From contig NZ_WARX01000017.1 in the NCBI RefSeq assembly GCF_009720385.1, positions 248,001 to 312,000 of the forward strand: DNA of 64,000 bases. The letters are read 5' to 3'. A program made the translations under genes and the position numbers. Of this stretch, positions 1 to 64,000 are shown piece by piece. The notes beneath the pieces are model-generated. The model was not told where the DNA came from. It searched no databases and saw only the letters and a program-made list of their open reading frames with translations. This stretch comes from Catellatospora vulcania. Its GTDB lineage: Bacteria > Actinomycetota > Actinomycetes > Mycobacteriales > Micromonosporaceae. Position 1 is the first letter of the stretch, and each line of letters starts with the position of its first letter.

Positions 1-711
1 ACCGACGGCGCCGAGGGCAACTGGAACTCCGAGTACGACCTGGTCTCGGTGCGCCGCTCGACGAATGTGTGGATCGACCACAACACCTTCAGCGACGGCG
101 ACAACCCCGACAGCAACCAGCCGGTGTACTTCGGCCGCCCGTGGCAGGTGCACGACGGCGCGTGCGACATCACGCACACGTCCGACCTGGTCACCGTGTC
201 GGCGAACGTGTTCACCCACCACGACAAGACCATGCTCATCGGCTCCTCGGACACGGTCGGCCCGGACGTCGGCAAGCTGCGGGTCACCCTGCGGCACAAC
301 ATCTTCGACGGGGTCGGCCAGCGCGCGCCGCGCGTGCGGTTCGGGCAGGTCGACGTGTACAACAACACGTTCCGCGTCGCCGAGTTCTACGACTACAGCG
401 TCGGCCTGGGCATCCAGTCCGCGGTGTACCTGGAGAACAACTACTTCACGCTGACCGACGGCATCACCGCCGACCGGGTGCTGAAGGACTGGAAGGGCAC
501 CGCCGTCACCGAGCGCGGCAGCTTCGGCCGGGTCGGCGACACCCGCCCCGGCCCGCTGAACCTGCTGGCGGCGTACAACGAGGCCCACGACCCGGACTTC
601 GCCGCGGACGCGGGCTGGACGCCCACCCTGCGCGCGTACCAGCCGCTGCCCGGCTGGGCGGTACCGCTGGCCACGCTGCTCTCCGGCGCCGGACGGCTCG
701 GCGCCCGCTGA
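1..711 (+). CDS. Pectate lyase, PL1 family (5' end cut by window)
   Basis: The reading frame is already open at base 1, so the N-terminus lies outside the window; 236 residues are visible. The right-handed beta-helix signature of PL1 pectate lyases is clear: VWIDHNTFSDGD early, then HDKTMLIGSSD, LRHNIFDG and the APRVRFGQVDVYNN segment that holds the catalytic Arg region. PL1 enzymes cleave polygalacturonate by Ca-dependent beta-elimination outside the cell. No carbohydrate-binding module follows the catalytic domain. It is the first of four tandem PL1 genes, followed by a strong hairpin (715-753), so it is probably transcribed apart from the next three. A GTG at 49 could be mistaken for a start, but homology continues upstream of it. 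Confidence 0.9.
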   Translation, partial: TDGAEGNWNSEYDLVSVRRSTNVWIDHNTFSDGDNPDSNQPVYFGRPWQVHDGACDITHTSDLVTVSANVFTHHDKTMLIGSSDTVGPDVGKLRVTLRHNIFDGVGQRAPRVRFGQVDVYNNTFRVAEFYDYSVGLGIQSAVYLENNYFTLTDGITADRVLKDWKGTAVTERGSFGRVGDTRPGPLNLLAAYNEAHDPDFAADAGWTPTLRAYQPLPGWAVPLATLLSGAGRLGAR

Positions 712-714
712 CCC

Positions 715-753
715 GATGCCCGGCGGCCGGACCCTGCCCGGCCGCCGGGCATC
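715..753 (+). terminator. Perfect 16-bp stem hairpin after first pectate lyase
   Basis: GATGCCCGGCGGCCGG (715-730) pairs without mismatch with 738-753 across a 7-nt loop, starting 4 nt after the stop codon. There is no T-tract, as is common for actinobacterial terminators. Confidence 0.7.
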
Positions 754-868
754 GCAAGCCGGCGGTCCCGCTCACCGACGGCGTACAGAGCTCCCGCACC
801 CTGGTGGCGCCCTCCGGCACACCCGTGCCGGACCACCGGGTGCGGTTCCTCCCAAGGAGGTACCGCTC

Positions 869-2524
869 ATGTCCATCTCCATGCGCGCGGCTCCACGGCG
901 TCGCAGACTGGCTGCGGCGTTGGGCGCGGGCTTCACGGCCCTCGTCGTGGCGCTCGGGGCCACCCAGTTCGGCGGGACCGCCTACGCGGCGACGCTGTTC
1001 TCGGACGATTTCGAAGACGGCAACTCCACCGGCTGGTCCAAGTCCGGTGGCAGCTGGTCGGTGGTTGCCGACGGCAGCCAGGTATACCGGCAGACCAGCA
1101 CCGGGGCCGACGCCAAGGCCCAGGCGGGCTCGACCTGGACCGCCCAGTCCGTGTCGGCCCGGGTCAAGCCGATTGCCTTCGGCAACTCCTCGCGCTCGGT
1201 CGGCGTGGCCGCCCGGCTGCAGAGCCTGTCCAACTACTACTCGCTGGTGCTCACCGGCTCCGGCACGGCGCAACTGCGCCGCGTCTCCGGCGGCGGCGTC
1301 ACCACACTGGCCACCGCGACGGTCGCGGTGTCCCCGGGGACCTGGTACACGTTGCGGCTGGACGCGTTCGGCTCGGCGCTGACCGGGTTCGTGAACGGCA
1401 CGCAGGTCGCCACGGCCACCGACAGCACCTTCTCCTCCGGCAAGATCGGGCTGATGGCGTCGTACGCCAGCGTCTCGTTCGACGACGTGACCGTCACCGA
1501 CACGGCGGGGCCGGGCACGCCCAGCAGCCCGCCGCCGACTCCGACGGGGTCAGCACCCCCGCCCTCGCCGAGCAGCTCCCCACCGCCGCCCGGCACCTGC
1601 AACACCGGCGGCACCCCGGTCGGCTTCGCGGCCGTCAACGCCTGGGGCCGCAGCACCACCACCGGCGGCGCGGGCGGTCCGACCATCGAGGTCGACACCG
1701 CGGCCGAGCTGATCGCGGCGATCGCGCAGACCGGCCCGCTCAACATCTGCGTCAAGGGGCTGATCACGGTCCCGGCGGGCATGTACAACGTCAGCTCGCA
1801 CAAGTCGATCATCGGGGTCGGCTCCGGTTCCGGTATCACCGGCGGCGGCTTCAACATCGGCCTGACCATCGACGACGCGATCACGTCCCCGCCCGCGAAC
1901 GCGGTGCAGAACGTGATCATCCGCAACATGGTGTTCCGCAACGCCAGCGACGACTCGATCAACGTCCAGATGTTCTCGCACCACATCTGGCTCGACCACA
2001 ACGACCTGGCCCAGGGTTACGACGGTCTGATCGACGTCAAGCGCGGCTCGTCCTACGTGACCATCTCCTGGAACCACACCCACCACCACAGCAAGAACAT
2101 GCTGCTGGGCCGGGACGACGCCGACGACCTGCAGGACACCGGGCGGCTGAAGGTCAGCTACCACCACAACTGGTTCGACGAGACCCCGCAGCGCAACCCG
2201 CGGGTGCGCTACGGCGAGCCGGTGCACATCTACAACAACTACTACTTCCACAACACCGACGTCGGCGTGGCCTGCCAGACCGACGCCGGCTGCGTGGTCG
2301 AGGGCAACTACTTCGAGAGCGTCGAGGAGCCGATCTCGAACAGCTATGCAGGTCCGGGCGGTCGCTGCGTGGCTCGCAACAACATCTACACCGGCAACGA
2401 GCCCGGCGCCCCCGACTGCTCAGGCACCGTCGAGGAGCCCAGCGCCTACTACGGCTACGTGCTGGACAACCCCGCCGACGTCAAGGCCATCGTGATGGCC
2501 GGCGCCGGTGTCGGAAAGATCTGA
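869..2524 (+). CDS. Secreted pectate lyase PL1 with N-terminal LamG-like module
   Basis: 551 residues. The ATG at 869 is chosen over upstream in-frame starts because AAGGAGG (854-860) lies 8 nt before it and a signal peptide follows (RRRR, hydrophobic core, cleavage near AYA/AT at 40-41). Order: signal peptide 1-40; jelly-roll (LamG/concanavalin-like) module about 42-211, beginning ATLFSDDFEDGNSTGW; Pro/Ser linker about 213-243; PL1 beta-helix about 248-551 with HHIWLDHNDL, KNMLLGRDD and the NPRVRYGEPVHIYNNYY segment. Extracellular Ca-dependent pectate cleavage is expected. The N-terminal module probably binds polysaccharide, but that is inference. It is 12 nt upstream of a close paralogue, so the two are probably co-transcribed. 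Confidence 0.92.
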   Translation: MSISMRAAPRRRRLAAALGAGFTALVVALGATQFGGTAYAATLFSDDFEDGNSTGWSKSGGSWSVVADGSQVYRQTSTGADAKAQAGSTWTAQSVSARVKPIAFGNSSRSVGVAARLQSLSNYYSLVLTGSGTAQLRRVSGGGVTTLATATVAVSPGTWYTLRLDAFGSALTGFVNGTQVATATDSTFSSGKIGLMASYASVSFDDVTVTDTAGPGTPSSPPPTPTGSAPPPSPSSSPPPPGTCNTGGTPVGFAAVNAWGRSTTTGGAGGPTIEVDTAAELIAAIAQTGPLNICVKGLITVPAGMYNVSSHKSIIGVGSGSGITGGGFNIGLTIDDAITSPPANAVQNVIIRNMVFRNASDDSINVQMFSHHIWLDHNDLAQGYDGLIDVKRGSSYVTISWNHTHHHSKNMLLGRDDADDLQDTGRLKVSYHHNWFDETPQRNPRVRYGEPVHIYNNYYFHNTDVGVACQTDAGCVVEGNYFESVEEPISNSYAGPGGRCVARNNIYTGNEPGAPDCSGTVEEPSAYYGYVLDNPADVKAIVMAGAGVGKI

Positions 2525-2536
2525 GGAGGATCTTCC

Positions 2537-4138
2537 ATGCGACACGCGCACAGCCCGGGCGCGCACCGCGCCAGGCGAGCCGGTCTGGTGACCGCCGCCG
2601 CCACCGCAGCACTGGCCGTCGTGATGACGGCCCTGCTGAACCTGACCGGCGGCGTCGCCATGGCCGCCACGCTGTTCTCCGACAACTTCAACAGCGGATC
2701 GGCCACCGGCTGGTCCAAGTCCGGCGGTGACTGGTCCGTGGTCACCGACGGCAGCGGCACGTTCCAGCAGGGCAAGGTCGACAGCGAGCTGGCCCGCCAG
2801 TTCGCGGGCAGCACCTCGTGGACCAACTACACGGTCTCGGCGCGGGTGAAGCCGACCGGCTTCAGCGGCTCCGGCCGCTACGCCGCGCTCGGCGCCCGCT
2901 CCACCGGCTCGTCGACCCGCTACCAGGTGGCCCTGCTCAACTCGGGGCGGGCCGAACTGCAGGCGGTCAACGGCAGCAGCGTCACCGTGATCGGCGGCGT
3001 GAACCTGACCGTGAGCACCGGCACCTGGTACACCCTGCAGCTCACCGCCAGCGGGTCCACGCTGACCGGCTGGGTCAACGGCACGCAGGTCGGCTCGGGC
3101 ACGAACACCGCGTTCGGCTCGGGTCGGATCGTGCTGGTGACGTCGTACGCCACGGCCCGTTTCGACGACGTCGTGGTCTCCGACGCGGCGGGCCCCGCCC
3201 CGACCACCGGCGGCCCGCAGCCGTCGGCCTCGTCGTCACCGCAGCCCCCGTCGCCGTCCGTGCCCAGCAGCCCGCAGCCGCCGGTCACCGGGCTGGTCGG
3301 CTGGGCCACGGTCTCCGGCACCACCACCGGTGGCGCAGGCGGCAGCACGGTCAACGTGACCAGCGCGTCCCAGTTCCTCAGCGAGATCAACTCGTCGGGG
3401 ACGAAGACCATCACGTTCTCCGGCAGCTTCTCGCTCAGCGGCATGAACAAGGTCGCCTCGAACAAGACGATCCTGGGTGTCGGCTCCAACGCCACCCTGG
3501 TCGGCGGCGGCCTGACGCTGAGCAACGTCTCCAACGTCATCATCCGGAACATCAACTTCCGGGACTGGGACGACGACGCGATCAACGTCGAGACCAGCTC
3601 GCACCACGTGTGGATCGACCACAACAGCCTGACCAACGGCTACGACGGCGCGATCGACATCAAGCGCGGCTCCGACTACATCACGGTGTCGTGGAACCGG
3701 ATCTACGGCCACGACAAGAGCATGCTGCTCGGCCATAGTGACGACAACGGCAGCCAGGACATCGGCCACCTGCGCGTCACGTACCACCACAACTGGTTCG
3801 ACGGCTCCGGCACCCGCCACCCCCGCGTGCGCTTCGGCAACCCGGTGCACGTCTACAACAACTACTACAACGGCAACGAGTACGGCGTCGCCTCCACCTG
3901 CAACGCCGGCGTGCTGGTCGAGGGCAACTACTTCGAGAACGTCGACGAGCCGACCGCGGTCGGCTACGCCGACTCTCCGGTGGGCGCCATCGTCCAGCGC
4001 AACAACTACTTCGTCGGCTCCGGCAGCCCCGCCAGCGGCGGCGGCACCGTCAACAGCATCCCCTACTCCTACACCCTCCAATCGGCGAGCTCGATCAAAT
4101 CGATCGTGACCGCCTCCGCCGGCACCGGCCGCATCTGA
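2537..4138 (+). CDS. Secreted pectate lyase PL1 with N-terminal LamG-like module (paralogue 2)
   Basis: 533 residues. Start ATG at 2537 follows GAGGAGGA at the previous stop codon. Signal peptide about 1-43 (cleavage after AMA), LamG-like module about 44-215 (ATLFSDNFNSGSATGW), Ser/Pro/Gln linker about 218-252, then a PL1 beta-helix with HHVWIDHNSL, KSMLLGHSDD and HPRVRFGNPVHVYNNYY. Same architecture as the preceding gene, with conserved modules and a divergent linker, so the pair arose by duplication. Expected role is extracellular degradation of homogalacturonan. The 12-nt gap to the upstream gene indicates an operon; a palindromic repeat right after the stop probably ends the transcript. 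Confidence 0.92.
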   Translation: MRHAHSPGAHRARRAGLVTAAATAALAVVMTALLNLTGGVAMAATLFSDNFNSGSATGWSKSGGDWSVVTDGSGTFQQGKVDSELARQFAGSTSWTNYTVSARVKPTGFSGSGRYAALGARSTGSSTRYQVALLNSGRAELQAVNGSSVTVIGGVNLTVSTGTWYTLQLTASGSTLTGWVNGTQVGSGTNTAFGSGRIVLVTSYATARFDDVVVSDAAGPAPTTGGPQPSASSSPQPPSPSVPSSPQPPVTGLVGWATVSGTTTGGAGGSTVNVTSASQFLSEINSSGTKTITFSGSFSLSGMNKVASNKTILGVGSNATLVGGGLTLSNVSNVIIRNINFRDWDDDAINVETSSHHVWIDHNSLTNGYDGAIDIKRGSDYITVSWNRIYGHDKSMLLGHSDDNGSQDIGHLRVTYHHNWFDGSGTRHPRVRFGNPVHVYNNYYNGNEYGVASTCNAGVLVEGNYFENVDEPTAVGYADSPVGAIVQRNNYFVGSGSPASGGGTVNSIPYSYTLQSASSIKSIVTASAGTGRI

Positions 4139-4143
4139 TGAAA

Positions 4144-4189
4144 GGAAGGGCACCTTCACAACGCTCAGCGTTGTAGAAGGTGCCCTTCC
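4144..4189. repeat. Palindromic repeat family A, copy 1
   Basis: GGAAGGGCACCTTC (4144-4157) pairs perfectly with 4176-4189. A second stem lies inside (ACAACGCT / AGCGTTGT, 4158-4174), so the whole element is almost one palindrome. It starts 5 nt after the pectate lyase stop codon and could act as a terminator. Other copies: 5846, 6788, 24136, 29203. Confidence 0.85.
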
Positions 4190-4236
4190 CATCTCTGCAC
4201 CGCATTTGATCTGCCCGCACATGAACCGGAGGAGAG

Positions 4237-5829
4237 ATGACGATCCCGCACCGCCGGCGCACCGCACTCCTCGCCGGCACCATCGCCGCCGCCCTCGCCC
4301 TGGCGGTCGGCCTCACCACCGCCGCGTCCGCGGCGACCCTGTTCAGCGACGACTTCGAAGACGGCAACGCCACCGGCTGGAGCAGCTCGGGCGGCAGCTG
4401 GTCGGTCGTCACCGACGGCTCCCGCGCCTACCGCCAGAGCAGCACCAGCGCCGACGCGAAATCACTGTCCGGCACCGCCTCCTGGACCGACTACACGGTC
4501 TCGGCGCGGGTCAAGCCGATCGCGTTCGGCAACAGCACCCGCGCCACCGGCATCGCCGCGCGCGCGTCGAGCACGTCCAGCTTCTACTCGCTCGTGCTGG
4601 TCGGCGCGGGCCGGGCCGAGCTGCGCCGCACCAGCGGCGGCGGTGTGACGGTGCTGGCCCAGGCGGCCACCACGGTCAGCCCTGGCAGCTGGCACACCCT
4701 CGCCCTGCAGGTCACCGGTAGCACGCTGCGCGGCTCGGTCAACGGCACGCAGCTGGTCACCGCGACCGACGCGAGCTTCGGCACGGGCCGGATCGGGCTC
4801 GTCGGCTCGTACGCCAGCGCTGCCTTCGACGACGTCCAGGTCGTCACCGGCACCGGCCCTGATCCGTCACCGTCGACGCCTGCCTCACCGTCGGCCCCGG
4901 CCTCGCCGTCGCCGAGCACCAGCCCGCCGCCCCAGCCCCCGCCGGGCCAGGCCGACGGCTACGCCTCGGTGAACTCCCTCGGCCAGAACGGCACGTACGG
5001 CGGCGCGGGCGGGCAGACCGTCACCGTCACCAGCGCGGCGCAACTGGCCGACTACGCGGGACGGGCGGAGCCGTACATCATCATGGTCTCCGGCCGGATC
5101 TCGGTCAGCGGCATGATCACCGTGGTGGCGAACAAGAGCATCATCGGCGTCGGCGGCACCGCCGAGATCACCGGTGGTGGGTTGCAGATGGGCTCGACCA
5201 CCCGGCCCGGCAACAACGTCATCATCCGCAACATCACCTTCCGCGACGCGTCCGACGACTCGGTGAGCGTGCACAACGCCTCGCACCACGTGTGGATCGA
5301 CCACAATGAGTTCTGGCCGGGCTTCGACGGCTCGGTGGACGTGAAGCGGCAGTCGAACTTCGTCACCGTGTCGTGGAACGTCTTCCATGCCACCGACAAG
5401 TCCATGCTGCTCGGGCACTCCGACACGTTCCCCGACGACATCGGGCACCTGAAGGTGAGCTACCACCACAACCTGTTCGACGGCTCTAACCAGCGGCATC
5501 CGCGGGTGCGGTTCGGTGAGCCGGTGCACGTGTACAACAACTACTACCGCAACGTCGGGCTCTACGGCGTCGCGTCCACGGAGAACGCGGGCGTGGTCGT
5601 GGAGGGCAACTACTTCGAGAACGTGGCGTTCCCGTGCTACTCGACCAACGGGTACGCCGACAGCGCGCCCGGCCGCCTGGTCCAGCGCGCGAACGCGTTC
5701 GTCAACTCAGGGGCCTGTGAGGCGAACGGCACCGTGGCGGAGCCGGGCAGCTTCTACGGCTACACCCTCGACGCCGCCGCCACCGTCCCCGCCAAGGTCA
5801 CCGCCGGTGCCGGCGTCGGCCACCTGTAA
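4237..5829 (+). CDS. Secreted pectate lyase PL1 with N-terminal LamG-like module (paralogue 3)
   Basis: 530 residues. ATG at 4237 is preceded by GGAGGAG and opens a signal peptide (PHRRRT, hydrophobic stretch, cleavage near ASA/AT at 32-33). LamG-like module about 33-205 (ATLFSDDFEDGNATGW), a proline/serine linker about 206-243, then PL1 with HHVWIDHNEF, KSMLLGHSDTF and HPRVRFGEPVHVYNNYY. Third gene with this architecture in a row; sequence similarity suggests successive tandem duplication. It lies beyond repeat copy 1, so it may be transcribed separately. The final residues (GAGVGHL) resemble the ends of the other copies (GAGVGKI, SAGTGRI), so the end is natural. Confidence 0.92.
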   Translation: MTIPHRRRTALLAGTIAAALALAVGLTTAASAATLFSDDFEDGNATGWSSSGGSWSVVTDGSRAYRQSSTSADAKSLSGTASWTDYTVSARVKPIAFGNSTRATGIAARASSTSSFYSLVLVGAGRAELRRTSGGGVTVLAQAATTVSPGSWHTLALQVTGSTLRGSVNGTQLVTATDASFGTGRIGLVGSYASAAFDDVQVVTGTGPDPSPSTPASPSAPASPSPSTSPPPQPPPGQADGYASVNSLGQNGTYGGAGGQTVTVTSAAQLADYAGRAEPYIIMVSGRISVSGMITVVANKSIIGVGGTAEITGGGLQMGSTTRPGNNVIIRNITFRDASDDSVSVHNASHHVWIDHNEFWPGFDGSVDVKRQSNFVTVSWNVFHATDKSMLLGHSDTFPDDIGHLKVSYHHNLFDGSNQRHPRVRFGEPVHVYNNYYRNVGLYGVASTENAGVVVEGNYFENVAFPCYSTNGYADSAPGRLVQRANAFVNSGACEANGTVAEPGSFYGYTLDAAATVPAKVTAGAGVGHL

Positions 5830-5845
5830 GAGGAAGTCCCGCGAT

Positions 5846-5892
5846 GGAAGGGCACCTTCTTGGCCGCTGAACGTGGCGGAAGGTGCCCTTCC
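5846..5892. repeat. Palindromic repeat family A, copy 2
   Basis: GGAAGGGCACCTTC (5846-5859) pairs perfectly with 5879-5892; the spacer is of the second type (TTGGCCGCTGAACG...). It lies 16 nt after the stop of the third full-length pectate lyase and before a convergent gene, as a bidirectional terminator would. Confidence 0.85.
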
Positions 5893-5948
5893 CGACGCGG
5901 CTCCGCACCGACGTGCTCGGGTGTGTCGTCGGCACCTGCCGAACGCGC

Positions 5949-6425
5949 TCAGTGCTCCCAGGGCAGCTCGCGCGGTCGGCGGGACCAGCGTGGGCCGAGC
6001 TGCTCGGATTCGAAACGGGAGGTCCATCGCCGCCGCTCCGCGCCGCCGTCGAAGTCGGTCGCCGCATCGAACCGGCGATCGAGCGCGGCCAGCAGCGAGC
6101 CCAGTTCCCCCGAGGCGAGTTCCGGGTGGGCCTCGACCATCGTGCCCAGCGAGTCGCGGCTGGCCAGGTCGTTGAAGTAGAGGTCGATCAGGTAGCCGTC
6201 GTCGAGGCTGTCCTGCTCCAACCGGCGGATCAGGTGCTCCCAGAGCCGGAACCGGTTGCGTACCGAGTACTTCGGTTCGAGCAGCGCGGCGGCGAAACGG
6301 GGCGCCATGCCGGCGCGTTCGCGCTCCAGGCGCTCGGCGTCGATCCGCTCGATCGAGGCACGCTCCGCCGGGGTCAGGCGCGTCCAGGCGGTTTCCGTCG
6401 CGGGGGCGTCGTCGGCCCAGTTCAC
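5949..6425 (-). CDS. Hypothetical protein, paired with YbaB-like gene
   Basis: 158 residues, not recognised. The GTG start at 6425 overlaps the upstream gene's stop (GTGA, 6422-6425), so the two are translationally coupled. The protein is charged, mostly helical in appearance and soluble, with no signal peptide or membrane segment. A central stretch (FRLWEHLIRRLEQDSLDD) and a Trp/Arg-rich C-terminus (PRWSRRPRELPWEH) stand out. No catalytic motif is visible. Coupling to a YbaB/EbfC-like protein suggests the two products work together, perhaps as a complex, but the function is unknown. Confidence 0.6.
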   Translation of the reverse strand: MNWADDAPATETAWTRLTPAERASIERIDAERLERERAGMAPRFAAALLEPKYSVRNRFRLWEHLIRRLEQDSLDDGYLIDLYFNDLASRDSLGTMVEAHPELASGELGSLLAALDRRFDAATDFDGGAERRRWTSRFESEQLGPRWSRRPRELPWEH

Positions 6426-6694
6426 AGCTCGATCACGGTCCGCGACAGCTTCTCCAGCGACCAGCCGTGCACGCGGTCGTCGAGCTTCAGCGTGGTCAGC
6501 CGGCCGGAGTGGTCGACGGTCGCGGTCACCGACCCTTCGGCGACCGATGCGGTGGCGGCCAGCTCAGTCTGCCGCTGTGCCAGCTCGCGGGTGCGGGCCG
6601 CGCGGGCTTCGATCACCGCCTGCCAGCCGTCGATGCGCCGGGAGGCCTGCTCCGGATCACCGAACATCGCGTACCTGGGACCTGGCGCGCTCAT
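6422..6694 (-). CDS. YbaB/EbfC-like small protein
   Basis: 90 residues. The layout matches short actinobacterial YbaB/EbfC-family proteins: an N-terminal helix rich in Ala/Arg/Glu (IEARAARTRELAQRQTELAA), then a beta-strand section (GSVTATVDHSGRLTTLKLDD) and a C-terminal helix. Classical YbaB binds DNA as a dimer and sits beside recR/dnaX; here it does not, so it belongs to the stand-alone group whose role is unclear. ATG at 6694 has a GAGG 5 nt upstream. The stop overlaps the next gene's start. Assignment rests on the fold-like pattern rather than strong motifs. Confidence 0.6.
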   Translation of the reverse strand: MSAPGPRYAMFGDPEQASRRIDGWQAVIEARAARTRELAQRQTELAATASVAEGSVTATVDHSGRLTTLKLDDRVHGWSLEKLSRTVIEL

Positions 6695-6787
6695 CAGACC
6701 TCACGCGATCCCCCTCTACGCGTCGATGTGCCACTGCGGCAGCCTAACGCCACGCCCACCCGCTCCCGAAGTCCAATGAGGAGCGGA

Positions 6788-6829
6788 AAGGGCGCTTTCC
6801 ACAACGAAAGCGTCGTGGAAAGCGCCCTT
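6788..6829. repeat. Palindromic repeat family A, copy 3 (variant)
   Basis: AAGGGCGCTTTCCAC (6788-6802) pairs perfectly with GTGGAAAGCGCCCTT (6815-6829), with ACAACG in the spacer as in copy 1. It begins 6 nt after the GH9 stop codon (minus strand), a terminator position. The arm sequence has drifted together on both sides (CGCTTTC for CACCTTC), so pairing has been kept during change. Confidence 0.8.
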
Positions 6830-6835
6830 CGTCAT

Positions 6836-9796
<2,961 letters not shown>

Positions 9797-9859
9797 CTAT
9801 CGCAGTTCGCGGTGCGGTGGGTTAGTCAGGGCTTTCCTGTACGTTTCGGTCGACATCGA

Positions 9860-9873
9860 TGGAAGCGCTCCCA
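9860..9873. promoter_or_regulatory. LacI/CebR-type operator upstream of GH9
   Basis: TGGAAGCGCTCCCA differs at one base from the CebR box known in Streptomyces (TGGGAGCGCTCCCA). It lies about 150 nt before the GH9 start and just after the lacI stop. The inner part GAAGCGCT is shared with the two palindromes before the GH3 gene. A further palindrome, AACCGCGCGGTT, sits at 9893-9904. Confidence 0.65.
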
Positions 9874-9940
9874 CCTCTGTCAAGCACGATTTAACCGCGC
9901 GGTTGCCTTCTTGTGAAGCCCCGATTTCGGCGCGGTTCCC

Positions 9941-11014
9941 TTACCTGGTCACGACTCCGGTGCTCGCGCGCGGTGTCAGCATCGGCGGCAGCAGTGTCGT
10001 CGGCGGCACCGTTCGGTCGTCGAGCTTGCGCATCAGCAGCTCCACCGCCTGCCGGCCGACGTCCTCGGCCGGTATCTGCACCGAACTCAGCGCCGGTGAC
10101 GACCGCTCCGCCAGCTCGTCCGGGCAGATCGCCACCACGGAGACGTCCTCGGGCACCCGGCGGCCCAGCGCGCGCAGCGAGTGCAGCACGTGCGCCACCG
10201 CCGCCTCGTTGTGCACCACCAGCCCGGTCAGCCCCGGATGGTGGTCGAGCAGGTGCACCAGCGACTCGTGCACCGCCTCCGGATGCTCCTCGAACGGCTG
10301 CGCGTACGCCGTCAGCCGCAGCCGCTTCGCGGCCTCCACGAAGCCGTCCCGGGTGCGGTGGGCGAAGCCGGTGTCCCGGTCGTACACCACACGCGGCGCG
10401 CCGAGCAGCGCGATCTCCCGGTGGCCCAGCGCGGCCAGGTGCTCCACGCACACCGCGCCCGCCCGGTGGAAATCCAGGTCGACACAGGTCAGCCCGGCCG
10501 AGTCGGCGGGCAGCCCGATCAGGACGCTGGGCCGCTCCAGCCGCCGCAGCGTCGGCACCCGCGGATCGTGCATCTCCACGTCCATCAGCACCAGGCCGTC
10601 CACCATCGCGCCCGCGGCCACCCGGCGCAGCCCGGCCGGGCCCTCGTCCGCGGTCACCAGCAGCACGTCGTGGTGGTACTGCCGCGCGCTGGTCACCACC
10701 GCGGTGGCGAACTGCATCAGCACCGGCAGGTGCATGCCCTGCCGCAGCGGCAGCACCAGCGCGATCACGCTGGACCGGTTGCTGGCCAGCGAACGCGCAC
10801 CCGCGTGCGGGTGGAAGCCCAGCGCGCGGATGCTGGCGTGCACCCGGGCGCTGGTCGTGGCGGAGATGGCCCGCTTGCCGCTGAGCACGTACGACACCGT
10901 GCTGGTGGACACGCCCGCGTGCCGGGCCACATCGGCGATCGTCACCACGCTGTCGCGCTGGGACGACCGCCGCGGCCGGCTCCTCATCGGCGGCACCGGC
11001 ACCTCCCCGTTCAT
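9941..11014 (-). CDS. LacI-family transcriptional regulator
   Basis: 357 residues. A basic N-terminal tail (about 1-22) is followed by the LacI helix-turn-helix (VTIADVARHAGVSTSTVSYV) and hinge helix (ALGFHPHAGARSLAS), then a periplasmic-binding-protein-like effector domain (VIALVLPLRQG to the C-terminus). It probably responds to a cello- or xylo-oligosaccharide and represses the flanking GH3 and GH9 genes, whose upstream regions carry LacI-type palindromes. ATG at 11014 overlaps the stop of a 24-codon mini-ORF (ATGA), and its ribosome-binding site GAGGAG comes from a repeat described separately. The specific ligand is not deducible. Confidence 0.92.
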   Translation of the reverse strand: MNGEVPVPPMRSRPRRSSQRDSVVTIADVARHAGVSTSTVSYVLSGKRAISATTSARVHASIRALGFHPHAGARSLASNRSSVIALVLPLRQGMHLPVLMQFATAVVTSARQYHHDVLLVTADEGPAGLRRVAAGAMVDGLVLMDVEMHDPRVPTLRRLERPSVLIGLPADSAGLTCVDLDFHRAGAVCVEHLAALGHREIALLGAPRVVYDRDTGFAHRTRDGFVEAAKRLRLTAYAQPFEEHPEAVHESLVHLLDHHPGLTGLVVHNEAAVAHVLHSLRALGRRVPEDVSVVAICPDELAERSSPALSSVQIPAEDVGRQAVELLMRKLDDRTVPPTTLLPPMLTPRASTGVVTR

Positions 11015-11085
11015 GCCCGCTCCTCGCTGCGCTCGTCGCAGCCATGAAGATCTGGCGACATGATTCGCTCGCTCCGCTCGCTCAT
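11011..11085 (-). CDS. 24-residue mini-ORF bridging GH3 and lacI (MSERSE repeat)
   Basis: ATG at 11085 overlaps the GH3 stop (ATGA, 11082-11085) and its TGA overlaps the lacI start (ATGA, 11011-11014). The peptide begins MSERSERIMSPD and ends CDERSEERA. It is polar and repetitive, because the DNA itself is made of GAGCGNAGCGAG-type repeats. The last 23 nt contain the ribosome-binding site used by lacI. Whether the peptide has a function is unknown; its likely effect is to carry ribosomes from GH3 into lacI. Related copies lie before aroA (37466-37520) and after the sulfite reductase gene (54286-54354). Confidence 0.55.
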   Translation of the reverse strand: MSERSERIMSPDLHGCDERSEERA

Positions 11086-13916
11086 GAGAAGACGAGCTCG
11101 CTGACGATGATGCCCGGTGCGTCGTAGACCAGGTATAGGTCGGTCCGGCCGGATGTGCCCAGCGGGCAGCTGATCTTCTGGTACGCGTACCGGCCCTCGC
11201 CGGCCCCGACCGCCTCGGCCAGCACCTCGCCGTCGAGCGGGTCGTCGGCCACCAGCGCCACCCGGCCCGCGCCGCCCGCGACGGCGAAGACGACCTCGTC
11301 GCAGCCGGTCAGGTCGGTCGCGCCGAAGGACAGCCAGGCACCCGCGTCGGTGGCGCGCACCGCGTCGCCGCGCTCCGGGGCGGCGTCGACCAGCACCACG
11401 CCGCAGGCCTCGTCGTGGTCGATCGCCCGCAGCAGGCCGGGCAGCCGGCGCGCGCCGATGCGCTCGCCGCGTACGGTCAGCGTGGCGCAGCCGCGGATGT
11501 CGGTCGCCGAGCGGCCGGCCATCACCTTGTGCCGGGCCGCCTCCACCACGGGCCGTCCCGTGGTCACGTCCCAGAACGACAGGTCGGCGGCGGCCAGCGG
11601 GATGCTGACCACGGTCCGCTCGCCCGGTTCGAGCCGGATCCGGCGGAACCCGCGCAGCCGCCGCAGCGGCTGCTTGACCCGGGAACGCTGCTGGTGCGTG
11701 TAGAGCTGGACGACCTCCTCGCCGGCGCGCACCCCGACATTGCCCACCTCGACGGTCACCGTGACCGTGCCGTCGGCGTCGATCGTGTCGGCGTCCAGGC
11801 CGACCGCACCGTACTCGAACTCGCCCCAGCTCAGGCCGTGCCCGAACGGGTACAGCGGGGTGCCGCGGTAGTACAGGTACGTCGCGTCGCTGGTGATGAT
11901 GTCGTAGTCGTAGAGGTCGGGCAGCTCGCAGTGGCTGCGGTACCAGGTCTGCGGCAGCCGCCCGGCGGGCTCGGCGTCGCCGAACAGCACGTCGGCCAGC
12001 GCGTGCCCGAACTCCTGGCCGCCGTGGCTGCTCCACAGCACCGCGGGCAGGTGCACGTCGGCCCAGCTGATCGCGTACGGGTAGCTGCTGGTGAGCACGA
12101 GGGCGGTGCGCGGGTTGGCGGCGTACACGGCGCGCAGCAGTGCCTCCTGCGCGGGCGGCAGGGACAGGTTCTCCCGGTCCTCGGTCTCGCGTCCGTTGAC
12201 CAGGGGATGGTTGCCCAGCACCACGACCACGGCGTCCGCCTCGGCGGCCACGGCGGCGGCCTGTTCGGCCCCGCTGTGGCGCAGCTCCACCTGGAGCCGG
12301 GTCGCCTGCTCGTAGCTCGCGCCGACCGCGGCCACCCCGTCCTCGCCGACGACGAGGTAGCTGCGGCTCAGCTCGTGGTGCAGCGACAGCGTGCCATCGG
12401 CCCGCTCGACCAGCCGGAACGTCTCGTGCACGTCCCAGCCGTGCGGGCCGGGCGCGTCGGCGACCAGCAGGTTGTCGCGCACGGTCAGGTGCCGGCCGTT
12501 AGCGGCCGAGCGCAGCGCCAGCACGCTGGTGCCGTGGTGCCCGGCCGGGCCGGGGTGGCTGCCCCAGTCGAACACGTCGAAGCCGTGCGGATCCGCGAAC
12601 GCCCGCCGCAGCGGCACGGCCTCGTTGGGGTCGGCGACCGCGAGGTAGCCGCCGCCGACCAGGCGCAGCGCGACGCGGTCCGCGCCCTCGGCGAACGTCA
12701 CCTGGTCCGCGCCGAGCCGGGCGGCCAGCCCATCGCGCGCGGTGACCTGGTAGGGCAGCGTGCCGCTGTACCAGTCGGCCATCAGCTGGTCGCCGAGCGG
12801 GCCGACCACGGCGACCCGGCGCACCTGCTCCCGGTCGAATGGCAGCAGCCGGCACTCCTGCTTGAGCAGCACGATGCTGCGGGTCGCGGCCTCCCGGGCG
12901 AGGGCCTGGTGCGCGGGGCAGTTCACGGTGTCGGGGTCGAGGCCGGTGAACGGATTCGACTCGGCCGGGTCGAACTCGCCCAGCCGCAGCCGGATCGTCA
13001 GCGCCCGGCGCACCGCCGTGTCCACATCGGCCTCGGTGATGAGGCCACGGTCCAGGGCCTCGGTGATCCGCCCGATGGTGACGTGCGAGTTCGCATCGGC
13101 GTCGGTGAAGCTGTCCACCCCCGCCTTCAGCGAGGCGGCGTGGCTGGTCGCATGGTCGGGGAAGTAGGCCTGCTGGGCGGGGTCGGCCAGGTTGCTCGGC
13201 GCGTACGCGTCCGACACCACCAGCACCTCGTCGCCGGTCCAGGACCGCAGGTCGTCGTTCAGGTGCGGGCTGACGTGCGCGGGACGGCCGTTGACCAGGT
13301 TGTACGACGCCATCACGGCGACCGCAGCCCCGCTCTCGATCGCCGGGCGGTACGCGGGCAGCTCGTATTCGTGCAGCACCCGGGGGCCGAGGTTGCTGGA
13401 GCTGACACAGCGGTCGTTCTCGTTGTTGTAGCCGAGGAAGTGCTTCAGCGTCGGGGCCGTCTTCAGGTAGACGGGGTGGTCGCCGCGCAGTCCGCGTGCG
13501 TACGCCTCACCCATCAGCCCGGTCAGCCAGGCGTCCTCGCTGTAGCCCTCCTCGTTGCGGCCCCAGCGCGGGTCGCGCAGCGGGTTGACCACCGGCGCCC
13601 ACACGTTGAGGCCGGCGCCGGACGGGTCCTTGTGGTGGCTGGCACGCACCTCGTCGCCGACCGCGTCGCCGACCCGGCGCACCAGGTCCGGGTCCCAGCT
13701 CGCGCCGAGACCGACCGCCTGTGGGAACACCGTCGCCTCGCCGAGCCAGGCGAGCCCGTGCAGTGCCTCGGTGCCGGTGCGGAAACCGCCCACGGACAGC
13801 CGCGGCACAGGCGGCTGGTGCTGGTGCAGCAGCGCGATCTTCTCGGAGAGGGTGAGCCGGCCGAGCAGGTCGGCGACACGGTCGGACAGGCGGGCTGAGG
13901 GGTCGCGGAAGTTCAT
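11082..13916 (-). CDS. GH3 glycoside hydrolase (beta-glucosidase/beta-xylosidase type)
   Basis: 944 residues from ATG 13916, which is preceded by GAAGGAA. The frame stays open upstream to 14099 but runs through the operator region, so the longer version is rejected. GH3 N-terminal TIM barrel about 10-290 with LKHFLGYNNENDR and VLVVSDAYAPSNL (Asp236 as nucleophile); GH3 C-terminal domain split by an inserted beta-rich module (about 400-540, LVGGGYLAVADPNEAV...), an FN3-like domain near PLRRLRGFRRIRLEPGE, and a C-terminal CBM6-like stretch of about 130 residues. No signal peptide, so it probably works in the cytoplasm on imported oligosaccharides. Two perfect 16-bp palindromes lie upstream. It is first in a GH3, mini-ORF, lacI order. 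Confidence 0.88.
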   Translation of the reverse strand: MNFRDPSARLSDRVADLLGRLTLSEKIALLHQHQPPVPRLSVGGFRTGTEALHGLAWLGEATVFPQAVGLGASWDPDLVRRVGDAVGDEVRASHHKDPSGAGLNVWAPVVNPLRDPRWGRNEEGYSEDAWLTGLMGEAYARGLRGDHPVYLKTAPTLKHFLGYNNENDRCVSSSNLGPRVLHEYELPAYRPAIESGAAVAVMASYNLVNGRPAHVSPHLNDDLRSWTGDEVLVVSDAYAPSNLADPAQQAYFPDHATSHAASLKAGVDSFTDADANSHVTIGRITEALDRGLITEADVDTAVRRALTIRLRLGEFDPAESNPFTGLDPDTVNCPAHQALAREAATRSIVLLKQECRLLPFDREQVRRVAVVGPLGDQLMADWYSGTLPYQVTARDGLAARLGADQVTFAEGADRVALRLVGGGYLAVADPNEAVPLRRAFADPHGFDVFDWGSHPGPAGHHGTSVLALRSAANGRHLTVRDNLLVADAPGPHGWDVHETFRLVERADGTLSLHHELSRSYLVVGEDGVAAVGASYEQATRLQVELRHSGAEQAAAVAAEADAVVVVLGNHPLVNGRETEDRENLSLPPAQEALLRAVYAANPRTALVLTSSYPYAISWADVHLPAVLWSSHGGQEFGHALADVLFGDAEPAGRLPQTWYRSHCELPDLYDYDIITSDATYLYYRGTPLYPFGHGLSWGEFEYGAVGLDADTIDADGTVTVTVEVGNVGVRAGEEVVQLYTHQQRSRVKQPLRRLRGFRRIRLEPGERTVVSIPLAAADLSFWDVTTGRPVVEAARHKVMAGRSATDIRGCATLTVRGERIGARRLPGLLRAIDHDEACGVVLVDAAPERGDAVRATDAGAWLSFGATDLTGCDEVVFAVAGGAGRVALVADDPLDGEVLAEAVGAGEGRYAYQKISCPLGTSGRTDLYLVYDAPGIIVSELVFS

Positions 13917-13983
13917 CGCCGGGTTCCTTCGTCTGGGCGGACGGTCGGAAGATGCGTCGTGGAGTGGGCGGTGCGGCGGGGCT

Positions 13984-14048
13984 GTCGAAGCGCTTCGACT
14001 CTGGATCGAGAACGGGTCGCTCCTGATCCACAGTCGAAGCGCTTCGAC
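13984..14048. promoter_or_regulatory. Twin LacI-type operators before GH3
   Basis: GTCGAAGCGCTTCGAC occurs as a perfect 16-bp palindrome at 13984-13999 and again at 14033-14048, 49 nt centre to centre (close to five helical turns). TGGATC (14001-14006-region) and GATCCA between them form a further inverted pair. Identical sites nearly in helical phase suggest looping or cooperative repression of the GH3-lacI transcript. Confidence 0.75.
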
Positions 14049-14212
14049 GATCGTCTGAAAAAGACCCCGCCCGGCACGTGTTTCTGCCTGATTTCGCAAC
14101 GGAGTACGCCAGAGATTTACCGTGTCCCACCGGTTGTCGTCAAGGGAGCGTTCCCATGGCTGGTCGGCGCCGGTCCGCGCCCGAGCGGCTCAGCAGCGCC
14201 GATGCTCCGCCG

Positions 14213-15232
14213 TCAGCGCGGAAGAAGTTCCCGGGGCTCGGCCGGGCGGTAGGCCAGCGCCTCGGCGGGGCGCAGCCGGTCGCGCAGCCGGCCCAGCGCG
14301 CGCCGCGCCGCGACCGTGCGGCGCGGGCCGTCGACGTGGGCGTAGTGCAGGTGGTGCACCCGCCCCGGCCCGCTCCACCACGGCGAGCCGTCCTCGGACA
14401 CCGGATAGCCCAGCTCCCGCAGCCGCCCGCCCAGCTTCGCCTCGCACAGGGTGACCTGCCAGGGCTCCAGCCGGTCCCGCCAGCTGCCGACCCGCTCGGT
14501 GGTCACCGGCTCGTGGGTGAGGCGGTGCCAACTCTTGCGGCTGGGCACCGCGACGTCGGCCAGCCGGGCCGGCTCGGCCATCGCCGGGTCGTACTCCTCG
14601 CCCAGGAACCGGCAGATCGCCCGCAGCTCGGGCTCCGGGTCGGCGACCAGGTGCTCGTAGCGCACCTCGTGGTAGGAGTTCTCGTCCAGGATCCGCCGGG
14701 CGTACGCGGAGGAGTCCATCGCCCGCGCCCAGTCGGAGATCGCGTGGCACACGTCCTTGCCCTGCTGCCAGGGCGTCTCGCCGAGCGAGGCGACGCAGTC
14801 GCGGCCGTCGCGCACGATGTTGACGACCTGCGCGTCGGGGAACAGGCGCAGCAGCGGCCCCAGGTTGTTCAGGTACGCCGGGCGCTTGTCGCCCCAGCGG
14901 GGCTTGTCGAAGCGGCGCGCGTAGGCGCGGAACACGATGCCGAGCGCGGACCCGAGCGTCGGCGGCCCGGTCACGATCTCCTCGGTCACCGCGTCCGGGT
15001 CCAGGCCAAGGTCGGCGAAGGCGGTCTTGCCACCCGTGATCCACTCGGCGAGGCCGCGCCGGTTGGCCGGCTCGCGCAGGTCGCCGAAGCTCGCCCGGTC
15101 GGTGTACGCGCCGAGCAGGAACCGCGTCTCCGGGGGGATCGCGATGCGCGGGTGCGCGTGCAGCATGAGCTGAAGCATCGTGGTGCCCGACCGCGGGCAC
15201 CCCACGACGAAAACCGGCCGGTCACTGCCCAC
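14213..15232 (-). CDS. Sulfotransferase family protein
   Basis: 339 residues, GTG start at 15232. The N-terminus has the PAPS-binding P-loop of sulfotransferases (VFVVGCPRSGTTMLQ, about 7-21), and the centre has the second PAPS motif region (VVNIVRDGRDCVASL). The family moves sulfuryl groups from PAPS to sugars, lipids or small metabolites; the acceptor cannot be predicted. No signal peptide. The gene is isolated: the hairpin repeat at 15329-15391 lies on its 5' side and the GH3 operator region on its 3' side. The C-terminus is Arg/Ala-rich (RRALGRLRDRLRPAEAL). Confidence 0.85.
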   Translation of the reverse strand: MGSDRPVFVVGCPRSGTTMLQLMLHAHPRIAIPPETRFLLGAYTDRASFGDLREPANRRGLAEWITGGKTAFADLGLDPDAVTEEIVTGPPTLGSALGIVFRAYARRFDKPRWGDKRPAYLNNLGPLLRLFPDAQVVNIVRDGRDCVASLGETPWQQGKDVCHAISDWARAMDSSAYARRILDENSYHEVRYEHLVADPEPELRAICRFLGEEYDPAMAEPARLADVAVPSRKSWHRLTHEPVTTERVGSWRDRLEPWQVTLCEAKLGGRLRELGYPVSEDGSPWWSGPGRVHHLHYAHVDGPRRTVAARRALGRLRDRLRPAEALAYRPAEPRELLPR

Positions 15233-15328
15233 GAGTGGCTCCGTCCATAAGGGTGGCTTGTCCGGAATACACCCTTATTAACGACCCGTGAACAACCCAC
15301 GATGCGCGCCCCCACCCGCCCATCCCGT

Positions 15329-15391
15329 CGCAACTCTTAAAGAGTCGCGCCCTCACGAGCCGCCAGATGGCGCGACTCTTTAAGAGTTGCG
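15329..15391. repeat. Palindromic repeat family B, copy 1
   Basis: A perfect 23-bp stem: CGCAACTCTTAAAGAGTCGC... (15329-15351) pairs with 15369-15391; 17-nt spacer. The arm itself contains the smaller palindrome ACTCTTAAAGAGT. An identical arm core occurs at 56062-56124. It lies between the sulfotransferase start and the ROK gene's 3' end. Confidence 0.9.
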
Positions 15392-15462
15392 CCAGGGGTG
15401 GGGCGGGGTGGGCGGGCGCGCGGCGCGCGGCGGGGGCGGGGCGGGGTGGGCGTCGGCGGGGG

Positions 15463-16683
15463 TTAGAGGCGGGGGAGGCGGCCGGCGTCGACGTGGTCGA
15501 GGACGGTGGCGGCGCCGCCGGTGGCGGCTGCGCCGTGGTCGAGGATGGAGGCGACGACCTTCGCGCCGCCCTCTTCGGGGCCGATGCGGCGGGCCTTCAG
15601 CTCGGCCTCGACGGGTGGGAGTAGCCAGGGGGCGAGGGGGACGAAGTAGCCGCCGAGCACCACGACCTCGGGGTCGAGCAGGTTGGCCAGGATGGAGACG
15701 CCCTGGCCGAGGGCTCGGCCGACCTCGTCGAGGGCGTGCAGGGCCGCGGGGTCGTTGCTGCGCGCGCGGCGTACCACCTCGTCGACCTCGGGTTGCAGGT
15801 CGGTGATGTCGCCGTCGCCGGCCACCTCGGGCAGCACCCGCGCGATGATCGCGGTGATGCCCGCGATCGCCTCCAGGCAGCCGCGGCGGCCGCAGGCGCA
15901 CGGCGGGCCCTGCGGGTCGATGGTGATATGCCCGATCTCGCCGGGGAAGCCGCGGTGGCCGCGCAGCGGCTGGCCGTCGCTGATGATGCCCGCGCCGATG
16001 CCGACCTCGCCGGTCAGGTAGATCAGGTTCTGCGAGCCGGCGAACGCGCCGTAGCGCGACTCGGCCAGTACGGCGAGGTTCGCGTCGTTGTCCACGGCGA
16101 CCGGGAAGCCCGGTTCGCCGAGCGCGCGGTTGACGATGTCGCGCAGGTTGACGTCACGCCAGCCCAGGTTGGGGGCCATGATGACGACGCCGTCGGGGGA
16201 GACCAGGCCGGGCACGCCGACGGTCAGCCCGAGCACCCGGCGGTCCTCCTTCTGCACCCGGTTCACCGCACGCCGGCCGAGTGCCGCGATCGCGGTGGCG
16301 GCCTGCGCGGGGCTGGACGCGAGCCCGGCGAACGAGCGCCGCCAGGACAGCACCTGCTCCCCGGCCAGGTCGATGGCGACCGCGGTGAGGTAGTCGGCGT
16401 TGACCTCGATCCCGATGGCCGCGTACGGCGAGCCGTCGAGCACGAGCATGGTCGCCGGGCGTCCGATCCGGTGCTCGGTGAGCCCGGTCTCGCGCAGCAG
16501 CCGCCGCTCGATCAGGTCGGCGACGAGGCTGGACACGGTCGCCTTGTTGAGCCCGGTGGCGGCGGCGATCTCCGCGCGGGAGCATGGCGCGTGCCCGCGC
16601 ACGTAGCGCAGCACGACAGCCAGGTTCGTGGCCCTGACATCGGCGAAATCCGCCGGTTGAGGGCCGCGCTGCATGGTGATCAC
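15463..16683 (-). CDS. ROK-family (XylR/NagC-type) transcriptional regulator
   Basis: 406 residues from GTG 16683; an ATG three codons in (16674) is an equally possible start. N-terminal winged helix (PCSRAEIAAATGLNKATVSSLVADL in two segments, about 33-60), then a ROK sugar-kinase-like domain with GVPGLVSPDG, VDNDANLAVLAE, GEIGHI and the zinc motif CACGRRGCLE. It is divergent from an ABC sugar importer, and a candidate operator (16816-16841) lies between them. A second match to that operator between the GH31 and GH42 genes suggests control of alpha-xyloside/xyloglucan use. It probably binds a sugar inducer such as xylose; this is inferred from neighbours. Confidence 0.9.
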   Translation of the reverse strand: MITMQRGPQPADFADVRATNLAVVLRYVRGHAPCSRAEIAAATGLNKATVSSLVADLIERRLLRETGLTEHRIGRPATMLVLDGSPYAAIGIEVNADYLTAVAIDLAGEQVLSWRRSFAGLASSPAQAATAIAALGRRAVNRVQKEDRRVLGLTVGVPGLVSPDGVVIMAPNLGWRDVNLRDIVNRALGEPGFPVAVDNDANLAVLAESRYGAFAGSQNLIYLTGEVGIGAGIISDGQPLRGHRGFPGEIGHITIDPQGPPCACGRRGCLEAIAGITAIIARVLPEVAGDGDITDLQPEVDEVVRRARSNDPAALHALDEVGRALGQGVSILANLLDPEVVVLGGYFVPLAPWLLPPVEAELKARRIGPEEGGAKVVASILDHGAAATGGAATVLDHVDAGRLPRL

Positions 16684-16815
16684 CGTCTGCCCTCCGGTGT
16701 GGCTGCACTGGTCGCACCATCATGCCGTATGGAGCCGAAGGTGAGCAGCGCCGTGGACCCGACATGGATCCGCGGCATGGGAACGCTCCCTTGTGGTCAC
16801 CCTGACCTTCGGCTA

Positions 16816-16841
16816 GTTTGTTTAGTCGGAAGCCGAACTAA
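16816..16841. promoter_or_regulatory. Candidate ROK operator, site 1
   Basis: GTTTGTTTAG-N10-AACTAA. The AT-rich half-sites stand out in GC-rich DNA and resemble XylR-type ROK operators (TTAGTTTGTTT...ACAAACTAA). The same spaced motif recurs at 27984-28009 on the other strand. It lies 75 nt before the substrate-binding protein start. Confidence 0.65.
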
Positions 16842-16915
16842 CTGTACCTCGTAACCGTTCCACAGACACCCCTTTCCCTGATCCTGAGCTTGACAAATGA
16901 CGAAGGGAGCACGCC

Positions 16916-18586
16916 GTGGACAACCCCCTCGCGGGCGCGGCGGCGAACCGCCGATCGTTCCTGAGCCTGCTGGGCCTGGGCGCGATCGCCGTCGCGGGCA
17001 GTGGCACACTCGCCGCCTGCGGTGAGAAGGCGGCGGACACGGGCACTACGCAGCAGCTCGACAAGCTGCAGGCGGTCCTGCCCAAGTACCAGCCGCTGGA
17101 GCTGGTGCAGCCGGACATCAAGGGCGTCTCGCCGGTCGCCAACGGCTTCACCAAGTACCCGTCCGCGCTGGTCGACGCGATCGCCGAGAAGCCCGGCCGG
17201 GGCAGCACCATCACCACGATGACCCCGTACTGGGGGCAGGTGCCGGCGGGGCCGGGGCAGAACGCCTACCTCGACGCGATCAACGCGGAGCTGGGCGCCG
17301 TGGTCACCCCGGGCATCCAGGACGGCAACACGTACGCCGACAAGCTGAACGCGATCCTGCCCGCCCGGGACATCCCGGACGTGCTGTGCATCCCGTCCTG
17401 GGAGATCGGCAAGATCCCCAACTTCTCCGAGGCGACCAAGGCCCTGTTCGAGGACCTCACCGACCACCTCGCCGGGGACAAGGTCAAGCCGTACCAGATG
17501 CTGGCCAACCTGCCGACCGTGGCCTGGGGCAACGCGGTGTGGAACGAGCGGCTGATGGCGGTGCCGTGGCCCACCGACGGCCCGTACCCGTGGGCGCTGT
17601 TCTACCGCAAGGACCTCACCGACCCGGCGGGCGCGACCATCCCGAAGACGGCCGAGGAGCTGTACGCGTTCGGCAAGAAGATGACCGACCCGGCCAAGGG
17701 CGTATGGGCGTTCAACGACATCCAGGCCATGGTCGAGATGATCTTCAAGGTACCCGGCGCGAAGGAGGGCTGGCGCGCCAAGAGCGGCAAGGTCGAGTTC
17801 AAGTACGAGACCGAGGAGTTCAAGGCGGCGCTGGAGTTCCTGGCGAAGCTGTACAAGGACGGCCTGATCCACCCGGACGTGGTGGCCAGCAAGGGCGCCG
17901 ACGCGAAGCTGCTCTTCTCCAGCGGCAAGATCGCGATGATCCAGGACGGCGTGGGCGCGTGGCTCGGCGTCCAGGCCGAGCAGCAGAAGGTCACCGCCGG
18001 GTTCAACATGCAGCCGGTGCCGTTCTTCGCCGCCGACGGCAGCGCGCCGCTGGTGCACGGCTCGGGCGACCCGGTCTTCTACACCTTCGTGAAGAAGGGC
18101 CTGGGCAAGGAGAAGGTCGAGGAGATCCTGCGCATCCTCAACTTCGTCGCCGCGCCGCTGGGCACCAAGGAGTTCGAGCTCATCGAGTACGGCGTCGAGG
18201 GCAAGCACTTCACCAAGGGCGCCGACGGCTGGCCGGCCGGCACCGACCTGCAGGGCAAGGAGAAGGCCGACCAGTTCCGCTTCCTGGCCGGCACCGCGCC
18301 CACGATCAAGTACGACGCACGGGTTCCCAACTACGTGAACGATCTGATCAACTGGGAGAACGCCGCGGTCAAGAACCTCGAGGTCGACCCGTGGCTGGGC
18401 ATGAAGCTGGAGATGCCGGCGGGATACGTGAAGGTCAAGCAGCCGACCGAGGACAAGGTCAAGGACATCGCGCGGGGCCGCCGCCCGCTGTCCGACCTGG
18501 ACGCGGTGCTCAAGGAGTGGCGTGACGGGGGCGGCGAGGAAGGCCGCGCGTTCATGGCGAAGGCGCTGAGCGACGCCGGACGATGA
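16916..18586 (+). CDS. ABC sugar transporter substrate-binding lipoprotein
   Basis: 556 residues, GTG start at 16916 after GAAGGGAG. Twin-arginine-like signal with lipobox: RRSFLSLLGLGAIAVAGSG then LAAC, giving the lipidated Cys35. The size and order (large binding protein followed by two permeases) match the LplA-type oligosaccharide group of CUT1 importers. The binding domain fills the rest, with many Trp/Asp positions suited to sugar stacking (for example GAWLGVQAEQQK). First gene of a three-gene operon, separated by 13 nt from the next; no ATPase gene follows. Substrate is probably an oligosaccharide from plant wall polymers, inferred from context and the candidate ROK operator upstream. 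Confidence 0.9.
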   Translation: MDNPLAGAAANRRSFLSLLGLGAIAVAGSGTLAACGEKAADTGTTQQLDKLQAVLPKYQPLELVQPDIKGVSPVANGFTKYPSALVDAIAEKPGRGSTITTMTPYWGQVPAGPGQNAYLDAINAELGAVVTPGIQDGNTYADKLNAILPARDIPDVLCIPSWEIGKIPNFSEATKALFEDLTDHLAGDKVKPYQMLANLPTVAWGNAVWNERLMAVPWPTDGPYPWALFYRKDLTDPAGATIPKTAEELYAFGKKMTDPAKGVWAFNDIQAMVEMIFKVPGAKEGWRAKSGKVEFKYETEEFKAALEFLAKLYKDGLIHPDVVASKGADAKLLFSSGKIAMIQDGVGAWLGVQAEQQKVTAGFNMQPVPFFAADGSAPLVHGSGDPVFYTFVKKGLGKEKVEEILRILNFVAAPLGTKEFELIEYGVEGKHFTKGADGWPAGTDLQGKEKADQFRFLAGTAPTIKYDARVPNYVNDLINWENAAVKNLEVDPWLGMKLEMPAGYVKVKQPTEDKVKDIARGRRPLSDLDAVLKEWRDGGGEEGRAFMAKALSDAGR

Positions 18587-18599
18587 ACAGGGAGTCGCT

Positions 18600-19763
18600 G
18601 TGAAAGGCACCACCGACGCCGGTGGGCAGCAACCGGCGGGCCGCCCCACGGGTGGCCCGCCGGAGGCCGCGCTCGGCGCAACGGCCGGGTCCCTGGTGAC
18701 CCGGCCTCCTCTGACACCCGGGGACGCGCCGGAGGGCGACGCGCCCGTGCGCGGCGTGCCCGTGCCCCTGCGCGGCATACCCGCAGCCGCGGCCGCTTCG
18801 GCGCCGGCCCCGGCGGCGGCGCGTTCCCGGCGGCGGGTGCCGTTCGCGACCCGCTGGCGGCGGGACTGGCCGCTGCTGGTGATGAGCCTGCCCGCCGTGC
18901 TGCTGCTGCTGGTCTTCCACTACGTGCCCACGCTGGGCAACGTGGTCGCGTTCAAGGACTACCAGCAGTGGTCCGGCGACAACGCCGTCGAGGCGATCAT
19001 CAACAGCCCGTGGATCGGCTTCACCAACTTCGCCGAGCTGTTCGCCGACTCCCAGTTCTGGGACGCGCTGCGCAACACCCTGCTGATCACGACGTTCCAG
19101 CTGGTGTTCTTCTTCCCGCTGCCGATCGCGCTGGCCATCCTGCTCAACAGCGTCGTGTCGACCCGCCTGCGCGGCTTCGTGCAGACCGTGGTCTACCTGC
19201 CGCACTTCTTCAGCTGGGTGCTCGTCATCACGTTCTTCCTGCAGATGCTCGGCGGGGCCGGACTGCTCGCCCAGGTGCTGCGGGACAACGGGTTCCAGCC
19301 GTGGGACGTCATGACCAACCCGGACACCTTCATCCTGCTGGTCAGCTCCGAATCGCTGTGGAAGGACGTCGGCTGGGGGACCATCGTGTTCCTGGCCGCC
19401 CTGTCCGCGATCGACCAGAACCTGTACGAGGCAGCCGCCTCCGACGGGGCCAACCGCTGGCGGCGGCTGTGGCACGTCACCCTGCCCGGCCTGCGCCCGG
19501 TCGTGGTGCTGCTGCTCATCCTGCAGCTGGGCAACGCGCTGTCGGTCGGCTTCGAGCAGTTCATCCTGCAGCGCGACGCGGTGGGTCGGCAGGCCGCCGA
19601 GGTGCTCGACACCTACGTCTACTACCTCGGCCTGCTCCGGCAGGACTTCGGGCTCGGCGCGGCGGCCGGGCTGTTCAAAGCCCTGATCGGCCTGATCCTG
19701 ATCCTGGTCGCGAACCGGGTCGCGCGCCGCTTCGGCGAGGAGGGGGTGTTCGTCCGCTCATGA
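18600..19763 (+). CDS. ABC sugar transporter permease (LplB-type)
   Basis: 387 residues, GTG start at 18600 preceded by AGGGAG. The first 85 or so residues are a disordered, Gly/Pro/Ala-rich extension not usual in this family; the membrane part starts at WPLLVMSLPAVLLLLVFHYV and has about six helices. The EAA loop that contacts the ATPase is EAAASDGANRWRRLWHVTLPGL split across 19430-19497. The stop overlaps the next gene's start (ATGA at 19760-19763). A later internal start could remove the extension, but no better ribosome-binding site was seen. It forms the channel with the next product. Confidence 0.9.
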   Translation: MKGTTDAGGQQPAGRPTGGPPEAALGATAGSLVTRPPLTPGDAPEGDAPVRGVPVPLRGIPAAAAASAPAPAAARSRRRVPFATRWRRDWPLLVMSLPAVLLLLVFHYVPTLGNVVAFKDYQQWSGDNAVEAIINSPWIGFTNFAELFADSQFWDALRNTLLITTFQLVFFFPLPIALAILLNSVVSTRLRGFVQTVVYLPHFFSWVLVITFFLQMLGGAGLLAQVLRDNGFQPWDVMTNPDTFILLVSSESLWKDVGWGTIVFLAALSAIDQNLYEAAASDGANRWRRLWHVTLPGLRPVVVLLLILQLGNALSVGFEQFILQRDAVGRQAAEVLDTYVYYLGLLRQDFGLGAAAGLFKALIGLILILVANRVARRFGEEGVFVRS

Positions 19764-20695
19764 CCACTGTGCTGACCCCTGCCATGCGGGACCGCCGCAG
19801 GAAAGCCCAGCGGCCGGCCTGGGAGGAGCCGCCCACGATCCCCGGCCGGATCGCCAAGGGCGCGCTGCTCACCGCCGTGGTGCTCGCCGTGCTGATCCCG
19901 ATGTGGTCGGTGATCGTGACCAGCTTCTCGTCGAAGCAGGCGATCGCCGACGCGGGCGGCATGGTCTTCCTGCCACGCGACTTCGACATCTCCGCGTACG
20001 TGCTGATCTTCACCCGGGGCGAGGTGTCGTCGGCGGTCTGGAACAGCATGTTCGTCACCGTCGTCGGCACCACGCTGAGCCTGTTCTGCACCGTGCTCGC
20101 CGCGTACGGCCTGTCCCGCCCCGGCAGCCTCTGGCACCGTCCGCTGCTGATGTTCTTCCTGATCACGTTCCTGATCGGGCCCGGCCTGGTGCCCACCTAC
20201 GTGGTGGTGACCAGCCTCGGGCTCAAGGACTCGCACTGGGCGCTGATCCTGCCCGCCGCCGTCAACGCGTTCAACCTGATGGTGGTCCGCCAGTTCTTCA
20301 TGGGCATCCCCGCCGAGCTGCTCGACAGCGCTCGCATCGACGGTGCGGGCGAGTGGACCATCCTCGCCCGGATCGTGCTGCCGCTGTCCAAGGCCGTGGT
20401 GGCCGTGGTGGGCCTGTTCTACGCGGTCGGCTACTGGAACATCTACTTCAACGCGGTCCTCTACCTCAACAACGCCGAGGACCGGGTCGTGCAGCAGGTG
20501 CTCCAGGCATACATCATCGCCGGGCAGAGCCCCGCCGGCATCGGCTCCCCACCCGCCCTCGGCTTCAACGCCCCACCCAGCCTGGCCGTCAAGATGGCCG
20601 TCGTCGTGGTGGTCCTCATCCCGGTGGTAGCCGTCTACCCCTTCATCCAGCGCCACTTCACCAAGGGCGTCATCACCGGCGCCCTCAAGGGCTGA
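19760..20695 (+). CDS. ABC sugar transporter permease (LplC-type)
   Basis: 311 residues from ATG 19760, which overlaps the upstream stop codon. Six membrane segments, starting GALLTAVVLAVLIPMWSVIV, and the EAA loop LLDSARIDGAGEWTILARIVLP. The C-terminus HFTKGVITGALKG is typical of CarB/LplC-like permeases. No nucleotide-binding protein is encoded next to it, so the importer probably uses a shared ATPase such as the MsiK type known in Streptomyces. A palindromic repeat of family C follows at 20799. Confidence 0.92.
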   Translation: MTTVLTPAMRDRRRKAQRPAWEEPPTIPGRIAKGALLTAVVLAVLIPMWSVIVTSFSSKQAIADAGGMVFLPRDFDISAYVLIFTRGEVSSAVWNSMFVTVVGTTLSLFCTVLAAYGLSRPGSLWHRPLLMFFLITFLIGPGLVPTYVVVTSLGLKDSHWALILPAAVNAFNLMVVRQFFMGIPAELLDSARIDGAGEWTILARIVLPLSKAVVAVVGLFYAVGYWNIYFNAVLYLNNAEDRVVQQVLQAYIIAGQSPAGIGSPPALGFNAPPSLAVKMAVVVVVLIPVVAVYPFIQRHFTKGVITGALKG

Positions 20696-20798
20696 CCGGG
20701 CACGACTCCCACCCGCACAGACTGATCGCCGCGGCTCTCCCTTCGCCGCGGCGATCTCCACGCCGCCCGCCGCCCGCCGCCGCCGGTGCCGCCGCGCC

Positions 20799-20863
20799 AA
20801 GATCGCTGTTTCAGGTCAAGATCTGCGGTCTGACCACAGTTTCTGTCCCGAAACAGCGATCTT
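20799..20863. repeat. Palindromic repeat family C, copy 1
   Basis: AAGATCGCTGTTTC (20799-20812) pairs perfectly with GAAACAGCGATCTT (20850-20863). An inner GGTCA / TGACC pair frames CTGCGGTC. The same layout, including the inner text CTGCGGTCTGACC, recurs at 58533-58595. It lies after the permease operon, where a terminator would be expected. Confidence 0.8.
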
Positions 20864-20892
20864 CACCTGACGGCGCGGCGGCGAGCGGCAGC

Positions 20893-20924
20893 GAGGCGGT
20901 GAGGCGGTGAGGCGGTGAGGCGGT
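20893..20924. repeat. Four tandem copies of GAGGCGGT
   Basis: Exact 8-bp unit at 20893, 20901, 20909 and 20917, directly before the 3' end of the alpha/beta hydrolase gene (stop at 20928). A candidate variable-number repeat. Confidence 0.8.
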
Positions 20925-20927
20925 GGG

Positions 20928-21692
20928 TCAGGCGAGGAAGGAGACGAGGGCCGCGGCGAATTCGGGGTTGCGGACCACGGTGAGGTGGTCGCCAGAGAGG
21001 ACCTTCCAGCGGGCGTCGGGCAGGGCGGCGGCCAGTACCTCGGGGCGGGTGGCGAGCCAGTCGTCGGTGCCGGCCAGGACCAGAGTGGGGATCTTGATCC
21101 GGTCGAGGGCGATGGGGGTACGGTGGCCGGCCTGGGCCTGGGCCGCGAGGGCCTTGCGGTCCGCGCCGGAGGCGTCGGCGAACAGCCGGAAGCCCATCAC
21201 GCGCTCGTCGGTGATGCCGCTCGGGTCGTCGGCGAGCAGGCCGTCGATCAGCGCCCGGCCCGGCAGCGCGGCCCGGTCCACGCCGCCCTGCTCGACGGCG
21301 CCCGCGCCGATGCCGCCGGTCACCAGCCGCCGGACGCGGTCGTCGGCGGCGGCGGTGAGCAGGGCGACGACGCCGCCCATGGAGTAGCCGGCCAGGTCCA
21401 CCCGGTCCAGTTCAAGCAGGTCGAAGAGCGCGGCCAGGTCGCGGGCCATCTTGTCCTCGCCGTACCGAGCCGGGTCGTGCGGCTTCTCGGACGAGCCGTG
21501 GCCGCGGGCGTCGATCGCGATCACCTGGCGGCCCGCGGCGACCAGCGCGTCCACGATGCCTGGGGCCTTCCAGTTGGCCGCCGCGGACGTGCTGAATCCG
21601 TGGTGCAGCACGACGGGCGGCAGCTCGCCGCCCGGCTCGCCCCAGCAGTAGTGAGCCAGGGTGATGCCGTCGAAGGACGTGAAGGTCTGCAT
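20928..21692 (-). CDS. Alpha/beta hydrolase
   Basis: 254 residues. Standard alpha/beta hydrolase landmarks: HHGFS oxyanion region (30-34), DARGHGSSEKP (61-71), nucleophile elbow GYSMGG with Ser104, acid Asp in LVLAGTDDWLA, and catalytic His in SGDHLTV near the end. Close in pattern to esterases and haloperoxidase-like hydrolases of the family; substrate unknown. ATG at 21692. No signal peptide. It stands alone between the ABC operon (convergent) and an MFS gene on the same strand 175 nt upstream, so no operon partner is evident. Confidence 0.85.
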   Translation of the reverse strand: MQTFTSFDGITLAHYCWGEPGGELPPVVLHHGFSTSAAANWKAPGIVDALVAAGRQVIAIDARGHGSSEKPHDPARYGEDKMARDLAALFDLLELDRVDLAGYSMGGVVALLTAAADDRVRRLVTGGIGAGAVEQGGVDRAALPGRALIDGLLADDPSGITDERVMGFRLFADASGADRKALAAQAQAGHRTPIALDRIKIPTLVLAGTDDWLATRPEVLAAALPDARWKVLSGDHLTVVRNPEFAAALVSFLA

Positions 21693-21867
21693 GCGGATCT
21701 CCGATCAGGTCAGGGACTCCTCGTGCCCCGTGCCCGATCGCACGCCGCCCAGGGGTGCGTGCGGCCGGCGGCGCTGTGTCCAGTCTCCGGAGCCGAGGGC
21801 GGGCAGGCATCGGTGGTTTCACCGGTCCGTCGGACGCATCCGGGTCGAGCCGCCGGGTGTCGGCTGC

Positions 21868-23109
21868 TCAGGTGGCGGCGGCCGCGGGTTCGGCGGCGTC
21901 CGTGCGTACCCGCGGCGGCCGGCCGGATCCGGTGGCGTCGGTGGCCGGGAGCGGGCGGGTCAGCGCGGGAGTCAGCGCGAGGGTGACCAGGACCGAGGCG
22001 GCGGCCAGTACGGTCATCGCGGTGCCCGGCCCGGTGTGCTGGGCGATGAGGCCGGCTACGGTCGCGCCGACCGCCTGCATGGTGAGCATCCCGGAGCTGT
22101 GCAGGCCGAGCGCGTGGCCGCGCATGGACTCCGGGGTGAGCGCCAGCAGCCGTTCCTGCAGCAGCAGCCCCGCGCCGAAGCCGGCCGAGGCCAGCACCAC
22201 GGCGACGACGGCCACCGGCAGCGCCGGGGCCAGCACGAAGATCAGGTATGGCACGGCCAGCAGCAGGCGGAACGGGGTGATGAACGCCGCCCGTCGCCGC
22301 GCGGGCAGGAACCGGCCCGCGGTCATGTCGCCGGCCAGCATGCCGAACGCGCCCGCGACGAACAGCACGCCCGCGGCGTCGGGGGCGTACGGGACGAACA
22401 GCGCCTCGCAGCCGACGATGAGCCCGTTGGGCACCCACAGCGACAGGTAGACCGCGCGCCGCGGGCGGGACGACCACAGGGTCGCGTTGCTGCGCCACGT
22501 CTGCCGCACGGAGGGGCGGCCGGTGGCGCGCGGCGCGCGGCGGGTCAGCCCGAGGCGCAGGCAGAGCGCGGCGGCCAGGTGCAGTCCCGCGCTGCCGAGC
22601 AGCGCCAGCCGGGGCGAGACGCCGGTGGCGACGAGCACACCGCCCAGCGCGAAGCCGGTGATCTGCATGACGCCGACGGACATGTTCATCACCGAGCGGC
22701 CCAGCAGGTAGCCGCCCTCCGGCAGGATCTCCCCGAGCAGGCCCCAGCGGACGCCGCCCGTCACCGAGTTGACCAGCCCCTGGCACAGCAGCACGGCGAG
22801 CATGGCCGCGATCGGCATGCCGGGGGCGGCCAGCGCCAGGGAACCGGCGCAGAACAGCACGGCGACGGCGGACAGCGCGAACCGCGGCGGCACCCGGTCG
22901 GCTGCCGACAGCAGCGTCATCGCGCCCACGACCTGCATGAACGAGGCGCCGAACATGGCGATCGCGGACAGCAGCGGCGAGCCGGTCCGGGTGTAGACGA
23001 GCGTGCCCAGGGCCAGTCCGCTGAGCGTGCCCGCGGCGACCTGCATCGACATCGCGGCGAACAGGGGGCGGAACTCGGGTACGCGGAACAGTTCACGGTA
23101 GGTCTGCAC
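21868..23109 (-). CDS. MFS transporter
   Basis: 413 residues if started at GTG 23109 (sequence VQTYRELFRVPEF, the usual beginning for this MFS group); a GTG at 23136 would add 9 residues. Neither has a clear ribosome-binding site, so the start is uncertain. About 12 membrane helices, with the family's cytoplasmic loop Arg motifs (SAADRVPPRFALS, MTAGRFLPARRRAAF). Probably a drug or metabolite exporter. It is divergent from an ArsR-like regulator only 57 nt away, the usual arrangement for self-regulated efflux, but that regulator carries a nonsense codon, so control may be altered. The C-terminus is Ala/Thr-rich. Confidence 0.85.
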   Translation of the reverse strand: MQTYRELFRVPEFRPLFAAMSMQVAAGTLSGLALGTLVYTRTGSPLLSAIAMFGASFMQVVGAMTLLSAADRVPPRFALSAVAVLFCAGSLALAAPGMPIAAMLAVLLCQGLVNSVTGGVRWGLLGEILPEGGYLLGRSVMNMSVGVMQITGFALGGVLVATGVSPRLALLGSAGLHLAAALCLRLGLTRRAPRATGRPSVRQTWRSNATLWSSRPRRAVYLSLWVPNGLIVGCEALFVPYAPDAAGVLFVAGAFGMLAGDMTAGRFLPARRRAAFITPFRLLLAVPYLIFVLAPALPVAVVAVVLASAGFGAGLLLQERLLALTPESMRGHALGLHSSGMLTMQAVGATVAGLIAQHTGPGTAMTVLAAASVLVTLALTPALTRPLPATDATGSGRPPRVRTDAAEPAAAAT

Positions 23110-23166
23110 GCGGGAAGTCTCGGCCGTGGAGATCACCGGAGCTACAGTTTCGCCGGGAGGCGAAAC

Positions 23167-24135
23167 ATGGGGCTCTGGCAGATCGACGCGGACGTGCTGG
23201 CGACCAGCAGGTTCACCGTGTCGGGGCTGACCGAGGCGCTGGCCTGCCTGAGCCTGCTGGAGTACGACAGCCCGCCACCGGGACAGGAGCAGTGGTTCGG
23301 CGAGCACCGAGCGGCCTACCAGCGCATGATGGCCGCCGATCCGCTGCGGCGGCCGCTGGTGCGTACGGCGCTGCGCCCGAGGTCGATCGCCGACTTCATC
23401 TGCCGCCCGCCGGCGCCGCAGGACCGGGGGTTCGCCGACGAACTCGCCCGGCTGCGGCAGACCCCGGTGGCGCAGGCGCTCGCCGACCTGCGGGCGGATG
23501 GGCCGGTCCGGCCCGAACTCGACACGTCCGACCTGGTGGAGCGCACCGCCGACATCCTGGAATGGGTGTGGACCCACACCGTCGAGCCGACCTGGGCGCA
23601 GCGCCGCCGGTTGTTCGAGGCCGACATCGTCGCGCGCACCCAGCAGTTGAGCACGGGCGGCTGGGCGGCGGCGCTCGACGGGCTGCGGCCGGGGCTGCGC
23701 TGGCTCGGCGGGGGCCGCCTACAGATCAACGTGTACGACAACCCGCCGCGCGTGCTGACCGACGCGCAGCTCAGCTTCATCCCGAGCAGCGCCCGCCGGG
23801 GCTGGGTGTGCTGGCTGCTGCCCAGCCGGTTCGCGATCGTCTACCCGTGTGCGGGGCGGCTGGCGGCACCGGACCGCGATGCCTCCCCGGTGGCGCTCGA
23901 CCGGCTGCTCGGACCGGGTCGCGCGGCGATCCTGTGCCACCTCGACGCGCCGCTGAGCACCACCCAGCTGGTCGCGGTCACGGGCGCGGTGCTGGGTTCC
24001 GTCGGCCGACACCTGTAGGTGCTGCTGGACGCGCAGCTGGTACGCCGCCGTCGCGCGGGCCGCTCGGTGCTCTACTACCGCACCGAGGCCGGCGACCAGC
24101 TCGTGCGGCTCAACCGCAGCCCGCAGGAGCGTTAA
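23167..24135 (+). pseudogene. ArsR-like (DUF5937-type) regulator interrupted by in-frame TAG
   Basis: ATG 23167 (GGGAGG 6 nt upstream) opens a 283-residue product ending at TAG 24016-24018. Past that stop the same frame continues for 38 codons to TAA 24133 and encodes exactly what the fold needs: VLLDAQLV then RRRRAGRSVLYYRT (the winged-helix wing) and EAGDQLVRL. The stop therefore falls in the DNA-binding domain, right after GSVGRHL. A single change such as CAG to TAG would explain it. As read, the protein lacks its wing and is probably inactive. Alternatives are a sequencing error or amber readthrough. Intact, it would repress the divergent MFS gene. Confidence 0.8.
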
Positions 24136-24179
24136 GAAGGGCACCGTCTACAACGCATAGCGATGTGAAGGTGCCCTTC
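24136..24179. repeat. Palindromic repeat family A, copy 4
   Basis: GAAGGGCACC (24136-24145) pairs with GGTGCCCTTC (24170-24179); the spacer contains ACAACGCATAGCG, close to copy 1. It starts at the very base after the TAA of the broken regulator and lies between two convergent genes, as a bidirectional terminator would. Confidence 0.8.
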
Positions 24180-24184
24180 CTTCG

Positions 24185-25576
24185 TCAGGGGCGGGGGAGG
24201 GTGCGGTCGCGGGCTTCGGCGTAGCGGGCGCGGACGGTGGCGTGCGCGTCGGCTTCGAAGAGTTCGAGGCCGTCGAGGGCCCAGGCCGGGGCGGCGCCGG
24301 TGGTGATCCAGGCGGCCTGGCGGGCGGCTCCGTCGGCGACGTACTCGCCGGGCGGGGGGACGGCGACGGGGCAGCCGAACACGGACGGGGCGATGCGGCG
24401 CACCGCCTCGGACTTCGCGCCGCCGCCGACCAGGAGCACCCGGTTGACGGTCGCGCCCTGGCCGCGCAGGGCGTCGAGGCCGTCGGCCAGCGCGCAGAGC
24501 ATGCCTTCGACGGCCGCGCGGGCCAGGTGCGCCGGGGTGGACGTGCCCAGGGTGAGGCCGTGCAGGGAGCCGGTCGCGTCGGGCTTGTTCGGGGTGCGCT
24601 CGCCCTCCAAATAGGGCACCAGGACCAGGCCGTCGCTGCCGGCGGGGGCGGACAGGGCCAGCCGGGACAGCTCGGCGTGGTCGACGCCCAGCATGGTCGC
24701 GGCGGCGTCGAGCACGCGGGCGGCGTTGAGCGTGCAGACCAGCGGCAGGAAGTGGCCGGTGGCGTCGGCGAAGCCCGCGACGGTGCCGGTGTCGTCGGCC
24801 GCGGGGACCGTGGCGACGCTGAACACGGTGCCGGAGGTGCCGATGGACACGATCACGTCGCCGGGCGCCGCGCCCACGCCGAGCGCGGCCGCGGCGTTGT
24901 CCCCGGCGCCGGGGCCGAGCAGCGCGCCCGCCGGGGTCCGGCCGGGGGAGCCGTCGGGGCCGAGCACGGCGGGCAGCAGCAGGTCCCGGCCGAAGGCCAA
25001 CTTGAGCAGGTCGCGGCGGTATTCGCCGGTGCCGGGCGACCAGTAGCCGGTGCCGGAGGCGTCGCTGCGGTCGGTGGCCAGCGCGGCGAGGTCACCGGTG
25101 CCGCCCAGCCGCCAGGTGAGCCAGTCGTGCGGCAGGCACACGGCGGCCGTACGGGCGGCGTTGTCGGGCTCGTGCTGGGCCAGCCAGCGCAGCTTCGTCA
25201 CGGTGAACGAGGCGACCGGCACGCTGCCGACCGCCTCGGCCCAGGGCTGCCCGCCGCCGAGTTCGGCGACCAGATCGGTGGCGGCCTGGGCGGAGCGGGT
25301 GTCGTTCCAGAGCAGGGCGTCGCGGACGACCTGGCCGTCGGCGTCGAGGCAGACCATGCCGTGCTGCTGGCCGCCGACCGAGACGGCGGCGACGTCGTCC
25401 AGCCCGCCCGCCGCGGCGACCGCCGTCTGGAGGGCCTCCCACCAGGCGTCGGGCGGGCAGGACGTGCCGTCGGGGTGGCTCGCCCGCCCCTGGCGGACCA
25501 GCGCACCGGTGTCGGCGTCGCGGACCACCACCTTGCACGATTGGGTGGAGGAGTCGATGCCGGCGACGAGTGCCAT
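24185..25576 (-). CDS. xylB: Xylulokinase
   Basis: 463 residues, FGGY carbohydrate kinase. N-terminal phosphate-binding loop [14 protein letters not shown] (5-18), substrate region [11 protein letters not shown] and LWNDTRSA typical of xylulokinase rather than glycerol kinase, catalytic Asp in [13 protein letters not shown], and the C-terminal ATP site [16 protein letters not shown]. It phosphorylates D-xylulose to xylulose 5-phosphate for the pentose phosphate pathway. The ATG at 25576 lies 5 nt after the GH31 stop, so it is the second gene of a GH31-xylB operon. Together they release and use xylose from alpha-xylosides. No xylose isomerase gene is in the window. Confidence 0.93.
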
Positions 25577-25581
25577 AAGGT

Positions 25582-27942
25582 TCAGTCTCCTGGTGCCTGC
25601 CAGGTCGCCGTGAGCAGGCCGTCCACCGGGCCCAGCGTGGCCCGCACGCCGTTGACCAGCACGGTGGCCGGAGGGGTGCCGCCGGCGACGGTGGGGAACG
25701 CGATCGCCGTGACCCGGGCCGGCCCGGCGATGGTCACCGAGAGCGTATCCCCGTCCCGCCGTGCCGCGACAGTGGTTGCGTCACCGTCGTCGCGGATCTC
25801 GCACGATCCGTCGCCGCCGCCGAAGCTCAGCAGTGTGAGCTGCGCCCATGGACCGTCAGCCAGGTGCTGGGCGGGCGCGGTGACGGGCAGCAGGGCGTCG
25901 CGGCGTACCCACAGCGGCAGTTGCGTCAGCGGGGGCGCGACACGCAGCGTGACGCCGCCGCCGACCGCGTCGCCGCTCCACCAGTCGACCCACTCGCCCG
26001 GCGGCAGGTAGACGTCACGCTGCTGGCTTGCACTGATCATGGGCGCGACCAGCAGGTCCGTCCCGAGCCGGTACACGTGCTCGGCCCGCCACGAGGCCGC
26101 GTCGGCCGGGGAGTCCACGCCGAGCGCCCGCATCATCGGCTCGCCGGTCTCCGCCGAGCGCAGGGCTGCCGAGTACAGGTACGGCAGCAGCCGGTAACGC
26201 AGCCGCAGCGCCTCGATCACGTCGGCCTCGACGGCCGGGAAGCGCCACGGCTCACGGCTGGTCGTGCCGTGGAAGCGCACCAGCGGCGACAGCGCGCCGA
26301 ACTGCGCCCAGCGCAGGTACAGGTCGTCGCTGGGGGTGCCGCAGAAGCCGCCGCTGTCGTGGGACCAGTACGGCACCCCGGACAGCCCGTGCGCGAGCCC
26401 GCCGTTCATCGACGACGCCAGCGCCTCGTACGAGCACATCGTGTCGCCGCCCCACTGGGCCGCATGGCGCTGCCCGCCCAGGTACGACGAGCGCCCCCAC
26501 ACCATGGCGTGCCCGTGCACCTCGCGGGTGACCTCGGCGACCGCGTCGTTGAACAGCAGCGCGTACACGTTGTGCAGTTCGGTGCCGGTCATGCCGTTGA
26601 ACGCGACCGCGTCGGCGGGCACGCCCTCGGCGAAGTCGGTCTTGAACACGTCGACACCCTGCCGGGCCAGCGGCCGCAGCAGGTCCTGGAACCAGGCCGT
26701 GGCCTCGGGATTGGTGAAGTCGACGATGCCGCCCGCCGGGAACGAGCCGTGCCAGGAGTCGGCGACGTACACCGAGCCGTCGGCCCGGCGCAGCAGGAAG
26801 CCCCGCTCGGCGGCCTCGGCGAAGCGGTCGGTGCGGTGCGACAGGTACGAGTTCATCCACACGCACACCCGGAAGCCCTGCTCGTGCAGGGTCGCCAGCA
26901 TGGCGTCCGGGTCGGGGAACGCCTCGGCGTCCCACAGCAGGTGCGACCAGGTGCCCTCGGCCTGCCAGTAGGTGTCCAGGTGCAGCACGTCGCAGGGGAT
27001 GCCGTGCGCGCGGATGGTCGCCGCACGGGCCAGCACCTGCTCCTGGGTGTCGCGGCAGAAGCCCGACGAGATCCAGGAGCCGAACGCCCACTTCGGCGGG
27101 CAGGCCGGGCGGCCGGTGAGCGCGTTGTAGCGGGCCAGCACGTCGGCCGGGGTTGGCCCGGCGAGCACGTAGTACTCGATCAGGTCGTCGGGGACGATCA
27201 CCTGGGTGACGCTGCCGGTGGACGCGCCGAAGTCGAACTCCACCGGCAGGCCCGAGTCGACGACGATGCCGTAGCCCTTGCTGGACTGGTAGAACGGCAC
27301 GTTCTTGTACGCCCGGTCGGACTCGCTGCCGAAGGCGTCGAAGTTCCACATCACCGGCCGCTGGCCGCGCAGGTTCAGCGCGGTGAAGCGCTCCCCGGTG
27401 CCGGACAGCACCTCGTCGGCGGGCATGGTGAAGCTCTCGTGGTAGGCCACGATCTGGCCGTCGACCCGCGAGCAGCCCAGCGGCAGCGTGCGCATACGCC
27501 CGGAGATGTCGGTCAGACCCGGGTCGGCGCCCAGCAGCAGGCGGCCGTCGGCGTCGTGGAAGGACAGCCGCCACGGGCTCAGTGTCACCTCGGCGGTAAG
27601 CGGGCCGGCCGTGACGGACACGGTGTTCTCTCCGGTCACCACGGTCGCGACCGCGCCCGGGTCGGGTTGGGTGAGCGGGAGCAGCCGGGCGCTGCGGCTG
27701 CGCGCGCCGGCCTCCTCGGACAGGCGTACCCGCAGCATGCCGTCACCGGCCGCGCCGATGTGCAGTTGCAGCACGGAGCCGGTGTCGGTGTGCGCGTGCA
27801 GCGTCGCGCCGGTGGAGTCCTTGCTGGTCAGTTCGGCCCACACGACGGTCTCCGGGCCGAGCTCGCCGTAGGCGCGGCGGGGCAGTTCCGGTGGGTCGGC
27901 GGAGAAGTATTCGTGGGCCACCAGTGGCGGACGGAACGGCAT
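25582..27942 (-). CDS. GH31 alpha-xylosidase (YicI-like)
   Basis: 786 residues, ATG 27942 with GGGAG 7 nt upstream. N-terminal beta-sandwich about 1-270, TIM barrel about 280-600, then proximal and distal beta domains. The nucleophile motif is [11 protein letters not shown] (Asp436); the acid/base is in QWGGDT (Asp500). KTDF followed by E/GE is the pattern of alpha-xylosidases rather than alpha-glucosidases of GH31. No signal peptide, so it trims imported xyloglucan oligosaccharides such as isoprimeverose in the cytoplasm. It is divergent from a GH42 gene; a ROK-type motif sits between them. Xylulokinase follows 5 nt after its stop. Confidence 0.93.
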
Positions 27943-27983
27943 GATCGGCTCCCAGTGCGGCGTCTACTGCAGGTACAACATTT

Positions 27984-28009
27984 TTAGTTTTCCGTGTAGC
28001 CAAACAAAC
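27984..28009 (-). promoter_or_regulatory. Candidate ROK operator, site 2
   Basis: Read on the minus strand: GTTTGTTTGG-N10-AACTAA, the same half-sites and spacing as 16816-16841. It lies 42 nt before the GH31 start and 44 nt before the GH42 start, so it could control both. Confidence 0.65.
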
Positions 28010-28053
28010 GTCAACGGTTGACGCCCCCTCCGCCTCCCTCTAATTTGGCCGAG

Positions 28054-30036
28054 GTGCCAACAAAGCCGTTCTTCCTCGGTGCCGACTGGAATCCCGAGCA
28101 GTGGCCGGAGCAGGTCCGGGCCGAGGACCTCGCCCTCATGCGCGAGGCCCGCGTCACCGCGGCGACCGTCGGCGTCTTCAGCTGGTCGCGCCTGGAGCCG
28201 AGCCCCGGGGTGTACGAGTTCGGCTGGCTCGACCGGGTCCTCGACGGCCTGCACGACAACGGGATCGGCGCGGTGCTGGCCACCCCGACCGCCTCCCCGC
28301 CGCCCTGGTTCACGCTGGCCCACCCGGACGCCCTCGCCATGCGCCGCGACGGCGTACGCCTGGTCCACGGCTCCCGCGACACGTACTGCGTCAACGCCCC
28401 CGCATACCGCGCCGCGAGCCTGCGTATCGTGTCCGCGCTGGCCGAGCGCTACGCCCGGCACCCCGCCGTGCGGCTGTGGCACGTGCACAACGAGTACGGC
28501 ACCTGGTGCTTCTGCGATCACTGCGGCCGCGCCTTCCGCAGCTGGCTGCGCGAGCGCCACGGCACCCTCGACGCCCTCAACGACGCCTGGACCGCCGACT
28601 TCTGGAGCCAGCGCCACACCGACTGGGCACAGGTGCTCCCGCCCCGCGCCACGCAGTACCTCGGCAACCCCACCCAGGAACTGGACTACCGCCGCTTCCT
28701 GTCCGACAGCATGCTGTCGGCCTACACCGAGCAGCGCGACGCGATCAAGGCGGTCGCGCCGGACGGGCAGGTAACCACGAACTTCGTGCTGGGCGGTTGG
28801 GTGCCGGTCGACCACGCCCGCTGGTCCCGCGAAGTCGACCTGGTCGCCATCGACCACTATCCGTCCACCCTGGACGGCACACCCGCCGAGAGCGCCTTCG
28901 CCGCCGACACCGCCCGCGGCTGGTCGGCCGCCGCCGGGCACGGCGGCCCCTGGCTGCTGATGGAGCACGCCCCCGCCCACGTCACCGAACACGGCGTACA
29001 GCGCCGCAAACCGCCCGGCATGCTGGCCCGCATCGCCCTCGGCCACATCGCCCGCGGCTCACAGGGCGCGATGTACTTCCAGTGGCGCGCCAGCGCCGGC
29101 GGCGCTGAACAGTGGCACAGCGCGATAGTTCCCCACACCGGTCCCACCGCCCGCACCTACCACGAGCTCCGCGCCCTCGGCGAAACCCTCGCCGCGAGCG
29201 AAGGAAGGGCGCCTTCTTGCCGCTCCGCGTATAAGAAGGCGCCCTTCCCAACCGGCGAAGCCGGATTGCCTGCGGCTGGTGCGGCCGGCGCGGGTGGCGG
29301 CGAGGTGGCGGTGTGGTTCGACGAGGTGTGCGGGTGGGCGGTCGGCGCGTCGCACCTACCCGCACCCGTTGACTACCAGGGGATCGTCGAGGGCTGGCAC
29401 CGGGCACTGTGGCGGCGCGGGTACCCGGTCGACGTCGTGCCGCCCACGGCGACGCTCGCGGGGTACCGCGTGCTGGTCGTGCCGGCGGCGTACCTGCTCA
29501 CCGACGAATCCGCGCGCAGGCTGGACGAGTACACGCGCGAGGGCGGGCACCTGGTGGTGACCTACCTGTCCGGGATCGTGGACGAGCACCTGCGGGTGCG
29601 GGTCGGCGGGTATCCGGGTGCGCTGCGGGACATGCTCGGGATCCGGGTCGAGGAGTTCGATCCGCTGCCGCCTGGCGCGGTGGTCACCCTGGACACCGGC
29701 GACCTGGTGACCGGTTGGACCGAGCATCTGACCGCGCCGGGCGCGGCGGTGCTCGCCCGCTATCCGGACGGCCGTCCGGCCGTGACCCGGCGCGAGCACG
29801 GCGCGGGTCGTGCGTACTACGTGTCCTGTGACCTGGACGAGGCGGCGACGGCCCGACTGCTCGACGGCATCTGCGCCGCCGCCGGGGCGGCCCCGATCCT
29901 GCCCGGCCTGCCCGACGGCGTGGAAGCGGTGCGCACCCAGGACGGGGTCTGGCTCTTCAACCACACGGACGAACCGCACGAGATCGCGGGGCGACTCATC
30001 GCCAGGGGCGACGTCACACGGCTTCCGCTCGCATAG
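28054..30036 (+). CDS. GH42 beta-galactosidase with repeat-derived insertion
   Basis: 660 residues from GTG 28054; an in-frame TTG at 28018 is rejected because it would add a proline-rich head and overlap the operator zone. GH42 barrel about 5-380: LGADWNPEQWP at the start, HVHNEYG with acid/base Glu147, a Cys cluster (CFCDHC, 152-157) that in family members binds zinc, and LLMEHAP with nucleophile Glu304. Trimerisation domain and C-terminal beta domain follow from about 415. Residues about 383-414 do not look like GH42: they come from a family A palindromic repeat (29203-29248) plus an Ala/Gly-rich tail, in frame. Expected role is removing galactose from xyloglucan or galactan oligosaccharides. 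Confidence 0.92.
   Translation: MPTKPFFLGADWNPEQWPEQVRAEDLALMREARVTAATVGVFSWSRLEPSPGVYEFGWLDRVLDGLHDNGIGAVLATPTASPPPWFTLAHPDALAMRRDGVRLVHGSRDTYCVNAPAYRAASLRIVSALAERYARHPAVRLWHVHNEYGTWCFCDHCGRAFRSWLRERHGTLDALNDAWTADFWSQRHTDWAQVLPPRATQYLGNPTQELDYRRFLSDSMLSAYTEQRDAIKAVAPDGQVTTNFVLGGWVPVDHARWSREVDLVAIDHYPSTLDGTPAESAFAADTARGWSAAAGHGGPWLLMEHAPAHVTEHGVQRRKPPGMLARIALGHIARGSQGAMYFQWRASAGGAEQWHSAIVPHTGPTARTYHELRALGETLAASEGRAPSCRSAYKKAPFPTGEAGLPAAGAAGAGGGEVAVWFDEVCGWAVGASHLPAPVDYQGIVEGWHRALWRRGYPVDVVPPTATLAGYRVLVVPAAYLLTDESARRLDEYTREGGHLVVTYLSGIVDEHLRVRVGGYPGALRDMLGIRVEEFDPLPPGAVVTLDTGDLVTGWTEHLTAPGAAVLARYPDGRPAVTRREHGAGRAYYVSCDLDEAATARLLDGICAAAGAAPILPGLPDGVEAVRTQDGVWLFNHTDEPHEIAGRLIARGDVTRLPLA
29203..29248. 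repeat. Palindromic repeat family A, copy 5, inside GH42 coding sequence
   Basis: GGAAGGGCGCCTTCTT (29203-29218) pairs perfectly over 16 bp with 29233-29248. It encodes part of residues 384-399 (GRAPSCRSAYKKAPFP) between the barrel and the trimerisation domain, without breaking the frame. All other copies lie outside genes. Confidence 0.9.
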
Positions 30037-30078
30037 CAACCATTTCCCGGAAATCGCTGCCGTGAACCTTTTGTGAAG

Positions 30079-30130
30079 TAGATCTTGTGCAGTTGGTGCT
30101 GCCAGGACGACACGAACTGCACAAGATCTA
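30079..30130. terminator. Perfect 16-bp inverted repeat after GH42
   Basis: TAGATCTTGTGCAGTT (30079-30094) pairs without mismatch with 30115-30130 across 20 nt. It begins 43 nt after the GH42 stop. The rest of 30037-30295 shows no gene. Only one copy was seen, so repeat or terminator cannot be decided. Confidence 0.6.
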
Positions 30131-30295
30131 ACCTACTCGTGGCCGTGCGGGCCGAGCCGGACCGGCCGCCGCCTCCGGTGGTGCTGTCGCATCGTCCGTA
30201 CCCCCGTACCCGTCGGTTGTGCCGGGTGGCACGGTAGCCGAGCTGCGCCAGGCGGAGACTCGGCCGAAACGCTCGATCTTGGTGGACGGCCCGGT

Positions 30296-30658
30296 TCACG
30301 CGGGGCGGTGGTCGATGAAGCGGTCGCCGCCGAATGCCGTGAGCGCCGCCGCGACCTGATCCGGGGTGTCCTTCACCTTCGCCAGGTCGAGCAGCACCCG
30401 GCAGGGGCGGCCGTCGACGGGGTTGGGCGCGTGCACCAGCCCTCGGTCGAGCATCGCGCCCGCGACCGGCACGAGCAGTAGGCGGCACACGATGCGGCTG
30501 TCGGTGACGGCCGGCCCCTGGTACAGGATCACGGACTCCACCTGTGACCAGAGCACCTCGGTCGCCCAGCCGTCGCGGCTGAGCGCCAGACCGTGCGCGT
30601 CGACGCGGAAGCCATGCGGCCGGCTGCGCCAACGCAGGTACTTCCTGAGCCGCCCCAT
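30296..30658 (-). CDS. Small PH-like domain protein, hypothetical
   Basis: 120 residues from ATG 30658; a GTG at 30688 would add ten residues but has a weaker upstream context. A basic N-terminus (GRLRKYLRWRSRPHG) is followed by a pattern of short beta-strands (FRVDAHGLALSRDGWATEVL, WSQVESVILYQG) like bacterial PH-like (YdeI/YokE-type) domains, then a helix (DTPDQVAAALTAF). No membrane segment is evident. The conserved WSQVESV strand is the best indication that it is a real protein. Function is unknown. It lies alone between the GH42 3' region and the DUF1254-type gene on the same strand. Confidence 0.6.
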   Translation of the reverse strand: MGRLRKYLRWRSRPHGFRVDAHGLALSRDGWATEVLWSQVESVILYQGPAVTDSRIVCRLLLVPVAGAMLDRGLVHAPNPVDGRPCRVLLDLAKVKDTPDQVAAALTAFGGDRFIDHRPA

Positions 30659-30714
30659 GAATGTTCCCGCCCATCGCCCGTCGGGCACATGCTAGGGGAA
30701 CAGAGCCGCTGCAG

Positions 30715-32124
30715 TCAGCCCGTGCGCTCGATCTCGCCGGGCCGCCACGTCTGGTCGTACCAGGCCTGGAGCGGGCCGTAGAGGCGGAGCAGCGTGAACC
30801 AGTGCTTGCCGGGCACGGTCTGGATCCAGTTCGACTCGTGGCCGGGTGGTGGCGTCGGGCCGAAGCGCACGTCGACGGTGCCGTCGGCGTTGGCCGCGAC
30901 GGTGCCCGAAAGGCTGCTCACGCTGGGGTACAGGGTGTCGGTGACGAGCAGCGAGCGGGTCTGGCAGTCGTACACGCTGACCGACCAGAACGTCTTCGCG
31001 GGAACGTGCCGCGGCAGGTGCAGCCGGTACGAGCGCCCGCCGTCGAGCCACTGCCCGTCGGCGTCCTCGGCGGTGTAGGCGTACGCGGAACCGGTGCCCA
31101 CCGGCGACTCGGCCATCGCGGGTGTGACCACGGTGGCGAGGTAGTGGAACGCCGCGCGGGCGTCCAGCAGGCGGGCGCCCTCGCTCAGGAACTCGTGGCT
31201 GCCCCCGACGAAGATGCGCTTCCACGAGGAGTCGGGGTAGTAGTAGGCCGCCGGGTCGCGCGGGCGGAAGACCAGGGCACGGGCGATACCCGCGCCCAGC
31301 GGGGCGGCCTGGGCGAGGATCGCGCGCAGCCGGTGGTCGGGGCCGAACACGTCGCCCTTGACGATGCCGATGCTCGCCAGGATGCCGCGCCGTTCGGGGT
31401 CGAGCGACTCCAGCGGCTCCTCCTGGACCACCACGTCGACCTCGTCGTAGAAGGTCGCGTCGTTGGCGTGCACGGTGTTGTGCGGCCGGTCGGCGAGGTT
31501 CACGAACTCGTTCGGCGGCGGGTACGCGGCCTGCGCCAGCGGGTACACCCGGACCTGCTGGACCGCCTCGACGCCGTCGAGCGCCCGGAACACCGCCCAG
31601 TTGGTGAAGGTGGGGCTGCGGAACGTGTAGTAGCCGTCGGGCACCTCGTCCTCGTGGTCCGGGGGCAGGAACAGGTACTTGCCGCCTTTGCCCTGGTCGG
31701 GCCCGGCCCATCCCAGGTCGGTGACATACCGGAACCAGAAGTCGTCGACCACGCACAGCGAGTTCGGCGGCACCTCGACCACTGTCGGCCCGTCGGTGTC
31801 CAGGTCGAGGAAGGTGTGGCCGTACGTGGTGTCGGTGTTGGGGGTCAGGTAGAGGCTGGTGGAGTTCAACCGCGGGTCGGTGATGCCGATCTGGCGGGCC
31901 GAGGTGACGCCCACGCTGCGCAGGCCCGTCCGCATCACCGCGAGCGACGCGCCCGGCATGGCCACCAGGAAGGCCTCGACGGCGCGGACCAGGTCGAGCG
32001 CGTCGAAGAGCCGGTCGGCGCCGTCCGCGGCGGGCAGGCCGTCGTGGAAGGCGAACTGCCCGAGCGGGGTGTCCAGGCTCTCGGGCATACCGATGGCGGC
32101 CAGGATCTCCTTCGGAATGGACAT
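30715..32124 (-). CDS. DUF1254/DUF1214 domain protein
   Basis: 469 residues from ATG 32124, which has GAGAGG upstream; the frame is open to 32259 but the extra N-terminus is unlike a protein. DUF1254 section about 60-190 (LYLTPNTDTTYGHTFLDLDTDGPTVVEVPP) and DUF1214 section about 350-460 (AKTFWSVSVYDCQTRSLLV, GKHWFTLLRLYGPLQAWYDQTW). Many such proteins are secreted; this one has no signal peptide. Enzymatic activity is not established for the family. No operon partner is obvious; the small PH-like gene is 57 nt downstream. Confidence 0.85.
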   Translation of the reverse strand: MSIPKEILAAIGMPESLDTPLGQFAFHDGLPAADGADRLFDALDLVRAVEAFLVAMPGASLAVMRTGLRSVGVTSARQIGITDPRLNSTSLYLTPNTDTTYGHTFLDLDTDGPTVVEVPPNSLCVVDDFWFRYVTDLGWAGPDQGKGGKYLFLPPDHEDEVPDGYYTFRSPTFTNWAVFRALDGVEAVQQVRVYPLAQAAYPPPNEFVNLADRPHNTVHANDATFYDEVDVVVQEEPLESLDPERRGILASIGIVKGDVFGPDHRLRAILAQAAPLGAGIARALVFRPRDPAAYYYPDSSWKRIFVGGSHEFLSEGARLLDARAAFHYLATVVTPAMAESPVGTGSAYAYTAEDADGQWLDGGRSYRLHLPRHVPAKTFWSVSVYDCQTRSLLVTDTLYPSVSSLSGTVAANADGTVDVRFGPTPPPGHESNWIQTVPGKHWFTLLRLYGPLQAWYDQTWRPGEIERTG

Positions 32125-32188
32125 GACGCGCACCTCTCGCGCGGCCGCATGCCGCGCCTTACCGCACCGTACGCAGAGATGATGCGAT

Positions 32189-32593
32189 ATGTCCCGGGTA
32201 TGGAAAGGAAGTGCGTATCGGCCGGTCCCGCCGGATACTCGCCTCGTGGAGATCGACAACCCGGACCTGGTGCGCTACTGGTTCGTCTTCGACCTGACCG
32301 AGCACCGCCCGCCGCCCTGGCCTGCGGGCAGGATCGTCCTGAACTGTGCCCCGACCCTGTACGGGCTGCTGTACCAGGGAGCCGGAGTGACCGGCTACGA
32401 CCAGCGGGACTGTCTGCGTCTGTTGGAGGCGCAGGCCGGTGAGCCGCTGCCGCCGGTCGAGCGTGCCCTGCGCAATCCGCCCATCGAGCCGGCGTGGCGG
32501 GGTCACCTGGGCAATCCGGCCTGGCGGGGCGTCTGGTTTCCGAGGGTGGAGTCGAATGGCCCGGTGATCGGGCCGGCGATCAGTCCGCGTTGA
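32189..32593 (+). CDS. Hypothetical protein
   Basis: 134 residues, not recognised. ATG at 32189, weak ribosome-binding site (AGAGATG). Residues 20-60 (EIDNPDLVRYWFVFDLTEHRPPPWPAG) look like folded protein, and codon third positions are GC-rich as expected for a real gene. No signal peptide or membrane segment. Its 3' end overlaps the next, convergent gene by 14 nt. Divergent from the DUF1254-type gene with 64 nt between starts. It might be species- or family-restricted. Confidence 0.5.
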   Translation: MSRVWKGSAYRPVPPDTRLVEIDNPDLVRYWFVFDLTEHRPPPWPAGRIVLNCAPTLYGLLYQGAGVTGYDQRDCLRLLEAQAGEPLPPVERALRNPPIEPAWRGHLGNPAWRGVWFPRVESNGPVIGPAISPR

Positions 32594-33830
32594 CCGGCAG
32601 CGGGCGGCGGGCGGGGCCGGGCAGCGTCATCGGCGGGTGGCCGCCAGGGTGATGGCCGTTGGCCTGGCCCGGCTCAGCAGGTCCGAAGCCGTTCGCGGTG
32701 CCTGTGGCGTGGCCGTTCGCCGGGCCGTGACCGTTCGCGGGGGCATGGCCGTTCGCGGGGGCATGGCCGTTCGCCGGGGCCGGGCTTGTCGAGACGGGGA
32801 CCATGACCGGCACGTAGCCGCCGGCGGCCGGCTCAGGCTCGGGCTCGGGCGCGCGTGCGGGCGTCGGGATGGTTCCGGTGCGCGGACCGGCCTCGCCCGC
32901 GCCGGGCACCTGGAACACGCCGCGCGCCGGATGTGGCGGCAGGCCGGGCACGGAGGCGGAGCTGAACCGCACCGGCAGCGGCACCGGCTCGGCGACCAGG
33001 TCATGTTGTGGCTCGGCGTATCGGGTGAGCGCGATGACCGCGCCCAGCGTGATCACGAAGCCGAGCGCGGCGACCGGGACCATGCCGGGGCGGATCTTGT
33101 CGCCCAGCAGCAGCATGCCGATCGCGGCGGCGGGGACCGCGCCCGCGGCGTCCATGGCCGCGACGGCGGCGTTGGTGGAGCCGCGCTGCATGGCCAGGCC
33201 GAGCAGCAGCTGGCCGGTGAGCGAGTGTGCGATGACCAGGTAGAGCAGCGGGTTCAGGCCGAACTCGACGATGGTCTGGGCCGAGGCCAGCGGGCGGGCC
33301 GCGATCGCGGCGGAGGCGAAGCAGAGTCCCGCCAGCGAGCCGAGCACCACCGAGCCGAGCACGCCCTTGACCTTGCCCGCGAACGCGCTCACCCCGGCAA
33401 TCGCGACCAGCGCGAAGACCAGTGAGATGACGCCCTTGGCGTCCAACGGCTCGGCGTGGCCGGGCTCGGCCGACACGGCCAGCATGCCGATGCCCGCCAT
33501 GACTCCCAGCAGCAGCAGGACCTCGGCCAGTGGCAGTTTCCACTTGAGCACCGCGACCCCGGCGAACGCCGTGACGCACAGGCCCGCGGTCACCGCGGAC
33601 TGCACGAGGAACAGCGGAAGGTCACGCCGCGCGCCGAGGGCGAGGAAGAAACCGAGGATCTGGCAGCCGAGCCCGAGCAGGTACGTCGAGTTGCCGAACA
33701 GGCGCAGCAGCAGCCCTGGATCAAGGCTGTCCGTCGTCGCTGTGCGTGTCGCCGCGATGGACTGCAGCAGGTTGGCGATGCCGTACGCGGCGATCATCGC
33801 CACCAGGAACCACCAGCCAGAGGACACCAC
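32580..33830 (-). CDS. DMT/EamA-like membrane protein with Asn-Gly-His repeat tail
   Basis: 416 residues from GTG 33830. About ten membrane helices over residues 1-265 (WWFLVAMIAAYGIANLLQSI first, VAALGFVITLGAVIALT last), the size and pattern of drug/metabolite transporter relatives that lack clear substrate motifs. The last 150 residues are a cytoplasmic, Pro-rich tail with tandem HAPANG units (about 350-385), finishing PGPARRPLPVNAD. The tail is not a known domain. The transported substrate is unknown. The gene stands alone between convergent and unrelated genes. Confidence 0.75.
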   Translation of the reverse strand: MVSSGWWFLVAMIAAYGIANLLQSIAATRTATTDSLDPGLLLRLFGNSTYLLGLGCQILGFFLALGARRDLPLFLVQSAVTAGLCVTAFAGVAVLKWKLPLAEVLLLLGVMAGIGMLAVSAEPGHAEPLDAKGVISLVFALVAIAGVSAFAGKVKGVLGSVVLGSLAGLCFASAAIAARPLASAQTIVEFGLNPLLYLVIAHSLTGQLLLGLAMQRGSTNAAVAAMDAAGAVPAAAIGMLLLGDKIRPGMVPVAALGFVITLGAVIALTRYAEPQHDLVAEPVPLPVRFSSASVPGLPPHPARGVFQVPGAGEAGPRTGTIPTPARAPEPEPEPAAGGYVPVMVPVSTSPAPANGHAPANGHAPANGHGPANGHATGTANGFGPAEPGQANGHHPGGHPPMTLPGPARRPLPVNAD

Positions 33831-33903
33831 CCACGCAGCTTAGACCCTTAGGGGTCGGCTGCGCCCTACCCGCCCGGCGACTTCACCGAGTGAATGAGAG
33901 TGA

Positions 33904-34707
33904 TTACAGTGCGCGAAGTCCGGCCGGGCTGAGCCGTTCCAGCACGTCATCGTGCAGCTGCCCGTTGGTGGCCACCGCCGACCCGCCGCCCGCGCCCGTG
34001 CGCCCGGACAGGTCGGTGAAGGTGCCGCCCGCCTCGGTGACGATCGGCACCAGCGCGGCCATGTCCCAGAGCATCAGCTCCGGTTCGATCATGATGTCCA
34101 GCGCGCCCTCGGCGAGCAGCATGTAGCCGTAGAAGTCGCCGTACGCCCGGCTGCGCCAGGTCTTGCGCATCAGGTCGAGCACCGAGGCGAGCCGGCCGGT
34201 CTGCTCCCAGCCGTCCAGGGAGGAGTAGCAGAAGCTCGCGTCGGCCAGGCGGCGCACCCCGGAGACCCGGATCGGCTGCGCGGCGGCCTGGTGCCGGCCC
34301 GCGAACGCGCCGAGCCCGCGCGCGGCCCACCAGCGGCGGCCCAGCGCCGGAGCGGAGACCATGCCGACGACCGGCTCGTCGCCCTCCATCAGCGAGATCA
34401 GCGTGCCCCAGATCGGCACCCCGCGGACGAAGTTCTTGGTGCCGTCGATCGGGTCGATGACCCACTGGCGGTTGCCGCTGTTGCCGGTGACCCCGAACTC
34501 CTCGCCCAGCACGCCGTCCCGCGACCGGGTGCGGGCCAGCGTGGAGCGCAGCGCCTTCTCCACCGCGGTGTCCGCGTCCGAGACGGGCGTCAGGTCCGGC
34601 TTCGTCTCCACGTAGAGGTCGAGCGCCTTGAACCGGGACATGGAGATGGAGTCGGCGGTGTCCGCCAGCACGTGGGCAAGCCCAAGGTCGTCCGAGTAGC
34701 GGGCCAT
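33904..34707 (-). CDS. hisN: Histidinol-phosphatase, inositol-monophosphatase type
   Basis: 267 residues. Metal-binding signatures of the IMPase fold: GEEFG (Glu69/70), WVIDPIDGTKNFVRGVP (Asp85, Asp88, Thr90) and WDMAALVPIVTEAGG near the C-terminus. KNFVRGVPIWGTLI is characteristic of actinobacterial HisN rather than SuhB or CysQ. It dephosphorylates histidinol phosphate in histidine biosynthesis. No other his gene is nearby, as is usual in actinobacteria, where hisN sits beside rsgA and aroA. A generic inositol phosphatase cannot be fully excluded. Confidence 0.87.
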   Translation of the reverse strand: MARYSDDLGLAHVLADTADSISMSRFKALDLYVETKPDLTPVSDADTAVEKALRSTLARTRSRDGVLGEEFGVTGNSGNRQWVIDPIDGTKNFVRGVPIWGTLISLMEGDEPVVGMVSAPALGRRWWAARGLGAFAGRHQAAAQPIRVSGVRRLADASFCYSSLDGWEQTGRLASVLDLMRKTWRSRAYGDFYGYMLLAEGALDIMIEPELMLWDMAALVPIVTEAGGTFTDLSGRTGAGGGSAVATNGQLHDDVLERLSPAGLRAL

Positions 34708-34870
34708 GGCGAGAACTTATCGGATCTCCGCGCCGCCGAGGTAACGGGTTCGCGGACCCGCCGTAAATGAGAACGCGTGGACCGCGGCGGGCCGGGTACT
34801 TTCACGGTCATGAGCCGCGGTCCGGTCGCGGACGCGGCTCGTGGTGTGGCGGGCGCGGCAAGGAGGAGTC

Positions 34871-35149
34871 ATGGGCGCGGACCCGGAAAAGGTGCTCCGG
34901 ACGTTCCTCGACGAGCACGGGCGGCTGACCTCGATGCCCGCGAAAGCGGGTAAGCGCCGGGTGCTGCTGGAGCACATCGTCGCGGCCTTCGAGCCGGGCG
35001 TGAAGATGAGCGAGCGCGAGGTCGACGCGGTGCTGCGGGCCTTCTACGAGACCGACTGGGTGTCGCTGCGCCGCTACCTGATCGACAGCGGTCTGATGGC
35101 GCGCGCCGACGGCCTCTACTGGCGCACCGGCGGCTACGTCGAGGTCTGA
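34871..35149 (+). CDS. DUF2087 domain protein
   Basis: 92 residues from ATG 34871, which has AGGAGG directly upstream (34861-34866); an open extension to 34841 is ignored. The sequence DEHGRLTSMPAKAGKRRVLLEHIVAAFEPG, given here in two overlapping parts (DEHGRLTSMPAKAGKRR and RRVLLEHIVAAFEPG), then VDAVLRAFYETDWVSLRRYLIDSGLM and the end YWRTGG is the DUF2087 pattern. In other bacteria this domain is fused to ArsR-type regulators or GNAT domains, so a role in regulation is possible but unproven. It overlaps the 3' end of rsgA by 16 nt (convergent). Confidence 0.8.
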   Translation: MGADPEKVLRTFLDEHGRLTSMPAKAGKRRVLLEHIVAAFEPGVKMSEREVDAVLRAFYETDWVSLRRYLIDSGLMARADGLYWRTGGYVEV

Positions 35150-36168
35150 CCGGTCTCGGTGTCGCCCGCCCGGGAAGAGAGCAGGCGGCGGTACGAGGCC
35201 AGCCGACGCGCGTCGGCCTTGCCCTGCGCCACCCAGGCGTCCAACGCGCACTCCCCGCCGTTGTGCTCGCAGTTCGGCGGGCAGTCCACGGTTCCTTCGA
35301 CCAGGTCGGTGAAGCCGTGCAGCAGGTCGTCGGAGGAGACCAGGGCCAGGCCGAAGCTGCGAACGCCCGGGGTGTCGATGATCCACGACTCGCGCTTGTC
35401 GGGCAGGCGCAGTGCCACCGCGCTGGTCGAGGTGTGCCGCCCCTTGCCGATGGCGCTGACCACGCCGACCGCCCGGCGCGCGTCCGGGATGAGCCGGTTG
35501 ACCAGGGTCGACTTGCCGACACCGGAGTGCCCGACCAGCACCGACCGCCGGCCGGACAGGCGTTCGCGCAGCTCGTCGAGGTCGCCGTCGGGACGGGTCA
35601 GCACGTGGTCGAGGTCCAGCTCGGCGTAGTAGCTCAGCACCTGCTCCGGTCCGGCCAGGTCGGCCTTGGTCAGGCACAGCAGCGGCTCGATGTCGGCGGC
35701 GTACGCGGCGACCAGGCAGCGGTCGATGAACCCCTCGCGCGGCGGCGGGTCGGCCAGCGCGCTGACGATCACGAGCTGGTCGGCGTTGGCCACGACCACC
35801 CGTTCGATGCGGCCCTCGGCGGTGGTGTCGTCGTCGTCGGCGGTGCGCCGCAGCACCGAGCGCCGCTCCTCGATCCGCACGATCCGGGCCAGGCTGCCCA
35901 CGTCGCCGGTGACGTCGCCGACCAGGCCCACCTCGTCGCCCACCACCACGGACTTGCGGCCCAGCTCACGCGCCCGCATGCAGGTGACCTCGAAGACCTT
36001 CTTGCCCTCGTGGACCACGCAGGTGTAACGGCCCCGGTCGACGGCGACCACGAACCCGGTCACCGCGTCGTCGTGCTTGGGCCGGGTCCGCGTGCGGGGA
36101 CGCGAACGGGACGACTTGGTGGCCCGCACCTTCACGTCGTCCTCGTCGTACTCCCGCTTCTTCTTCAC
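35134..36168 (-). CDS. rsgA: Ribosome small-subunit-dependent GTPase A
   Basis: 344 residues from GTG 36168 (GAGAGG upstream); the longer frame to 36264 overlaps aroA too far. A basic N-terminal tail and OB fold (about 30-100, GFVVAVDRGRYTCVVHEG), then the circularly permuted GTPase: G4 LTKAD precedes G1 GHSGVGKST, followed by G2 GKGRHTSTS and G3 DTPGVRSFG. C-terminal zinc finger DCPPNCEHNGGECAL. RsgA acts late in 30S maturation. It starts 11 nt after the aroA stop, so the two are co-transcribed. Confidence 0.95.
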   Translation of the reverse strand: MKKKREYDEDDVKVRATKSSRSRPRTRTRPKHDDAVTGFVVAVDRGRYTCVVHEGKKVFEVTCMRARELGRKSVVVGDEVGLVGDVTGDVGSLARIVRIEERRSVLRRTADDDDTTAEGRIERVVVANADQLVIVSALADPPPREGFIDRCLVAAYAADIEPLLCLTKADLAGPEQVLSYYAELDLDHVLTRPDGDLDELRERLSGRRSVLVGHSGVGKSTLVNRLIPDARRAVGVVSAIGKGRHTSTSAVALRLPDKRESWIIDTPGVRSFGLALVSSDDLLHGFTDLVEGTVDCPPNCEHNGGECALDAWVAQGKADARRLASYRRLLSSRAGDTETGQTST

Positions 36169-36178
36169 CGCTGGCCTC

Positions 36179-37465
36179 TCATCTTCCGGCGACCACCGCG
36201 CTCCATAGTGCCGGGAATTCGGGCAGCGTCTTGGCGGTACACGCCACGTCGGTGAGCTGCACACCGGGCACCCGCAGGCCGATCACCGCGGCCGCGTGCG
36301 CCATCCGGTGGTCGTCGTAGGTCTCGAAGACGGCGCCGGACAGCGGGCCGGGCGTGATGGCCAGCCCGTCCGCGGTCTCGGTGACCCGCGCGCCGAGCGC
36401 GGTCAGCTCGCGGGCCAGCGCGGCCAGCCGGTCGGTCTCGTGGGTGCGGATGTGCCCGACGCCGCGCAGCGTCGACGGGCCGTCGGCCAGCACGGCCAGC
36501 GCCGCGACGACGGGGGTCAGCTCGCCCACGTCGGACAGGTCGGCGTCGATGCCCTTGATGGCGCCGGTGCCGGTGACGGTCAGGCCGTGCTCGGTGAGGG
36601 TGACCGTGCCGCCCAGCGCGCCGAGCAGCTGCCGCACCTTGTCCACCGGCTGCACGCTGCTGCGCGGCCAGCCGGCCAGGGTGACGCTGCCGCCGGTGAC
36701 CAGCGCCGCGCCGAAGAACGGGGCCGCGCCGGACAGGTCCGGCTCGATCTGCCAGGCCCGGCCGGACAGCCGGCCGGGCGCGACGTGCCAGACGTCGCGG
36801 GCCGAGTCGTCGACCGCGGCCCCCGCGGCGCGCAGCATCTGCACCGTCATCCGCAGGTGCGGGGCGCTGGGCACCGGGTTGTCGCCGACGTGGCGCACGG
36901 TGAGGCCCTCGTCGAAGTCGGCCCCGGCCAGCAGCAGTCCGGAGATCAGCTGGCTGGACAGCGAGGCGTCCACGGCGACCTCGCCGCCGCGCAGCCCGCC
37001 CTTGCCGTGCACGGTCAGCGGCAGGCCGTCGATGCTCGACGCCTCGATCGTCGCGCCGAGTTCGCGCAGCGCCTTGAGCAGCGGCCCGAGCGGGCGCTGC
37101 CGGGCGCGGGAGTCGCCGTCGAAGGTGATCGGCCCGTTGGCCAGGGTGGCCACCGGCGGCAGGAAGCGCATCACGGTGCCGGCCAGGCCGACGTCGACGT
37201 GGGCGGGCCCGACCGGCGGCCGGGGCCGGATCTCCCAGCGCTCGTCGTCGGAGGTGGACACGTGCGCGCCGAGCGCGCGCAGCCCGGCCGCCATCAGTTC
37301 GGTGTCCCGGGCGCGCAGCGGGGCCAGCAGCGTCGAGGGGCCCATGCCGAGCGCGGACAGCACGAGTGCCCGGGCGGTGATGGACTTCGAACCGGGAAGG
37401 CGCACCACCGCATCGGTGGCATCGACGGCGGTCGGTGCGGTCCACGGTACGAGTGGTCTGCTCAC
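36179..37465 (-). CDS. aroA: 3-phosphoshikimate 1-carboxyvinyltransferase (EPSP synthase)
   Basis: 428 residues, GTG start at 37465. Both EPSP synthase signatures are present: LPGSKSITARALVLSALG at the N-terminus and HIRTHETDRLAALARELTALG, here cited as THETDRLAALARELTALG, in the second half. It joins shikimate 3-phosphate and PEP in the chorismate pathway. Actinobacterial aroA beside rsgA and hisN is a common order. The ribosome-binding site (GAGGAG) is part of a repeat shared with lacI (see 37466-37520). The SRAP-domain gene is divergent, 111 nt away. Confidence 0.96.
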   Translation of the reverse strand: MSRPLVPWTAPTAVDATDAVVRLPGSKSITARALVLSALGMGPSTLLAPLRARDTELMAAGLRALGAHVSTSDDERWEIRPRPPVGPAHVDVGLAGTVMRFLPPVATLANGPITFDGDSRARQRPLGPLLKALRELGATIEASSIDGLPLTVHGKGGLRGGEVAVDASLSSQLISGLLLAGADFDEGLTVRHVGDNPVPSAPHLRMTVQMLRAAGAAVDDSARDVWHVAPGRLSGRAWQIEPDLSGAAPFFGAALVTGGSVTLAGWPRSSVQPVDKVRQLLGALGGTVTLTEHGLTVTGTGAIKGIDADLSDVGELTPVVAALAVLADGPSTLRGVGHIRTHETDRLAALARELTALGARVTETADGLAITPGPLSGAVFETYDDHRMAHAAAVIGLRVPGVQLTDVACTAKTLPEFPALWSAVVAGR

Positions 37466-37520
37466 ACCTGCTCCTCGCTGCGCTCGTCGGCGGCGGGTCG
37501 GCCGCTCGTGGTTCGCTCAT
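37466..37520 (-). repeat. MSERSE-type start-site repeat before aroA
   Basis: On the minus strand it runs from ATGAGCGAACC to the aroA start and contains GACGAGCGCAGCGAGGAGC (37470-37488), identical to 11019-11037 before lacI. In both places 4 nt separate this core from the start codon, so the repeat supplies the Shine-Dalgarno sequence. Here the ATG opens a frame that runs into aroA out of frame rather than stopping at its start. Confidence 0.75.
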
Positions 37521-37576
37521 GGCGTTCGCGTACGCCTCACAGTCTGCCTGATAGACGCTGACGTAAGGTGAGCGGC

Positions 37577-38263
37577 ATGTGTGGGCGGTACGCGACGACA
37601 CGTACGGCGGCGGATCTGACTCAGCTGTTCGCAGCCGAGGACGAGACCGCCGAATCGCTCGCCCCCGACTACAACCTCGCGCCCACCGACCCGGCCCCGA
37701 TCGTGCGCGTCTGCGCGACGCGGGAGGCCCGGGTGCTGAGCCTGGCGCGGTGGGGCCTGGTGCCGCCGTGGGCCGACGACCCGCGCACCGGACTGAAGCT
37801 GATCAACGCGCGGGCCGAGACGGTGGCCACCTCCCGGGTGTTCGCGCCGTCGTTCGCGGGCAGGCGCTGCATCGTCCCGGCGGACGGCTGGTACGAGTGG
37901 GTGCGCACTGAGACGGGCAAGCAGGCCTACTACATGACCGACTCGGCGCCCGGCCGCGGGCTGGCGTTCGCGGGCCTGTGGGCGGCATCGAAGTTCGGCC
38001 TGAGCTGCACCATCGTCACCACGGCGGCGCAGGGCGAGCTGGCCCGGGTGCACGACCGGATGCCGCTGCTGCTGGAGCCGGAGCTGTGGGAGGCGTGGTT
38101 GCGGGGCCCGGCCGACCCGGAACTGCTCGCACCGCCGGGGCCTGGGTATCTGTCCGGTCTGGAGATCCGTCCGGTGGGCGCGGCCGTCGGCAATGTACGC
38201 AATGACGGTCCTGAATTGACGAGGCGGCTCGCGGGGCCGGACATTCAGACCAGTCTGTTCTGA
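37577..38263 (+). CDS. SRAP-domain protein (HMCES/YedK family)
   Basis: 228 residues from ATG 37577, which must be the true start because the catalytic Cys has to become residue 1 after Met removal (MCGRYATT). Other active-site residues are visible: Asn in LINARAET, Glu in ADGWYEWV, and His in RVHDRMPLLL. The family forms a thiazolidine crosslink with abasic sites in single-stranded DNA and shields them. It is usually linked to DNA damage; no lexA-type box was identified in the 111-nt intergenic region shared with aroA. Confidence 0.93.
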   Translation: MCGRYATTRTAADLTQLFAAEDETAESLAPDYNLAPTDPAPIVRVCATREARVLSLARWGLVPPWADDPRTGLKLINARAETVATSRVFAPSFAGRRCIVPADGWYEWVRTETGKQAYYMTDSAPGRGLAFAGLWAASKFGLSCTIVTTAAQGELARVHDRMPLLLEPELWEAWLRGPADPELLAPPGPGYLSGLEIRPVGAAVGNVRNDGPELTRRLAGPDIQTSLF

Positions 38264-38442
38264 TTTTGCGCTGGATCGTGCCAGTTTGCGCCACGAATTT
38301 GCGGGTAAACCCTTGCCCGTTCCTTCTACCGTGCGGTAAGACACAGCGTCGGTGGTAAGCGGCAGTGCCGCGCGTCACCGTCTGTCTGAGCCGGATCCTC
38401 CCGCCGGGGGCGGGGGGACCGACCCACGGGGGAGGTGGGTGG

Positions 38443-38982
38443 ATGACCCGCGCGCGTATTCCACGCCCGCATGAAGTCGCCGCTGCTCGCAGAGACCCGC
38501 GTTTGGTGCGGGCCGTGCGGGAGCGGCATGACAACGCCTGGCGCACCAGAGGCGCCTGCCAGGCCGTCGATCCGGAGACGTTCTTTCCGGCGCCGCTGGA
38601 GCCGGCCGACACGGCCGTCCAGCTGTGCGGAAGGTGTCCGGTGTCGGGGGCCTGCCTGGCCTGGGCGCTCAGCGTCGGCGACTGCCACGGAGTCTGGGGC
38701 GGCACGACCGCACGCGAGCGGCGGGCCATGCTCGTCGCCTGGCGCACCGAGGAGCAACAGGAGGAACTGCCGTACACGGCGTACGGGCCGCAGCCGGACC
38801 TGGTGGTCTCGGCCGGGGAGCTCGCGCCGCCGCAACGGGCGGCCGGGGTGACGCGGCAGGTGCCGCGTATCCCCACCCAGTCCCGTGCCGAACTCACCCT
38901 CTGCACCCTGGGCGAGGCCGACCGCGACAACGCCCTCCAGGGCGTGCCGCTCCTGGCCCGAGAACCCGCCCACGCCGCCTGA
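38443..38982 (+). CDS. WhiB-family iron-sulfur regulator with long C-terminal tail
   Basis: 179 residues from ATG 38443 (GGGGGAGG upstream). Four cysteines match the [4Fe-4S] site: Cys39, Cys62, Cys65, Cys71 (CGRCPVSGAC), followed by the GVWGG turn (83-87) and a basic segment TARERRAMLVAWR. The N-terminal 35 residues and C-terminal 80 residues are longer than in most WhiB proteins. It would bind the primary sigma factor and affect transcription in response to redox or NO. Orthology to a named WhiB cannot be settled by eye. A long palindrome (38989-39071) follows immediately. Confidence 0.88.
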   Translation: MTRARIPRPHEVAAARRDPRLVRAVRERHDNAWRTRGACQAVDPETFFPAPLEPADTAVQLCGRCPVSGACLAWALSVGDCHGVWGGTTARERRAMLVAWRTEEQQEELPYTAYGPQPDLVVSAGELAPPQRAAGVTRQVPRIPTQSRAELTLCTLGEADRDNALQGVPLLAREPAHAA

Positions 38983-38988
38983 CCCATA

Positions 38989-39071
38989 CCCCCACCCGCG
39001 TTGATCATGAACTTATGGCACGGCTCGACGGCGCGTCGCTGCCACAACCTCATGATCAACGCGGGTGGGGG
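38989..39071. repeat. Long 22-bp-stem palindrome after whiB-like gene
   Basis: CCCACCCGCGTTGATCATGA (38991-39010, plus CC at 38989) pairs perfectly with 39050-39071. Inside, TGGCA / TGCCA and CGACG / CGTCG pairs continue the structure. It starts 7 nt after the stop codon. It can be a terminator, but such length suggests a repetitive element; no second copy was seen here. Confidence 0.8.
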
Positions 39072-39115
39072 TGCGCCGCCCGCGCTTCGGGCGGTGGAGG
39101 CGGCATGATCGCGGT

Positions 39116-39787
39116 ATGCGAGGCGGTCCGGAAACGGTCGAGACCGGGCGCGGCCCGGCACAGGTAGCTGTCACGATGCCCGGCGAGTCGGCCGGGTCAT
39201 CCGGTGACCGGGTCGAACAGCGGGTCGGGGCGGGCGACGTGGCCGCCCCGACCGCGCTGCTGGTGCTCGGGCACGGGGCCGGCGGCAGCGTGGACGCGCC
39301 CGACCTGGTCGCCGTGCACGACGCCGCGGTCGCCGCCGGGCTGGCGGTGGCCCTGGTCACCCAGCCGTACCGGGTGGCCGGCCGGCGTGCGCCCGCGCCT
39401 GCGGGACACCTCGACGAGGCGTGGCGGTCGGTCGTGGACCTGCTCGCCGAGCGCCTGCCGGGCCTGCCGCTGATCGTCGGCGGCCGCTCCAGTGGGGCCC
39501 GGGTGGCCTGCCGCACCGCCGCCGCGGTGGGCGCGGCCGGCATCGTGGCGCTGGCGTTCCCGCTGCACCCGCCCGGCCGGCCGGAGCGCAGCCGGGCCGG
39601 GGAACTGCTCACAGGGGTGCCCACGCTGGTCGTCAACGGGTCCGCCGATCCGTTCGGTGTGCCCGATGCCGCACCGGGGGTGGAGCTCGTTGTACTCCCC
39701 GGGGAGCGCCATGACCTGCGCAAAGCTCCGGAAACGGTCGGTCGGGCCGTGGTCACGTGGCTGGGCGCGCGGGGCTGGGCGCGGTAG
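39116..39787 (+). CDS. Alpha/beta hydrolase, dienelactone-hydrolase-like
   Basis: 223 residues from ATG 39116; the upstream open frame overlaps the palindrome. Motifs of the small predicted alpha/beta-hydrolase family: LLVLGHGAGGSVDAPD (oxyanion region), nucleophile elbow GGRSSGARVACR with the central Ser, acid in VNGSADPFGVP, and catalytic His in LPGERHDLRKAP. The substrate is unknown. It lies upstream of sigR on the same strand, but the SigR-type promoter lies between them, so co-transcription is optional. Confidence 0.8.
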   Translation: MRGGPETVETGRGPAQVAVTMPGESAGSSGDRVEQRVGAGDVAAPTALLVLGHGAGGSVDAPDLVAVHDAAVAAGLAVALVTQPYRVAGRRAPAPAGHLDEAWRSVVDLLAERLPGLPLIVGGRSSGARVACRTAAAVGAAGIVALAFPLHPPGRPERSRAGELLTGVPTLVVNGSADPFGVPDAAPGVELVVLPGERHDLRKAPETVGRAVVTWLGARGWAR

Positions 39788-39831
39788 CGACCGGCCCGGA
39801 GTGATGGTCACCACTGCCCCCCGTGTCCCGC

Positions 39832-39858
39832 GGAATGCGACAGCCGTCGCGTGGCGTT
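39832..39858 (+). promoter_or_regulatory. SigR-type autoregulatory promoter
   Basis: GGAAT (39832-39836), 19 nt, GTT (39856-39858): the -35/-10 pattern of Streptomyces SigR promoters (GGAAT-N18-GTT). It lies 50 nt before the ATG of the long SigR form. Family members are known to autoregulate. Confidence 0.65.
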
Positions 39859-39907
39859 ACAGACCGCGGGTGGCCGGAAGCGTCCGGCCCCGGCGAGAGG
39901 TGGGTCG

Positions 39908-40744
39908 ATGGTGCGGACGGGAACGCGCTGCCTGATGCGGTCGGGCGACGATCCGGTGCTGAAGACCGTGGAGCGGCTGCTGTCGGCTCCCGCGTGGCCG
40001 GCGGCGCTGGACGACGACGCGGTATCAGGCATTACCGCGGTGCCCGCCCCGCGGGTGCACCTGGCATCGGTAGAGTCAGCCTCAGCGCTGCGGTCCGCTG
40101 TCAAGGAGCCGCGGCAACAGCGTACTCCGAGGGTGGTCTCGCGGTTGACCAGCACCGACAGCGTCGAAGAGCGTCGTTCCCGCTTCGAGCGGGACGCGAT
40201 GCCCTTCCTCGACCAGCTATACGCGGCCGCACTGCGGATGACGCGTAACCCGGCCGACGCCGAGGACCTGCTCCAGGAGACGTTCCTGAAGGCGTACGCC
40301 GCGTTCCACCAGTTCGAGGACGGCACGAACCTCAAGGCGTGGCTCTACCGCATCCTCACCAACACCTTCATCAACTCGTACCGCAAGAGGCAACGTCAGC
40401 CCATCCAGGCGCCCACGGACGAGATCACCGACTGGCAGCTGGCGGAGGCGGAGTCGCACACCTCCTCGGGTCTGCGCTCGGCCGAGACCGAGGCGCTGGA
40501 CCGGCTGCCCGACAGTGACGTCAAGGACGCGCTGCAGACGTTGCCGGAGGAGTTCCGGTTGGCGGTCTACCTCGCCGACGTGGAAGGCTTCTCCTACAAA
40601 GAGATCGCGGACATCATGAACACGCCGATCGGCACCGTGATGTCCAGGCTGCACCGTGGCCGGCGCAACCTGCGCAAGCTCCTGGAGGGCTATGCCGCGG
40701 AGCGCGGGTTCTCGGGCACGACCAGCGCTCGGGAGGCGTCATGA
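39908..40744 (+). CDS. sigR: ECF sigma factor SigR (thiol-oxidative stress)
   Basis: 278 residues from ATG 39908 (GAGAGG, 7-nt spacing). A shorter form from GTG 40133 (203 residues) would match the usual SigR length. Sigma-2 region [39 protein letters not shown] and [21 protein letters not shown] (sigma-4) are near-identical in pattern to Streptomyces SigR. In Streptomyces an autoinduced, unstable long isoform has about 55 extra N-terminal residues; here the SigR-type promoter precedes exactly such a longer frame. Coupled by ATGA to the anti-sigma gene rsrA. Targets would be thioredoxin and protein-quality genes elsewhere. Confidence 0.93.
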
Positions 40745-41019
40745 CGACGGAACACGAGGACGGCGACTGCCGCGAGGTGCTCACGGAGGTATACCTCTAC
40801 CTGGACCTCGAATGCTCCGACGACCGCCGTTCACTGATCAAGCAGCATCTCGACGAGTGCTCCCCGTGCCTGCGCGAGTTCGGCATCGAACAGGAGGTCA
40901 AGGCGCTGGTGAACCGGTGCTGCGGGCAGGAGCAGGCGCCCGCGGAGCTGAAGGACCGGCTCCGGGCCAAGCTCTCCGAGCTCGTGGTCGAGGTCGAGGC
41001 CACCCGCGAGCTGGGCTGA
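40741..41019 (+). CDS. rsrA: Zinc-binding redox-sensitive anti-sigma factor RsrA
   Basis: 92 residues. ATG 40741 overlaps the sigR stop. ZAS-family motif H36-X3-C40-X2-C43 (HLDECSPC) with Cys10 as the fourth ligand region, matching Streptomyces RsrA (Cys11, His37, Cys41, Cys44). Disulfide stress releases zinc and frees SigR. The C-terminus ([18 protein letters not shown]) is helical. A hairpin at 41036-41073 closes the operon. Confidence 0.95.
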
Positions 41020-41035
41020 CCGGCCCAATTTCCGC

Positions 41036-41073
41036 ATCGAAGCTCCGCCACCTCGGGTGGGCGGAGCTTCGAT
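41036..41073. terminator. Bidirectional terminator hairpin
   Basis: ATCGAAGCTCCGCC (41036-41049) pairs perfectly with 41060-41073, 10-nt loop, between the convergent rsrA and DUF2201/VWA genes. Confidence 0.8.
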
Positions 41074-41092
41074 CATGTCTGGACGAAAGCCG

Positions 41093-42940
41093 TCAGCGCA
41101 GGCGGAAGACCTCGCCGCGCGGGGTGAAGGGCAGCCGGGCGCGCTCCGGCATCAGGTACGCGTGCTCGCGGCGCACCCGCAGCACGTCGCAGTCGCCGTC
41201 GGTGATGATCAGGATCGGTCCGTCGGCGGGGAAGTCCTCGGCCCGCTCCAGCAGCCGGATGCCGGGCTGCAGCTCGGTGCCGCCGCGTCCGCGCACCTTC
41301 ACCCGGCCCGCGATGTCCTCCACCGGCAGGTAGCCCGCGTCGTACGCGGCCGCGTCGCAGAACACCACCCTCGCCGCGGGCACATCCCGGGCCAGCGCGT
41401 ACGCCGCGATCGCGCCCAGCGCCCGGCCCATCAGCTCGGTGCTCATCGAACCCGAGGTGTCCAGCACGACGCCGAAGGTGCGCTGCCGCTCGACCAGCTC
41501 GGGCCGGACCCGGCCGGGGCGCGGGATGTCCGGGGCCGACGCCTGCCGGCGCGAGGCGCGGGCGTACGAGCGGGTCGGCTCCAGCGGGGAGAAGTAGCGG
41601 TCGAACCACTGCGCCAGCTGCACGTCCCAGGGCGGCGGCGGGTGGTCCAGCACCCGGATCTCGGCGACCAGCCCGGCGGGAAGCAGGCCGCGGCCGGTCT
41701 GCTCGTGGTGGGCCAGCCCGCCGAGCAGCGCGCGGCGGCAGAAGTCGTCGACGTCGCCCGCGCGCCGGGCCTCGCCCGCCCCGGGGATCGGCCGGTCGAG
41801 CATGTCGCCCAGCCCGCGCCCGCGCAGCGTGGCCAGCTTGCGGTAGCGGCGCAGGTTGCCGGTGATCAGGTCGTACACCTCCTCGCTGGAGTGGTCCTTG
41901 AGCGCGGGGTCGTAGAGCACGTCCTCGGGCAGCTCACCGACGCCCATCTGCACCAGCCAGCCGTTGATGACGTAGTCGGTGGCGACGTTCCACAGGTACG
42001 GGTCGCGCGGGCCGACGCGCTGCCCGTGGCGCAGGGCTGCGTGCAGCATCTCGTGCGCGAGCACGAAGCGGCGCTCCGGTGCGGACATCCGCCGCAGCGG
42101 GTTCACGTAGATCTCGCCCGCTGTGGCGTCGACCGCCGCGACCGAGATCTGCCAGGCCCGCGCCAGCTCGGCGTCGGCGACGATCCGGAAGCCCGCCGCC
42201 AGTGCCCCGAGCAGCGGATACGACGACACGAACCAGCGCCGCGCCTGCTCCCACGGGTGGTCGGGGCCCAGCTCGCCGTCGGTGCGCGGCCGGTGCTGAC
42301 CGGCCGACTCGACCGCCTCGGTGGCGGCGGCGGCCAGCCCGACCGCGAACAGCTCCGGCCAGGTCGGCGGCGGGGTCGCGGCGGCGGCCTGCCGCGCCCA
42401 GCGCCCGCGCTCCGGTTCCGGTGTGAAGTCCGGGTCCTGATCGGAGGAGGCGCCCCCGCAGCCGAGCGCGGCGTACTCGGCGGGCACGCCGGTGTCCCGC
42501 CACAGCGCCGCCAGCCGCTCCTCGTCGGTGCCCGGCAGCTCGGCGGGCACCGGGAACGGCGGCGTGCCGATCCGCAGCTGCTGCTGGAACCGGGTCACGG
42601 CCAGGCACGCCGCCGCCTGCGCGGCGTGGTCGGCGGCCCGGCCCGGCTCCAGGTGCCCGAAGCCGAGGTGCAGCGTGCAGTGGGCGAGCACCCACATCCA
42701 CTCCGCCGGGTCGGCGGGGGCGTTGCGGTTGACGGTTATCCGGCCGTCCGAGCGCACCCGCGCCCAGCCACGGGCCCGGCTCAGCTCGGTGTCCTCGGTC
42801 CACGACGTGCGCAGCACCAGGCCGGCGTGCGAGGAGTCGTTCATGGTGCGGAACATGCGCTGCTCGAAGACGGTGTGCGCGGCGCTGTTGAAGGCCTCCT
42901 GCCGCGGATCCTTGCGCGGCTCGCTCCGACGGCGGCTCAT
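41093..42940 (-). CDS. DUF2201 metallopeptidase-like/VWA-like protein
   Basis: 615 residues. The central part has a zinc-protease signature HEMLHAALRHG followed by YLWNVATDYVING, and the C-terminus is a VWA-like domain starting FGVVLDTSGSMST (MIDAS DxSxS). This two-part layout is DUF2201. Such proteins pair with MoxR-type AAA ATPases, as here: the ATPase gene ends 58 nt upstream on the same strand. They are thought to act in metal insertion or complex assembly; the target is unknown. The N-terminal region (about 1-230) lacks recognisable domains. Whether the HExxH site is catalytic is not established. Confidence 0.85.
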   Translation of the reverse strand: MSRRRSEPRKDPRQEAFNSAAHTVFEQRMFRTMNDSSHAGLVLRTSWTEDTELSRARGWARVRSDGRITVNRNAPADPAEWMWVLAHCTLHLGFGHLEPGRAADHAAQAAACLAVTRFQQQLRIGTPPFPVPAELPGTDEERLAALWRDTGVPAEYAALGCGGASSDQDPDFTPEPERGRWARQAAAATPPPTWPELFAVGLAAAATEAVESAGQHRPRTDGELGPDHPWEQARRWFVSSYPLLGALAAGFRIVADAELARAWQISVAAVDATAGEIYVNPLRRMSAPERRFVLAHEMLHAALRHGQRVGPRDPYLWNVATDYVINGWLVQMGVGELPEDVLYDPALKDHSSEEVYDLITGNLRRYRKLATLRGRGLGDMLDRPIPGAGEARRAGDVDDFCRRALLGGLAHHEQTGRGLLPAGLVAEIRVLDHPPPPWDVQLAQWFDRYFSPLEPTRSYARASRRQASAPDIPRPGRVRPELVERQRTFGVVLDTSGSMSTELMGRALGAIAAYALARDVPAARVVFCDAAAYDAGYLPVEDIAGRVKVRGRGGTELQPGIRLLERAEDFPADGPILIITDGDCDVLRVRREHAYLMPERARLPFTPRGEVFRLR

Positions 42941-42998
42941 GCCGGGCCGCCTGCGCGCCCGCGCGGCGGGTGACCCTTCGTGCGCTCGGCCGGGCCGT

Positions 42999-44060
42999 TC
43001 ATGTGCGGGCCGCGACCAGGCGCGGCAGGTCGCGGGTCACCTCGACCAGGAACCAGGCGGGCAGCACCGGGCGGCCCTCGGCGTCGGCGGCGACCACGAG
43101 CTGCGCGCACTCCAGCGAGATCTCGGCCAGCTCGACCAGCAGGCCCTTGGCCCGCATCGCGAAGTCGCGCACGGCCCGGCTCGCGTGCTCGCGGCTGTCC
43201 GGCAGGTCCCGGACCAGCCGGGCCCGGAACGCCTCGGCGAAGAAGAACAGCAGGTCGCGGTCGGTCGCGGCGCGCGGCCAGGCGGCGTCGCCGCGCACGA
43301 TCGCATCCAGGCCGTAGCGGTGGCGGACCGTCTTGACGTATGCGCAGAAGCCCGACGCGTGCGCCGGGGTGAGCGTGCCGCCCGCCAGCAGGCGCAGCGT
43401 GTCCTCGACGATGTCGTCGCCGTAGGAGTGCAGGGCGTCCGACAGCATGTGCCAGGCGCGCGGGGTGGAGAACGGCTCCTCGGTCTTCGGTGGCTGCACC
43501 CACAGCTGGTCGGGCCGCTGGGTGAGGTAGTCGAGCACCCACGGGTGAATGCCCGCCGTGGCCGCCCAGCCCAGCCAGTCCACGGCCGACGCCCGCAGGT
43601 GCAGGTGCAGCAGGCGGTTGACCAGGGCGGACGCCATCGGGCGGGCGAGCGCGTTGTCGGTGGCGCGGTTGCCGGCCCCGATCACGATCGAGCCGGCCGG
43701 CAGCTCGTACTCGCCGATGCGGCGGTCGAGGATGAGCGAGTAGAACGCCTTCTGCACGTCGGGGCTGGAGGCGTTCAGCTCGTCGAGGAAGAGGCAGTAC
43801 GGCTCCGCGCGGGCGATCGACTCCGGCGGCGCGAAGCGGCTGCGGCCGTCGCGCAGCTCGGGTACGCCGATCAGGTCCTCGGCGGCCAGCTGCGTGCCGA
43901 CGAGGGTGACGCAGGGCAGGCCGAGCGAGTCGGCGAACGCACGGACCAGCGAGCTCTTGCCGATGCCGGGCGCGCCCCACACGAAGACAGGCCGGACCAC
44001 CGCGACGTGCAGGAGCAGGTCGGGCAGCTGGGCCGGGGTGAGCGTGAGCGCGGAGTGCAC
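42999..44060 (-). CDS. MoxR-like AAA+ ATPase
   Basis: 353 residues, GTG start 44060. Walker A GAPGIGKSSL (about 29-38), Walker B YCLFLDELNAS, sensor region IVIGAGNRATDN and an arginine in SALVNRLLHLHL. MoxR-type ATPases work with VWA-domain partners; the DUF2201 protein follows directly. The pair probably remodels a client protein. No client gene is adjacent: upstream is bL37. The C-terminal 130 residues are helical and specific to this subgroup. Confidence 0.88.
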   Translation of the reverse strand: MHSALTLTPAQLPDLLLHVAVVRPVFVWGAPGIGKSSLVRAFADSLGLPCVTLVGTQLAAEDLIGVPELRDGRSRFAPPESIARAEPYCLFLDELNASSPDVQKAFYSLILDRRIGEYELPAGSIVIGAGNRATDNALARPMASALVNRLLHLHLRASAVDWLGWAATAGIHPWVLDYLTQRPDQLWVQPPKTEEPFSTPRAWHMLSDALHSYGDDIVEDTLRLLAGGTLTPAHASGFCAYVKTVRHRYGLDAIVRGDAAWPRAATDRDLLFFFAEAFRARLVRDLPDSREHASRAVRDFAMRAKGLLVELAEISLECAQLVVAADAEGRPVLPAWFLVEVTRDLPRLVAART

Positions 44061-44102
44061 GGCGGGAAATGATCCGCCCCGGCGTGCACTCCGGCAACGT
44101 GA

Positions 44103-44177
44103 TTAGGCGTTGGGTCGCTTGCCGTGGTTGGCCTTCGAGCCCTTACGAGCCTTCTTCTTGCGGGCCTTCTTACCCAT
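44103..44177 (-). CDS. Ribosomal protein bL37 (24 residues)
   Basis: ATG 44177 to TAA 44103 encodes a 24-residue, Lys/Arg-rich peptide starting MGKKARKKKARK and ending SKANHGKRPNA. The KANHGKRPN end and the length match actinobacterial large-subunit protein bL37, first seen in mycobacterial ribosome structures. A GGAAGGGG ribosome-binding site precedes the start. It is too short for ordinary gene finding. Neighbours: MoxR gene downstream, biotinyl-domain gene divergent. Confidence 0.85.
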   Translation of the reverse strand: MGKKARKKKARKGSKANHGKRPNA

Positions 44178-44305
44178 GGTGAACACCCCTTCCGTCTTCG
44201 GCGGTTCGCAGCCTTAGATCCTATGCGCAGGTTGAACGGCGCTGTCCGGGCGCTCCGTGATTGGATACGACTCGTCCTGCTTGCGATCCAGGAAGGGGCA
44301 AAACG

Positions 44306-44521
44306 ATGGCCGAGGAGATCAAGGCCGAGATGGTGGCCAACGTGTGGAAGGTCGTCGCGTCCGCGGGCGACGAGGTGTCCGAGGGTGACACCCTGGTCAT
44401 TCTCGAGTCGATGAAGATGGAGATCCCGGTCATCGTGGAAGCCGACGGCGTGGTCTCCAAGATCGCCGTCAACGAGGGCGACGTCGTCCAGGAGGGCGAC
44501 CTGATCGCGGTCATCGAGTAG
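44306..44521 (+). CDS. Stand-alone biotinyl/lipoyl-domain protein
   Basis: 71 residues from ATG 44306 (GGAAGGGG upstream). The whole protein is one biotin carboxyl-carrier fold with the biotinylation motif ESMKMEIP (target Lys in MKM). Actinobacteria carry such single-domain proteins (BLP type) apart from any carboxylase; their partner is not established. GNAT gene starts 15 nt after its stop and may be co-transcribed. There is no carboxylase or biotin ligase gene in the window. Confidence 0.9.
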   Translation: MAEEIKAEMVANVWKVVASAGDEVSEGDTLVILESMKMEIPVIVEADGVVSKIAVNEGDVVQEGDLIAVIE

Positions 44522-44535
44522 TAGCCTCCCCGGGC

Positions 44536-45036
44536 ATGACCGAGATCCACGTCCGCCCGGCGACCCCGGCCGACCACGAAGCGATCGGCGCGCTGTCCGT
44601 CGCCGCCTACCGTGGCGACGGGCAGACCCGCGAAGACCACCCGTACGAGCCGACGCTGCGCGATGTGGCCGCCCGGGTGGCGGCGGCCGAGGTGCTGGTC
44701 GCCGTCGACGAGGCCACCGGGGCGGTGCTCGGGTCGGTCACCTTCGCGCTGCCGGGCAGCCCACTGGCCGAGCTGGCCACCGAGGGCGAGGCGGAGTTCC
44801 GGATGCTCGCCGTGTCGCCGCAGGCGCAGGGCCGCGGCGTGGGCGAGGCGCTGGCGCGGGCCTGCCTGCACCGCGCCGGAGAGCTGGGCTGCCGCAGCGT
44901 CGTCATCTGCGTACGCGACTTCGCCGCCGACGCGCGCCGCCTGTACGCCCGGATGGGTTTCGAGCGCGCACCCGAGCTGGACTGGTCGCCGCTGCCCGGC
45001 GTCACCCTGCTGGGTCTTCGCTACCCGCTGGCCTAG
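44536..45036 (+). CDS. GNAT-family N-acetyltransferase
   Basis: 166 residues, ATG 44536. GNAT motif A is clear: FRMLAVSPQAQGRGVGEALARACLHRA, cited here as RMLAVSPQAQGRGVGEAL, binding acetyl-CoA pyrophosphate, followed by VVICVRDFAADARRLYARMGFERAP (motif B). The acceptor cannot be predicted. Its last 35 nt overlap the 3' end of the convergent tetR gene, which may make transcription of the two interfere. It follows the biotinyl-domain gene by 15 nt. Confidence 0.88.
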   Translation: MTEIHVRPATPADHEAIGALSVAAYRGDGQTREDHPYEPTLRDVAARVAAAEVLVAVDEATGAVLGSVTFALPGSPLAELATEGEAEFRMLAVSPQAQGRGVGEALARACLHRAGELGCRSVVICVRDFAADARRLYARMGFERAPELDWSPLPGVTLLGLRYPLA

Positions 45037-45613
45037 TGCGGAGCAGGTCGAAGGCGACCTCCATGGCCGCCTCGCGCCGCTCCTCGTCGCTGATGTCGGT
45101 GTCGCGGAGCAGGAACCAGCTGGTGTTGATGGCGAGCACGGCCATGCCCGCGCGCAGCTTCGCGGTCGGCGTCGACTCGGGCTCGACCAGCAGGCCGATG
45201 ATGTCCATCATGGCCTGGCGCATCTTCGCCCCGGCCGGCGCGTTCTTGAAGGCCGGCTGGTTCTGGTGGAAGAACTGCATGACCTTGGAGTACCGGCCGG
45301 TGTAGAGGTCGTCGGCGTAGCGCTGCAGCAGCTCGCGCCGGAACTCGAAGGAGCTCGGGTCGGGCTGGGTGCGGGCCCACTCCACGATCTTGTCGAGCTT
45401 GACGAGCTGGTCGGCGCTGAAGCTGTCGACGATCTCCTCTTTGCTCTTGAAGTGGTAGTAGAGGGCGGCCTTGGTGACACCCAGGCTCTCCGCGATCTCC
45501 CGCAGCGAGGTGGCGTCGTAGCCCTGCTCGGTGAAGAGGTCGAGGGCGACGGTCTGGATGCGGGCGCGGGTGTCCGGCCGGGGCTCGGCACGGCTGGCTG
45601 CGGGCTCGTTCAT
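45002..45613 (-). CDS. TetR-family repressor
   Basis: 203 residues from ATG 45613 (GGAG 5-6 nt upstream; a GTG one codon earlier is possible). N-terminal TetR helix-turn-helix: ALDLFTEQGYDATSLREIAE then GVTKAALYYHFKSKEEIV. The C-terminal ligand domain is of the multidrug-binding kind in general layout. It is divergent from an EmrB/QacA-type exporter, with two palindromes in the 143-nt intergenic region, so it most likely represses that exporter and itself. The ligand is unknown. Confidence 0.92.
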   Translation of the reverse strand: MNEPAASRAEPRPDTRARIQTVALDLFTEQGYDATSLREIAESLGVTKAALYYHFKSKEEIVDSFSADQLVKLDKIVEWARTQPDPSSFEFRRELLQRYADDLYTGRYSKVMQFFHQNQPAFKNAPAGAKMRQAMMDIIGLLVEPESTPTAKLRAGMAVLAINTSWFLLRDTDISDEERREAAMEVAFDLLRTRPAGSEDPAG

Positions 45614-45662
45614 CACTGCTCCGTGTTACGTCGACCACACTGTCATCCGGTCGCGCGAACTA

Positions 45663-45716
45663 ACTTGACGGCCGGCAAGTAGGGAACTTACCGTACGGCT
45701 AGTAAATATTCTAGCC
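45663..45716. promoter_or_regulatory. Candidate TetR operators
   Basis: Two inverted repeats between tetR and the exporter: ACTTG-N8-CAAGT (45663-45680, with CGGCCG in the centre) and GGCTAG-N8-CTAGCC (45697-45716). The latter overlaps an AT-rich stretch (TAAATATT) that could be a -10 region. Confidence 0.55.
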
Positions 45717-45756
45717 GGGCGGCAGGTAAGCGTGCCGGTGAACGAGTGGAGCCCCC

Positions 45757-47352
45757 GTGACCACAGTCCAGGACCGGACGTCCTCCCCTGAAATCCCCAA
45801 ACCCAATCTTCGCGTGGTGCTGCCCGGCCTGATGCTGGCCATCCTGCTGGCGATGCTCGACAACATGATCATCGGCACCGCCATGCCCCGCATCGTCGGC
45901 GAGCTGGGCGGCCTCGACAAGCTCTCCTGGGTGGTCACGGCGTACGTGCTCGGCACCACCATCTCCACCCCCATCTGGGGCAAGCTGGGCGACCTGTACG
46001 GGCGCAAGACCATCTTCCTGGTCTCGATCGTCATCTTCCTGGTCGGCTCAGCGCTGTCCGGCGCGGCCGGTGAGATCGACCCCGCCTCGGGCATGAACCA
46101 GCTCATCGGTTTCCGGGCGCTGCAGGGCCTCGGCGCCGGCGGTCTGATGGTGGGCGCCATGGCGATCATCGGTGATCTGGTCTCGCCCCGCGAGCGCGGC
46201 AAGTACCAGGGCATGATGGCCGCGATCATGGGTATCGCGATGGTCGGCGGCCCGCTCATCGGCGGTGTCATCACCGACCACTTCGACTGGCGCTGGGCGT
46301 TCTACGTGAACCTGCCGATCGGCGGCATCGCGCTGTTCGTGCTGGCCACCACGCTGCACCTGCCCAAGTACCGCACCGAGCACCGCATCGACTGGCTGGG
46401 AGCCGCGCTGCTCAGCGTCGGCGTCACCGCACTCGTGCTGATCACCACCTGGGGCGGCAACAAGTACGCCTGGGGCTCCAAGGAGATCATCGGCATGGCC
46501 GTCGTCGGCGTGCTGATGCTCGCGATCTTCCTGTGGACGCAGACCCGGGTCGCCGAGCCGATCCTGCCGCTGGGCATCTTCCGCAACCGCAACTTCAGCC
46601 TGGTCTCGATCATCGGCTTCATGGTCGGCTTCGCGATGTTCGGCGCGATCTCCTTCCTGCCGCTCTACATCCAGACCGTGCAGGGGGCTTCGGCCACCAA
46701 CAGCGGCCTGCTGCTGCTGCCGATGATGCTCGGCATGATGGTCACCTCGATCGTGGCCGGCCGGACCATCACCAAGACCGGCCGGTACCGCATGTTCCCG
46801 ATCATCGGCGGCGTCACGCTCGCCCTGGCCATGGTGCTGCTGACCCGCCTCGACGTCGACACCTCCATCGCCGAGTCCTCGGTCTACATGGTGGTGCTCG
46901 GCGTCGGCATGGGCTTCCTGATGCAGACCACCATGCTGATCGCGCAGAACAGCGTGGAGCAGAAGGACCTGGGCGTCTCCAGCTCGACCGCGACGTTCGT
47001 GCGCTCCATCGGCGGCTCGTTCGGTGTCTCGATCTTCGGTGCCGTCTTCGTCAACCGGCTCAAGGACGACCTGGCGGGCTCCATGCCGGCGGGCGCGCCG
47101 GCCGGCGGCATGTCGTTCGACGTGGGCGGCCTGCAGCCGGACAAGCTGGAGCAGCTGCCGGCCCCGATCAAGGAGGCGGTGCTGCACGGCATCGCGTACG
47201 CCACCTCGGGCCTGTTCTGGTGGGCGCTGGGCTTCGCGATCCTGGTCCCGATCGCGGCCTGGTTCATCAAGGAGGTCCCGCTGCGCGGCTCCGAGGGCAT
47301 GACCGGCGCCGACGGCGAGCAGGCTCCCCGCCCGCTCGTGGCCGTCGAATGA
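45757..47352 (+). CDS. EmrB/QacA-type (DHA2) drug exporter, 14 TM
   Basis: 531 residues, GTG start 45757. About 14 membrane segments. Family motifs: LDNMIIGTAMPRIVGEL in the first helix (motif D1), GKLGDLYGRKTIFLV (motif A), and RALQGLGAGGLMVG (motif B), cited from FRALQGLGAGG; GGPLIGGVI is motif C of antiporters. A proton-driven exporter of drugs or lipophilic compounds, probably controlled by the divergent TetR. The C-terminal loop PAGAPAGGMSFDVGGLQPDKLEQ, cited in part as SFDVGGLQPDKLEQ, is extracytoplasmic. Two hairpins follow the gene. Confidence 0.93.
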   Translation: MTTVQDRTSSPEIPKPNLRVVLPGLMLAILLAMLDNMIIGTAMPRIVGELGGLDKLSWVVTAYVLGTTISTPIWGKLGDLYGRKTIFLVSIVIFLVGSALSGAAGEIDPASGMNQLIGFRALQGLGAGGLMVGAMAIIGDLVSPRERGKYQGMMAAIMGIAMVGGPLIGGVITDHFDWRWAFYVNLPIGGIALFVLATTLHLPKYRTEHRIDWLGAALLSVGVTALVLITTWGGNKYAWGSKEIIGMAVVGVLMLAIFLWTQTRVAEPILPLGIFRNRNFSLVSIIGFMVGFAMFGAISFLPLYIQTVQGASATNSGLLLLPMMLGMMVTSIVAGRTITKTGRYRMFPIIGGVTLALAMVLLTRLDVDTSIAESSVYMVVLGVGMGFLMQTTMLIAQNSVEQKDLGVSSSTATFVRSIGGSFGVSIFGAVFVNRLKDDLAGSMPAGAPAGGMSFDVGGLQPDKLEQLPAPIKEAVLHGIAYATSGLFWWALGFAILVPIAAWFIKEVPLRGSEGMTGADGEQAPRPLVAVE

Positions 47353-47358
47353 TCTACG

Positions 47359-47438
47359 CAGGTGCCTGAGCCGATCGGCGCACCTGCTTGAGCGAGGCCC
47401 CGTCCCGGCTGTATCCGCAGCCGATGACGGGGCCTCGC
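47359..47438. terminator. Tandem hairpins between convergent genes
   Basis: CAGGTGC / GCACCTG (47359-47386) and GCGAGGCCCCGTC (47392-47404) / 47426-47438, the second with a further CGGCTG / CAGCCG inside. They separate the exporter and the TPR gene. Confidence 0.75.
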
Positions 47439-47469
47439 CGCGTTCGGCGGCCCCACCTCGGAGCGGCGT

Positions 47470-49302
47470 TCAGCCGCGGCCGAGCAGGCGGCCGAGCCAG
47501 GAGCGCCGAGGGCGGGGCAGCGGCGCGACCGGGCCGGGCGTGTACGCGGCAGAAGCGGGCCACTGGTCCTCGGCCAGCTCGCGGGCCAGCGCGCGGACCG
47601 GGGCGGGCATGCCCGGGGTGATGAAGGCGAGCTGGGCCACCGACGCCGCGATGGTGACCGCGCGGGTGCGCCGGGCCTCGAGCAGGGCCCGCAGCCGTGC
47701 CGCGACCAGCTCGGCGACGTCGGCGCGGCAGGCCGGGTCCACCCAGGCGGCGGTGACCAGGGCGTAGAGGGCGGCTTCGGTGGTCCAGTCCTCGGCGCCG
47801 AAGGCGATCTCCACCAGCAGCCGCCGTCGGGTCGAGGACGCCCACGGCTCGGCGGTGCGATGGTGCAGCAGGCCGAGGCAGGCCCACACCTGCAACTGGC
47901 GCTCCGGCACGGTGACGCGGTCGGGCTCGGTCTGCACGGTCGAGGTCGGCGGGTGCACCAGCGCCGCCAGCAGCTCCTCGACCGGCACCGCAGACAGCCG
48001 CACCGCCATGTCGTACGCCATCGGCGGCGGCGCCCAGCCCAGCGGCAGCATCGCGGCGATCTCCCGGGCGGCGGACGGGGTCGGCGGGTCCAGCGCAGGC
48101 GACGGCCGGGTGCCGTCGAAGTCCCACAGCCTTACGCCCGGCCGCAACGCCACCCGCGGGTCCGGCGGTCCGGGTTCGCCGGCCGCGACGGCCACGCCCG
48201 GCCAGGCCCGCTTCAGCAGGGCGAGCGCGCTGGGTGACTCCATCGCGGACAGTCCCAGCTCACCCGGGAAGGCCCGCTCCTGTTCGGTGGTCCGGCGCAG
48301 CGCGTTCATGCAGGCCTCGACGGCCGCCGGCACGTAGCCCAGCCAGGGCAGCCCGTCGCAGCAGTGCTGCAGGTCGTGGTGCTCATGGCTGGCGTCGGTG
48401 GCGGTGCGCATGAAGTCGGCCAGCGCGACCAGGTGATCGGGGTCGCCGTCGGACTGGAAGCGCAGCCGGTGCGCGGTGTGCACGGCGCAGTCGTACGACG
48501 GGTCCTGGACCAGGGCCTGCTCGATCAGTTCGAGCGCCTCCGCGGTGTGCCCGAGTTCGGTCAGCCACAGCGCGAGGTCCGAGGTGACCGACAGGTCGCC
48601 GGGGTCGTGCCGCTGCGCCGCGCGCATCGCGTGCACCGCGGCGGCGAGCTGGCCGTCGGCGCGCAGCGCGTTGCCCCACCACATCTCGGTCAGCTTGGTC
48701 GACTCCAGCTCCACCCCGCGCTGGGCCCAGCGCAGTGCCAGCGGCACCTCGCGCAGCCGCCGGGCCACCCCGGAGGCCGCCCCGTGCAGCAGCGCGTCCT
48801 GCGGATAGGCGGCCAGCGCGCGCTCGGCGAGGTGCAGGTAGGGCCGGGTGGCCGCGGCGATCGGCGCGGGCGCCGGGTCGGGCAGCGCGCCCAGCACGGC
48901 GAGCAGCACCCGCACCAGGCGATCGGCGGGAACCAGGCGGGCGTCCAGGGCCTGCACCCAGCTGACGTCGGCCCAGGGGCGGCTCGGGTCGTGCACCGTC
49001 GCCTGCGCCAGCAGGCTCAGCGCGTCGAGGTAGCCGCCGTGCCGGGCCAGCACGTGCGCGAACGCGACGACGCGGCCCACCGGTGCGCGCTCGCCGGGGC
49101 GGAACAGCGCCAGGCCGCCGTCGTCGGAGCGGGCGGCCAGCTTCGCCAGCAGCTCGTGTGCCTCGGGCAGGCCCGGCTCGTGCGCCAGCGCCACGGACAG
49201 ATGGCTCACCGCATGGTCGAGGTCGTGCTCGTCGAGGGCCAGCGTGGCCAGGGCGAGCTCGCCCAGCGCCTCCTGGTGCGGGTCGTTGACGCCGTCAGCC
49301 AC
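47470..49302 (-). CDS. TPR-repeat protein
   Basis: 610 residues from GTG 49302 (GAGGGAGAG upstream); the open frame to 49464 is not supported. Helical tetratricopeptide-like repeats fill the first 330 residues: HLSVALAHEPGLPEAHELLAKL, cited as LAHEPGLPEAHELL, ALRWAQRGVELESTKLTEMW and AALRMTAV-like units such as ALELIEQALVQDPSYDCAV. The second half is helical with no known domain and ends in a basic PRPRRSWLGRLLGRG. It probably acts as a scaffold for protein contacts. No membrane segment. No clear operon partner. Confidence 0.75.
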   Translation of the reverse strand: MADGVNDPHQEALGELALATLALDEHDLDHAVSHLSVALAHEPGLPEAHELLAKLAARSDDGGLALFRPGERAPVGRVVAFAHVLARHGGYLDALSLLAQATVHDPSRPWADVSWVQALDARLVPADRLVRVLLAVLGALPDPAPAPIAAATRPYLHLAERALAAYPQDALLHGAASGVARRLREVPLALRWAQRGVELESTKLTEMWWGNALRADGQLAAAVHAMRAAQRHDPGDLSVTSDLALWLTELGHTAEALELIEQALVQDPSYDCAVHTAHRLRFQSDGDPDHLVALADFMRTATDASHEHHDLQHCCDGLPWLGYVPAAVEACMNALRRTTEQERAFPGELGLSAMESPSALALLKRAWPGVAVAAGEPGPPDPRVALRPGVRLWDFDGTRPSPALDPPTPSAAREIAAMLPLGWAPPPMAYDMAVRLSAVPVEELLAALVHPPTSTVQTEPDRVTVPERQLQVWACLGLLHHRTAEPWASSTRRRLLVEIAFGAEDWTTEAALYALVTAAWVDPACRADVAELVAARLRALLEARRTRAVTIAASVAQLAFITPGMPAPVRALARELAEDQWPASAAYTPGPVAPLPRPRRSWLGRLLGRG

Positions 49303-49489
49303 GTGCTCTCCCTCGGTTCGCGGAACGCGTGGAGAGTCCCCTGGGCCGCCGCGCGAAGCGGCTGCGCCCGGACGGGCCATGTTCCGGCACGGACAGGCTA
49401 GAGCCGCTCGGCTGAGTTGTGTGCCCCTGCTCATTTCTGCGCAGTGTGTTGCTTCAGCAGTCATGAACGTGCAAGACTGCGCACCGAAC

Positions 49490-49503
49490 GCGCGATATCG
49501 CGC
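49490..49503. promoter_or_regulatory. 14-bp palindrome before SIS gene
   Basis: GCGCGATATCGCGC, a perfect palindrome centred 39 nt before the SIS gene start; position fits an operator. Which regulator binds is unknown. Nothing else is visible in 49303-49535 besides a possible promoter. Confidence 0.4.
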
Positions 49504-49535
49504 AGCACTCCAGGGCGAAGTGGTAGGAGAAAGAG

Positions 49536-50591
49536 ATGGCCCAGCGTGGCACCGGAATGGCAGCCGACATCGCCGAGCAGCCGGAGGTGTACGCGACGCT
49601 GCTGGAGCCGGCGCACGCCGGCGCCATCGCGCAGGTCGCGAAGGTGATCGCGGAGCGCCGCCCGCAGCACGTGGTGTTCACCGCGCGGGGCACCTCCGAC
49701 CACGCCGCCCTCTACGCCGCATACCTCACCGAGATCCGCCTCGGGCTGCCCGCCGGGCTCGCCTCGCCGAGCGCGATCACCGTCTTCGGCGCCCGCCCCG
49801 ACCTGTCGCACGCCCTGGTCATCGGCGTCTCGCAGAGCGGCGGCTCGCCCGACCTGGCCGAGGTGCTGCGGGTCGCCCGGGAGTCCGGCGCGCTCACCCT
49901 CGCGGTGACCAACAACCCCGAGTCGGTGCTGGCGCAGACCGCGGAGCTGTCCGTCGACGTCGCCGCCGGACACGAGCGGGCCGTCGCCGCCACCAAGACC
50001 TACACCGCCGAGCTGATGGCGCTGCTGATGCTGATCGAGGGCGTACGCGCCGGCGACGGCGTGCTGCCCGCCGACGAGCACGCCGCCCTGGCCAAGCTGC
50101 CCGAGCTGGCCACCCGCACGCTCGCCGACAGCACCGCGACCGACCTGGCCGCGCGCTACCGGTTCGCGGCCCGCATGGTCACCACCGGCCGGGGCTACGC
50201 CTACCCGTCGGCCCGCGAGGCAGCCCTCAAACTGATGGAGACGTCGTACCTGCCCGCGCTGGCGTTCTCCGGGGCCGACCTGCTGCACGGCCCGCTCGCG
50301 ATGACCGACCCGGACGTGCCGGTGCTGGCGATGGTCGGCGCCGGGCTCGGCGGTCAGGCCATGCGCGAGGTGCTGGCGCGCCTCGACGAGCGCCGCGCCG
50401 ACGTGGTCGCGGTCGGCCCCGAGGCGGTCCCCGGCGCGAAGGCGCTGCTGACCGTGCCGGCCGTGGACGAGCGTTACGCCCCGCTGCTGGAGATCCTGCC
50501 GCTGCAGCAGCTCGCCCTCTCGCTGGCGCTGGCCCGCGGCGAGGACCCCGACGCCCCCCGCGGCCTGAAGAAGGTCACCGCCACGCTGTAG
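49536..50591 (+). CDS. SIS-domain protein, glucosamine-phosphate isomerase/deaminase type
   Basis: 351 residues, ATG 49536 after GTAGGAGAAAGAG. Two SIS domains, as in the isomerase half of GlmS but without the glutaminase domain: first VVFTARGTSDHAALYAAYL and GVSQSGGSPDLAEVL, second GRGYAYPSAREAALKLMETS and FSGADLLHGPLAM. This arrangement is found in AgaS/NagB-II/FrlB-type proteins that deaminate or isomerise amino-sugar phosphates. The substrate is probably glucosamine 6-phosphate or a relative; no nag genes are adjacent to confirm it. Confidence 0.85.
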   Translation: MAQRGTGMAADIAEQPEVYATLLEPAHAGAIAQVAKVIAERRPQHVVFTARGTSDHAALYAAYLTEIRLGLPAGLASPSAITVFGARPDLSHALVIGVSQSGGSPDLAEVLRVARESGALTLAVTNNPESVLAQTAELSVDVAAGHERAVAATKTYTAELMALLMLIEGVRAGDGVLPADEHAALAKLPELATRTLADSTATDLAARYRFAARMVTTGRGYAYPSAREAALKLMETSYLPALAFSGADLLHGPLAMTDPDVPVLAMVGAGLGGQAMREVLARLDERRADVVAVGPEAVPGAKALLTVPAVDERYAPLLEILPLQQLALSLALARGEDPDAPRGLKKVTATL

Positions 50592-50707
50592 CACGCCTGC
50601 GGTAGCTCGCCGCTCGGTGGTCTCCGGAGCCAAGCGCAGGAGGCCGCCGATTAGGGCGAGTGGTAGCAGGCGTCCATGACACAGCCCTGTCATGAGAGGC
50701 TGACTGC

Positions 50708-52234
50708 GTGTCAACGCTGCGTGAACTCGTCGAGGAGCACACCTCGCTCGGCCCGGTCGACATCGACCACCTGCACCGGCTCGCCGGTGACTGGCAGCTG
50801 ATCTCCGACCTGTCCTTCGCCGACCTGCTGCTGTGGGTGCCGGTGGAGGGGGAGCCCAGCGCGGGTCAGTCGTTCCTCTGCGTGGCGCAGGTGCGGCCGA
50901 CCACGGCCCCGACGGCGTACCAGGACGACCAGGTGGGGCGCATCTCCAGCGGGGCCGAGGTGGCCCACCTGGGGGTCGCCCGGGAGCAGGGCCGGATCTG
51001 GCGCGAGGGCGACCCGGTCTGGTACGGCGACACCCCGGCCCGGCACGAGGCGATCCCGGTCCGCCGGCGCGGCGAGGACGGCGAGGCGGGCGCGGTGATC
51101 GCGGTCGTCGGTCGGGACACGAACCTGTCCACCGCGCGCACGCCCAGCCAGCTGGAACTGAACTACCTGACCACGGCGGACGACCTGGCCCAGATGATCG
51201 CCGACGGCACCTTCCCGTCGGTGCGCCACCCGGGCGAGACCACGTCCGCGCCGCGGGTCGGCGACGGTCTGATCCGGCTGGACGGCAGCGGCAAGGTCAC
51301 CTACGCCTCGCCGAACGCCCAGTCTGCCATCCGGCGGCTCGGCTTCTCCGCCCACCTGGTGGGCGAGGACCTGGCGGCGCTGTTCAACCGGCTCGCCGAG
51401 GACCCGCTGGAGGGCTCCGAGGCCAGCAACCGCATCCTGGGCGCGCTGCGCGGGGACGCGCCGCCGCGCAAGGAGATCGAGGCGCGCACCGCCACCGTGC
51501 TCAGCCGGGCCCTGCCGCTGATGCCGGCCGGCGTGCCCATCGGCGCGCTGGTGCTGGTCCGCGACATCACCGAGGTCAAGCGCCGGGACCGCGCGCTGAT
51601 CACCAAGGACGCGACCATCCGGGAGATCCACCACCGGGTGAAGAACAACCTGCAGACCGTGGCGGCCCTGCTGCGCCTGCAGGCCCGCCGGGTCAACCAT
51701 CCGGAGGCGCGGGCCGCGCTGGAGGAGTCGGTGCGCCGGGTCGCCTCGATCGCGCTGGTGCACGAGACGCTGGCCATGTCCGCCGACGAGGCGGTCGAGT
51801 TCGACGGCATCGTGGACCGGGTGGCCAACGCCGCCGCCGAGGTGGCCTCGCCCGAGTCGCCGGTGCGCACCCGCCGGGAGGGCACCTTCGGGGTGCTGCC
51901 CGCCGAGATCGCCACGCCGCTGGTCATGGTGCTCAACGAGCTGCTGCTCAACGCCGTCGAGCACGGCTTCGACTCGCTGGAGGGCAAGGTCGCCGACGGG
52001 GCCGAGGTGGTGGTGCACGTCAACCGCGCCAAGCGGGAGCTGCACGTGACCGTCGCCGACAACGGCCGGGGCCTGCCGGAGGACTTCGACCCGACCACGA
52101 ACAAGCGGCTCGGCCTGCAGATCATCCGTACCCTCACCACCGGTGAGCTGCGCGGGACCATCGAACTGCGCAACCGGGACGGCGGCGGCACCGAGGCCCT
52201 GTTGTTCGTGCCGCTGGCGAAACGCGACAGGTAG
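50708..52234 (+). CDS. pdtaS: Sensor histidine kinase, PdtaS type
   Basis: 508 residues, GTG 50708, near the 501 residues of mycobacterial PdtaS. GAF-like domain about 1-160, PAS about 185-295 (DGLIRLDGSGKVTYASPNAQ), HisKA_2 dimerisation domain with REIHHRVKNNLQTVAALLRL (His308/His309), then an HATPase with VLNELLLNAVEHGF (N box) and VADNGRGLPEDF (G1). In mycobacteria PdtaS phosphorylates the antiterminator PdtaR and is soluble; this protein too lacks membrane segments. No PdtaR gene (ANTAR protein) lies beside it, as in mycobacteria where the pair is encoded apart. Confidence 0.87.
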   Translation: MSTLRELVEEHTSLGPVDIDHLHRLAGDWQLISDLSFADLLLWVPVEGEPSAGQSFLCVAQVRPTTAPTAYQDDQVGRISSGAEVAHLGVAREQGRIWREGDPVWYGDTPARHEAIPVRRRGEDGEAGAVIAVVGRDTNLSTARTPSQLELNYLTTADDLAQMIADGTFPSVRHPGETTSAPRVGDGLIRLDGSGKVTYASPNAQSAIRRLGFSAHLVGEDLAALFNRLAEDPLEGSEASNRILGALRGDAPPRKEIEARTATVLSRALPLMPAGVPIGALVLVRDITEVKRRDRALITKDATIREIHHRVKNNLQTVAALLRLQARRVNHPEARAALEESVRRVASIALVHETLAMSADEAVEFDGIVDRVANAAAEVASPESPVRTRREGTFGVLPAEIATPLVMVLNELLLNAVEHGFDSLEGKVADGAEVVVHVNRAKRELHVTVADNGRGLPEDFDPTTNKRLGLQIIRTLTTGELRGTIELRNRDGGGTEALLFVPLAKRDR

Positions 52235-52338
52235 TCCCGTTTTAACAAAGAGCGATCTACGTCACCCTCCGGTCAGAATGTGGGACGTTGCGCGAACGGT
52301 GATTGGCACGGGACTGTCCGCCGTGAGAAAGTGACTGC

Positions 52339-52440
52339 ATGACCGCCGCTGCGAACCGCCGCCTGATGGGGCCCGGGCTCACCGCCCGCCGCCACATCGA
52401 TTTCGGCCGCGTGCGCAGCGCCATCTGTCCGGCTGGCTGA
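52339..52440 (+). CDS. Cys-containing leader peptide of the sulfur operon
   Basis: 33 codons, ATG 52339 to TGA 52440. The peptide has the conserved end RRHIDFGRVRSAICPAG, matching the actinobacterial 'putative leader peptide' class (RRHVDL...SAxC) found before cysteine and sulfur-assimilation genes. The Cys codon comes four codons before the stop, suited to sensing charged tRNA-Cys. A GC hairpin (CCCGGGCGCG / CGCGCCGGG, about 52466-52488) follows and could be the regulated structure. The sulfite reductase gene starts 135 nt downstream. Confidence 0.8.
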   Translation: MTAAANRRLMGPGLTARRHIDFGRVRSAICPAG

Positions 52441-52575
52441 CTGCGCCCGTCCGTTTTTTCGAAACCCGGGCGCGCATACGCGCCGGGAGCATTCATGTTC
52501 TTGAATTCACTGCGATGATCGCGGTGCTGGCGCATAGGCGCGTCCTCGCTCACTGGACTACAGGAGGACGCTGCG

Positions 52576-54279
52576 ATGGCAGCATCGGCGGCAAGCACGC
52601 CAGCCACCACCCCGGGCCGGGCCGCGCGCAAACCGCGCGGTGAGGGTCAGTGGGCGCTCGGGCACCGCGAGCCCCTCAACCCGAACGAGCGCACGAAGAA
52701 GGACGACAACGGCCTGAACGTGCGCGCCCGGATCGAGAACATTTACGCCCACCGCGGCTTCGCCTCGATCGACCCCGCCGACCTGCGCGGCCGGATGCGC
52801 TGGTGGGGCCTCTACACCCAGCGCAAGCCCGGGATCGACGGCGGCCGTACCGCGGTGCTGGAGCCGCACGAGCTCGACGACGAATACTTCATGCTCCGCA
52901 TCCGCATCGACGGCGGCCAGCTCGACCTGGCCCAGCTGCGGGCCATCGCGAACGTGTCGGCCAAGTACGGCCGCGACACCGCCGACATCACCGACCGGCA
53001 GAACATCCAGCTGCACTGGGTGCGGGTGGAGGACGTGCCGGCCATCTGGCGCGAGATCGAGGCGGTCGGCCTGTCCACCACGGAGGCCTGCGGCGACACC
53101 CCGCGCGTGGTGCTCGGCAGCCCGGTCGCCGGGATCAGCGAGCACGAGGTCCTCGACGCGACCCCGGCCATCGACGAGATCGTCGAGAAGTACATCGGCG
53201 ACCCGGCGCTGTCCAATCTGCCCCGCAAGTTCAAGTCCGTGGTGTCCTGGCTGGCCGACGTGCCCTACGAGGCCAACGACATCTCGTTCCTCGGGGTCGT
53301 GCACCCGGAGCACGGGCCCGGCTTCGACCTGTGGGTCGGCGGCGGCCTGTCCACCAACCCGATGCTGGCCCAGCGCCTGGGCGCGTGGGTGCCGCTGGGC
53401 GAGGTCGCCGAGGTGTACGCCGCCGTGGCCCGCCTGTTCCGCGACTACGGCTACCGCCGCCTGCGCGCGCGGGCCCGCATCAAGTTCCTGGTCGCCGACT
53501 GGGGCGTGGCGAAGTTCCGGCAGATCCTGGAGGACGAGTTCCTCGGCCGCAAGCTGGTCGACGGCCCGGCCCCGGAGCTGCCCGAGCACCCGATCGACCA
53601 CATCGGCGTGCACCGCCAGCGCGACGGCAGGTTCTACATCGGCGCCGCGGCGGTCGCGGGCCGGGTCAGCGGCACGGTGCTGGCGCAGGTCGCCGACATC
53701 GCCGAAGCCCACGGCTCGGGGCGGGTGCGGCTCACGCCGTACCAGAAGCTGCTGGTGCTCGACGTGGCCGAGGACAGGGTGGAGTCGCTGATCGCGGCGC
53801 TGGACGGGATCGGCCTGCAGGCCCGGCCGTCGTCGTGGCGGCGCGACACGATGGCATGCACCGGCATCGAGTACTGCAAGCTCGCGATCGTCGAGACCAA
53901 GGCGACCGCGGCGCGCACCATCGAGCACCTGGAGCGCACCATCGGCCGGATCGACGGCTCGATCTCGATCAACGTCAACGGCTGCCCGAACGCCTGCGCG
54001 CGGACCCAGGTCGCCGACATCGGGCTCAAGGGACAGCTGGTCCCGGGCCCGGACGGCGAGATGGTCGAGGGCTTCCAGGTGCACCTGGGCGGCGGCCTGA
54101 GCATGGCCCAGGGCCAGAACCCGAACTTCGGCCGCAAGCTGCGCGGCCTCAAGACCACCGCCGCGGAGCTGCCGGAGTACGCCGAGCGCCTCGCCCGCCG
54201 TTACCTCGACGGCCGCAAGGACGCCACCGAGCCGTTCGCGGAATGGGTGCTGCGGGTGGACGAAGAAGAGCTGCGGTGA
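52576..54279 (+). CDS. sirA: Ferredoxin-dependent sulfite reductase (siroheme, 4Fe-4S)
   Basis: 567 residues, ATG 52576 after AGGAGG. Siroheme/4Fe-4S ligands: Cys428 and Cys434 (ACTGIEYCKLAI), Cys470 and Cys474 (NGCPNACAR). Two ferredoxin-like half domains (WWGLYTQRKPG; GRFYIGAAAVAGRVSG) are present as in the mycobacterial SirA/NirA group. It reduces sulfite to sulfide with six electrons from ferredoxin. Context decides sulfite over nitrite: CysH and a siroheme-making chelatase follow. A leader peptide upstream suggests cysteine-dependent control. Confidence 0.93.
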   Translation: MAASAASTPATTPGRAARKPRGEGQWALGHREPLNPNERTKKDDNGLNVRARIENIYAHRGFASIDPADLRGRMRWWGLYTQRKPGIDGGRTAVLEPHELDDEYFMLRIRIDGGQLDLAQLRAIANVSAKYGRDTADITDRQNIQLHWVRVEDVPAIWREIEAVGLSTTEACGDTPRVVLGSPVAGISEHEVLDATPAIDEIVEKYIGDPALSNLPRKFKSVVSWLADVPYEANDISFLGVVHPEHGPGFDLWVGGGLSTNPMLAQRLGAWVPLGEVAEVYAAVARLFRDYGYRRLRARARIKFLVADWGVAKFRQILEDEFLGRKLVDGPAPELPEHPIDHIGVHRQRDGRFYIGAAAVAGRVSGTVLAQVADIAEAHGSGRVRLTPYQKLLVLDVAEDRVESLIAALDGIGLQARPSSWRRDTMACTGIEYCKLAIVETKATAARTIEHLERTIGRIDGSISINVNGCPNACARTQVADIGLKGQLVPGPDGEMVEGFQVHLGGGLSMAQGQNPNFGRKLRGLKTTAAELPEYAERLARRYLDGRKDATEPFAEWVLRVDEEELR

Positions 54280-54285
54280 GCCGCG

Positions 54286-54354
54286 ATGAGTGAGCGCAGC
54301 GAGGGATCAATGGGTGCCGGCCGACTCATCGCGACGCCGGAGGCGGCGCGATGA
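54286..54354 (+). CDS. 22-residue mini-ORF with MSERSE start (repeat-derived)
   Basis: ATG 54286 begins 7 nt after the sulfite reductase stop and the TGA (54352-54354) overlaps the next gene's ATG. The peptide starts MSERSEGSMGAG. The core GAGCGCAGCGAGG matches the repeats before lacI and aroA. It could ferry ribosomes to the zinc-ribbon gene; a peptide function is not evident. Confidence 0.5.
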   Translation: MSERSEGSMGAGRLIATPEAAR

Positions 54355-54545
54355 GTGAGGGTGCGCAACGCGCGGTGCCGTATTACTGCCCGTTCTGCGG
54401 CGAGGAGGCCTTCCTCCGGCCGCACGCGGGTCCCGAGAACGAGGACGGAGAGCCCGCCAGCACACACGGGCAGTGGGAGTGCCGAGCATGTCGCAGGGTT
54501 TTCGCGCTGAAGATGATCGGACTGCTGGGGAGGGTGACGCCATGA
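54351..54545 (+). CDS. Small zinc-ribbon protein of the sulfur operon
   Basis: 64 residues. Two CxxC knuckles, CPFCGEE and CRACRRVF, 31 residues apart, make a zinc ribbon. ATG 54351 overlaps the mini-ORF stop and its TGA overlaps the cysH start (ATGA 54542-54545), so it is fixed inside the sulfite reductase-cysH operon. Its role is not known. Possibilities are electron transfer (rubredoxin-like) to either reductase or an assembly role, but neither is shown. No signal peptide. Confidence 0.8.
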   Translation: MSEGAQRAVPYYCPFCGEEAFLRPHAGPENEDGEPASTHGQWECRACRRVFALKMIGLLGRVTP

Positions 54546-55252
54546 CCGTCGACGTGCGACGTTCCACCGCCGAGCTGATGGATCTGGCCGGCCGGGCCGG
54601 AGCCGAGCTGGAGGGCGCGCCGGCCGAGGAGATCATCGGCTGGGCCGCCGAGACGTTCGGGCCCCGCTTCTGCGTCACCAGTTCCATGGCCGATGCGGTG
54701 CTGGCCCACGTGGCGGCCCGGGTGGTGCCCGGCATCGAGGTCGTCTTCCTCGACACCGGCCTGCACTTCCCGGAGACGCTGCGGGTGCGCGACCAGGTCG
54801 CCCGCACCATCCCGGTGACGGTGGTGACGGTCCGCCCCGAGATCAGCGTCGCCGAGCAGGACGAGCGCTTCGGCCCGCGGCTCTACTCGCGCGACCCGGA
54901 CTCGTGCTGCTACCTGCGCAAGGTGAAGCCGTTGGAGGACGCACTGGCCGGGTACGACGCGTGGGCTGCCGGCCTGCGCCGCGACGAGTCGCCGACCCGC
55001 GCCAACACGCCGGTGGTGCACTTCGAGCAGGCCCGCGGCAAGGTCAAGGTCAACCCGCTGGCGACCTGGACCCAGGACGAGGTGGACCAGTACATCGCCC
55101 GCTACGACATCCCGGTCAACCAGCTGCTGAACCAGGGCTACGGCTCGGTCGGCTGCTGGCCGTGCACCCGGCGCATCCAGCCCGGCGAGGACGCCCGCGC
55201 GGGCCGCTGGGCCATGTTCGACAAGACCGAGTGCGGTCTGCATGCGGCCTGA
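54542..55252 (+). CDS. cysH: APS reductase (thioredoxin-dependent)
   Basis: 236 residues from ATG 54542, which overlaps the zinc-ribbon stop; a longer open frame from 54473 is rejected. PAPS-reductase fold with VTSSMADAVLAH (phosphate loop) and FLDTGLHFPET. The four-cysteine cluster CC (122-123) plus CxxC (205-208, GCWPCTR) binds 4Fe-4S, which marks adenylylsulfate rather than PAPS reductases. Catalytic Cys231 lies in TECGLH near the end. It produces sulfite from APS for the upstream sulfite reductase. Genes for ATP sulfurylase are not in the window. Confidence 0.95.
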   Translation: MTVDVRRSTAELMDLAGRAGAELEGAPAEEIIGWAAETFGPRFCVTSSMADAVLAHVAARVVPGIEVVFLDTGLHFPETLRVRDQVARTIPVTVVTVRPEISVAEQDERFGPRLYSRDPDSCCYLRKVKPLEDALAGYDAWAAGLRRDESPTRANTPVVHFEQARGKVKVNPLATWTQDEVDQYIARYDIPVNQLLNQGYGSVGCWPCTRRIQPGEDARAGRWAMFDKTECGLHAA

Positions 55253-55985
55253 TCCGTCGCCGGCCGGCACCACGGCAGCGCCCGTGGTGCTGGTCGCGCA
55301 CGGCTCCCGCGACCCCCGGGCGCAGGCGGCGACCCGGGCCCTGGCCCGCGCGGTCGCCGCCGCCCGTCCGGGTCTGGACGTGCGGGTGGCGTTCCTGGAG
55401 CTGGCCGACCCGCGCCCGGCGGACGTGCTGGGCGCGCTGCGGGCGGCGGGGGAGCCCGCGCCGGTGGTGGTCCCGCTGCTGCTGACCCGGGCGTACCACG
55501 GACGGGTGGATCTGCCCGCCCAGGTCGCCGGGTTCGACTGCGTGATCGCCGACACCCTGGGCGAGGTCTCCGAGCCGCTGCTGGCCGGTCTGGTCCGGCG
55601 GCTGCACGAGTCGGTCACCGGCTACGACGCGGTGGTGCTCGCCGCGGCCGGCACCAGCGTGGCCTCGGGCCGGGCCATGATCGACGAGGTGGCCGGGGCG
55701 CTCACGCTGCGGCTGGGCGTGCCGTGCGGCACGGCGTACGCGAGCGCGGCGGCCCCCACCGGCGGCGAGGCCGTGGAGGCGCTGCGGGCCCGCGGGGCCC
55801 GCCGGGTGGCGGTGGCGTCGTACTTCCTCGCGCCGGGCCGCCTCTACGAGGCCGTCATCGCCGATGCCCGCGCCGCGGGCGCTGTCGGCGCGGCGGCACC
55901 GCTGGGAGCGTCGAGGGAGCTCGTTCGCCTCGTGCTGCAACGCGTGGACGCGGTCGCACCGCACCGCGCCCTGCTGACCGTCTGA
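55242..55985 (+). CDS. Sirohydrochlorin ferrochelatase (CbiX/SirB family)
   Basis: 247 residues, ATG 55242, overlapping the cysH end by 11 nt. Tandem CbiX-like domains: LVAHGSRDPRAQAATRALA at the N-terminus with the metal-binding His20, VVVPLLLTRAYHGRVDLPAQ (second His), then AAAGTSVASGRAMIDEVAG and VAVASYFLAPGRLYEAVIAD in the second half. It inserts iron into sirohydrochlorin to make siroheme, the cofactor of the sulfite reductase in the same operon. The first two steps of siroheme synthesis (CysG-like) are not encoded here. Confidence 0.92.
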   Translation: MRPDPSPAGTTAAPVVLVAHGSRDPRAQAATRALARAVAAARPGLDVRVAFLELADPRPADVLGALRAAGEPAPVVVPLLLTRAYHGRVDLPAQVAGFDCVIADTLGEVSEPLLAGLVRRLHESVTGYDAVVLAAAGTSVASGRAMIDEVAGALTLRLGVPCGTAYASAAAPTGGEAVEALRARGARRVAVASYFLAPGRLYEAVIADARAAGAVGAAAPLGASRELVRLVLQRVDAVAPHRALLTV

Positions 55986-56061
55986 GCGGCCTCCCGCACC
56001 CCTTCACCCGCCGTAAGCCCCTGCTCACGCCCCGTCTCGCCCCGGCCCGACCCCTCCCTGC

Positions 56062-56124
56062 CGCAACTCTTAAAGAGTCGCGGCATCCAGGTGTCTGGAT
56101 GGCCGCGACTCTTTAAGAGTTGCG
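56062..56124. repeat. Palindromic repeat family B, copy 2
   Basis: CGCAACTCTTAAAGAGTCGC... (56062-56084) pairs perfectly over 23 bp with 56102-56124. A second stem ATCCAG / CTGGAT (56085-56100) extends it. Arms agree with 15329-15391 except at the inner end, where the change is compensated on both sides (GCGGC/GCCGC versus GCGCC/GGCGC). Confidence 0.9.
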
Positions 56125-56179
56125 TGGGCCGTGGGCCGTGGGGCGTGGGGCTCGGGGGCGTCGGGTTCCGGACAACGTA

Positions 56180-56210
56180 AAAGCCCCGGAGCATCAGTGC
56201 TCGGGGCTTT
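56180..56210 (-). terminator. Rho-independent terminator of whiB1
   Basis: AAAGCCCC-G-GAGCA (56180-56193) pairs with TGCTCGGGGCTTT (56198-56210), 4-nt loop. On the minus strand CTTTT follows the stem. It is 39 nt after the whiB1 stop. Confidence 0.85.
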
Positions 56211-56248
56211 CTACGTTTTCGGTGAAGGCGTTGCGGTTTCGCGGGTGC

Positions 56249-56503
56249 TCAGAGCGAGTGTGCGCGGACCCGAAGGCCGCCGCGGCGCTTGACGGCGCGC
56301 CGCTCTTCCTCGCTCATCCCACCCCAGACACCCGCGTCCTGCCCGGTCTCCAGCGCCCACTTGAGGCACTCGGTGGAGACGGGGCACCGCCCGCACACCT
56401 TCTTGGCCTGCTCGACCTGAAGTAGCGCGGGGCCAGACGTCCCGATCGGGAAGAACAGCTCCGGGTCTTCGTCGCGGCAGACCGAATGGTGGCGCCAGTC
56501 CAT
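56249..56503 (-). CDS. whiB1: WhiB1-type iron-sulfur/NO-responsive regulator
   Basis: 84 residues. Cys9, Cys37, Cys40 and Cys46 sit at the same numbers as in mycobacterial WhiB1, and DWRHHSVCRDEDPELFFP, GVWGGMSEEERRA and the length agree with it (WblE in Streptomyces). WhiB1 binds domain 4 of the primary sigma factor through its 4Fe-4S form and is essential in mycobacteria; NO converts it to a DNA-binding form. The gene is alone, with a CRP-like site about 175 nt upstream. Confidence 0.95.
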   Translation of the reverse strand: MDWRHHSVCRDEDPELFFPIGTSGPALLQVEQAKKVCGRCPVSTECLKWALETGQDAGVWGGMSEEERRAVKRRGGLRVRAHSL

Positions 56504-56912
56504 GGCGGAAACACTCCTTGTGATGGCAGTGGAAATTGCTAACGCTTGGTTTGGTACGTTCGGGCTTCTCTGTATGCGAACGCGCGTGAAGCGATTTGGA
56601 TGCGATCCATTTGGTTACAGACCGCTACCGAAACCAGCAGCGCGTGTAGGAGCAACAGGTTCAGCGCTCGGTACGCTTGTGAATGCTTTCACGAACTCCC
56701 ACGATGTCAAGGGGGGTGCCGGAAATTAGGACAGACGGGTGAGCAAGCTCACGACCGTTTTGTCCGGATCACCGGGCGTTACCCTGACCCCCGACATCCG
56801 ACAGTCAGTGATCAATGTAGTACGGGGCGTAATAGGTCGCCAGTATTTCCTGCGTGTGTCACGTGTGCCCATTGACACAAATCTCCGCCGCGCCGCCTTT
56901 CGACAGCGACTC
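56504..56912. other. 409-nt intergenic region upstream of whiB1
   Basis: No gene is supported here. It is richer in A/T than its surroundings and holds the whiB1 promoter region, a CRP-like site (56678-56693), and an inverted repeat TGTGTCA-N11-TGACACA (56855-56879) near the 3' end of the diacylglycerol kinase-like gene. Confidence 0.6.
56678..56693. promoter_or_regulatory. CRP-like site upstream of whiB1
   Basis: TGTGA-ATGCTT-TCACG matches the CRP consensus TGTGA-N6-TCACA at nine of ten positions. Mycobacterial whiB1 is known to be controlled by the cAMP-binding CRP (Rv3676). Confidence 0.5.
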
Positions 56913-57854
56913 TTAGCAGATTACGCGCAGTGCGCCGGGCACAGCGGTGAATTTCACCTTTTCGCGTTCACCGAGATAGTCCCCGTCAAGTTGGAACGCC
57001 TGCGGGGTGGCGCAACGGACGACGAATTCCGCCAGATCGTGGCGCACCATGATCTTCTTTCCGGTGACGTCTCCCCGTTCGGTGGGGTCGTCCGGCTGGT
57101 GGGCCAACATCTGCGTGACCGTATGGAGGGTGCTCGGCAGGTGAAGCGCTTGCAGCGCAAGAACATCGAGCCCGCTGTCGAATGACGCGCGCGGGCTGGC
57201 ATGGATCGGCCGGTCCCCGAGATACGTCCAGGGCGCGGTGTTCTGGATGATCAGGTTGGCCAGTCCGCCCGCGGGCTCCACGCCCGGCTCCTCCAGGGTG
57301 ATGCCCGGATCGCGGCGGCCCTCGACGAAGAACTGCCCCAGCGTGGAGCGCAGGTAGAGGCCGGGGGTCGAGCGGCGGCCCTTGCGCCGCGCCTGCTCGA
57401 CCCGGCGCACCACTGCCGCGTCGAGGCCGAGGCCCGCGCAGAAGGTGAAGTAGCGGTCGTCGGCCAGCCCCAGGCTGACCCGGCGGCTCGTGCCGCGGCG
57501 CAGCGCCTTGAGGATCACCGAGGTGGCGTCGACGGCGTGCCTGGGCAGGCCCAGGGCGCGTACGAACACGTTGGTCGACCCGCCGGGCACCACGGCGAGC
57601 GCCGGGGCGTCAGCGCCGCGCTGGGCCGCCATCAGGCCGTTGACGACCTCGTTGACGGTCCCGTCGCCGCCGAGCGCGATGATCACGTCGGCGCCCCCGG
57701 CCGCGGCATCGCGGGCGAGGTCGAAGGCGTGGCCGCGGCGGCGGGTGAAGCCGAGGGTCAGCTCCATCTCGCTGCGCAGCGCGCCGGCCAGCACCTCCCG
57801 GGTACGGGCGGACGTGGTGGTCGCCTTGGGGTTGACGACGAGCAGACCTCGCAT
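56913..57854 (-). CDS. Diacylglycerol/lipid kinase family protein
   Basis: 313 residues, ATG 57854. DAGK catalytic fold: VVNPKATTTSARTREVL at the N-terminus, GGDGTVNEVVNGLM (phosphate donor loop) at about 62-75 and VVPGGSTNVFVRALGLP. The rest is the YegS-like beta domain (FTFCAGLGLDAAVVRRVEQ; CATPQAFQLDGDYLGE). It phosphorylates diacylglycerol or a related lipid with ATP; the natural lipid cannot be predicted. The start is clear; 91 nt separate it from the divergent membrane gene. Confidence 0.9.
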   Translation of the reverse strand: MRGLLVVNPKATTTSARTREVLAGALRSEMELTLGFTRRRGHAFDLARDAAAGGADVIIALGGDGTVNEVVNGLMAAQRGADAPALAVVPGGSTNVFVRALGLPRHAVDATSVILKALRRGTSRRVSLGLADDRYFTFCAGLGLDAAVVRRVEQARRKGRRSTPGLYLRSTLGQFFVEGRRDPGITLEEPGVEPAGGLANLIIQNTAPWTYLGDRPIHASPRASFDSGLDVLALQALHLPSTLHTVTQMLAHQPDDPTERGDVTGKKIMVRHDLAEFVVRCATPQAFQLDGDYLGEREKVKFTAVPGALRVIC

Positions 57855-57945
57855 GACCGGGAATGTACCGGGTGCGGTGACCTCGCGTTACGCCGCCCGC
57901 ACGCGGCGAGACGGCGGCCACCACGGGTTCGCTAGGGTGGCGTTC

Positions 57946-58350
57946 ATGCCCGCCGCCGAAACGACCACTGCCCGCCCGCCCGCCACCCTGTACGGCGCGG
58001 TGGCGCTGATGGCACTGCAGGCGCTCGCGGTCACCGTGCTGGGCGCGGTGCTGATCTATGCCGACCTGACCGCCGAGGCCGCCGACGTCCGGCTGGCCGT
58101 CGGGGTGACGCTGTTCGCGCTGGCCATCGCGGGCAGCCTGGGCGGGCTCGCCCGCGCGCTGGCCCGCCGCCGTCCGGGCGCCCGCGGGCCGTCGCTGGCG
58201 CTGGAGCTGATGCTCTGCGCCCCGGCCTACTTCATGATTAACGGCGGCCTGCCCCAGCTCGGCTGGACGGTCCTGCTCAGCGCACTGGCCGTGATGGCCC
58301 TCATCCTGGCCCCTACCACCACCCGCTGGCTCGGCTGGAATCCCCGCTGA
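57946..58350 (+). CDS. Small integral membrane protein, four TM
   Basis: 134 residues from ATG 57946; the frame is open far upstream but over the antisense of the kinase gene. Four hydrophobic segments: LYGAVALMALQALAVTVLGA, VRLAVGVTLFALAIAGSLGG, LALELMLCAPAYFMINGG and WTVLLSALAVMALILA, with an Arg-rich loop (ALARRRPGARG). The pattern is common in actinobacterial hypothetical membrane proteins. No function assigned. A MITE-like element starts 2 nt after the stop. Confidence 0.75.
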   Translation: MPAAETTTARPPATLYGAVALMALQALAVTVLGAVLIYADLTAEAADVRLAVGVTLFALAIAGSLGGLARALARRRPGARGPSLALELMLCAPAYFMINGGLPQLGWTVLLSALAVMALILAPTTTRWLGWNPR

Positions 58351-58352
58351 CC

Positions 58353-58437
58353 ATCAAGGTCATCCGACTTGCCTGGCAACTGGGCGAATGCGCGCTCAAG
58401 ATACGCACGTGTGCCCGGCAAGTCCGATGATCAAGGT
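58353..58437. mobile_element. MITE-like element with 8-bp direct repeats
   Basis: ATCAAGGT at 58353-58360 and again at 58430-58437 exactly flanks a 69-bp segment whose ends are inverted repeats: CATCCGACTTGCC (58361-58373) and GGCAAGTCCGATG (58417-58429), 12 of 13 bp pairing. This is the layout of a miniature transposon with target-site duplication. No coding capacity. Confidence 0.55.
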
Positions 58438-58532
58438 GAGGTCGCGGCCCGGGTTACACGCCCGCGCGGCCGTGGCCGCGGCTTTGGCGCGGTCCGGCGC
58501 GGTCCGGCGCTGTTCGGCGCGGTTTGGCGCGG

Positions 58533-58595
58533 AGATCGTCGTTTCAGGTCGGATTCTGCGGTCTGACCCCACGTTGTGACCCAAAACGGCGATCT
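58533..58595. repeat. Palindromic repeat family C, copy 2
   Basis: AGATCGTCGTTT (58533-58544) pairs with AAACGGCGATCT (58584-58595), one mismatch. The interior TTCAGGTC...CTGCGGTCTGACC is shared with 20799-20863. It lies before the 3' end of the RsbW-like gene. Confidence 0.75.
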
Positions 58596-58665
58596 TGGCC
58601 GCCGGTGGTGCGGCGGCGCGGAGGCCTGGTGGCGCGGAGGCCGCCGGTAGGGCGGCCGCGTCGGG

Positions 58666-59076
58666 TCAGGAGGTGGGGAGTTCGGTCACCAGGCGGATCG
58701 TGGCCCGGCCGTCGGACTGCTCGGCGTCGACGCGTGAGGTCAGGCCGCTGAGGACCTTCCAGGCGAACGCGGAGTTCTCCGGGAGCTTCTTCTTGCCGTT
58801 GACCGGGGCGGAGATCGCCACCGTCAGCTCGGTGTCGCCGATCTCGAAACGGCAGTGCAGCTGCCCGCCCGGCGGGGCGATGACCAGCAGCATGGCGCAT
58901 GCCTCGTCGACGGCGATGCGCAGATCTTCGATCTTGTCGCCCGCGAAGCGCAACCGGGCGGCGAGGCCCGCGGTCGCGGTGCGCAGCACGCCCAGCCAGC
59001 CGCCGTCGGCAGGCACGGTGACGGCGACGACGTTGTCGGTAAGCGCCGTCGCAGCCGGTTGCAGAATCTGACTCAC
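58666..59076 (-). CDS. RsbW/GHKL-type anti-sigma regulatory ATPase
   Basis: 136 residues from GTG 59076 (GGGGGG upstream); a TTG at 59085 would add three residues. GHKL fold: the N box DKIEDLRIAVDEACAMLLVIA, cited as IEDLRIAVDEACAMLL, is clear, and the following GQLHCRFEIGDTELTVAISAP strand matches RsbW-like proteins. The GxG loop is weak. Proteins of this kind phosphorylate anti-anti-sigma factors and bind a SigB/SigF-type sigma factor. No partner (STAS protein or sigma gene) is adjacent, so the target is unknown. Confidence 0.8.
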   Translation of the reverse strand: MSQILQPAATALTDNVVAVTVPADGGWLGVLRTATAGLAARLRFAGDKIEDLRIAVDEACAMLLVIAPPGGQLHCRFEIGDTELTVAISAPVNGKKKLPENSAFAWKVLSGLTSRVDAEQSDGRATIRLVTELPTS

Positions 59077-59194
59077 CTGGCCCAACCCCCCGCGCGGAGC
59101 CTAGCTCATAGCCGGGCGGTTGTGCGCACTCGTCGTCCGGTGATGCCGGGTGGCCGTCCAGCCACCCGGCATACGTCGGCGCTGACGTACAGGC

Positions 59195-59605
59195 TCAGGC
59201 CTGCTTGGTCTCCCAGAAGATCTTGGAGATCTCCTCGATCTTGCCCAGCAGCTGCTCGGCGACGGCCGGGTCGGCCTGGCCCTTGGTGCCACCGGCGCCG
59301 GCCAGCTTGGTGGCCTCGTTGAACAGCTGGTTCAGGTTCGGGTACTTCTCGAAGTGCGGAGCCTTGAAGTAGTCGGTCCACAGCACCCACAGGTGGTGCT
59401 TGACCAGCTCGGCCCGCTGCTCCTTGATGATCAGCGCCCGGGTGCGGAACTCCGGGTCGGTGTTGGCCTGGTACTTCTCGCAGATGGCCTTGATCGACTC
59501 GGCCTCGATCCGGGCCTGCGCCGGGTCGTAGACGCCACACGGCAGGTCGCAGTGAGCGCTGACCACCGTGCGCGGCTTCAGGCTGCGTCCTTTCAAGAAC
59601 TGCAT
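59195..59605 (-). CDS. sodN: Nickel superoxide dismutase precursor
   Basis: 136 residues. A 17-residue propeptide (MQFLKGRSLKPRTVVSA) precedes HCDLPCGVYD, the nickel hook whose His18, Cys19 and Cys23 become residues 1, 2 and 6 after cleavage. The rest is the four-helix Ni-SOD fold and ends near IFWETKQA. It removes cytoplasmic superoxide. The protease expected to remove the propeptide, SodX, is encoded divergently 37 nt away. Nickel-dependent (Nur) control is known in Streptomyces; no Nur box was identified here. Confidence 0.97.
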   Translation of the reverse strand: MQFLKGRSLKPRTVVSAHCDLPCGVYDPAQARIEAESIKAICEKYQANTDPEFRTRALIIKEQRAELVKHHLWVLWTDYFKAPHFEKYPNLNQLFNEATKLAGAGGTKGQADPAVAEQLLGKIEEISKIFWETKQA

Positions 59606-59642
59606 CAGGATCCTCCATGAGGTACGTGGTCTGAACGGGACA

Positions 59643-60023
59643 ATGATCCCCTTGCGACCCTACTCCGCCGAGGAGGCTCACTTGCGCTGGCCGCTGTTTC
59701 CGGTACTCGTGTACGGACCGTCCATGGCGCCGACCCTGCGGCACGGCGACATGCTGCTGGTTCGCCGCGGCGGCCGGCCGGTGCGCCCCGGCGACGTGGT
59801 GGTCGCGAGCTTCCGGTCGCGCCCGGAGCTGCTCGTGGTCAAGCGCGTCCAGCGGGCACAGGGCGGCGGCTGGTGGCTGATCGGGGACAACGACCTGGTC
59901 ACCGACGACTCCCGGGCGTACGGGGTCGCCGACGTGCTCGGCCGGGTGCTGTGCCGCTACTGGCCGCACCCGGGCCGGCCGGGCCGGCGTCCGTCCGCCG
60001 CGACGTCCGAGGCCGATGAGTGA
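59643..60023 (+). CDS. sodX: Ni-SOD maturation protease (signal-peptidase-like)
   Basis: 126 residues from ATG 59643. S26 signal-peptidase fold without membrane anchor: catalytic Ser in VYGPSMAPTLRHGD and Lys in LLVVKRVQR, then IGDNDLVTDDSRAYG. The soluble form beside sodN is SodX, which trims the Ni-SOD propeptide. The start leaves just 37 nt between the divergent genes, so leaderless transcription or a shared promoter is likely. The C-terminal PGRPGRRPSAAT is disordered. Confidence 0.92.
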   Translation: MIPLRPYSAEEAHLRWPLFPVLVYGPSMAPTLRHGDMLLVRRGGRPVRPGDVVVASFRSRPELLVVKRVQRAQGGGWWLIGDNDLVTDDSRAYGVADVLGRVLCRYWPHPGRPGRRPSAATSEADE

Positions 60024-60189
60024 CGGGACGTGAACCGGACACCGTCCCCACCAGGTGTGAAATGCTCCACGCCCGGTGGCCCCGATCATTGATCATGTGT
60101 TTGCCCGGGACTATGCTCCTGACCTCGGGAGAACCCCGTGACCTCGCCGCGCCGTGTCAACGCTGACCCGTCGTTGAACCGACCGGCTC

Positions 60190-61380
<1,191 letters not shown>

Positions 61381-61688
61381 CCGGCCCCTGCGGGGCCGTC
61401 GGGCCCCGCTGAAGCCGCCACCGCGGTCAGCCGGGGCCCGACCCCCGCCCCGGCCCTCCACGCGCCACAGCCCGCCCTGAGGCCCCCTTCTCCTGACCCA
61501 CCCCACCCGGCCCCACCACGCCCCGACTCGCCGACGCCCCGCGTCGCCGACCCGCAGGCGGCCTGCAGTTTCGGGGAAACTGCCGACGGGGCGAATAGGG
61601 CGGGGGAGGCGGGGGAGGCGGGGGAGGGTCCTTAACGGAGCTTCAGGGGGGTGCGGCGGCTATCCCGCACGGCTGTTAGCGTCGGGCC
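61381..61688. other. 308-nt intergenic region with hairpin and G-rich tandem repeat
   Basis: No gene is supported. Visible: a Pro/Cys-type GC-rich stretch without frame signal, a hairpin GCAGTTTC / GAAACTGC (61565-61583, 3-nt loop) and three tandem copies of GCGGGGGAG (61600-61626). The region probably ends the malic enzyme transcript and starts the next. Confidence 0.6.
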
Positions 61689-62660
61689 ATGCGTGCTGTC
61701 TATGCCGAGTCGATCAATCCGGACAACCCGCTGGCGGGTCTCGTGGTGGGCGAGCGGCCCGAGCCGCAGGTCGCCGAGGGATGGACCACCGTGCGGGTGA
61801 TGGCCAGCGCGCTGAACCACCACGACCTGTGGTCGCTGCGCGGCGTGGGGCTGTCCGCCGAGCAGCTGCCGATGATCCTCGGGTGCGACGCCGCCGGGAT
61901 CGACGAGGACGGCAACGAGGTCGTCGTGCACGCGGTGGTCGGCGACCCGGCTGCCGGGGACGGCGACGAGACGCTCGACCCGAAGCGCTCGCTGCTCTCC
62001 GAGCGCCACCAGGGCACCCTCGCGGACCTGGTGACCGTGCCGCGGCGCAACCTGGTGCCCAAGCCCGACGGGATGACCTGGACGGACGCGGCGTGCCTGC
62101 CGACGGCCTGGCTCACGGCGTACCGCATGCTCGCCACGCGCGGGCGGCTGGAGGCCGGCGGCAGCGTGCTGGTGCAGGGCGCGGGCGGCGGTGTGGCCAC
62201 GGCGGCCGTGGTGCTGGCCCAGGCGCTGGGCGCGCGGGTGTACGCGACCAGCCGGGACGCCGCCAAGCGGGAGAGCGCGGCCGGGCTGGGCGCGACCGTG
62301 CTGGCCCCGGGCGAGCGGCTGCCCGAGCGGGTGGACGTGGTGATCGAGACCGTCGGCGAGGCCACCTTCGACCACTCCGTGAAGAGCACGAAACCGGGTG
62401 GCCGGATCGTGGTGTCCGGGTCGACCTCGGGGCATCTGGCCACGGTGGACCTGCGCCGGATCTTCTTCCTGCAGCAGGAGGTCGTCGGCTCGACCATGGG
62501 CACCCGCGACGAGCTGGCGGCGCTGCTGGAGCTGATGGCTGCCCGGAAGATCGCGCCGGTGGTGGACACCGTCTTCGACTTCGCCGACGCTCGCGGGGCC
62601 TTCGAGCGGCTGGCCGCGGGCGCGGGCTTCGGCAAGATCGTGCTCGACCACCAGGGCTGA
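61689..62660 (+). CDS. Zinc-free MDR oxidoreductase (quinone reductase-like)
   Basis: 323 residues, ATG 61689. Medium-chain dehydrogenase/reductase: GroES-like half with ALNHHDLWSLRGVG, CDAAGIDEDGNEVV, then the NAD(P) fold VLVQGAGGGVATAAVVLAQALGA, cited as LVQGAGGGVATAAVVLAQAL. The zinc-binding cysteines of alcohol dehydrogenases are absent. It is probably an NADPH-dependent quinone or enone reductase; substrate unknown. It is alone, with a spacious upstream region. Confidence 0.88.
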   Translation: MRAVYAESINPDNPLAGLVVGERPEPQVAEGWTTVRVMASALNHHDLWSLRGVGLSAEQLPMILGCDAAGIDEDGNEVVVHAVVGDPAAGDGDETLDPKRSLLSERHQGTLADLVTVPRRNLVPKPDGMTWTDAACLPTAWLTAYRMLATRGRLEAGGSVLVQGAGGGVATAAVVLAQALGARVYATSRDAAKRESAAGLGATVLAPGERLPERVDVVIETVGEATFDHSVKSTKPGGRIVVSGSTSGHLATVDLRRIFFLQQEVVGSTMGTRDELAALLELMAARKIAPVVDTVFDFADARGAFERLAAGAGFGKIVLDHQG

Positions 62661-62714
62661 GCCTCGAGACCACGTCTGCGCGCCGGTGAACTTGGCAGTG
62701 CCCGCCCCACCGCG

Positions 62715-63002
62715 TCAGGTCCGCGGGGCGGCCGCCGGTTCCGCCGTGGTCGCCGTCAGCCCGCCCCACGGGTCGCGGCAGACGTAGCTCAGATCCGCGT
62801 GGATCCAGCGGCCGTCGTTGTCGCGCAGCACCGGGCGGGCGCAGTGCAGGCATGGAGACACCCGGGGGTATGCCACCCGGCCGCTCCCGCCCGCACCGCG
62901 TTCCGCCTGACCGCTGTGCGGTCCGACGGCACCCGCCTGCGTGATCGGCTCGTGCACGCATCCTCCCCAGGTTCGGCGATCGACAGCATCGTTCATCGAC
63001 AT
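62715..63002 (-). CDS. Small Cys/His-containing hypothetical protein
   Basis: 95 residues from ATG 63002, no clear ribosome-binding site; ATG 62996 is also possible. The C-terminal half holds CLHCARPVLRDNDGRWIHAD and YVCRDPWGG, so CxxC plus His and Cys could bind one zinc. The N-terminal half is Gly-rich and less gene-like; only the second half is convincing. Function unknown. It lies 42 nt upstream of... the GNAT gene's stop is at 63045, on the same strand, so co-transcription is possible. Confidence 0.5.
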   Translation of the reverse strand: MSMNDAVDRRTWGGCVHEPITQAGAVGPHSGQAERGAGGSGRVAYPRVSPCLHCARPVLRDNDGRWIHADLSYVCRDPWGGLTATTAEPAAAPRT

Positions 63003-63044
63003 TGTTGATGATGCTCTGTCCGATCAGGATGCGCAACTCCGCAC

Positions 63045-63590
63045 TCAGGCGGGCGGCCACTCATGCGCCAGCACCGACCAGACCTCGCTGTCGTGCCGCT
63101 TGCCGCGGTACGGGTAGGACTCGCGCAGCACGCCCTCCCGGGTCATGCCCAGCCGGGCCGCCACGGCGAGGCTGCGTACGTTGTCCGGCCTGGTCTGCCA
63201 CTCCACCCGGCTCAGGCCGCGCGCCCGGAACGCCCAGTCGAGCATCGCCCGGCACGCCCGGGTGATGAGCCCGCGGCCCTGACCGGCCGGCTCCAGCCAT
63301 ACCCCGATCTCGCCGTTGCCGAACTCGGCGTTCACGGCGAACAGCATGGTGCCGCCGACCAGCGTGCCGTCCAGCCAGATGCCGACGATGCGGCCGGTGC
63401 CCGCGGCCTGCATGTCGGCGTAGCGCTGCAGGGTGGCGCGAGCCGAGTCCAGATCGGTGGAGCGGCTCGCCCACGGGATCCACGGGTCGACGTCGGCCCG
63501 CGCGCGGTCGATGTGCGCCAGGAACTCCTCGGCCTGCCACGGCTCCAGCGGCCGCAGCTCTGCGCCGTCGCCGAGGGGGAGTGCGAACAT
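63045..63590 (-). CDS. GNAT acetyltransferase, RimJ/RimL type
   Basis: 181 residues, ATG 63590. N-terminal ELRPLEPWQAEEFLAHIDRA, acetyl-CoA loop IGVWLEPAGQGRGLITRAC and C-terminal RVEWQTRPDNVRSLAVAARL then GMTREGVLRESY are standard for the RimJ/RimL-like group. The acceptor may be a protein N-terminus (S5/L12-like) or a small molecule. It is followed on the same strand by a small hypothetical gene. The divergent last gene of the window starts 140 nt away. Confidence 0.9.
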   Translation of the reverse strand: MFALPLGDGAELRPLEPWQAEEFLAHIDRARADVDPWIPWASRSTDLDSARATLQRYADMQAAGTGRIVGIWLDGTLVGGTMLFAVNAEFGNGEIGVWLEPAGQGRGLITRACRAMLDWAFRARGLSRVEWQTRPDNVRSLAVAARLGMTREGVLRESYPYRGKRHDSEVWSVLAHEWPPA

Positions 63591-63730
63591 GCTGGTCCTC
63601 TTCCACTAGCGGTGATCACGATCGGGGGCCATTCTGCCCCATTCACGGTTCCGGCGAACCAGTCCGAAACGGTTTCAAACGGCGTTAGTCTGGCGTCGGG
63701 TCGTGATCGATCACAGACACGGGGGTACTG

Positions 63731-64000
63731 ATGAGCGAGCCTCAGGACAAAGAGGGCCAGCTGGAGAACCTGGAACATGAGGCCGCCGGCTTCATGAACC
63801 CGTTCAAGTGGGGCAAGAAGAAGAAGGAAGAGGAGGAGGCGAAGAAGGCGCAGGAAGCCCAGGCACAGGCCCAGGCTCAGGCGTCGGCCGCGCCTGCGCA
63901 GGCTGCTCCTCCGCCGGCCGCGCCGCCGATCACCGAGCCGGCCGCCGCCGCGCCCAAGCCCGCGCCGCCTCCGGCCGCGGCCGCTCCCACCCCGAAGGCG
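63731..64000 (+). CDS. Ala/Pro/Gln-rich protein, 3' end cut by window
   Basis: Open from ATG 63731 to the window end (90 codons). After MSEPQDKEGQLENLEHEAAG and the stretch FMNPFKWGKKKKEEEEAKKA, it becomes Ala/Gln/Pro-rich ([20 protein letters not shown]). The N-terminal part is charged and helical, the later part disordered. A palindrome GTGATCGATCAC (63703-63714) lies 17 nt before the start and could be an operator. The rest is unseen, so neither size nor function can be stated. Confidence 0.6.
   Translation, partial: MSEPQDKEGQLENLEHEAAGFMNPFKWGKKKKEEEEAKKAQEAQAQAQAQASAAPAQAAPPPAAPPITEPAAAAPKPAPPPAAAAPTPKA

Follow-up and report, generated by a model that had tools for sequence, protein, structure and literature searches.

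A directional hairpin repeat near gene ends in Catellatospora, with a copy read in frame within a GH42 beta-galactosidase gene

Results

The stretch analysed here, 64,000 nucleotides of the Catellatospora vulcania genome and referred to as the window, contains a GH42 beta-galactosidase gene with a perfect hairpin inside its reading frame, and four further copies of the same repeat:

28054..30036, + strand: GH42 beta-galactosidase gene (Pfam PF02449 and PF08532, gene call, ORF list)
29198..29252, + strand: full directional element in the GH42 gene, by profile (nhmmer 54.5 bits, E 1.2e-14)
29203..29248, + strand: hairpin core of the repeat copy inside the GH42 gene, 16-bp perfect arms
29249..29304, + strand: Ala/Gly-rich linker 3' of the element, length very variable among orthologues
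4140..4193, + strand: repeat copy, begins 1 nt 3' of called gene 2588-4138
5844..5897, + strand: repeat copy, begins 14 nt 3' of called gene 4237-5829
6786..6835, no strand assigned: diverged repeat copy with arm AAGGGCGCTTTCC, adjoins the 3' end of gene 6836-9709 (- strand)
24130..24185, - strand: repeat copy, adjoins the stop of gene 24185-25576 (- strand)

In the GH42 gene, the start codon of which is uncertain (GTG at 28054, with the ORF also open from 28018), the hairpin arms occupy 29203-29218 and 29233-29248, are 16 nt long and are 100% complementary. Counting from the GTG, the core touches codons 384-399. An earlier note on this DNA had described an in-frame palindrome between the barrel and the trimerisation domain, followed by an Ala/Gly-rich stretch, and this description is borne out in each part: the reading frame is uninterrupted across the site, where it reads ...SEGRAPSCRSAYKKAPFPTGEAG..., the hairpin sits between the Pfam domains GH42 (residues 23-392) and GH42M (429-621), and the Ala/Gly-rich stretch follows the element. 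The hairpin is flanked by GCGAAGG on its 5' side and CCCAAC on its 3' side and, as RNA, the site has a calculated energy of −35.6 kcal/mol (z −4.66). In 9ta3, the best-matching solved GH42, 8 residues separate the two matched stretches, versus 32 in the C. vulcania protein. An AlphaFold2 model from 16 sequences has a mean pLDDT of 86, with values below 50 at residues 1-3, 384-396 and 399-414 and block means of 33-45 in the linker, suggesting that the copy is translated as a disordered linker. Perfect stems inside genes are generally not rare, i.e., 98 of the 489 stems of at least 11 bp in the 2.06-Mb sample described below lie within called genes. Thus, what sets the GH42 gene apart is the repeat family and not the stem.

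Two other noncoding stretches adjoin this gene. An inverted repeat of 20 nt (95% complementary) at 30079-30130, 3' of the stop codon, is likely the true 3' end of the GH42 gene. On the other side, ∼40 noncoding bases at 27981-28024 (TTTAGTTTTCCGTGTAGCCAAACAAACGTCAAC...) are near-identical across all 11 Catellatospora genomes compared here (G000, that of C. vulcania, and its congeners G001-G010); they separate the divergent genes 25582-27942 and 28054-30036 and are probably a shared operator/promoter.

The repeat is a dispersed family, as the earlier note had proposed. The strict pattern AAGGGCRCCTTCN{8,36}GAAGGYGCCCTT, which is identical on both strands, finds 146 copies in the 8.83-Mb genome (36 contigs) and 0 in a reversed-pattern control; because this pattern and the second one used below are both rigid, all copy counts given here are lower bounds. 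In congeners G001 to G010, the pattern finds 204, 132, 181, 93, 99, 129, 193, 42, 1 and 49 copies, respectively, and outside the genus it occurs in three of 139 Micromonosporaceae genomes with one copy apiece. A pattern with GGGGCCC/GGGCCCC arms finds 96 copies in G009, 76 in G010 and one in G006, and none in the remaining eight genomes of the genus, G000 included. Outside the genus, copies with these arms are present in 19 of the 139 family genomes at 1 to 147 per genome, and in total such elements occur in eight of 44 genera. Thus, the broader family extends past Catellatospora. The arms form dialects by genome: the GGGCACC type prevails in most congeners, G009 has 1 copy of this type versus 96 with GGGGCCC/GGGCCCC arms, and G010, the sister of G009, has mixed arms (49 versus 76). 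The arm differs between G009 and G010 at two orthologous sites. One of these sites has a GGGACCC arm in G009, which fits neither of the dialects. At the other site, comparison by eye shows mismatches at 3 of 18 positions when the G010 loop is set against the reverse-complemented G009 loop.

Features outside the arms are also shared. When 56 copies are oriented by their closest gene end, the flank consensus is asymmetric, with [CG][GA]AAGG before the hairpin and CYTAACG after it; loop motifs are common to copies, and identical 42-mers are found at different places in the genome. One forward frame of the typed consensus is fully open (RRKGTFLTLCVEEGALLNA) and the other two contain stop codons. 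Among the partial profile matches listed, 11 of 12 have the right arm reversed (GCA for TGC), making them direct repeats, and the GH42 copy of G007 is of this kind. The exact 11-mer arms lie within elements in 128 of 134 occurrences and are solitary in six. No Rfam family matched the window at gathering score.

Positions relative to genes were determined in a sample of 2.064 Mb (C1 1-1.52 Mb, C3 260001-660000, C10 1-80000 and the window) using a simple home-made gene caller. No density is claimed from C3 and C10 because copies were already known in these stretches when they were chosen. A profile built from 49 full copies gave 75 matches at E <0.01 in this sample. These 75 elements lie a median of 12 nt from the closest gene end, and for 64% of them the distance is within 25 nt, versus 12.6% of 2000 random intergenic positions; for 339 other intergenic perfect stems, the median is 21 nt and 54.6% lie within 25 nt. 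Where exactly one gene end is at most 60 nt away, 38 elements have the same orientation as the gene and 9 the opposite one; 16 of the 75 have two gene ends within this distance and 12 have none. Overall, 34 of the 75 lie between converging gene ends and four between two gene starts. These are places at which transcripts should end, and the closeness to gene ends and the orientation bias fit a hairpin of transcript 3' ends. The four other copies in the window were all placed at gene 3' ends by the earlier note, and all four are there, including the diverged copy at 6786-6835, a low-scoring profile match on the + strand (30.7 bits). The site of the 24130-24185 copy is occupied in eight of the 11 Catellatospora genomes. 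At one convergent site, three congeners have the repeat while the other eight genomes have an unrelated GATCGCCGCGGC palindrome, a pattern that would be expected of hairpins substituting for each other in a single role. Elsewhere in the window, two divergent called genes at 21868-24018 are present in G000 and G006 only, with no match in the stretches compared from the other nine congeners.

The earlier note had suggested counting intragenic copies and their frames. In the 2.06-Mb sample, eight of 75 elements share 12 nt or more with a called coding sequence, at its 3' end in seven cases and internally in one, the GH42 gene. In five of the seven 3'-end overlaps, the element contains the stop codon; one of the seven, at C1:560988 (gene G), is a weak gene call, and the element there is on the other strand. 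We traced four of these genes (A-D) through the ten congeners. Gene C, which we take to be CHAD-like, has the element at its end with the stop codon inside it in ten of 11 genomes (RKGTFLSLHV* etc.), and a different frame of the element is used in G009 and G010. Gene A has the element in four of 11 genomes, in two frames. In gene B, the element is at the gene end in seven of 11 (G000, G001-G005 and G007); in G001 the stop directly precedes the element and in G007 the frame runs into it. Gene D has the element as a tail in five of 11, and the matches in G002, G005 and G006 resemble a different gene. Genes A-D thus show, across congeners, that the element repeatedly supplies C-terminal tails and does so in each of the three frames; with three frames used across genes and species, the repeat does not encode one conserved peptide.

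The GH42 insertion is found at one site in eight species and is thus not specific to this strain; in six of them the copy is read in a common frame, EGRAPSYRSAYKKVPF, and in G001 and G007 an element occupies that place but is read in a different frame (ERKGTFLT...). The element is absent from the GH42 genes of G008-G010 and of L038, L040 and L041, the three outgroups in which the linker was read. Neither of the two findings that the earlier note had named as telling against it was thus made: these homologues do not share the segment, and the element is present elsewhere in the genome. In a GH42 tree, a split with support 94 sets the eight carriers apart from the three noncarrier congeners and the outgroups, and another with support 92 sets the six-species group apart from all others. 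One gain followed by a frame change and two gains both fit this history. In the GH42 genes of Catellatospora sp. KI3 and C. tritici (L035 and L036), the linkers are Ala/Pro-rich and contain short repeats but no element, indicating that this linker takes up insertions in general.

Although coding, four of 21 pairs of the GH42 stem have changed on both sides among the eight copies. Counts of at least 4/21 were reached by two of 500 shuffles, which do not keep the relatedness of the eight related sequences on which this covariation rests, and slid structures give 0 to 2. Template switching would also yield such paired changes without function. G004 has a stem of 20 bp, and its amino acids are altered there. 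Stem energies are −31.3 to −41.0 kcal/mol in the six-species group, and the stems of G001 (−25.4 kcal/mol) and G007 (−24.1 kcal/mol) are mispaired and weaker; intergenic copies have a median of −33.6 and a range of −43.1 to −22.4 kcal/mol (n=54). Changes in the GH42 element versus its flanks are 4/42 versus 38/174 for G000/G006, 2/42 versus 60/173 for G005/G002 and 8/42 versus 8/168 for G001/G007. Thus, the element is conserved in the six-species group but not in G001/G007. In comparisons over several sites, differences between G005 and G002 (two sites) amount to 1/36 in loops, 1/48 in arms and 92/345 in flanks, and those between G000 and G006 (three sites) to 5/54, 10/72 and 97/520, respectively, with seven of the ten arm differences arising from a one-base shift at one site. 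The idea that loops are hypervariable between G001 and G007 was rejected because, at five sites, loops (21/90) differ about as much as flanks (169/862); arms differ at 5/120.

With respect to termination, a stable hairpin lies directly behind stop codons in transcript orientation, as in an intrinsic terminator. A consensus scan for T-tract terminators called 0 sites in 24000-31000, which contains two copies, and these two copies therefore lack the classical form; the consensus tail CCCTTCYTAACG (56 copies) is not a T-run. The description of the hairpin as terminator-like in the earlier note thus fits by position and fold, with no T-tract called at the two scanned copies and termination itself a putative role.

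With respect to mobility, 294 boundary/length tests on 49 copies gave three nominal p ≤0.01 and no target-site duplication beyond chance; such duplications fade with age, as described in an excerpt of PMC10969869. No clean empty site was found: in G004 and G006, where gene A lacks the element, the surrounding intergenic DNA is too diverged for a junction. The Y1 transposase domain (Y1_Tnp, PF01797) has 0 matches in G000, G001 and G008-G010 and one to three in the other six of the 11 genomes, and these matches do not track copy number.

Discussion

Here, we describe a directional hairpin repeat of ∼54 nt in Micromonosporaceae that, as we consider probable, normally sits at transcript 3' ends and has one linker-borne copy in the GH42 gene. 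This explanation accounts for the position, orientation, C-terminal tails and retention of the repeat. Its normal place would be the 3' end of a transcript, immediately behind or containing the stop codon, where its most likely role is that of a terminator or RNA-end hairpin, in many cases serving two convergent genes. We suggest that the repeat spreads by copying and is then kept at its site. One copy may have entered the permissive linker between the barrel and trimerisation domains of GH42, either in the ancestor of the eight species or twice independently. There, ribosomes should prevent transcript termination at the hairpin. The stem appears to stay paired in six of the eight species, even against the amino-acid sequence, and this may reflect either selection on the hairpin or hairpin-templated homogenisation of the arms. 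A 3'-end hairpin family of this kind would double as a source of protein sequence, supplying C-terminal tails, often with their own stops, as well as the GH42 linker. Moreover, GH42 orthologues with and without the element, and with two frames, make selection on hairpin versus peptide testable.

The likeness to the palindromic elements of Rickettsia, which the earlier note had raised, has to be weighed against this. An excerpt of PMC10969869 describes the Rickettsia RPEs as palindromic repeats that are translated as in-frame insertions in protein genes, nearly half of the copies in R. conorii being internal to ORFs. The Catellatospora repeat could likewise be a selfish mobile palindrome that keeps a translatable frame, with the gene-end copies being what selection leaves: it is palindromic, it is translated within the GH42 ORFs of eight species and in the C-terminal tails, and one forward frame of its consensus is open throughout. 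However, the repeat is shorter (∼54 nt versus ∼150 for RPEs), lies mostly behind stop codons and writes C-terminal tails and stops, and its orientation and closeness to stop codons are unlike random insertion. Moreover, the consensus has stops in two of three forward frames while all three are used, and only one copy of 75 in the sampled 2.06 Mb is internal. Because the GH42 copy is the sole internal one in this sample and the rule is adjacency to stop codons, the repeat does not appear to spread into genes as RPEs do; of the spread proposed by the earlier note, the in-frame GH42 copy stands and the general tendency does not, and we consider the selfish-palindrome explanation improbable. By description rather than sequence, the repeat also resembles a dispersed terminator-like hairpin repeat of another phylum (excerpt of PMC10969869), except that no T-tract was called at the two scanned Catellatospora copies. 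Literature searches naming the organisms or Actinobacteria, or on palindromic elements in general, made by titles in mainly open-access literature, found no description of such a repeat for Micromonosporaceae, consistent with the impression in the earlier note.

Other explanations fare no better against the preferred reading of a 3'-end family with a linker copy. The GH42 copy might be an active regulatory device in which premature termination or RNA processing yields a barrel-only enzyme beside the full-length trimeric one. The hairpin is located at a domain border, the six-species stems are as stable as intergenic copies, and in G004 a 20-bp stem coexists with changed amino acids; nevertheless, a domain border is also a permissive place that would be expected without function, no T-tract was called, and the G001 and G007 stems are mispaired and weaker, yet within the intergenic range. 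We regard such a device as decidedly doubtful. REPs and BIMEs with their RAYTs are short extragenic palindromes present in hundreds of copies. The Catellatospora repeat is similarly short, palindromic, biased to extragenic positions and present in hundreds of copies, but Y1_Tnp is missing from its own genome, from G008-G010 and from G001, the most copy-rich congener with 204 copies. We therefore rejected mobility of the RAYT/REP type; RAYT-driven motion is unlikely, and that the repeat is a REP element moved by a RAYT has very little in its favour. Equally hard to uphold is the idea that the copies are terminators that evolved independently and owe their likeness to a sequence-specific factor selecting for the arm. 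The genome-wise dialects and the arm differences at the two orthologous G009/G010 sites would fit, but flanks (GAAGG, CYTAACG) and loop motifs are shared outside the arms, identical 42-mers at different places point to copying, and the GGGACCC arm in G009 is neither dialect. In Neisseria and Haemophilus, uptake-sequence terminators consist of inverted arms behind genes and have lineage dialects, as does the Catellatospora repeat. Unlike uptake sequences, its exact arms are almost never solitary (6/134), and a DNA uptake sequence was rejected on this basis.

A broader idea, which we put forward only tentatively and think rather unlikely to hold in full, is that a 3'-end hairpin system that forms dialects is shared among Micromonosporaceae, with the arms changing genome-wide in concert, and that genes have repeatedly allowed the element to encode their C-termini and, on one or two occasions, a linker between domains. 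Compared with G008, G009 has switched its arms nearly fully and G010 by about half; a concerted change of this kind would imply a trans-acting reader or copy-to-copy correction. The arm dialects offer a natural experiment on the concerted change of a genome-wide repeat.

The repeat is not the only hairpin family in this DNA. A second one, CGCAACTCTTWAAGAGTYGCG, occurs in the window at 15309-15411 and 56062-56124, and, in the sample of 2.06 Mb, the 7-mers that recur most among the other perfect stems are TCTTTAA (18) and TCTTAAA (17).
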